The notes below the pieces were generated by a model. It saw only the letters and a program-made list of their open reading frames with translations, did not search any database and was not told the origin of the DNA. From the IMG/VR virus record IMGVR_UViG_3300025168_000537, positions 1 through 27,081 of that record: 27,081 nt of DNA; one strand, written 5' to 3'. The stretch is from a virus. Shown piece after piece: positions 1-27,081 of the stretch. Positions within the stretch are counted from its first letter, which is position 1. Every line of letters starts with the position of its first letter. The position numbers and the translations under genes were made by a program.

Positions 1-1416
1 CCTGTTCGCGTGTAATGCTCGCTTGAACTGAGACTTAGGATTTGTCATCTGAAGACCTTGCTGCTTTAACATAAATAAGAGTCCATCAGGGCTAACAAGA
101 TATTTAGAAATTCTTACTAGATCTATAACAGGAGCTGTTAACACGTTTATCATTTCCAAAATTCCTTTTGGATTGTCATTGCCTGGTCCTTTCTGTATAC
201 CTCTTTGCACTAATGGAGCTTTCATCCACATTGGAGCTCTAGGATTATTTCTCTGAGCTTCTTCTCTCAAGCTTACGAAATCGTTCTGCTTGTTATTACC
301 TATCTTCTTGTAATACTCATCTGCATTTTCTAATAAATTTCCTTTTTTAAGTGCTAAAGCAGATTCAGGTACCATTTCCCCTCCTCTTAAATTAGTTGAA
401 AAATTAGATTGATCAGGTGATACCATCTTAAATTTTGTATTGTATTGACCTCTTGTAAAGTTGTGATATGAATTACCTCCTGACGGTGTCTTATCATCAA
501 ATGTAAATGCAGGTTCAGTAACCTTTAAAAACGTTGTTTCAAGATTATTTAAATGTTGCCAGTTCGTTCCATCACCTGCTGTTCCTTGCCAAGGTTTTTT
601 GTCTTTTGGTGCTTGCTGTTGATGTATCTTTAACTCTGCTGTTGAAAAATCTATTGGTGCACCAAACGCTGATGGAGCATAGCCTTCCTTCGCTGCTGGA
701 TCTGACATCATAGGTATATCAGCTGTTGATTTTTCTGGCGTTGCTTGCATTGATGAAGGATCTTGTGTTGATTTTTCAGGAGTCTGTCCCATAGGATTTA
801 CTGGCACACCTGTTGATTTTTCTGGTGTTGTTCCCATAGGCTGTGTAGGATCTTGAGTTGTATAATCAGGACCTTTTAATCCAAACGCTTTGTCCTTAGG
901 TGTATGAGCCTGGCCTTCTAGACTAAATGCTTTATCTCTACCCTGATGATCTCCACCTGGTATTGAAAATGCTTTTGTTTTAGCTGGCTTTTCTGGTGTT
1001 GGCAATCCTATTGATTTATCTCTACCTTCTGGTATTTCACCTATAATTTTAGGAGTTGGTATCTTACCTAAGTGGTCACCTCCAACTAAACCTTCTGATT
1101 TAGTCTTCCCTTCATGAGCTTGACCTGATAGCTTTGATTTCTTATCTCTTCCTGGATGAGCTTCTCCTATCTGCTTGTCTGTAAGCTTATCTGTTCCGAA
1201 TATAGGTGCAAAATTAAATGGTTTTTGAGGTAGTGGAGTAGGGAAATTAACAGGTCGACCAAACTCGTTTGCCATAGGTTTTATTTGAAACGCACCAAGA
1301 GGATTTACGCTTGTACCTACAGGCTGCTTTCCACCCTTCTTTGATTCGAAGAATTCAGAAAGTGTTTTATTCATTTTCTTTTGAAGCTTTGGTATTTTCT
1401 TGTCGTTACTGGCCAT
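1..1416 (-). CDS. Repeat-rich tail/baseplate structural protein, 3'-truncated by the window edge
   Basis: I translated this frame by hand. It opens with ATG at 1416 and stays open for 472 codons to base 1, so the C terminus lies outside the window. The start is two bases after the tape-measure stop, with AGGGG about eight bases upstream inside that gene. The N-terminal ~80 residues are polar (MASNDKKIPKLQKK...). Residues 83-237 are eleven tandem 14-residue units rich in Gly, Pro, Lys and Asp, with almost no hydrophobic core, so probably extended or disordered. The segment from about residue 238 on looks more ordered; a motif around 439-452 (YLVSPDGLLFMLKQ) recalls a conserved structural protein that, from memory, follows the tape measure in marine T4-like phages. 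Position suggests a baseplate or tail-tip component. It has no recognisable enzyme motif. The specific role is unknown. Confidence 0.8.
   Translation of the reverse strand, partial: MASNDKKIPKLQKKMNKTLSEFFESKKGGKQPVGTSVNPLGAFQIKPMANEFGRPVNFPTPLPQKPFNFAPIFGTDKLTDKQIGEAHPGRDKKSKLSGQAHEGKTKSEGLVGGDHLGKIPTPKIIGEIPEGRDKSIGLPTPEKPAKTKAFSIPGGDHQGRDKAFSLEGQAHTPKDKAFGLKGPDYTTQDPTQPMGTTPEKSTGVPVNPMGQTPEKSTQDPSSMQATPEKSTADIPMMSDPAAKEGYAPSAFGAPIDFSTAELKIHQQQAPKDKKPWQGTAGDGTNWQHLNNLETTFLKVTEPAFTFDDKTPSGGNSYHNFTRGQYNTKFKMVSPDQSNFSTNLRGGEMVPESALALKKGNLLENADEYYKKIGNNKQNDFVSLREEAQRNNPRAPMWMKAPLVQRGIQKGPGNDNPKGILEMINVLTAPVIDLVRISKYLVSPDGLLFMLKQQGLQMTNPKSQFKRALHANR
706..1170 (-). repeat. Eleven tandem 14-residue (42-base) coding repeats
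   Basis: Residues 83-237 of the left-edge protein divide into eleven consecutive units of 14 residues (one is 15). Examples are IGEAHPGRDKKSKL, SGQAHEGKTKSEGL, PGGDHQGRDKAFSL, EGQAHTPKDKAFGL, GQTPEKSTQDPSSM and QATPEKSTADIPMM. Two subfamilies are visible: an early G-x-(A/D)-H...(R/K)-D-K-(A/S)-F-x-L form and a late TPEKST form. The units are divergent at DNA level, so this is an established protein repeat and not a recent slippage tract. Confidence 0.8.
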
Positions 1417-1418
1417 TT

Positions 1419-4400
1419 CTAAACCCCTGTCTCACCGCTTTTATTACCTAATTGTTTACTTACCTTTTTACCATCCAACATAATTTCAAAGTTTGCTCTA
1501 CCAATTGCAGCTACTATCATGTTTGCTAACTCTTGGTTATTTTGTGGTGCTGCAGCTGTTGCTGCTGGCTGTTGATCTCCTCCACCAGGTACTCTATTTG
1601 CTACTGCACCAAATACTGCTGCTGCTCCATCGATAGGTGTTCCATTAAGCATTATATTATTTGCTTTTATTGTAGCGTCATCTTCTTCTGCTTCGCCTCC
1701 TAGTGCAGCACCTATTCCTAAGCTAGCTCCTATCGCTGCTAGTCTTTCTAATGTTCCTATTACAGGAGTTAGCAATAACAACGCTCCTGCTAATGTTATA
1801 AGTGATAGCGAGAATAGTCCTATTCCTATTGAAGCAAATGGCAATGCCATCCCTACAATTCCCATAATACCTAAGCCTTTTGCAAGGTTGATTAAATCAA
1901 GATCTTTAGGTATCAATGCAAGTGCTGGTGCTAGCACATTCATTGCCAAACCTGCAGCGGCTAAACCAAAAGATCCAAATAATAGTGAGCCTCCTGAAAG
2001 ACCTAGAGCAAACAAACCTGCTGCTACTCCCATTATATGAAGAGGATTTGTTTCCATTAGTATGCTAAAAAATCCTCCTGCTGATTCGAATATCTTTGCA
2101 AAAGCATTTCCTACTGCTTCGATTGCTGGAGCTAACTGCTCGAATAAAGTTCCTAATAATCCAAATACTGTAGGGCCAAATAGACTTAGCAGTGCCAATC
2201 CTGGCATTGCAATAAGTAGTCCTATTCCTAGCGCTGCAAATCCTAGTCCCATCAATGCCATTGCTGGCCCCATTGCAAATAATTTCTGAAGGGGTAGTTC
2301 AGAGACTGTCATTACAAAACTTGTGAATGCTCCTATTATTCCTATAACTGCTGCAGCTACAGCTTCTATAATTGGAGGCATCGGTTCTAGTGCTAACTTA
2401 ACTCCCAATCCAAACATCCACATTGCAGCTCCAGCAAATGCTAAAGCTATTCCAAATGGTATCATCTGTATTCCTAAAGAACCTATTGCTGCAATACCTA
2501 GCCATAAAAACGGATCAGCGGCTGCCTTTCCTAAAGCACCTAAACCTTTTCCTAATGCTCCTAGTCCAACCTGTACTGGTATACCCATTATAGAAATAAA
2601 TGTAAGTCCTGGAATTGCTAATAACATAGCGGCTCCTGCTAAACCTAATGCTGCTAGTACTGTTGTACCAAACATTGCTTTCTTACTCATTGAAGCAAGT
2701 CCTTTTGCAAGTGCTTTGAAGTTGATTGCCAATGTACCTAGAGGAGTTAAACCAAAGAAAAGTAAAAATGGTATTGCAGGAACTGACATTAACATTGCAG
2801 GGCCCATAAGTGTCATTGCTGCTATACCTGTAAATGTACCTTCGCCTAGTGCTACAAGACCTTCACTTAAACCTGAAAAGTTATCAGCTATAGAATCCAA
2901 CCCTACCTTGCCCATAAACAAAAGAAAAGGTATTGCAGGTAATGCTAACACCATTGCAGGGCCTGTCATAGCTAATGCAGCTATTCCTCTAAATGTATTT
3001 TGTCCCATGTCTCTTAAACCTTTTGCAAGATCACTTAAGCTTGAGCCAACACTCTTATTTCCTTTACCAGATAGTTTGCCAGTATCAGGTGTTTCAGGCA
3101 TGGCTGGAGCTTTGTTTGCTTTAAATCTCATATCTGGAGATCCGTCTGCTTTGAGAGGTCCAGCTGCAACTTCTGCTACTTTGGAACCTTTACCTAATAC
3201 TTTCATTAGTAACGCGTGAGCCTTTTCTTTTGCCCACATTATCATTTTCATATTTTTCATAGAGCCAAGCACATTAAGTGTTGCTGCTATTGTTGTCATA
3301 TTTTCTTTTGCAAATGCTCCTAGGTCTTGTGCCTTAGCAGCTGCAGCTGCCCAACCTTCAGGTTGTTTTTCACCTGTCTCTGTTAGACCTGCTTGCAAGT
3401 TTAATTGTTTTTGAAGTTCTCCTGTAGAAACACCTAGCATATCTGCCGCTGCTTTCTTCTGGTAGTAGTCCATGTTATTGAATCCTTGAATACCACCTAG
3501 CTGATTTAGCATTTCCTTATAACCACCTTGTAGATCACCAGCGTATATTAACTGCTGAGCTCTATCTATGTTTATATTTCTACCTAGCATTACAGATAAT
3601 TGCATTGCGTTATTTCTAGCATTGTCTATATCCATTAGCTTATCTGCAGTCTGAGCCATCTGATTTAATGATGTCCCCATTTTAGCTGCTTCTACTGCTG
3701 CTTTACCTAAAGCTTCTACATTGTCATATCCAAACTCTGCAATAAGATCAGCACTGTTTGCTACATCTTGCATTACCGCACCTATTGGTACTCCTGCTCC
3801 TCTTGCTAAATTGCTTACTGTTTCTAAGGATGATTTTGCTGTTGCTGCTGATTCGTCAGACATCTGTGAAGTTACTCTAAATAACTTGGCTGCTTCAGCA
3901 CCTGATAGATTATATGACTTAGCCATTTTGGCAGTATCTTTAATCATATCTTTTGTTATGCCTGCAGTACCTCCCATCTCTTTTGCAAGACCAGAATAAG
4001 ATGCTGCTAATTTCTTAGCACCTATTCCGAATACTCCCATTGTCAAAGACATACCTATGAGTTCTCCACCCATCTGCATTGATTGATCACGTGACATCCC
4101 TAGTTCAGCACCTGCATCCTTCATTGTGCTTGCAAATTCTTTACCAGCGCTAGCTGCAGCAACCATAAACGCACCAGTAGCTATCTTAGGATCTTGAGCT
4201 ATAGCAGTAAAATCGTCCCATTTATCTTTAAACGCACCAAAGAATTCTTCATTCTTCTTTTGCTGATCAGCTCGCTTCTGCATTGCTTTAACGATAGATT
4301 CTTCTGCCTGTACCTGTACGTCAGTGTCTGCCTTCATTTTCTGGACTATTGCCAGTTGGCTTTCTTTAGCTGAAACAATCCGTTCGTTTATTGAACCTGC

Positions 4401-4664
4401 CTGTATTCTGTTTTGCAGATCTTTATCGTTTAGCATGGATATTCTTTCAAGCCTATCTTGAATTCCTTGATAAAGTGATGCAGATTTAGTAAGTGATGTA
4501 GCTTCTTTAGCTATTGATGAAGTATTCTTATTTGTGAGTTCTAGTATAGTTTCTCTTGTCGACTGCATAGCGTCTAGCATAGACTGGTTTTTACTCTGCA
4601 AGACGTTTAAATCTTCCTGAGCTTTTATTGCGTCATAATATGCTTGATTTTTCTTGTCAGCCAT
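1419..4664 (-). CDS. Tail tape measure protein
   Basis: At 1081 residues this is the longest complete gene in the window, in the usual place after the tube and baseplate-hub genes. Residues 1-145 are charged and heptad-like (coiled coil). Residues 160-470 are Ala/Gly-rich helices of the type found in tape-measure proteins (GMSLTMGVFGIGAKKLAASY region; repeated MAK, AAK and DKL segments). Residues 546-757 contain about four tandem hydrophobic units. Further membrane-like stretches follow to about residue 990. The C-terminal ~80 residues are polar and end in DGKKVSKQLGNKSGETGV. The protein sets tail length and probably leaves the tube during DNA entry, where the hydrophobic segments could insert into the host envelope. 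The start is eight bases after the upstream stop, with only a weak ribosome site, which suggests translational coupling. Family assignment rests on length, composition and context. Confidence 0.85.
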   Translation of the reverse strand: MADKKNQAYYDAIKAQEDLNVLQSKNQSMLDAMQSTRETILELTNKNTSSIAKEATSLTKSASLYQGIQDRLERISMLNDKDLQNRIQAGSINERIVSAKESQLAIVQKMKADTDVQVQAEESIVKAMQKRADQQKKNEEFFGAFKDKWDDFTAIAQDPKIATGAFMVAAASAGKEFASTMKDAGAELGMSRDQSMQMGGELIGMSLTMGVFGIGAKKLAASYSGLAKEMGGTAGITKDMIKDTAKMAKSYNLSGAEAAKLFRVTSQMSDESAATAKSSLETVSNLARGAGVPIGAVMQDVANSADLIAEFGYDNVEALGKAAVEAAKMGTSLNQMAQTADKLMDIDNARNNAMQLSVMLGRNINIDRAQQLIYAGDLQGGYKEMLNQLGGIQGFNNMDYYQKKAAADMLGVSTGELQKQLNLQAGLTETGEKQPEGWAAAAAKAQDLGAFAKENMTTIAATLNVLGSMKNMKMIMWAKEKAHALLMKVLGKGSKVAEVAAGPLKADGSPDMRFKANKAPAMPETPDTGKLSGKGNKSVGSSLSDLAKGLRDMGQNTFRGIAALAMTGPAMVLALPAIPFLLFMGKVGLDSIADNFSGLSEGLVALGEGTFTGIAAMTLMGPAMLMSVPAIPFLLFFGLTPLGTLAINFKALAKGLASMSKKAMFGTTVLAALGLAGAAMLLAIPGLTFISIMGIPVQVGLGALGKGLGALGKAAADPFLWLGIAAIGSLGIQMIPFGIALAFAGAAMWMFGLGVKLALEPMPPIIEAVAAAVIGIIGAFTSFVMTVSELPLQKLFAMGPAMALMGLGFAALGIGLLIAMPGLALLSLFGPTVFGLLGTLFEQLAPAIEAVGNAFAKIFESAGGFFSILMETNPLHIMGVAAGLFALGLSGGSLLFGSFGLAAAGLAMNVLAPALALIPKDLDLINLAKGLGIMGIVGMALPFASIGIGLFSLSLITLAGALLLLTPVIGTLERLAAIGASLGIGAALGGEAEEDDATIKANNIMLNGTPIDGAAAVFGAVANRVPGGGDQQPAATAAAPQNNQELANMIVAAIGRANFEIMLDGKKVSKQLGNKSGETGV
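2394..3029 (-). repeat. About four 53-residue hydrophobic tandem repeats in the tape measure
   Basis: Residues 546-757 repeat with a 53-residue period. The clearest pair is TFRGIAALAMTGPAMVLALP followed 53 residues later by TFTGIAAMTLMGPAMLMSVP, each continuing into AIPFLLF. A third, more divergent copy begins near AMFGTTVLAALGLAGAAMLL and a fourth near PFLWLGIAAIGSLGIQMIPF. Each unit is a short amphipathic linker (LAKGL..LG) and then a ~30-residue hydrophobic stretch. The first two copies are still visibly similar in DNA (around 2760-2830 and 2920-2990). Confidence 0.75.
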
Positions 4665-4672
4665 TTTCTATT

Positions 4673-4960
4673 CTACCAATTAGATCTTTCGTCATCTGCC
4701 ATAGCCTGCACTTCTTCCCATCCATCTTCCATAGCCTTAACTCGTTTAGCAAAATCTGCAACTGCTTTCTTCCCTGCAGGACTTGATTTAGCTATATTAT
4801 CTAGCTTTGCAGTAAGTCTTTTGTCTCGTGATTGTGAAAGTACACTAGATATATGTTTAAGTACACTATCCATAACACCTTCTTTTGTAAGATCTTTGTT
4901 TTCTGAGACGGTCTTTGCAATGATTTCTCTTATTGCTTTTCTCAAAACTGAATTTCCCAT
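4673..4960 (-). CDS. Small helical protein upstream of the tape measure
   Basis: This 95-residue protein is predicted almost entirely helical and is highly charged, with no membrane segment or cysteine motif. The ATG at 4960 has a strong ribosome site (AAGGGAG) and a late-promoter-like box about 40 bases upstream, so it appears to head the transcription unit containing the tape measure. The N terminus (VLRKAIREII) resembles that of the 318-residue protein at 16055-17011 (KLRKLIREEII), suggesting a shared targeting or interaction peptide. The gene ends eight bases before the tape-measure start. A tape-measure chaperone role would fit the position but is only inferred; I recognise no family. 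Confidence 0.75.
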   Translation of the reverse strand: MGNSVLRKAIREIIAKTVSENKDLTKEGVMDSVLKHISSVLSQSRDKRLTAKLDNIAKSSPAGKKAVADFAKRVKAMEDGWEEVQAMADDERSNW

Positions 4961-4996
4961 AAAAACTTCTCCCTTATATATTCTATATTAGTTTAA

Positions 4997-5007
4997 TATA
5001 AATATCA
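4997..5007 (-). promoter_or_regulatory. Late-promoter-like box
   Basis: The coding strand reads TGATATTTATA, one of four exact copies of this 11-mer in the window. It lies 36 bases upstream of the gene starting at 4960, in the short gap after the preceding stop. No -35 element is obvious, as in T4-type late promoters. Promoter function is inferred from recurrence and position. Confidence 0.5.
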
Positions 5008-5010
5008 AGT

Positions 5011-5271
5011 TTACGGGGATTTTCCTGATGGTTTGTTGAATGAAGGTCGCTTAATACCTGTAGAGCTTGATTTACCTTTTGATGCTTTGTTATGTGCGTC
5101 GTTTTCCGCTTTCTTAACTTCTACTAGCTTCTTATAATAAAACAATCTTAAATAAGAAGGCATTGTATAAACATCAGTATGGGTAAACCCACCCTGGGAA
5201 TTATAACAAATTTGAAATATCTGTTCGTGTAGAATGGGCCTATAGTTAGACCCTAGGCCAAAAAAACTCAA
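5011..5271 (-). CDS. Small ORF overlapping the gp26-like gene; possible frameshift extension
   Basis: The open frame encodes up to 86 residues: a conserved-looking N-terminal part (LHEQIFQICYNSQGGFTH, MPSYLRLFYYKKL) and a Lys/Ser-rich tail. The first possible codon is a TTG at 5271, inside the last 26 bases of the gp26-like gene and without any Shine-Dalgarno. The first ATG is 36 codons further in, beyond much of the conserved-looking part. The overlap contains a run of seven T on the coding strand, and the frame is +1 (equivalently -2) to the upstream gene. Either translation is coupled from the TTG, or the product is made as a frameshift fusion, as for tail assembly chaperones that precede tape-measure genes in many phages. 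I recall similar small ORFs in marine T4-like phages but no function. Confidence 0.7.
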   Translation of the reverse strand: MSFFGLGSNYRPILHEQIFQICYNSQGGFTHTDVYTMPSYLRLFYYKKLVEVKKAENDAHNKASKGKSSSTGIKRPSFNKPSGKSP

Positions 5272-6109
5272 CCGTTAAAGGAATTGATAGCTGCTCCTCG
5301 TGTCCGCATTCTTTGCATTCAAAGAAGTAAGTCATATCAACATCAGGTGTTACTGAGTCTAAGTGCTTCCTAAATGATAATGAATCTCTAGATATGAATT
5401 CGTTTTCAACAAAGCTATTTATTTCGTTTCTATCTTCTTCACCATCAACTGCAATGATCATTTGCTTTAATCTGCTTGTCAATTCATAAGATACTTGAGA
5501 AGAACGTGTTTGCTTTTTCTTTCTCTTAACTGCTTCTGTTATAACAGCTTCATCTCTATGTGAAAGTACTTTGAATGTCAATACTCTCTTGCTTAAAGGT
5601 AGCTTATATTCAAATTTATTTTCATTTTCAGGATAACCATCAATGATTTTATTTTCTAAATCTGCAAGGTTAACTACTTCACTAGATTTGACTCCACATG
5701 CAGGACACGTTATGTCAATTTTATAGTCAGCTCCGTAACCTAATACTCTTGCTGCTACCATAATAGCATTTTTATCACCTAGTACTAAATCATCGTAATC
5801 GATTCTTTCACCTTCTCCATTTCCTACAATTAAAGATCTTAAAAGCATATCTATAACTACACCTTTCTGAATAAGATTCTGTGAAGTAAGAATATCTTCT
5901 TCCTTTGCAGTCATGTATTTCATCTCTACTTTACCTGCAGCCAAAGGATGGCCTTTAGGATATAACAATCCTTTACTCGGTAAATCTATGATTTCTGTAG
6001 GGAACTTTAATTCTTTTGCGTTTTTTATTTCTGAATCCTGGACTAACTGCTGCTTAAGTTCGTCAGTTGATAGTTCTTTTCCTGGATAATTGTCTGTAAT
6101 TTTTGACAT
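5246..6109 (-). CDS. T4 gp26-like baseplate hub / tail assembly protein with zinc fingers
   Basis: The chosen start is the ATG at 6109 because AGGAG lies nine bases upstream; the longer frame (from 6166) runs back through the promoter box and encodes low-complexity sequence. The 287-residue product has an N-terminal acidic part, a conserved-looking core (LPSKGLLYP at 43-51, KYMTAKEEDIL at 64-74, LVLGDKNAIMVAARVLGYG at 108-126), and two CxxC pairs (C135/C138 and C265/C268) that probably bind zinc. This pattern matches the T4 gp26-type baseplate proteins of marine T4-like phages, which are longer than T4 gp26 (208 residues). The gene overlaps the next ORF by 26 bases. A tail-assembly-chaperone role is an alternative reading given its place before the tape measure. 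Confidence 0.75.
   Translation of the reverse strand: MSKITDNYPGKELSTDELKQQLVQDSEIKNAKELKFPTEIIDLPSKGLLYPKGHPLAAGKVEMKYMTAKEEDILTSQNLIQKGVVIDMLLRSLIVGNGEGERIDYDDLVLGDKNAIMVAARVLGYGADYKIDITCPACGVKSSEVVNLADLENKIIDGYPENENKFEYKLPLSKRVLTFKVLSHRDEAVITEAVKRKKKQTRSSQVSYELTSRLKQMIIAVDGEEDRNEINSFVENEFISRDSLSFRKHLDSVTPDVDMTYFFECKECGHEEQLSIPLTVEFFWPRV
5260..5266 (-). other. T7 run in gene overlap, candidate slippery site
   Basis: The coding strand has GAG followed by seven T and then GGCC. In the upstream frame this reads GAG-TTT-TTT-TGG. Slippage of +1 or -2 on the TTT codons enters the downstream frame (TTT-GGC-CTA). The upstream stop comes only three codons later. Confidence 0.45.
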
Positions 6110-6151
6110 AATATAACTCCTATAATTCTTTGTTTTATCGTAACTAGTATA

Positions 6152-6162
6152 TATAAATATAT
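6152..6162 (-). promoter_or_regulatory. Late-promoter-like box (variant)
   Basis: The coding strand reads ATATATTTATA within a longer alternating AT tract. It sits between the terminator after the tube gene and the gp26-like start, about 43 bases upstream of the ATG. This terminator-then-box arrangement supports a new transcription start here. Confidence 0.45.
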
Positions 6163-6167
6163 ACAAA

Positions 6168-6198
6168 CAAAAAAAAGCCCCAACTTAATGAGGCTTTT
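6168..6198 (-). terminator. Rho-independent terminator after tail tube gene
   Basis: On the coding strand AAAAGCCTC and GGGGCTTTT form a nine-pair stem (one G-U) around an eight-base AT-rich loop, followed by a run of T. It begins 25 bases after the tube stop codon and separates the sheath-tube unit from the baseplate unit. Confidence 0.85.
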
Positions 6199-6223
6199 CT
6201 TAATCATTGTGTTTATAATACTA

Positions 6224-6715
6224 TTAGTATTGTAATACTGCGTAATCTATTCCTAAAGTCATTGCAATGGTTACAGCTGTTCCGTCTTCTTCCCAACTCA
6301 TCTCTCCAAAATCTGCATCCTTAATGTATGCGCCTTTCAAAGACCATTCTTCTACCTTATCACCAACAGGTCCTAATACATTGATTGTACAGTCTTTTTT
6401 GTAAAAGTCTGCGTAACCATTTCTACCTGTTACTGATTCGTGATGAAGCCTAACCCATTCCATAACAGCCTGAGCTCCTGAAGGTACAACTGGATCATAC
6501 ATTTCTAATGTAACGTCTGTCCACTGACTTCTTCCTTTAAGTCTTCTCTGGTTGTTGATGTGCTTTATTACTAGTTCACCGTTTTCTATTTTTGGTCGTG
6601 TTACTTTTCTACATAAGTATGATGGTAAGCCGTCCACATAAAATACGAATCTGTTTTTCACCTTTGGTTCAAATGCTGTGAACATCATTTCCGTTGGGTC
6701 GATTAAATTTGCCAT
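6224..6715 (-). CDS. gp19: Tail tube protein (T4 gp19-like)
   Basis: The product is 163 residues, the same length as T4 gp19. The N terminus (MFTAFEPKVKNRFVFYVDGLPSYLCRKVTRP) and the body (LEMYDPVVPSGAQAVMEWVR; DFGEMSWEEDGTAVTIAMTLGIDYA) have the character of T4-type tube proteins that stack as hexameric rings inside the sheath. The ATG at 6715 has AAGGAG eight bases upstream. It follows the sheath gene as in T4. A late-promoter-like box in the 36-base gap between them may boost tube expression separately, which would fit the high copy number needed. Confidence 0.92.
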   Translation of the reverse strand: MANLIDPTEMMFTAFEPKVKNRFVFYVDGLPSYLCRKVTRPKIENGELVIKHINNQRRLKGRSQWTDVTLEMYDPVVPSGAQAVMEWVRLHHESVTGRNGYADFYKKDCTINVLGPVGDKVEEWSLKGAYIKDADFGEMSWEEDGTAVTIAMTLGIDYAVLQY

Positions 6716-6739
6716 TTCTTTTTCTCCTTAGTTATTTAA

Positions 6740-6750
6740 TATAAATATCA
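6740..6750 (-). promoter_or_regulatory. Late-promoter-like box
   Basis: An exact coding-strand copy of TGATATTTATA fills the gap between the sheath stop and the tube start, 24 bases upstream of the tube ATG. The flank (TATTAAA) is also shared with the copy at 4997-5007. Confidence 0.5.
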
Positions 6751-6751
6751 C

Positions 6752-8962
6752 CTAGTCGTTAAATGTTGCACCAGTTGGCATAATGTTAAAGTCAATAACA
6801 ATAAACTCTGCTGCCTTAGCAGGTTGAATGAATATATCACCTTTCATGATATTTCTATCAATTACATCAGGAGTATTATTCGATTCATCCATAATAACTT
6901 TGAAGGCATATAAACCTTGTCTTTGTTGTACGGATTCCATATAAGGATTAACTTGTGATAAAAATCTGTTTCTAGTTGCTGCTGTGTTATTTTCAAAGAT
7001 TAAGTATTTAGATACTGAAGCAATGAATTTCTTAAGGTTGATTAACAATCTTCTAACGTTAACTCTATCTAATGCTGATGCTTTCTTTTGAAGAGTTTTC
7101 TGTCCCCAAACAACTACACCTTCACCAGGGAATGTTGCAATTGGATTTACATTAGCTTCATATAATTCATCTCTGTTAGCATGTGTTAATTTTCTTTCTG
7201 CTTGAACTACTATTTCTTGTCCACCTCTGTTTAAACCAGCAGGAGCAAACCATTCTGCAGATACCTTGTCGTTGAATGCATAGATACCTGGCATGATAGC
7301 CGATTGCGGTACCCAAACATATCTTCCTGTTGCAGGGTCTGCTATTTGAACCCATGGCCAATACATTGCGCCGTATGAAGAATCTTTGTCACCAGCTTCT
7401 ACTGTTGCTTGAGCCAATGATTGTCCGTATGGTACAGGATCTACAATTGTCATCACATCACCTCTTTCTTCACATACAGTAAGCATTTTCTCTACAATAT
7501 GATTCATAAAGAAGTCGTTGATTCCAGGTGCCATTAAAAGGTTAACGTCATATTCATCAGCATTTGATAATAAGTTTAATGCAGTGTTGTAAGCATCAGT
7601 TCCAGTTGAACCTAAAGTACAGTCAATACCTTGTTGTTTAGCATCTAATTTACCAGCGTTTTCATAGAATGTGTTAGCAGTAAGTAGCATATCTCCATCA
7701 GTTCCTCCATTAAATGAACCTGAAGATAATTGAGGTAATGAACCTGTTGCTGTTGATATAGTTAATGATCCGTTATCATCTAAATAATCTACTGTTTGAA
7801 GAACTGAAGGTTCGTCAAGGTAAACGTATTTACTTCTGTTTGGCCATGAACCATAAGGCTGTAGAAAAGGAGATGAAGTTGCAGCATCCTTTACTATATA
7901 ATATGATGTACCTATAATGTTTCCTATGTAGTTATTTGTTTGTGGATCTAATGAACAAGCATTGAACGTTTCTAAAATAACTTTACGTTTTTTAGTATCA
8001 TCACCTCTTCTAATAAGAACTGTAAATGTACCTTTCTTTTCGTTGATTGTGTTTACTTCCCATCTTAAATTATCTTTAGTTCCATACTGTACATCATTAA
8101 CAGTTAGTAAGTCGTTAGTTCCAATAGTTCCAGCTGGTGGAGTACTGTTCATAATTAAACCATCACCAATTGTTTTCAAATTAAATGAAGAAGTATAGTT
8201 TACTAAGTTAGAAGACATAGAGTTTGGTACACCAGCAGCAATTCCGAAAGATCCTGTTGAAGATATTCCGTTTGTTGTTGCTGTAACTGCAGCGCCTGAT
8301 ACAAATGTTGCAACAGGACCGTTAGTTAATGTAGTATCTCCTGAAATAACAGAAGATGTAAATTCTAGTGTTGGATTAGCTGCTGGAGTTGATTGAGATA
8401 CAAAAGTATCTGGTGTTATAGCATTTAACTTAGCAACAAGATTTTGGAATGTTGTTTGGTAAGCTGTAGTATCTACTTCAAAGTAATAGATAACGCCTGT
8501 ATCATCAGTTGGAATTGGTGCATCCATACCTCTAAATAAGTATGCTGTACCATTTGATTGAGTATACTGTACAAAGCCACCATCTCCAAAAGCAGCTGCA
8601 TCAAATACTTCACTACCTGAAGGTGCTATACCTGCATTAGTTACTGCATTGAAGTGAGCTTTACTTTCTGCATTGTTATAATTACCAGGTAAGATCCTTG
8701 TTACTGTTAGCGGTCCACCATGCTTTAAGTATTCTTTTGCTGTTATGGAAGTAAAGTATTGATAATAATCACTTCCTGATTTAAACGAATCTCCAAACTT
8801 TGCTTGGTATTCTGAATACGTAAATACCTTTGTAGGTATCAACGCCGGACCTTTTACTGTTGGACCAACTATTGCTGCTCCGATTTGCCCGACACCTTGT
8901 TGTACAAAAGATAGGTCATTTTCTCTTGTAAATACACCAGGACTAACTATTTTTTCAGCCAT
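6752..8962 (-). CDS. gp18: Contractile tail sheath protein (T4 gp18-like)
   Basis: The 736-residue product is somewhat longer than T4 gp18 (659). The N terminus is typical of sheath proteins (SPGVFTRENDLSFVQQGVGQIGAAIVGP, then GPALIPTKVFTYSEYQAKFG and a GGPLTVTRIL segment). The C-terminal half holds the conserved core domain (APAGLNRGGQEIVVQAERKL, NPIATFPGEGVVVWGQKTL, RRLLINLKKFI, FEPN-like FENNTAATRNRFLSQVNPY), ending in PAKAAEFIVIDFNIMPTG. The Ser/Thr/Gly-rich middle (about residues 110-430) is probably the surface-exposed insertion domain. The ATG has a strong AAGGAG. It polymerises around the tube and contracts on infection. Confidence 0.95.
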   Translation of the reverse strand: MAEKIVSPGVFTRENDLSFVQQGVGQIGAAIVGPTVKGPALIPTKVFTYSEYQAKFGDSFKSGSDYYQYFTSITAKEYLKHGGPLTVTRILPGNYNNAESKAHFNAVTNAGIAPSGSEVFDAAAFGDGGFVQYTQSNGTAYLFRGMDAPIPTDDTGVIYYFEVDTTAYQTTFQNLVAKLNAITPDTFVSQSTPAANPTLEFTSSVISGDTTLTNGPVATFVSGAAVTATTNGISSTGSFGIAAGVPNSMSSNLVNYTSSFNLKTIGDGLIMNSTPPAGTIGTNDLLTVNDVQYGTKDNLRWEVNTINEKKGTFTVLIRRGDDTKKRKVILETFNACSLDPQTNNYIGNIIGTSYYIVKDAATSSPFLQPYGSWPNRSKYVYLDEPSVLQTVDYLDDNGSLTISTATGSLPQLSSGSFNGGTDGDMLLTANTFYENAGKLDAKQQGIDCTLGSTGTDAYNTALNLLSNADEYDVNLLMAPGINDFFMNHIVEKMLTVCEERGDVMTIVDPVPYGQSLAQATVEAGDKDSSYGAMYWPWVQIADPATGRYVWVPQSAIMPGIYAFNDKVSAEWFAPAGLNRGGQEIVVQAERKLTHANRDELYEANVNPIATFPGEGVVVWGQKTLQKKASALDRVNVRRLLINLKKFIASVSKYLIFENNTAATRNRFLSQVNPYMESVQQRQGLYAFKVIMDESNNTPDVIDRNIMKGDIFIQPAKAAEFIVIDFNIMPTGATFND

Positions 8963-9018
8963 TTTTATTTCTCCTTAAATAATATAAATTGTGACAATCT
9001 ATTCACGTTATTTCAATA

Positions 9019-9029
9019 TATAAATATAA
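9019..9029 (-). promoter_or_regulatory. Late-promoter-like box (variant)
   Basis: The coding strand reads TTATATTTATA in the 89-base gap before the sheath gene, about 55 bases upstream of its ATG. It differs from the exact box at the second position. Confidence 0.4.
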
Positions 9030-9051
9030 AGAACCCAAGTCAAAAAATTTA

Positions 9052-9318
9052 TTATGCAGGTATAAATACACCTGTATCTAAATCCAATTGGCCTTGTCCA
9101 TATTTCTTAGAAAGCTCTTGAACAAAATCAATTTCTGATTTTCTTATTTCTTTATACATATCTTGAACTGTTTCTTTTTGCTCATCAAGTACGTTTTGTT
9201 CTATCTGTAATTGACCTAATCTAACTGTAATTTCGTTGTAGCGTTCTTTTACTTTTGCTACCGTTTCCATTTCTTCTTTTGAAAATTTTGTACCTTCTTT
9301 TGTTGTTGCTGTTGCCAT
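9052..9318 (-). CDS. Small coiled-coil protein between gp15-like and sheath genes
   Basis: An 88-residue protein, charged and heptad-patterned over residues 12-70 (FSKEEMETVAKVKERYNEITVRLGQLQIEQ region), with a short hydrophobic end (DLDTGVFIPA). It has no cysteine or membrane segment. The ATG at 9318 has a strong ribosome site (AAGGAG) and lies 18 bases after the previous gene. Position suggests a tail or neck assembly factor. I do not recognise the family; similar small genes occur here in related marine phages, from memory. Confidence 0.75.
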   Translation of the reverse strand: MATATTKEGTKFSKEEMETVAKVKERYNEITVRLGQLQIEQNVLDEQKETVQDMYKEIRKSEIDFVQELSKKYGQGQLDLDTGVFIPA

Positions 9319-9336
9319 AACTTTTTCTCCTTATAA

Positions 9337-10146
9337 CTATTTTGGTTTGATAATACTATTCTGTGAAATTAGAGTTTCCACTTCACTCATTGTTCTTACT
9401 GTTTCTGATTCTACATTTATTTTAACTTGACTAAATGTTTTAGGACTATAATTACTCATTGCTTTTTGAATGCTATCAGGTATTACGAATCCATTTATTG
9501 ATAGAGTAAATGTTGATTTTGATACTCTATCTTGTCCTTGCTCTGCTACTGACTCGATGTCAAAACTGTCGATTTTTGAAAGAAATTTAAATGATTCCTC
9601 CTTACCCCAGTATTGACCTCCAGCATAATTTATATCTTCCACTATCTTGTTTAGCTGTTCTAGATACTCTGTGTATATAATACATGAATAAGATAGTTTT
9701 ACATAGTCAGGTATTACTACATTGTGAAATTGCTTTGTAGGCTGTCTATTTGTTAGTATTGCAAAGTTATCGTATCTATTAGATTTTGTGTGGCGTTTTT
9801 GAAAAGAAGTGAATAGAGGATTATTGACATCAACTTTAGTTCCTAGAGTATTTACTTTTTCTACATTTGTTCGCTTATATACTATAGCAGGATATTGAAC
9901 TTTTCCTTTTTTATCTCTATAAACTCCTGATTTCTGTATTGACTTCCATCTTTCAGGTGATCCATATACTACAGGTACATTTATCTGCTCGTTGCCATCC
10001 ATAACCTTAGGCTGAATTACATTGTCGAAATAGTATTTTATAATCGTGTCAACGTCATATAGATTTACGTGCAAATCTTTTATGTTATCATTTCTACGTA
10101 TCTCACTAGCTCGATCTGTATTTTTTATGTTGTTTATATTAGCCAT
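9337..10146 (-). CDS. T4 gp15-like tail completion / sheath terminator protein
   Basis: I chose the ATG at 10146 (MANINNIKN) because AGAGG lies about eight bases upstream; the longer frame to 10182 would overlap the preceding gene by 44 bases. The 269-residue product is close to T4 gp15 (272). Visible segments are LYDVDTIIKYYFDNVIQP (about 30-47), VPVVYGSPERWKSIQKSGVYRDKKGKVQYPAIVYKR (56-92) and IIYTEYLEQLNKIVEDINYAGGQYWG (156-181). The pattern matches the gp15-like proteins of marine T4-like phages, which cap the tail where it joins the neck. Gene order (13, 14, 15, sheath) agrees. The gp15 label rests on order, length and recalled similarity. Confidence 0.7.
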   Translation of the reverse strand: MANINNIKNTDRASEIRRNDNIKDLHVNLYDVDTIIKYYFDNVIQPKVMDGNEQINVPVVYGSPERWKSIQKSGVYRDKKGKVQYPAIVYKRTNVEKVNTLGTKVDVNNPLFTSFQKRHTKSNRYDNFAILTNRQPTKQFHNVVIPDYVKLSYSCIIYTEYLEQLNKIVEDINYAGGQYWGKEESFKFLSKIDSFDIESVAEQGQDRVSKSTFTLSINGFVIPDSIQKAMSNYSPKTFSQVKINVESETVRTMSEVETLISQNSIIKPK

Positions 10147-10741
10147 ATAGTCCGCCTCTTTGTGAGTCTTGGTTAACTCCACTTGTATATTCGTCGTATC
10201 CAGCTCTTACGTTTTCAAGTGTATTTATTTTACTTCTTCTCATCTCATGTGTATCTACTATAACTGACCAGCTAGCTCCATGAGTTCCAGCATTATGATC
10301 TGTTGCTGGGTTTTTACCAAATAGATATTGGCCAGAAGATATAGTATCTATTTCAAAGTAAGCATTGTCCCAGAATATAATATCTCCAATTTCTAAGTAT
10401 ACATCTGCATCTTGAGCATTTTCATTAGGAGATGTTGTGTTGTTTAAAGTACCTAATTCTAGCGATGCAAGATCATCTCTAAGGAATGAGAATTTTGTCT
10501 GCCTATTATAATCAGTGCCTATCTCTTCTGAAGTATACTCTTTTCCTTCTTTCTCTATAAGTCCTGCGACTCTAACTCCTGGCTTGTATACTTTGTTAAG
10601 CGCTTCTCCGTAAAGATTTTCTTTTGAATCAAAGATTGAATGCTTGAATATATCACAGCGAGTGTCAATTATCTCATTGAGCAATTCTCTGTTTACTTTT
10701 CTAAAAAACGATATGTCTCTTGCTGATCCAAATAATGCCAT
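10139..10741 (-). CDS. gp14: Neck protein (T4 gp14-like)
   Basis: A 200-residue protein with the gp14-type segments LYGEALNKVYKPGVRVAGLIEKEG (about 43-66), KFSFLRDDL (83-91) and YLEIGDIIFWDNAYFEIDTI (115-134). T4 gp14 is 256 residues, so this is shorter. It joins the head-completion ring to the tail. The ATG at 10741 is two bases after the stop of the preceding gene, and its 3' end overlaps the next gene by eight bases, so 13-14-15 form a tight translational unit. Confidence 0.75.
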   Translation of the reverse strand: MALFGSARDISFFRKVNRELLNEIIDTRCDIFKHSIFDSKENLYGEALNKVYKPGVRVAGLIEKEGKEYTSEEIGTDYNRQTKFSFLRDDLASLELGTLNNTTSPNENAQDADVYLEIGDIIFWDNAYFEIDTISSGQYLFGKNPATDHNAGTHGASWSVIVDTHEMRRSKINTLENVRAGYDEYTSGVNQDSQRGGLYG

Positions 10742-10743
10742 TG

Positions 10744-11901
10744 TTATCCTATGTATATGTTTAGTGGTGCCTTGTTAAGCATACCTTGTTGAAATTCTGT
10801 TATTTCTTGTTCTTTTTCCATTAGGTTTCTACGAGATGCATTTTCTAAATCTTCTCTTAATTGAGCAATTAACAACTCTGCTTCTGCAGTTCCTTCACTT
10901 CTTAACGTGTCGCCATCTAATGTTGTTTCTGCTCCTGGAATTGGAATCGATGAATACTTACTTCTAACTGAACCTAACACTTGTTTTACTAATGAAAGAG
11001 TATATTTTCGTATCCACTGCTTACCTGGGTCGTTTATATTTGCATACACCATATTATCATAGCCCATGTTTGAAAAATCAGAAACAGCTGATTCTGTTAT
11101 TAGTGTATCTCGTGAATCAGTTTCTATATATTGTATATAAAACTTAAATTCAGATTGTGGTTCTGGGTGTATTCTCAATTTGTTGTTTATCAATTCGAAT
11201 GAATACATAGATTTTCTTATAGTGTCATCAAATTCTACTTGCTGTATTTTTAATAGGTCATCATACAAAGGCATTGCTAAATAACTAATACCTGCCATTG
11301 TACCTCCCCAACCAAATGAGTTTAACGCTAGTTGAGAACCAAATTGTGGATCATAGTGTCTAGCCTGTGCTGGTGTTTTTTGGTGGAAAACTCTTTTAAC
11401 TTCTAAATCTGCTGTCACATTAGCTCCGTCAGAACCAGTTAAAACAGATGTTAAATCGTATTCTTGATTATAAAGTGTTGGACTTCCAGGGATTTGCGTT
11501 GTTGTTATATGTCCTGTTTTCCAGTCAACTAAACCTCCACTACCTACCTCAGAACCATACTGCTTAGATAAAGCAATAAGTCTACCTAGATTTGGAGTTA
11601 TTGATTGATGCGTAAAGTTCGAGGCTGTTGAATTACCTTTTGCACTTAACAGATTTTCTCTTATATTAAATCTATTTACTTGTGCGCCATACTCTGTCAC
11701 TGCTTCTTCGAAGCACGCAAACAACTGTATGTCTTGTAATTCTATATCTGTAATAGGATATCCTAATCTTCTAGCGCACCAATCTGCAGTATTTGCTGAT
11801 GCTGTTACGTAAAGGACTTCTGTATCATACAATCCAAATGGAGTACTTCCAGATACATTCGCTTGGTTTGCCGTTCCATCATATATTGTTATGTTTGCCA
11901 T
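10744..11901 (-). CDS. gp13: Neck / head completion protein (T4 gp13-like)
   Basis: The 385-residue product is longer than T4 gp13 (309). The segment WCARRLGYPITDIELQDIQLFACFEEAVTEYG (about 41-72) resembles the C-RRLG-P-I-x-I-E-x-D-Q region of gp13-type neck proteins of marine T4-like phages. The middle is Gly/Ser/Thr-rich. The C terminus is helical (EAELLIAQLREDLENASRRNLMEKE) and ends in LNIYIG. It caps the portal after packaging. The ATG has only a modest ribosome site (AGGGAA), and a full-match promoter box lies just upstream, so it may head its own transcript. Confidence 0.75.
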   Translation of the reverse strand: MANITIYDGTANQANVSGSTPFGLYDTEVLYVTASANTADWCARRLGYPITDIELQDIQLFACFEEAVTEYGAQVNRFNIRENLLSAKGNSTASNFTHQSITPNLGRLIALSKQYGSEVGSGGLVDWKTGHITTTQIPGSPTLYNQEYDLTSVLTGSDGANVTADLEVKRVFHQKTPAQARHYDPQFGSQLALNSFGWGGTMAGISYLAMPLYDDLLKIQQVEFDDTIRKSMYSFELINNKLRIHPEPQSEFKFYIQYIETDSRDTLITESAVSDFSNMGYDNMVYANINDPGKQWIRKYTLSLVKQVLGSVRSKYSSIPIPGAETTLDGDTLRSEGTAEAELLIAQLREDLENASRRNLMEKEQEITEFQQGMLNKAPLNIYIG

Positions 11902-11925
11902 TATTTATTCCCTATTATGCTTTTA

Positions 11926-11936
11926 TATAAATATCA
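11926..11936 (-). promoter_or_regulatory. Late-promoter-like box
   Basis: An exact coding-strand copy of TGATATTTATA, preceded by CT as at 4997-5007, lies 24 bases upstream of the gp13-like ATG and downstream of the PhoH stop. Confidence 0.5.
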
Positions 11937-11953
11937 AGTAAGCAGATCTTTAA

Positions 11954-12616
11954 CTACATTCCCATTAACATTTCAAATACATCGTCGATTGCTGGATGTC
12001 TATGATTGTCTAATAGTATTCTCTTATATACATATTCAGAACTTGCTAATTTAGATATATCTACTATTGCTGAATAGTTTTTATCTTTTAAATCTATCTG
12101 TTGATTATCACCACAGAATATCATTGTAGATCCTTTGCCTAATCTGCCTAGTGCCATTCTTAATTGCGATCGTGTTAAGTTTTGGAATTCATCTATAATA
12201 ACAACTGAGTTTTCAAATGTTCTACCTCTAAAGTGTGCTAGTGATACTAGCTCTATTGTCTCTGTCTCTTCCATCTTTTCGAGTATCATAGGTTTATTGT
12301 AAACTTTTCTCATATTGCTTCTTATAGGTACCAACCAAGGCTCCATCTTTTCTTTTTCAGATCCTGGTAAAAATCCATTATCTTCTGTAGAAACAGTTGG
12401 TCGTGTGATAATTATTTTATTTATCATTCTCTTAAAAAACATATCAAGTGCTACCTGACAAGCCAATAGCGTCTTACCGCTTCCTGCTTTGCCTACAATA
12501 AAATTATAAGGGTGATGCAACATAGCTTGCTTTGCTGCTTTCTGCTCTACTGACAACGTTATTGAGAATTTAACATTACCTTTTGGTGGTTTCTTTTCTA
12601 TATTTTGTCGTGCCAT
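11954..12616 (-). CDS. phoH: PhoH-like P-loop ATPase
   Basis: A 220-residue PhoH-domain protein. Walker A is GKAGSGKT at residues 42-49, Walker B is VVIIDE at 138-143, and LPGSEKEKM (83-91) and FCGDNQQIDL are typical PhoH segments. The domain fills nearly the whole chain, as in phage PhoH proteins, which lack the KH/PIN extensions of bacterial PhoH2/PhoL. Marine phages commonly carry phoH; phosphate regulation is often assumed, but RNA metabolism is equally plausible. The GGAG at the ATG, a promoter-like box and a terminator upstream make it the first gene of a new unit inserted between capsid and neck genes, a place where T4 has no phoH. Confidence 0.92.
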   Translation of the reverse strand: MARQNIEKKPPKGNVKFSITLSVEQKAAKQAMLHHPYNFIVGKAGSGKTLLACQVALDMFFKRMINKIIITRPTVSTEDNGFLPGSEKEKMEPWLVPIRSNMRKVYNKPMILEKMEETETIELVSLAHFRGRTFENSVVIIDEFQNLTRSQLRMALGRLGKGSTMIFCGDNQQIDLKDKNYSAIVDISKLASSEYVYKRILLDNHRHPAIDDVFEMLMGM

Positions 12617-12639
12617 AACATTACTCCGTATTTCTTTAG

Positions 12640-12650
12640 TATAAATATGC
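12640..12650 (-). promoter_or_regulatory. Late-promoter-like box (variant)
   Basis: The coding strand reads GCATATTTATA, 23 bases upstream of the PhoH ATG and immediately after the capsid-gene terminator. It matches the exact box at nine of eleven positions. Confidence 0.45.
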
Positions 12651-12656
12651 AGTAAA

Positions 12657-12684
12657 CAAAAAAAAGCCCTACCGAAGTAGGGCC
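12657..12684 (-). terminator. Rho-independent terminator after major capsid gene
   Basis: On the coding strand GCCCTAC and GTAGGGC form a perfect seven-pair stem around a TTCG tetraloop, followed by eight T. It is the strongest terminator in the window and lies 32 bases after the capsid stop codon. Confidence 0.93.
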
Positions 12685-12715
12685 TTTAATTAACAACTAA
12701 TAAGTTATTTACCTA

Positions 12716-14290
12716 TTATGAAGGTAAACCACCTAAATTAGACCAGTTAGCATCTGTAACACCAATCAATCCGTAGAAGTCGTTTCTTACAACTTTCTTC
12801 GCATATCTTGTCATCACACCTTTTCTTGGCGTAAAGTTAGTTGGATCATAAACAAGTGGAGTCATGATTAATGGGATATATGGAGCAAATACTGCACCAG
12901 TTTCAAGGAATTGGTTTCCTCTGAAGCCCATTAAAATTTCTTTACCTGTCCAATATGGATTTTTGTAAATCGTAAATCTGTTCGACATTGAACCGATTGC
13001 AGATACACCCATTGCAAAGCTTGAAGCAGTTCCATCAGTGTTTGCAGTATATCCAGCGATTGACTCTAGATAAGTTGCGATCTGTGGGGAACATACAGCG
13101 AAGTTTGCACCACCTCTCATTGTTGATTGGTGAATTGCATTAGATACAGCATTCATTTTAATACCTAATTGAGCGAATGCATCGCCGAAAGTTTCACCAG
13201 CTTGTGGAGCTACTGCTGCGAAATCAGTTGTGAATCCACCAGCACGAGCTGCAGCTGATAACATACTTAGGATTTCTAAATCGATTTCCATAGTGATGTA
13301 TTCAGATAACATAGAAGTTAGTTCAGCTTCTGCGTCAATTGAATGATATGCATTCAAATCTTGAGCAAATTCTGGTGACCATTTAACTTTAAGTTTTCTA
13401 GTCTTAGCAACTAAAGCCTCATTAGTTAAGTTAACTTCTAATTCAGGAATTTCTAAATCTGTTCCAGTGTTTCCACTGTTACCTAATTCAGCAATATCTC
13501 TGTCTTCGAAATCACCTCTTAAGTTTGCAGTTGATGTGTTCTTGTAGAAGTGTAAAGTTCCACCAGTACCTGGACAAGATGCAACTTGAGATCCTGTGAT
13601 AAAATTGAAAGTTACTGAAGATGCACCATCATAAGCAGATGCAGTCATTACATGTGAACCTGATTCAATGTAAAAAGCACCGTGTAAATCATAGTCTACA
13701 TCAGCTGGGTCAGTAGCTGTCATACCTACAAGGTTTAATACCCCTGTTGATAAATCAGCATCTACAACATTCACTACTTTCTTAGCTAATGAATAGCCAG
13801 AACCAGCGCCTGTTCCTGAACCTGTTGAAGCACCATCAGAATACAAACCATCAGATAAATTTGCTTTACCTTTGTTTGCTGTATTTCCGAATAAGCTATC
13901 TTGTTCTACGTGACGTCCTTTACCTAGTGTACCACCAGTGTGACCGCCGTATTTAAAGTCTAACCAAAAAACTAAACCAGATGGTAAGTTCATAGGTTGT
14001 ACTGAGACAAATTCCTTTGCAGATAATTCGCCAAAGATTCTTCTAACTAATGGAAGTGCAACACCGTTCCAATCTTCTTTGCCAGTACCAGTTGTAGTAT
14101 TGTTTGACTCCGAGATAAGTTGTTTTGCTTGGTTTTCTAAAAGAATTGCAGTGTTATGCTTATCATATTCTGCATTGATTCCTTCAAGTAGACCAGTTTT
14201 TTCCCACTTAGTTACAAGACCTTTTGTTTCGTTTCTCTGAGCCTTAAATTTGGCTTGAGAATCTTGTAATAAATCGTTAATTTGTGACAT
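12716..14290 (-). CDS. gp23: Major capsid protein (T4 gp23-like)
   Basis: The 524 residues compare with 521 for T4 gp23. Diagnostic segments are ALPLVRRIFGELSAKEFVSVQPMNLPSGLVFWLDFKYGG (about 78-116), KTRKLKVKWSPEFAQDLNAYHSIDAEAELTSMLSEYI (HK97-fold core), and the C-terminal NPYWTGKEILMGFRG with PYIPLIMTPLVYDPTNFTPRKGVMTRYAKK. T4 gp23 is cut after E65 by the prohead protease at an (L/I)xE site; here I59-S60-E61 lies at the equivalent place, before the conserved region, so a ~61-residue propeptide is likely. GGAG precedes the ATG at 14290. It follows the scaffold and is closed by a strong terminator. Confidence 0.96.
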   Translation of the reverse strand: MSQINDLLQDSQAKFKAQRNETKGLVTKWEKTGLLEGINAEYDKHNTAILLENQAKQLISESNNTTTGTGKEDWNGVALPLVRRIFGELSAKEFVSVQPMNLPSGLVFWLDFKYGGHTGGTLGKGRHVEQDSLFGNTANKGKANLSDGLYSDGASTGSGTGAGSGYSLAKKVVNVVDADLSTGVLNLVGMTATDPADVDYDLHGAFYIESGSHVMTASAYDGASSVTFNFITGSQVASCPGTGGTLHFYKNTSTANLRGDFEDRDIAELGNSGNTGTDLEIPELEVNLTNEALVAKTRKLKVKWSPEFAQDLNAYHSIDAEAELTSMLSEYITMEIDLEILSMLSAAARAGGFTTDFAAVAPQAGETFGDAFAQLGIKMNAVSNAIHQSTMRGGANFAVCSPQIATYLESIAGYTANTDGTASSFAMGVSAIGSMSNRFTIYKNPYWTGKEILMGFRGNQFLETGAVFAPYIPLIMTPLVYDPTNFTPRKGVMTRYAKKVVRNDFYGLIGVTDANWSNLGGLPS

Positions 14291-14320
14291 TTTTTAAGTC
14301 TCCGTTTTTCTAATATAAAA

Positions 14321-15277
14321 TTATTTTAATCCTGCTAACCTTTGCATTCTACCTGCAAAAGTGTTCGATTCTACAATAACATTCTTTGATGGTTTTGTAG
14401 AACCTTGTGCTCTAGATGCAAAGTTTTCATTTACTTTTTTCTTAGGCGTGTATGCAGTTAAAGATTCTGCTAAAGTAGAATATACTAATTTAACCTCTCT
14501 TACTGAATTTGCTCTATCGAAAGTTTCGATTACTTTCATCTTTTGCGATTCGTTCAAATTGTTAGAACGGAATAATTTATTTGAGAAAAGTAGTTTAGAG
14601 TTCAACAAGTTAACTTCATTGATTTTGCTTTTTAAGTATTTTATAACTTTGTAAGCTTCTTCAAGTTCTTCGTCGTTTTCTTTAACTTCTTCCTCATCTT
14701 CACCTTCAGTGACTTCTTCTTCGTCTTCTTCTTGTAAAGATTTAATTATTTCATCCAAGTCCAATTCCTCGTCTTCTTCAACCTTGTCTTCTTCAGTTTC
14801 AGTTACAGTTTCTTCGTCCTCATCAGTTTCGTCAAGCTTTTCGTCTTCAGTTTCAGTAACAGGTTCTTCTTCCTCTGTTTCTTCCATTTCGTCTTCGCCT
14901 TCCAATTCTTTAATGATTTCTTCTAATTCTGCATCATCTTCTGCTTCGTACATAGTTTCTTCTACTTCTTCACCTTCTTCGTATGATTCTTCAGCTGGTG
15001 CATCATCACCTGTTTCTTCTGTTTCTTCATCCGCAGAAGCTACTTCTGTAGAGTCATCAGCGATTGCCGCTTCGTCATCTTCGATTGTAGTGTCAGTAGT
15101 TTCTAATTCTTCTTCTTCTGACATTTCATCGTCCATTTCTTCAGCGATTTTCTGTGATAACATTGATTGAAGTTTTGGAGTAAATGCTTCTTCTAAAGCT
15201 AGTTTTGCGTTTGCGATTGCAGTTGAACGAACTGCCTTTGCGTCAGCAATAGCTTCTTTTAATAAGTCTTTTGACAT
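14321..15277 (-). CDS. gp22: Prohead core scaffold protein (T4 gp22-like), extremely acidic
   Basis: The 318-residue product sits directly before the capsid gene, the place of T4 gp22. Residues 1-48 are helical; residues 49-210 are a low-complexity stretch of Glu, Asp and Thr; residues 211-290 are a helical domain (EEAYKVIKYLKSKINEVNLLN, then LLFSNKLFRSNNLNESQKMKVIETFDRA) that recalls marine-phage gp22; the end is AGRMQRLAGLK. By my count about 78 of 318 residues are Glu, mostly GAA codons. A scaffold of this kind fills the prohead and is degraded by the protease, and several LxE sites are present. AGGAG precedes the ATG. The leader is ~160 bases long, structured, and begins just after a tRNA-Glu gene. 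Confidence 0.88.
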   Translation of the reverse strand: MSKDLLKEAIADAKAVRSTAIANAKLALEEAFTPKLQSMLSQKIAEEMDDEMSEEEELETTDTTIEDDEAAIADDSTEVASADEETEETGDDAPAEESYEEGEEVEETMYEAEDDAELEEIIKELEGEDEMEETEEEEPVTETEDEKLDETDEDEETVTETEEDKVEEDEELDLDEIIKSLQEEDEEEVTEGEDEEEVKENDEELEEAYKVIKYLKSKINEVNLLNSKLLFSNKLFRSNNLNESQKMKVIETFDRANSVREVKLVYSTLAESLTAYTPKKKVNENFASRAQGSTKPSKNVIVESNTFAGRMQRLAGLK

Positions 15278-15306
15278 TATTATTCTCCTAAATTTTTGTT
15301 TGGAAA

Positions 15307-15326
15307 TAAGGTTATTGTGAACCTTA
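15307..15326 (-). other. Hairpin in the scaffold gene leader
   Basis: TAAGGTT and AACCTTA form a perfect seven-pair stem with a six-base loop on the coding strand, 30 bases upstream of the scaffold ATG. There is no T tract, so it is unlikely to be a terminator. It may protect the mRNA or modulate initiation. Confidence 0.45.
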
Positions 15327-15381
15327 ATAGATTGTTTATCTTTCCATGCTGTACCTTATAGAGAAGGTGACATTTGCGCAT

Positions 15382-15414
15382 GCTTTTGTATTATATAAGT
15401 ATATATGCAAAAGC
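15382..15414 (-). promoter_or_regulatory. Inverted repeat flanking an AT-rich promoter-like core
   Basis: GCTTTTG and CAAAAGC are perfect seven-base arms around 19 bases of alternating AT (CATATATACTTATATAATA). The core resembles the late-promoter-like boxes elsewhere, and the arms could form a hairpin or an operator. It sits between tRNA-Glu and the scaffold gene and is the best candidate for a scaffold/capsid promoter. Confidence 0.35.
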
Positions 15415-15443
15415 CGAAAAACATGAAAATTTTGATTTTTTTG

Positions 15444-15515
15444 TAGCCCGACGGAGAATCGAACTCCGATTACCAGGATGAAAACCTGGCGTCCTAGCCA
15501 TTAGACGACCGGGCC
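15444..15515 (-). tRNA. tRNA-Glu (anticodon UUC)
   Basis: The 72 bases fold as a complete cloverleaf. The acceptor is GGCCCGG/TCGGGCT (G1-U72 and G7-U66 wobbles), the D stem GTC/GAC, the anticodon arm CCAGG-TTTTCAT-CCTGG giving UUC, and the T arm CGGAG-TTCGATT-CTCCG. The discriminator base is A and CCA is not encoded (ACA follows). It is embedded in the late cluster between the bS21-like gene and the scaffold gene. The anticodon arm is identical to what I recall for many Bacteroidota tRNA-Glu genes, but that comparison is from memory. Confidence 0.95.
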
Positions 15516-15518
15516 AGT

Positions 15519-15579
15519 ATTATAAGGGACATTAAGCTACCACATAAGTTTAAGCTACCTATTCTCAGTCCCTTATAAT
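15519..15579 (-). repeat. 12-bp perfect inverted repeat enclosing a 10-bp direct repeat
   Basis: ATTATAAGGGAC and GTCCCTTATAAT are perfect 12-base arms at the two ends. The 37-base interior holds two copies of GGTAGCTTAA (coding strand; + strand positions 15532-15541 and 15550-15559). The element fills the gap between the bS21-like stop and the 5' end of tRNA-Glu. With no T tract it is not a standard terminator; an RNA-processing hairpin that frees the tRNA is plausible. Confidence 0.7.
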
Positions 15580-15581
15580 TA

Positions 15582-15953
15582 CTATTGAGCCTTGCCGTCT
15601 ACAATACAAGTCCACATATGATTCTTCATAGCTTCCTTTTGCTTTTTAGTTTCCCATGAAAGCTTTCGTATTGCTTCTTTCTTCTGTACTCTTCTAACCT
15701 GAGCTGGCTTGATAAATTCTTTTCTAGATCTAAACTCTTCCATTATATTTGCATCTTTCATTTGACGCTTCATATATTTCAGTGCTCGCTCTAATGTTCC
15801 CGGACTTGCATCTGGAACTCTAACTGCATTTGGGCAGCCTTCTACATAAAACTCATATCTGCCGAGTTTCTTTCTAAATGGTCTTTTCTTACCATCTTTG
15901 TTTTGATAGCTGTTGCTATTCGATTTGTGCTTTTGATTTCTGTTATAAGCCAT
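15582..15953 (-). CDS. rpsU-like: Ribosomal protein bS21-like protein
   Basis: I chose the ATG at 15953 (MAYNRNQKHK); the longer frame to 16013 begins inside the upstream terminator. The 123-residue product has a basic, Asn/Lys-rich N-terminal ~30 residues, then a bS21-like part: PGTLERALKYMKRQMKDANIMEEFRSRKEFIKPAQVRRVQKKEAIRK (about 51-97), matching the E..ALRR.KR....G...E.R.R..F.KP pattern of bS21. A further ~25 residues follow. Host bS21 is usually 55-71 residues, so both ends are extended. bS21 binds the 30S platform near the anti-Shine-Dalgarno; phage-encoded bS21 is known from marine and freshwater phages. Unlike most neighbours this start has no Shine-Dalgarno, only an A-rich leader. 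Confidence 0.82.
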   Translation of the reverse strand: MAYNRNQKHKSNSNSYQNKDGKKRPFRKKLGRYEFYVEGCPNAVRVPDASPGTLERALKYMKRQMKDANIMEEFRSRKEFIKPAQVRRVQKKEAIRKLSWETKKQKEAMKNHMWTCIVDGKAQ

Positions 15954-15999
15954 AAATTTTTTGTTTTTAGTTAAACCTTTATTAGTATCTAATATAACT

Positions 16000-16037
16000 A
16001 AAAAAACCGACATATAAAAATATATGGCGGTCTTTTT
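16000..16037 (-). terminator. Rho-independent terminator before the bS21-like gene
   Basis: On the coding strand AAAGACCG-C-CATATA pairs with TATATG-T-CGGTTTTTTT around a TTTT loop: a long stem with one mismatch, ending in seven T. It lies 18 bases after the stop at 16055. It overlaps the first codons of the longer bS21 frame, which argues for the internal ATG at 15953. Confidence 0.85.
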
Positions 16038-16054
16038 AATAAAGTAATGTTTTT

Positions 16055-17011
16055 TTATTTCTTTACGATATCTACGTACTCGCCTTGATTAACTATCTTA
16101 GCTTTTTGTAACATATCTTGATAATAATCTTTGATTTCTTTCATGTAGTTTGCAACATAATCACGTCTCCAGCTATCAAGATCTCTATCTTTATCTATAG
16201 CTTTAGCTTTAATAGCTGCTTGTTCTTTTTCTTCTGCTGCAGCTTCCTGTTTGTATCTTACGTAAGAATCAACCATTCTAGCATATCTATCAGTTACAGT
16301 TTTATATGTATCCCATGATGTTTGGTATTTACCTTTTTTAAGCATCTGAGTATTTTTATCTATTACTTGCTGTACTACCTTAGCAGCTTGAGCCATAAGT
16401 TTTTCCATGCCTTCTGCACCTGTTGCTGCAACTTTCATAGTTAAAGCTTTTTTGTATCTCGCGTGGTTTTTGTTAGCAACGTCTCTAGCTTGCATAAGTG
16501 CCGTAGCACCTTTTTGAGCGTCTGCTCTAGCAGCTTGTAATTCTTTTGATGAAGGTATATCTGATAAAGCAATTGATAATACTCTGTCAGCTACTTCAGA
16601 ATATCTTTTGTAATTGTCAACTGATTTCTGTTGGTTACCTATCATATCAGGTTTGTGTGAATATCTTTGCTTTGGCCAGTACATAGATTTTTTACCTATA
16701 GTAATTCCTATAATACCTTTATTAAGCTGTCCGTATTCTGAATCTCTTTGGAATGGGTTTACTTTTTTGTCGTTCAATATAAAGATATTCATATGATCAT
16801 TGGAAGGGTTAGCTTTCGAACTTACATTTTTATCTTGTACATCTGACCAAGCGAATCCTCTAGTCTTTGCAGTCGAACCAAAGAACCTTTTGTCAGTACT
16901 ATCCATAACTTGGAACAATGCAGTCAATGCTTTAGATTCAAACTTTTCTGTTATTAGAGACTTGATTATTTCTTCTCTAATTAACTTTCGTAATTTTATT
17001 TCTGATTTCAT
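16055..17011 (-). CDS. Helical prohead-region protein, possible internal head protein
   Basis: I recognise no family in this 318-residue product. The N terminus (KLRKLIREEIIKSLITE, residues 6-22) is an amphipathic helix containing two (L/I)xE sites, I11-R-E13 and I20-T-E22. Residues 27-125 are mixed, with aromatic and Gly residues (KRFFGSTAKTRGFAW; GIIGITIGKKSMYWPKQRY). Residues 130-318 are long charged helices rich in Ala, Lys and Gln, predicted coiled coil. It lies among prohead genes: the protease is two genes upstream, five bases separate it from the preceding gene, and a terminator follows. T4 internal head proteins carry short N-terminal targeting peptides cut by gp21 at (L/I)xE, so this could be a packaged, injected protein; that is inference. 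Confidence 0.7.
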   Translation of the reverse strand: MKSEIKLRKLIREEIIKSLITEKFESKALTALFQVMDSTDKRFFGSTAKTRGFAWSDVQDKNVSSKANPSNDHMNIFILNDKKVNPFQRDSEYGQLNKGIIGITIGKKSMYWPKQRYSHKPDMIGNQQKSVDNYKRYSEVADRVLSIALSDIPSSKELQAARADAQKGATALMQARDVANKNHARYKKALTMKVAATGAEGMEKLMAQAAKVVQQVIDKNTQMLKKGKYQTSWDTYKTVTDRYARMVDSYVRYKQEAAAEEKEQAAIKAKAIDKDRDLDSWRRDYVANYMKEIKDYYQDMLQKAKIVNQGEYVDIVKK

Positions 17012-17015
17012 ATAT

Positions 17016-18035
17016 CTACCCTACTTTTTCTAGTTTATGTGTTTGTGTTGCCATCCAATCATTGCCAGATAAACCAGCCATTTTAGACGCTTTCTTTATA
17101 GCTTCAACTGTTGATCTTGCTTTAACAGTATATGTTTTTGATTTTCTTAATTTAACGCCTGATAAGTCCATATCTGCAAATGACATCTTCCAAGTTGCAA
17201 AGCCTTCTGCTATTGTGCCTTCATACATAAGATCAAACATTAGATCTTGGATATTAGAATCTGTAGAATTACCACGATTTTTTTCAATAGCTCTTCTAGC
17301 TTTTAAAGCGTTTTTTGCCAATACGATATGATATCCTTTTTTAGGGCCGCCCATCTTCTTACTATATTGAGAACCTTGCATTTTAGAACCAACAGGTCTA
17401 GCGTTACCTCTAGGATCAACAACAACATACTTTTCTTCAACAACGATTTTCTTTGCCGTAACTACATTACTTAGTCCTTCGAATGCTTCGTTAACCTGTG
17501 ATTGAAATTTGTTTTCGTTTTTAACTGCTTTAGATATTGCAGCTCTTTTCTTAGCTAAATACTCGTCTGATCCATCTTCATCACCATCATTATCTATATC
17601 ACCGTCTTCTTTACCTACAGCGTCCATAGCTTCTTTAACATCATTGATTTCATAGTATTTGCCAAGTTTTTGGCCTATGTCTTCGAATACAGATTCTAAT
17701 CTTTGTTGTAGAGTTGACATTTCCTTTGCAGCGCCTTCAAACACTTTAACTGATTCAGCAATTGATTTAGTATCTCTTTTGACGGATACAGAATCGAACC
17801 AATCGTCTTGTTCTTGCATAACCATCTTGCTAGCGTTTTCAGAAAGTTCTTTAATGTTTTTAACCATCTCTGCTATTTCCTGTGTTTTGTATATTTGTTT
17901 TCCATACTCATTAAATCTTGATACAGCTTCTAGAGTTGATTTTCTTTCTGACTCTGTCATCTTTTCTGATTTGAATCCTGTAGATTCGTTGAGTACTGCT
18001 TTGCGTCTCCAATCTCTAATATCGAATTTTGCCAT
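17016..18035 (-). CDS. EF-hand-containing prohead-region protein
   Basis: The 339-residue product is acidic and helical for residues 25-140. It then has one canonical calcium-binding loop at 146-157 (D146-I-D148-N-D150-G-D152-E-D154-G-S-D157, followed by EYL), of the dockerin/EF-hand DxDxDGxxDxxD type. The C-terminal half has a basic patch (RPVGSKMQGSQYSKKMGGPKKGYHIVLAKNALKARRAIEK) and ends with MSFADMDLSGVKLRKSKTYTVKARSTVEAIKKASKMAG, which may be a separate small domain. The ATG has AGGAG and is one base after the protease stop. Similar DIDNDGD loops occur in marine T4-like phage proteins, from memory. A core or scaffold-associated role is inferred from context. Confidence 0.78.
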   Translation of the reverse strand: MAKFDIRDWRRKAVLNESTGFKSEKMTESERKSTLEAVSRFNEYGKQIYKTQEIAEMVKNIKELSENASKMVMQEQDDWFDSVSVKRDTKSIAESVKVFEGAAKEMSTLQQRLESVFEDIGQKLGKYYEINDVKEAMDAVGKEDGDIDNDGDEDGSDEYLAKKRAAISKAVKNENKFQSQVNEAFEGLSNVVTAKKIVVEEKYVVVDPRGNARPVGSKMQGSQYSKKMGGPKKGYHIVLAKNALKARRAIEKNRGNSTDSNIQDLMFDLMYEGTIAEGFATWKMSFADMDLSGVKLRKSKTYTVKARSTVEAIKKASKMAGLSGNDWMATQTHKLEKVG

Positions 18036-18036
18036 T

Positions 18037-18681
18037 TTATTTTCTCCTACTTGGTAACGAACATTTGCAAGTTAAATCACAAAGCATTTCGTTGATTATA
18101 TTATTTACCTTGTCGTATTTATTTATATTATAAATATCATTTACTGATTCCTTAATTGGTGCCATAAAAGCTCCGTGAGTTGATGGGTTGCTTACAAAAT
18201 CCCAACACACCAATTCAAAATCAGGTTGTACTTCAACTGAAGGTGGAGCATCGTCTTCGTGTATTTCCTTAACTGATCCCATACCTCTTGAAGATATACC
18301 TAGTTTAACTCCAGCCTTTAGCAATTCTTTTAATATGTTTCCTGATGGAGTGCTTAACACCTCTACAGTACCAACTAAATCATCACCTTTCCACCATATT
18401 TTTTTTACATTGTGTGAAACATTCTGCAAATTTACTACAGATGATTCAGGATGGTCAAGCTCTCCAAGAGCTCTATTTTCTGCTATAGGTCCTTGAGCAT
18501 ATTTTTCAGCTTCACGCATAAGAGTTTCTTTTGGATATACTCTGCCGTTTTGATTTTTTGCTTCAGCTCTTTGAAGTACTCCTGTGACCAATACTCTACC
18601 GTTGTTTTTTTCTTCTGACTCTTTTATCATTTGAGGTGTTATATCAAATGACGAATAGTCTATTAAAAGTGATTTTGCCAT
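18037..18681 (-). CDS. gp21: Prohead core protease (T4 gp21-like)
   Basis: At 214 residues this matches T4 gp21 (212). The serine-protease landmarks are the His in ALGELDHPES (H77), the Ser in GISSRGMGSV (S130/S131) and an acidic residue in the VQPDFELVCWDFVSNPSTHGAFM segment (D154 or D161). The opening ITPQMIKESEEKNNGRVLVTGVLQRAEAKNQNGRVYP is typical. It cleaves scaffold and capsid precursors at (L/I)xE sites during head maturation. The start abuts the previous stop directly (TAA then ATG) and has AGGAG. A full-match promoter box lies inside its 3' end. Confidence 0.94.
   Translation of the reverse strand: MAKSLLIDYSSFDITPQMIKESEEKNNGRVLVTGVLQRAEAKNQNGRVYPKETLMREAEKYAQGPIAENRALGELDHPESSVVNLQNVSHNVKKIWWKGDDLVGTVEVLSTPSGNILKELLKAGVKLGISSRGMGSVKEIHEDDAPPSVEVQPDFELVCWDFVSNPSTHGAFMAPIKESVNDIYNINKYDKVNNIINEMLCDLTCKCSLPSRRK
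18129..18139 (-). promoter_or_regulatory. Late-promoter-like box inside the protease gene
   Basis: An exact coding-strand copy of TGATATTTATA lies near the 3' end of the protease gene, 93 bases upstream of the EF-hand gene start. It encodes the DIYNI residues, so it could be coincidence or an internal promoter. Confidence 0.35.
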
Positions 18682-19185
18682 TTAGAATCTCCTAAGTCTT
18701 TCGCTTATTCTCATCATTCTCTCAGATATCTTTCTAAGATTCCCTCTGGTGGATTTCCAGTATGACATGCTACTAACTCCATCTTCGGTTTTGAGTTTAA
18801 TGTTTTGGTTAACTGTTCTTTCTATCTTAAATAGTTGAGCTGCAACTTCTTTTATAGACTTATTAACCTTTTGTTTGGAACTTAATGTTTCATCAGTTTT
18901 ATAATTCTTGTAACTTATTTCATTTAGTTCTTTAGCTAGCTTCATAAAAGTAGATTCGTAAGTTTCTTTCTTCTTCTTCTTCTTAAAAGCTTTAGGTGTG
19001 TCGTATGATTCCCCACCACCTGTAACGTTCATTTCGTCCATTTCGTTGTATAGATAGGTATGATCTTTACCTTCATCATCTTTCTTTACAAGCTTACCAT
19101 CATTATGTAATGTAGCCATTTCTTCTTTTGTGAAAGAAACAACATGCTCATTTACCATTTCATCTAATTTTTTATTTAATGACAT
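18682..19185 (-). CDS. Hypothetical protein in the T4 gp68 position
   Basis: The ATG at 19185 (MSLNKKLDEM) is preferred because AGAGG lies six bases upstream; the frame can extend two codons to a TTG at 19191. The ~167-residue product contains FTKEEMATLHNDGKLVKKDD (about 17-36), a Lys run near residue 67, and a helical C-terminal half rich in Lys, Arg and Ser ending in ERMMRISERLRRF. It overlaps the previous gene by 14 bases and abuts the protease gene. T4 has gp67 and gp68, small prohead core proteins, between portal and protease, so a head-core role fits, although I see no sequence match to either. Confidence 0.72.
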   Translation of the reverse strand: MSLNKKLDEMVNEHVVSFTKEEMATLHNDGKLVKKDDEGKDHTYLYNEMDEMNVTGGGESYDTPKAFKKKKKKETYESTFMKLAKELNEISYKNYKTDETLSSKQKVNKSIKEVAAQLFKIERTVNQNIKLKTEDGVSSMSYWKSTRGNLRKISERMMRISERLRRF

Positions 19186-20014
19186 TAGCAACCTCTTTAA
19201 TTAAGTCGTATGTTCTTAATACTGATATAATATGTGTATCTTTTATAGACTTGTCGCTTTTGATTTTTTTCAGCTGGCTACTAACTTCTTTAAGTTTTAT
19301 CTTTACAATTTTGTCTTTAATAAATTTAGATGCTTTGTCTAATTTTTTTGTAGTCTTATTGATTTCGCCGTGGATATATTCTTTAAGCTTGTCTGTATTT
19401 GATATATTTTCTATATATTCTCTAAGCAATGTTTTCTGCTTAGGTCCTAGTTTTCCATACTTATTATTGAACTTTTCCAAAAGAATTTTATATGATAACA
19501 TACGTACATCTTTATCTTGTTCTTTGTACATATCATATGTTTCATCTACTCTAGATTTCTTTGCTGTAGAATTTGTTATCGTTTCTACAAGTGAATATCT
19601 AAATCTAACTTGATTTGATGGAGATGCTCCTTCGAATAAACAATATATAGAAGCGTTTTTAGAATAGTTAGAAACGTTTGCTTTAAAAAAATCTTCAACA
19701 TTATAGCTTGATTTGATTTCCTTAATAAGATTATATTTTTGTTTTCTAAGAGTTGAGCTTGAAAGCTTTTTTCTTTCTTTTAAAACTGCATCTATAAATT
19801 TGTCTGCTCTAGATTCTGATTTAAACTTTTCACTTAATAGTGTTTGGTATAATCCTAGCTCTTTCTTAAGAGATGTGTTTTTCTTAAAAAACTCTTTTAT
19901 AATAGATATTGCAGGGGAACTTTCAACACCGTTTACAGTATCGCTGGTCACCTGTCTAACAAGTAATTCGAATAGAATACCTGTATTTTTGAATTTTGAA
20001 TGTTTTACTGCCAA
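19172..20014 (-). CDS. Conserved hypothetical between portal and protease
   Basis: The start is a TTG at 20014 with AAGGGA about six bases upstream; no ATG occurs near the conserved N terminus (AVKHSKFKNTGILFELLVRQVTSDTVNG), so the TTG is well supported. The 280-residue product is basic (many Lys) and helical, without membrane segments or Cys motifs. The opening part resembles a hypothetical protein I recall from marine T4-like phages in the same place. It occupies the gp67 position and overlaps the next gene by 14 bases. A prohead core or portal-associated role is possible, but function is unknown. Confidence 0.78.
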   Translation of the reverse strand: MAVKHSKFKNTGILFELLVRQVTSDTVNGVESSPAISIIKEFFKKNTSLKKELGLYQTLLSEKFKSESRADKFIDAVLKERKKLSSSTLRKQKYNLIKEIKSSYNVEDFFKANVSNYSKNASIYCLFEGASPSNQVRFRYSLVETITNSTAKKSRVDETYDMYKEQDKDVRMLSYKILLEKFNNKYGKLGPKQKTLLREYIENISNTDKLKEYIHGEINKTTKKLDKASKFIKDKIVKIKLKEVSSQLKKIKSDKSIKDTHIISVLRTYDLIKEVANVIK

Positions 20015-20054
20015 TGTCTTTCCCTTAATATATCTTTATATATACTTTTATATC

Positions 20055-20066
20055 TAATAAATATCA
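20055..20066 (-). promoter_or_regulatory. Late-promoter-like box (variant)
   Basis: The coding strand reads TGATATTTATTA in the gap after the portal stop, about 40 bases upstream of the TTG-started gene. It shares the first ten bases with the exact boxes. Confidence 0.42.
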
Positions 20067-20075
20067 CGAAGTGTA

Positions 20076-21935
20076 TTAAATATCATCTTTTAATATATTT
20101 TCCTCGTTTAATAGAGTTGATTTGTTCTTACTTGCTTTGTTCATCTCATCAAAGATATTAACCGCCATTCTTCTTCGTTCTTTACCTTCGAATTTTCTTA
20201 AATTTTTATTGTTCTTAAGCTTCGAATCTCGCCTTCTTTCTTCTTTGGCTAGTGGATCTCTACCTCTTGCTGATTTTTGAGTACCTGGCTTAGGGCCTTC
20301 CTTAGGTCTTCCCTGTCCAGGTTTGTTTTCAGATACGCCTTCATCGTCTGCCCATAAATCTACATCCGGCATATCAGGTTCGAACCCTCCTTCTTCTCCA
20401 GCTGGTGGTTGAGAACCTTGCTGTAGAGCCCAGTCAGTTGCAACTGATATCTTAGATGTTATAGGATTATTTCCTGCTTCAAGTTCGTTGTGTAGGAATA
20501 ATCGTTTCTTGTCCTGCTGTACGCCTCGTTGTTGTTCTTCCATTTCGTCAACTGACATGTGCAATATATTTTTGTATGCCCATTCTTCTGATACCATACC
20601 ACCAGATTTTATAGAATCTATAAGCTGGAGTTTCTGAGACCAAAGTTCGATTTTCTCTTGTTCGTGTATTGTCGATGAGCTTGTCAAGGATAAATTAAAG
20701 TCTACCAAATCTTCTTCTGTAAAGCCTTGTGAGTACAAGTGTACCATAGCCATCTTTGTCAACTCTGATATAAAGATTCTTTGTATTCGCTCTATAGTTC
20801 TTGCAAATCTTACATCTTGCGCAGCGAGTGTTGCTTTTCCTTCTACACCTTCTTCATATCCTAAAAATGCTTTTGGTATTTTAAGTGCTGCAAACATTCT
20901 GTGCTTTAAGTATTCTACATCCTCAATTCCACCAAATTCCATACCTGACATTGTATCAATTTCAGTACCTGTGTTACCACCTCTTACAGGGAGATAGACA
21001 TCCTCCATCATATTGGACATATTAAACCTTAGGTTGTATTGACCAGTTTTAGGATCTAGATATGGAGTTTTTTTCATCTGACTTATAACTCTCTGCATAT
21101 ATGTGTCTACTTCTGCTGGAGGTATATTACCTATGTCAATTTTATATACTCTTTTTTCTGGTGCACGCATAATTCTATGAATCAACATAGCATCTTCCAT
21201 AAGAGTTAATTGCTTATATGTTTTTCTTGCTGGTTCTATCATTGATTTACCATACGGTAAGAAATTCATATCGTTTAAAAGTCTAAAGTGAGCTACTTCA
21301 TAATTACCATATTTTGTATTTGTTCCACCAGCAGCCTGTTGGCCAGCACCGCCTCCCATAGAAGGATCATGATTGAACTCTACCAATTCAGGGTTTGCAG
21401 GATCAATACCTTCTTCTCTGTACATTTCGTATGGTGATAGTGCTGTACAATTTGTAACACCTACTGTTTCTGTAATGTCCATTTTTAAATATAGATCTCC
21501 ATACTTGCACATGTTTCTTACCCAAGGCCATGCATTGAATTCTATGTTAAGTACATCATAAAATAAATTGTTTAATACCTTCTGAACTCTTTCGTTTTCA
21601 GAGTTAATTGTTAGTACATTACCATATTCATTTTTAAGAGTCGACTCATCTGCATAGATATCTAACGCTGAAGATATAATTGAATCTTCATCCATTAGTT
21701 CGTAGTCAGTATATAGTGATAGTCTTAGTGTGTGAAAATTAGCTTGCTGATTATATCCATAGTTGTCACTTTGATATATTCTATTAAATCTATCTACAAG
21801 TCTATTTGTTGATAGTTTCTGATTAGACTGGATCTTTGATAGATCTGCGATCTTCAATCCCTTGTCTGTCCTTCTAACTATTGTTCCTGTTGAAAATAGT
21901 GTTTTTAATCTTCCGAAAAATGTTTTATCTGCCAT
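20076..21935 (-). CDS. gp20: Portal protein (T4 gp20-like)
   Basis: The 619-residue product is longer than T4 gp20 (524), mainly through a charged C-terminal tail. Portal landmarks are SLYTDYELMDEDSIISSALDIYADES (about 69-94), LPYGKSMIEPARKTYKQLTLMEDAMLIHRIMRAPEKRVYKIDIGNIPP, EYLKHRMFAALKIPKAFLGYEEGVEGKATLAAQDVRFARTIERIQ, and a tail GRPKEGPKPGTQKSARGRDPL seen in marine relatives. It forms the dodecameric DNA channel, nucleates the prohead and docks the terminase. The ATG has AAGGAG and follows the terminase stop by 14 bases. Confidence 0.95.
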   Translation of the reverse strand: MADKTFFGRLKTLFSTGTIVRRTDKGLKIADLSKIQSNQKLSTNRLVDRFNRIYQSDNYGYNQQANFHTLRLSLYTDYELMDEDSIISSALDIYADESTLKNEYGNVLTINSENERVQKVLNNLFYDVLNIEFNAWPWVRNMCKYGDLYLKMDITETVGVTNCTALSPYEMYREEGIDPANPELVEFNHDPSMGGGAGQQAAGGTNTKYGNYEVAHFRLLNDMNFLPYGKSMIEPARKTYKQLTLMEDAMLIHRIMRAPEKRVYKIDIGNIPPAEVDTYMQRVISQMKKTPYLDPKTGQYNLRFNMSNMMEDVYLPVRGGNTGTEIDTMSGMEFGGIEDVEYLKHRMFAALKIPKAFLGYEEGVEGKATLAAQDVRFARTIERIQRIFISELTKMAMVHLYSQGFTEEDLVDFNLSLTSSSTIHEQEKIELWSQKLQLIDSIKSGGMVSEEWAYKNILHMSVDEMEEQQRGVQQDKKRLFLHNELEAGNNPITSKISVATDWALQQGSQPPAGEEGGFEPDMPDVDLWADDEGVSENKPGQGRPKEGPKPGTQKSARGRDPLAKEERRRDSKLKNNKNLRKFEGKERRRMAVNIFDEMNKASKNKSTLLNEENILKDDI

Positions 21936-21949
21936 TTTGTTTTAGCTCC

Positions 21950-23530
21950 TTATATCAACCAGGTTAAGTCTTCTTCGTCGTTTCCAATCTTTTGTTTCCA
22001 AGGATTTACACCTTGAACACCATCATTGCCAGTATAGGCTCCTCGAGTGTTAGTTATACTATTGATAGCGCTTTTATTCATTGCCAATCCTTCATTGTGC
22101 AATCTCAAAGCATTATCTCTAACATACATTGCGATAGAAAACGCCATTGTTAAATCGTCATTGTACCCTCTTTGAGCTTCAGCTTTGTGTCCATTCCATA
22201 TAAAAACGAACAGCTCATCGATTAACCTTTTTGATCTAACGATACACGCCTTCTCCCTAAAATAAATATCAAGTTTCGATATCAAAAGGGGTCGAGTTCT
22301 TGAAGACGTTGTAAATCCTGGTGTCATATTTTCTCTGTTTTTTAAATCATAACCTTTGCTTAATTGTGTTGCTGCATCATGAACTCCTTCATGTTTGTAT
22401 GTATAATAGAGATTTCTGTATCCTCTATCAATAGCAGGTTGTAGTGCAGCCCAACCTATATTTGCATTTTCTACTACTAGTAAAGCTTCATTGTATTCTA
22501 CGGATATATTTACTAGCATGTTTCCAAAATCTTTTGTAGGTATTTGAGATTTGAATTCTGCAACTTGTGTCATTGTTTCTATTTCGATAACATGAAAAGC
22601 AGAATAATCACTTGCATCTCCTCTGGCAACATCGGCAACTACCATATAAGATTTTGTATAATCTGGATAGTCCCAAATCCACATCTCATCATCACGGCCT
22701 CTTTTTTCTATAGGCTCTTTACACATATTGTCTTGATACCATGTAAGAAGCTCACCAGAAACAACCGAATTACCAGAAGTTATAAAGTCACAATCACATT
22801 CTTGTGCTGCCATTTTTTCACCTAGCAATTCTGTTTGTAAATCTCTCCACTCTTGGTCTCTTTCAGGATGCTCTGTCCAATGTAGCTTGATAGGATTAAA
22901 TCTTCCATCACCTCTTTCTGCTTCTTGCCAAGTCTTATGAAATAAGTTACCAGTCCCATTAGGTGTTGATAGCAAAACTGCTCTACCACCAGTTGCTAAT
23001 GTTTGCTGAGCTGAAGTCCATATCTCATCTATCTTATCTATAAATGCAGCTTCGTCAATTACAAGTAATGACAGCGCTTCTGATCTAGCAGCATCAGGTG
23101 AAGATGACACGGCTTTTACTTGAGAACCATTTTTAAGTCTAAGAGAAAGTCTGTTATCTTCTTCAGATCCAACACGGAGCCAAGAAGGTAGCATCTCATG
23201 CATAACTCTAATCTTTGTAATAAGATTTTTTGCTGTGTCTTGCTTGATTGCAATTACTAAAACGTTATAGTCTTCATTGAACACCATACTCCATACTGTA
23301 AGACCTGCTGTTAAAGTTGAAATACCCATCTGTCTAGATTTAAGTATTATATTAAATCTTTCTGTTGTTAACTCTGTAAGTGCTTCTTCTTGGAATGGGA
23401 ATAGATCGAACTTGATCTTCCCTTTCATTGGATGCTGTATGTAGCAATACTTTCGCATAAAGTATATAGGGTCTTGCGAACACCTAACATACTCTTTAAC
23501 TAACGCTTGTTTTATTGTTTCTTTTGCCAT
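21950..23530 (-). CDS. gp17: Terminase large subunit (T4 gp17-like)
   Basis: The 526-residue packaging motor has an ATPase domain with Walker A SRQMGIST (65-72), Walker B LLVIDE (155-160) and the coupling motif LLSTPNGTGN (186-195). The RNase H-fold nuclease domain has acidic residues at D300 (VADVARGD), E354 (LVVENANIG) and D458/D459 (YNDDLTMA). T4 gp17 is 610 residues; this one lacks some N-terminal sequence. No ribosome site is evident at the ATG, but a promoter-like box lies in the 34-base gap upstream. I find no small terminase gene in the window. Confidence 0.97.
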   Translation of the reverse strand: MAKETIKQALVKEYVRCSQDPIYFMRKYCYIQHPMKGKIKFDLFPFQEEALTELTTERFNIILKSRQMGISTLTAGLTVWSMVFNEDYNVLVIAIKQDTAKNLITKIRVMHEMLPSWLRVGSEEDNRLSLRLKNGSQVKAVSSSPDAARSEALSLLVIDEAAFIDKIDEIWTSAQQTLATGGRAVLLSTPNGTGNLFHKTWQEAERGDGRFNPIKLHWTEHPERDQEWRDLQTELLGEKMAAQECDCDFITSGNSVVSGELLTWYQDNMCKEPIEKRGRDDEMWIWDYPDYTKSYMVVADVARGDASDYSAFHVIEIETMTQVAEFKSQIPTKDFGNMLVNISVEYNEALLVVENANIGWAALQPAIDRGYRNLYYTYKHEGVHDAATQLSKGYDLKNRENMTPGFTTSSRTRPLLISKLDIYFREKACIVRSKRLIDELFVFIWNGHKAEAQRGYNDDLTMAFSIAMYVRDNALRLHNEGLAMNKSAINSITNTRGAYTGNDGVQGVNPWKQKIGNDEEDLTWLI

Positions 23531-23540
23531 AGCCCGTATA

Positions 23541-23551
23541 TATAAATATAT
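23541..23551 (-). promoter_or_regulatory. Late-promoter-like box (variant)
   Basis: The coding strand reads ATATATTTATA, identical to the box at 6152-6162, only 10 bases upstream of the terminase ATG. The short distance would give a near-leaderless mRNA, consistent with the missing ribosome site, or the tract may simply be AT-rich spacer. Confidence 0.35.
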
Positions 23552-23564
23552 ATGTTTTTAGTTT

Positions 23565-23960
23565 TTAGTTGATCTGGCCAGCTAAATAAATTGCAGTTGA
23601 TGTACCTGCAACGCCTAGTACTACGCCAAACCATCTTTTGTTATACCAAGCATCTGTAATTTTTAATCTATCGTTGTATAATTTAATCTGTTGATTTAGC
23701 AATAAGATTTCTTCGTCTTTGCCTGCAACTATTGATAGATTGTTTACACGTAATTGAAAGAAGTTTGTGTTTTGTATTTCAAGATTTCTTATGTATTCAG
23801 TCTTAACCGAATCTTGATACTCCAATGTATCTAATGCTAGAAAAAACGCATCCAATTCTGATTGTGGTATCTCAACCATCTTGTCTTGTGCACAGCATTC
23901 TTTTGGTGTAGCACATGACACTAATAAGATTAGCCCTAGTATATATAATATCTTTTTCAT
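23565..23960 (-). CDS. Lipoprotein with C-terminal membrane segment, spanin-like
   Basis: The 131-residue product begins with a lipoprotein signal peptide (MKKILYILGLILLVSC) with lipobox L13-V-S-C16 and Ala at +2. Residues 30-105 are a charged, helical periplasmic region (EIPQSELDAFFLALDTLE; heptads near LLNQQIKLYNDRL). Residues 110-128 (WFGVVLGVAGTSTAIYLAG) are a probable C-terminal transmembrane helix. Outer-membrane lipid plus inner-membrane helix is the topology of unimolecular spanins, which fuse the two membranes at lysis (phage T1 gp11 type). AGGAG precedes the ATG, which overlaps the previous stop by one base (TAATG). A membrane lipoprotein with another role is possible. I see no endolysin or holin in the window. 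Confidence 0.68.
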   Translation of the reverse strand: MKKILYILGLILLVSCATPKECCAQDKMVEIPQSELDAFFLALDTLEYQDSVKTEYIRNLEIQNTNFFQLRVNNLSIVAGKDEEILLLNQQIKLYNDRLKITDAWYNKRWFGVVLGVAGTSTAIYLAGQIN

Positions 23961-24253
23961 TATTTCTTACTCCTGTATTTATTTTTAAATTCGGAAGTAG
24001 TTTTCTTTGCAGATTTTGTTGATTTTATCTTAGACTTTGTATTTTTTAGTTTTACATCTGTCTTCTTTATCTTTTTTACTATTACTTCTTCTTCCTTCTT
24101 CAACTTTTTAGTTTTTGCCTTAACAGCTTTTACCTTAGTCTTGTTTTCTTTTACATCCGCCTTGAATTGTTTTTTATTTCCTTTTGCTGACATAGCAAAA
24201 ATAGCGCCTATCACAGCACCTATTCCTAATAATACTCTCCATAATGTTTTCAT
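23960..24253 (-). CDS. Small Lys-rich membrane-anchored protein
   Basis: The 97-residue product has an N-terminal hydrophobic segment with a small-residue pattern (LLGIGAVIGAIFAMSAKG, about 8-25) followed by ~70 residues dominated by Lys, without proline, probably one long helix or coiled coil. AAGGAG precedes the ATG, which overlaps the previous stop (ATGA). It is translationally coupled to the lipoprotein gene that follows. N-terminal anchor plus helical ectodomain before an overlapping lipoprotein gene recalls an i-spanin/o-spanin pair, but the extreme Lys content could equally mean nucleic-acid or polyanion binding. Function unknown. Confidence 0.68.
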   Translation of the reverse strand: MKTLWRVLLGIGAVIGAIFAMSAKGNKKQFKADVKENKTKVKAVKAKTKKLKKEEEVIVKKIKKTDVKLKNTKSKIKSTKSAKKTTSEFKNKYRSKK

Positions 24254-24837
24254 TGATTGTTCTCCTTTTTTTTGTTAACCATTTCTTCTATATTGTTTGA
24301 CTCTGTTTCCATAAACTCTTCAAACTTTTGCTTCATATCTTGCTTTGCGATATCAGTCATCTCACTCCAATCTTCTATCTCTCCAGCTTCTGTTATGAAA
24401 TGCTTTGAATTTATATTTCTTAAATAATCTTCAAACTCTATTTTCTTTTCTGCTTTCCAAGATTTAAAATTCTTTTTTACGTTTTCTACAAGCCAATTGT
24501 CATATGTACCTGAATGTCTCATTTCTATCTCTGATCGACTCTGGCAGTGCAAGCAGTGCTTATATCGCATATACATAAATTTGTGTTGAGACTTGTTCAT
24601 AGCTCCGCCACATGAAGGGCAGCTAATAGGTATTCTTGCTGCAGCTCTTGCTTTATCAAGCTTTCGAACATTTTGTTTGATACCGTTTTTTATTGTCCAA
24701 GTTCGGCCGTTTTCTTCCCACACATCGCCTTCTTGTTTTTTGGACTTGTATTTTTTATAACCTGTTTGAACTCGAGATTTAGAACCGTAATCGCCTGTTA
24801 CGAGATTTCTCATTCTTTGTATTTTGTTTTTGTCCAT
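24250..24837 (-). CDS. Zinc-ribbon hypothetical protein
   Basis: The 195-residue product has EGDVWEENGRTWTIKNGIKQNVRKLDKAR (36-64), a pattern I recall from hypothetical proteins of marine T4-like phages. A four-cysteine zinc ribbon follows (C73-x2-C76 and C95-x2-C98), then an acidic helical tail (IEDWSEMTDIAKQDMKQKFEEFMETE). No ribosome site is visible at the ATG at 24837, in contrast to the genes after it. It lies two genes before the lipoprotein and overlaps the next start (ATGA). It might be a packaging or late-transcription accessory, but nothing in the sequence fixes the role. Confidence 0.75.
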   Translation of the reverse strand: MDKNKIQRMRNLVTGDYGSKSRVQTGYKKYKSKKQEGDVWEENGRTWTIKNGIKQNVRKLDKARAAARIPISCPSCGGAMNKSQHKFMYMRYKHCLHCQSRSEIEMRHSGTYDNWLVENVKKNFKSWKAEKKIEFEDYLRNINSKHFITEAGEIEDWSEMTDIAKQDMKQKFEEFMETESNNIEEMVNKKKENNQ

Positions 24838-24884
24838 AAGCTTAATATAACAAATTTAATTGACATAGAAAAATTATTTCCATG

Positions 24885-27081
24885 TTAAAAATATATCATC
24901 CCCGTAATTTGGTTTATAGGAGCAAATGCTCCAGTCAATTTGTATGTCTTTCCTTTATATACAAATACCAAACCTTCACTAGGTACTATAGCTTTCATAC
25001 CGCCAATTGAATTTAGCTTGTTTAGTTGTTGAGAAAGTCTGTTTATTTTTTTTATATCACCGCCTTTTCTTACGATTGATATTGCAGACTTTACTTGCTT
25101 TCTCATATTCTGAACTGCTTTGTCTGGATTTGCAGCAAGATAGCCATCTACGTTTTTAAGTACTTCTACTCCTAACTCAAAAAATAACTTTTCAAATGGT
25201 AGCATATTCTTTTTTATTTGATCTGCAAGCTTTGTCTTGTCGTAGTCGATTGCTTTTGCTAAAACTTTTTCGTCTTCTATTGTTTTTTTATTTAACCTAA
25301 AAGATTTGTCAGAAAATGCCCATCGTTTCACTAGCCCCATCTTGATTCTGTTTTCAACTTTGCCTATTTTTTTATCTACAAATTCTTGCCAATACGCTTG
25401 GTGGTATTCTGCAAATGTTGATGAGTCAGACATCTTATATTTTGACATTAACTTGTTAAGCTTGCCTAAGAAATAAGGTCGTTTTGCAGCATAGTTTTGA
25501 TGAGGATTTATCTTTAAAAATTGAGGGCCTATAATACTAAAGTTCTTTTGAACATTAGCATCAGCTTGTTTTATCATACCTGCAAGTACTCTTGCTCCAT
25601 CTTTAACTGCTCCTATTGCCATCCCATCTTTATATTGTAAAACATTGTGAAACTGTAGATTTGGTGCGTCATAGCTAACTACATTTGAAGATGCTGGCCA
25701 CATTATTTCCATGTTTATCCAATTGTTACCATCATCAAATATCTTTTTCTTTTGCTTGTCGTTTATACTACCTATAGCTTTTGTAAGATCGTTCATTGCG
25801 TAATTAAACGCCTTTTCTATATTTCCTCTACCTGCAAACTTTGAAGCTATAGCTTTTGAGTCAACTCCTCCTCGCTTTATATCACCTGTATTTCTTGCTG
25901 CTTTGAGTCCCTTGTTCCACGTTACAAATAAATTCTGGCCATCAGTTTTTTCTGTCGCTGCTTGTTCTAGATCTAGCTTGCCTTGTAGTGAAATATCTAT
26001 TATCTGTCTGAAGTCTCCAAATGTAAGTCCTCGATCATCAAATGGGTGTGACATGTGGCCATAAGCCCCTCCTTCTAATATCAAGCCTTCGCTCATTATC
26101 TCTCCATCTTTCATAGGTTTTGTTGGTTCCTTCTTAGATTGTGGAGCTGCAATTTCTGCACCTAGATAATTTACAAATTCATAGCCTGCTGCTGCAGCTA
26201 TATATTTAGACCAACTTGCCCATCGCTTAAAAGCATCTCTACCTCTTTTATCTTTAAGTAGATTTGTACCACCTTGCTTTCCAGGTAAACCTGCAGGGAA
26301 ATATGATACAGCACCAGTTGGTCCTCCACTCATATCAGTCTTGAATTCTGTTTTGTGGTCAAAAAATTCTTCGGTTCCTGTTAGATAGTTTAACACTTCC
26401 ATTCCTAGATTTATAGAATTTGTTATCTTTGAACCAAATTTCTTCCAAGACTTTTGATCTCCCCAATATCCTCTTGGGCCATCGTCAACATTTTGCCCTG
26501 ATGTCTTTGTTTCGCTTATAAGTTTTGGTATGTCGAAGTAATGGCAAAATCCTTCCATTATCTCATTTAGTTTTTCAAGCTTGTTAACTATTAAGTCATA
26601 ATTTTTTGTATGTCCGAATACGCCTTTAAACAATTTAAGCTTTTGTTTTTTATCTATAGTCTTATCACCTAGTGCAGTTCGTATTGTTGTACCACTCATC
26701 TCTCCATAACCACCAACACTTAATGATACATGTGGAGCTATTATTGTATATGCTCCATCTCTATATCCTATCTCAGCTTTTCCTTTCCAGGGTCTAAAAA
26801 ACTTACCACCTAGTCTGTTGGCATCTTTTTTACCAACCATAAATACTGCTGCTGTTGTTTCTGGATCATACTTACTTAGAATTTCTTTTGCTTGGTATGT
26901 ATTTTTTACCTGTACTACTTTTGATATTCCATAGGAATTTATAATCTTTTTCTTTTCACTAAAATTAAAAGGTGATTTAGGTAAATCTACTTTATTACTC
27001 GTAGCGACGTATGCGTCAGAGAATTTACTTTTCAACCATTTAAATGTCTTAGCATGGTGTTTACCCATAGGTTGAAAACGG
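24885..27081 (-). CDS. HIGH-type nucleotidyltransferase fused to ligase-like KxDG nucleotidyltransferase, 5'-truncated
   Basis: The frame continues upstream of the ATG at 27068 to the window edge, adding R-F-Q-P directly before MGKHHAKTF. Together RFQPMGKHHAKTF is the GRFQP-x-GHH-like motif I of cytidylyl/NMN-adenylyltransferases, so the true start is outside the window and the ATG is internal. Numbering from that Met, SGTTIR (125-130) is the matching ISSTxxR-type motif. A linker of about 170 residues follows. Then YGHMSHPFDDRGLTFGDF (336-353) leads into a covalent-nucleotidyltransferase domain: motif I KTDGQ (374-378), ARNTGD (391-396), INMEIM (451-456), motif IV EGLV (698-701) and motif V YKLTG (709-713). 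RNA/DNA ligases and capping enzymes share these. Such proteins are annotated only as nucleotidyltransferases in marine phages. The substrate is unknown. Confidence 0.82.
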   Translation of the reverse strand, partial: RFQPMGKHHAKTFKWLKSKFSDAYVATSNKVDLPKSPFNFSEKKKIINSYGISKVVQVKNTYQAKEILSKYDPETTAAVFMVGKKDANRLGGKFFRPWKGKAEIGYRDGAYTIIAPHVSLSVGGYGEMSGTTIRTALGDKTIDKKQKLKLFKGVFGHTKNYDLIVNKLEKLNEIMEGFCHYFDIPKLISETKTSGQNVDDGPRGYWGDQKSWKKFGSKITNSINLGMEVLNYLTGTEEFFDHKTEFKTDMSGGPTGAVSYFPAGLPGKQGGTNLLKDKRGRDAFKRWASWSKYIAAAAGYEFVNYLGAEIAAPQSKKEPTKPMKDGEIMSEGLILEGGAYGHMSHPFDDRGLTFGDFRQIIDISLQGKLDLEQAATEKTDGQNLFVTWNKGLKAARNTGDIKRGGVDSKAIASKFAGRGNIEKAFNYAMNDLTKAIGSINDKQKKKIFDDGNNWINMEIMWPASSNVVSYDAPNLQFHNVLQYKDGMAIGAVKDGARVLAGMIKQADANVQKNFSIIGPQFLKINPHQNYAAKRPYFLGKLNKLMSKYKMSDSSTFAEYHQAYWQEFVDKKIGKVENRIKMGLVKRWAFSDKSFRLNKKTIEDEKVLAKAIDYDKTKLADQIKKNMLPFEKLFFELGVEVLKNVDGYLAANPDKAVQNMRKQVKSAISIVRKGGDIKKINRLSQQLNKLNSIGGMKAIVPSEGLVFVYKGKTYKLTGAFAPINQITGMIYF

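Follow-up and report, generated by a model that had tools for sequence, protein, structure and literature searches.

An SD-Less bS21 Gene With a Replication-Class Promoter Among SD-Led Late Genes of a Marine T4-Like Phage and Its Possible Role in Translation Initiation

In a marine T4-like phage the gene for ribosomal protein bS21 has an A-rich leader without a Shine-Dalgarno (SD) sequence and a promoter-like element of the replication class, while the late structural genes around it mostly carry strong SDs, and within the phage family the presence of bS21 goes with SD use. The window, the whole stretch of 27,081 nucleotides that was analysed (IMG/VR record IMGVR_UViG_3300025168_000537), is a fragment of this phage with its main genes all on the minus strand, and a near-identical second copy of the contig (L002, 31.6 kb) encodes a 100% identical bS21. 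These features may reflect two tiers of translation initiation linked by a bS21 exchange that would free the anti-SD of the host ribosome for the SD-led late mRNAs, a reading that is plausible but unproven and is ranked slightly below adaptation of the phage to a host that reads SDs in the ordinary way. The redirection of ribosomes by phage bS21 is, as a general idea, already published (PMC6375957; PMC9723584; PMC9976891).

The bS21 Gene and Its Leader

The start codon of bS21 is the ATG at 15953; a longer open reading frame from 16013 was rejected, its start falling within the terminator hairpin (Table 1) and relatives giving it no support. AlphaFold2 predicts helices at residues 53-67, 70-77 and 83-111, with both the N- and C-terminal extensions modelled at low confidence. 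The N-terminal MAYNRNQKH and W114 are invariant among nine aligned relatives. By an ungapped count from the KP motif the position of Tyr54 of Flavobacterium johnsoniae is taken by R96, bearing out the first-pass annotation, which had placed it at I95/R96 and called it non-aromatic. Across relatives the position is mostly R, A, S, G, K, L, E or T, with Y in G012, L099 and G013.

Table 1. Coordinates of bS21 and surrounding features in the window (promoter, leader and hairpins as predicted from the sequence)
Feature	Position	Strand	Remarks
bS21 gene	15582..15953	-	123 aa; PF01165 45.1 bits, cut-off 27
bS21 protein parts			residues 1-50, basic extension at the N-terminus; 53-111, S21 core of three helices; C-terminal tail conserved and containing W
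SD-less 5' leader of bS21 (putative)	15954..15984	-	~30 nt, A-rich, unstructured; transcription start placed from the -10 box
GTTTAACTAA	15971-15980	-	~20-23 nt before bS21 ATG
Replication-class (early/middle) promoter-like element	15991..16014	-	TATGTC 16014-16009, N12, TATATT 15996-15991
Intrinsic terminator hairpin and U tract	16001..16031	-	-12.3 kcal/mol, z -7.0; separates bS21 from upstream gene
tRNA-Glu (UUC)	15443..15515	-	ARAGORN; Rfam RF00005
Hairpin in bS21/tRNA-Glu interval	15517..15584	-	perfect 11-bp inverted repeat TTATAAGGGAC/GTCCCTTATAA; two GGTAGCTTAA copies in loop; -20.5 kcal/mol, z -3.0
Major capsid protein (MCP)	12716..14290	-	late gene with SD, -6.6 kcal/mol
Scaffold gene, downstream of bS21	14321..15277	-	SD-led, -7.3 kcal/mol
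Portal protein	20076..21935	-	SD-led, -7.4 kcal/mol; 48-50% identity to Mel-JY01 and Flavobacterium phage immuto
Large terminase (terL)	21950..23530	-	SD-less, -1.1 kcal/mol; used for family tree
Gene 24250-24837	24250..24837	-	SD-less, +0.8 kcal/mol; TATGTC-N12-TATATT ends 6 nt before ATG, near leaderless

Pairing of the bS21 start region with the anti-SD gave +2.0 kcal/mol, that is no SD, and no strong extended SD was seen, against an SD at 18 of 24 curated window starts (-5 kcal/mol or lower). When ORFs were called without bias, 64% of those in the window reached -6 kcal/mol and 0% of mock sites did so; both thresholds, -5 and -6, were applied with results in the same direction. Since terL, the tape-measure gene (-2.9 kcal/mol) and gene 24250-24837 also lack an SD, a lone SD-less bS21 would be weak evidence. 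The absence exceeds chance because in relatives, with gene starts taken as the first ATG of each ORF on metagenomic fragments, only 3 of 53 bS21 leaders among the matches listed carry an SD where 25 were expected from neighbouring genes, these counts being not independent as the sequences are related. The leaders of relatives are 58% A and 5% G, and the SD-bearing exceptions (Mel-JY01, L072 and L109) all lack a promoter of their own before bS21. The contrast drawn in the first-pass annotation between an A-rich, SD-less bS21 leader and SD-led late genes is as such confirmed in the window and conserved in its relatives. Within the leader lies GTTTAACTAA, a possible leader element of bS21 judging from its presence in clades A, C and D (L018, L042, L046 and others) almost exclusively before bS21 in the sequences scanned.

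The gene sits between a gene at 16055-17011 and the scaffold gene, on the same strand as its neighbours and adjoined by tRNA-Glu, with the order terminase-portal-protease-bS21-scaffold-capsid being common to the family. The window matches the T4-like myovirus group of immuto and Mel-JY01, with homologous terL (54-58%), portal (Table 1), MCP, sheath and tube. The hairpin between bS21 and tRNA-Glu matched no Rfam family and was dropped as a known RNA, and no hairpin of this type was seen 3' of bS21 in the relatives whose downstream sequence was compared. PhoH (11954-12616) shares 91-93% identity with its counterparts in relatives of the clade D type (L046, L038, L042) and ~45% with those of clade C, pointing to a history unlike that of the surrounding genes through mosaic exchange.

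Promoter Class and SD Use

The TATGTC box of the bS21 promoter lies in the 3' arm of the terminator, a layout shared by clade A relatives. The motif TATGTC-N12-TATATT was found in six upstream regions in G010 and six in G003 against 0.0 expected, the G010 genes behind it being primase, polA, UvdE, 5'-3' exonuclease, PolIII PHP protein, ThyX, PD-(D/E)XK exonuclease and PEP mutase. As this promoter type drives DNA-replication genes that are mostly SD-less or leaderless, bS21 is probably an early/middle gene within a late cluster. In keeping with this an early-type promoter precedes 41 of 53 bS21 genes among the matches listed, taking in other clades the form TTG-N20-TATATT, which resembles the early promoters of immuto. 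Gene 24250-24837 is a second SD-less window gene with the promoter class of bS21. Several replication genes in G010, G003 and G001 start 5-7 nt past the -10 box, so that their mRNAs are probably leaderless.

The T4 middle promoters consist of a MotA box at -30 and a -10 element. The promoter-like element here is comparable in placing a box ~12 nt ahead of a -10 region in front of replication genes, but the box is TATGTC. A T4-type late promoter, TATAAATA, was not enriched in the window and was dropped as a candidate before bS21.

Promoter class is the best predictor of SD use. First genes behind TATGTC-type promoters have an SD in 4 of 24 cases versus 71% of 42 late-type genes (p=6e-6, near-identical genomes being counted repeatedly), and with clade A counted once the figures are 3 of 14 early versus 24 of 39 late (p=0.014), while Mel-JY01 has 2 of 24 early versus 8 of 11 late first genes with an SD (p=3e-4). 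Each class was defined by one strict motif, and promoter counts made with regular expressions are exploratory because the patterns were refined after the sequences had been viewed. The early-versus-late difference in SD use holds for these promoter-led first genes but does not extend to the internal genes of early units, ~50% of which carry an SD, about as often as late genes, ruling out a strict confinement of SDs to late genes. Among the T4 genes with early or middle promoters that were checked most bear an SD, and as such SD-less promoter-led early/middle genes are not a habit of T4.

bS21 and SD Use Among Related Phages

Among the matches listed, 47% of 1205 genes in 55 bS21-bearing loci have an SD (mock 10%), compared with 6% of 733 genes (mock 16%) in 40 loci where the site is covered but bS21 is absent. 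On the family tree there are, again among the matches listed, three independent changes in bS21, with SD use following in all three (p=0.25), a number too small for a test. Since the bS21-bearing phages form a grade, the clade of the Flavobacterium phage is likely to have lost bS21 and SDs together, as far as a tree without an inferred root can show. No excess of SDs was found in immuto, crAss001, G014 or G016, each of which either lacks bS21 or yielded none.

This association does not extend to phages with a Bacteroidia-like bS21. Of 80 viral loci with a Bacteroidia-like bS21, the 64 that were scored have an SD at 5.4% of 736 genes (mock 17.3%) and at none of their 64 bS21 genes, and 19 of the 64 encode Arg54, showing that neither bS21 nor the loss of Tyr54 suffices for SD use. 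Conversely G012 and L099 use SDs with Tyr54 in place, such that Tyr54 does not exclude SD use; G013, also bS21-bearing with Tyr54, has no enrichment of SDs. The Tyr54 residue, which the first-pass annotation had taken as a marker of SD mode, was discarded as a predictor, and bS21 presence predicts SD use in the window's family and fails as a general predictor for Bacteroidia-like phage bS21.

The open-access literature searched yielded no report that ties a phage bS21 to the presence of SDs on the other genes of that phage. Freshwater Bacteroidetes phages, in which bS21 was proposed to bias translation toward phage mRNAs, resemble the window in having the terL, portal, protease and MCP genes close to bS21, but their bS21 proteins are all aromatic at position 54, encoded on the opposite strand and expressed with late genes (Chen et al., 2022; PMC9723584), whereas the window has R96, the same strand, a replication-class promoter and SD-led neighbours; the 64 Bacteroidia-like loci scored here, which may or may not include these genomes, show no SD use. 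The SD-based autoregulation of rpsU in F. johnsoniae is comparable in that ribosomal SD use is set by the status of bS21, the arrangement being the reverse of that in the window with an SD-bearing gene in an SD-less genome rather than an SD-less gene in an SD-rich one (McNutt et al., 2023; PMC9976891). The Pelagibacter phage HTVC008M also encodes a bS21, which enters E. coli ribosomes, but this is host-like and of 67 aa (Mizuno et al., 2019; PMC6375957); it was not detected with the window bS21 as tblastn query against phage records. Mel-JY01 (PP395634) belongs to the same T4-like family, with bS21 in the same place and SD use strongest in structural genes; its bS21, of 75 aa, differs in having Lys at position 54, a weak SD (-5.5 kcal/mol) and no promoter of its own.

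Host Assignment and Competing Explanations

A promoter position weight matrix trained on immuto and tested on other phages, which was cleaner than regular expressions, found immuto-like promoters in phages having both bS21 and SDs, with 13 in G011 (0 expected), 8 in clade B (0), 6 in G012 (0) and 5 in Mel-JY01 (0.2). Bacteroidota-type promoters occur in such relatives in clades B and C, G012 and Mel-JY01. Sites found with the matrix were few in G010 and G003 and absent from T4, HTVC008M, Ma-LMM01, P-SSM2 and RM378, and the early promoters of the window's own clade are not of the canonical Bacteroidota TTG-N20 form. These matches may reflect common descent of the promoters. The TTG-TATATT spacing alone was not decisive for the host, since the canonical sigma-70 promoter shares this geometry, and the matrix was used instead. 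Binning of terminase relatives into MAGs was weak evidence because the taxa were mixed and phage contigs with and without SD use occur together in MAG NAT55. This MAG (Flavobacteriales; L065, L067, L159, L169) contains several contigs of the family and two phage-like bS21 genes. Mel-JY01 (L032, L188, L290, L291) was deposited as a Microcystis phage, a statement that was traced to no paper, and its ~17-20 Bacteroidota-type promoters (17 strict ones against 0.3 expected), Fib_succ_major domain and SD use (p=1e-12) make this label doubtful.

The leading explanation, though itself short of probable, is that the window's clade infects an SD-reading bacterium, possibly a member of the Bacteroidota phylum from an SD-using lineage other than Bacteroidia, such that its late SDs are ordinary, with sister phages having lost both SDs and bS21 on moving to Bacteroidia. 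The phage bS21 would then be a host-like replacement part with a leader that is SD-less only through the shortness of early-unit leaders. A host combining an open anti-SD with Arg54 exists in principle, as two genomes of the phylum with Arg54 use SDs, G047 at 57% of genes (mock 14%) and G161 at 41% (mock 12%), and Arg54 sequences are numerous among the top bS21 hits from the phylum; most Arg54 lineages sampled in the phylum are, however, SD-less. The spread of SDs throughout the phage genomes, early units included, is in keeping with an SD-reading host, as are the co-occurrence of Bacteroidia-like phage bS21 with SD-less genes and the presence of the known Flavobacterium phage and most Bacteroidota-binned contigs in the clade lacking bS21. 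Against it stand the Flavobacterium-phage-like promoters of relatives with bS21 and SDs, and the SD-less state of promoter-led early/middle genes, which departs from that of T4 with its SD-reading host.

The alternative of a bS21-driven change in initiation, the switch proposed in the first-pass annotation, we hold as a tentative but serious possibility. Promoter-proximal early/middle genes including bS21, with short A-rich or leaderless SD-less leaders, would be read by unmodified host ribosomes, while the late structural genes are headed by strong SDs. The phage bS21 would then take the place of its host counterpart on the 30S platform. Being without the Bacteroidia-type C-terminal half including Tyr54, it would cease to contribute to retention of the 16S 3' tail, and ribosomes with a released anti-SD would as a result favour SD-led late mRNAs. 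In F. johnsoniae, the Y54A change or loss of the C-terminus of bS21 does increase SD-led translation (PMC9976891). An anti-SD-sequestering host is the premise of the scheme, and it, like the early/middle timing, we infer. Of the original proposal, the conserved SD-less bS21 amid SD-led late genes stands, as does an expression order in which an early/middle-type promoter would supply bS21 as required, with the co-variation of bS21 and SD use in the family and the Bacteroidota-type promoters of relatives also in its favour; it is weakened by the failure of Tyr54 as a marker, by the SD-less Bacteroidia-like bS21 loci and by the SDs inside early units. The narrower claim that the family re-opens SD recognition specifically in anti-SD-sequestering Bacteroidota, its own bS21 from an SD-less early-type mRNA converting SD-blind into SD-reading ribosomes for late genes, seems rather unlikely.

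Escape from host feedback is improbable. Many Bacteroidota autoregulate their own rpsU via an extended SD, and a phage bS21 that dropped its SD would avoid this feedback and ensure that ribosomes stay complete, in which case the SDs of other genes would be a separate matter. The SD-less state of bS21 in 64 of 64 Bacteroidia-like loci and, among the matches listed, 50 of 53 in the window's family agrees with this, as do the strongly SD-led host rpsU genes sampled, but the Bacteroidia-like phages are SD-less at every gene, so that bS21 is not singled out, and the co-variation of bS21 with SDs in the window's family is left unexplained. Strong SDs precede host rpsU in Flavobacteriaceae and Chitinophagaceae MAGs (L154, L158; GAGGAGGTG, AAAGGAGGT), in agreement with published Flavobacteriales. 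That bS21 acts off the ribosome or by binding RNA, as suggested by its long, basic arm at the N-terminus and its conserved tail at the C-terminus with their invariant residues outside the S21 core, is the most doubtful reading given a core far over the PF01165 cut-off and a HTVC008M homologue that enters ribosomes (PMC6375957).

Implications for the Phage Family

The bS21-driven change in initiation, if true, would mean that a virus rewrites the initiation rule of its host's ribosomes by swapping one protein, and would directly show the purpose of bS21 genes in phages, which has been in question since 2019. Under adaptation to an SD-reading host too the family is a natural experiment, in which the association of bS21 with SD use can be tested because bS21, SD use and promoter type differ among close relatives.
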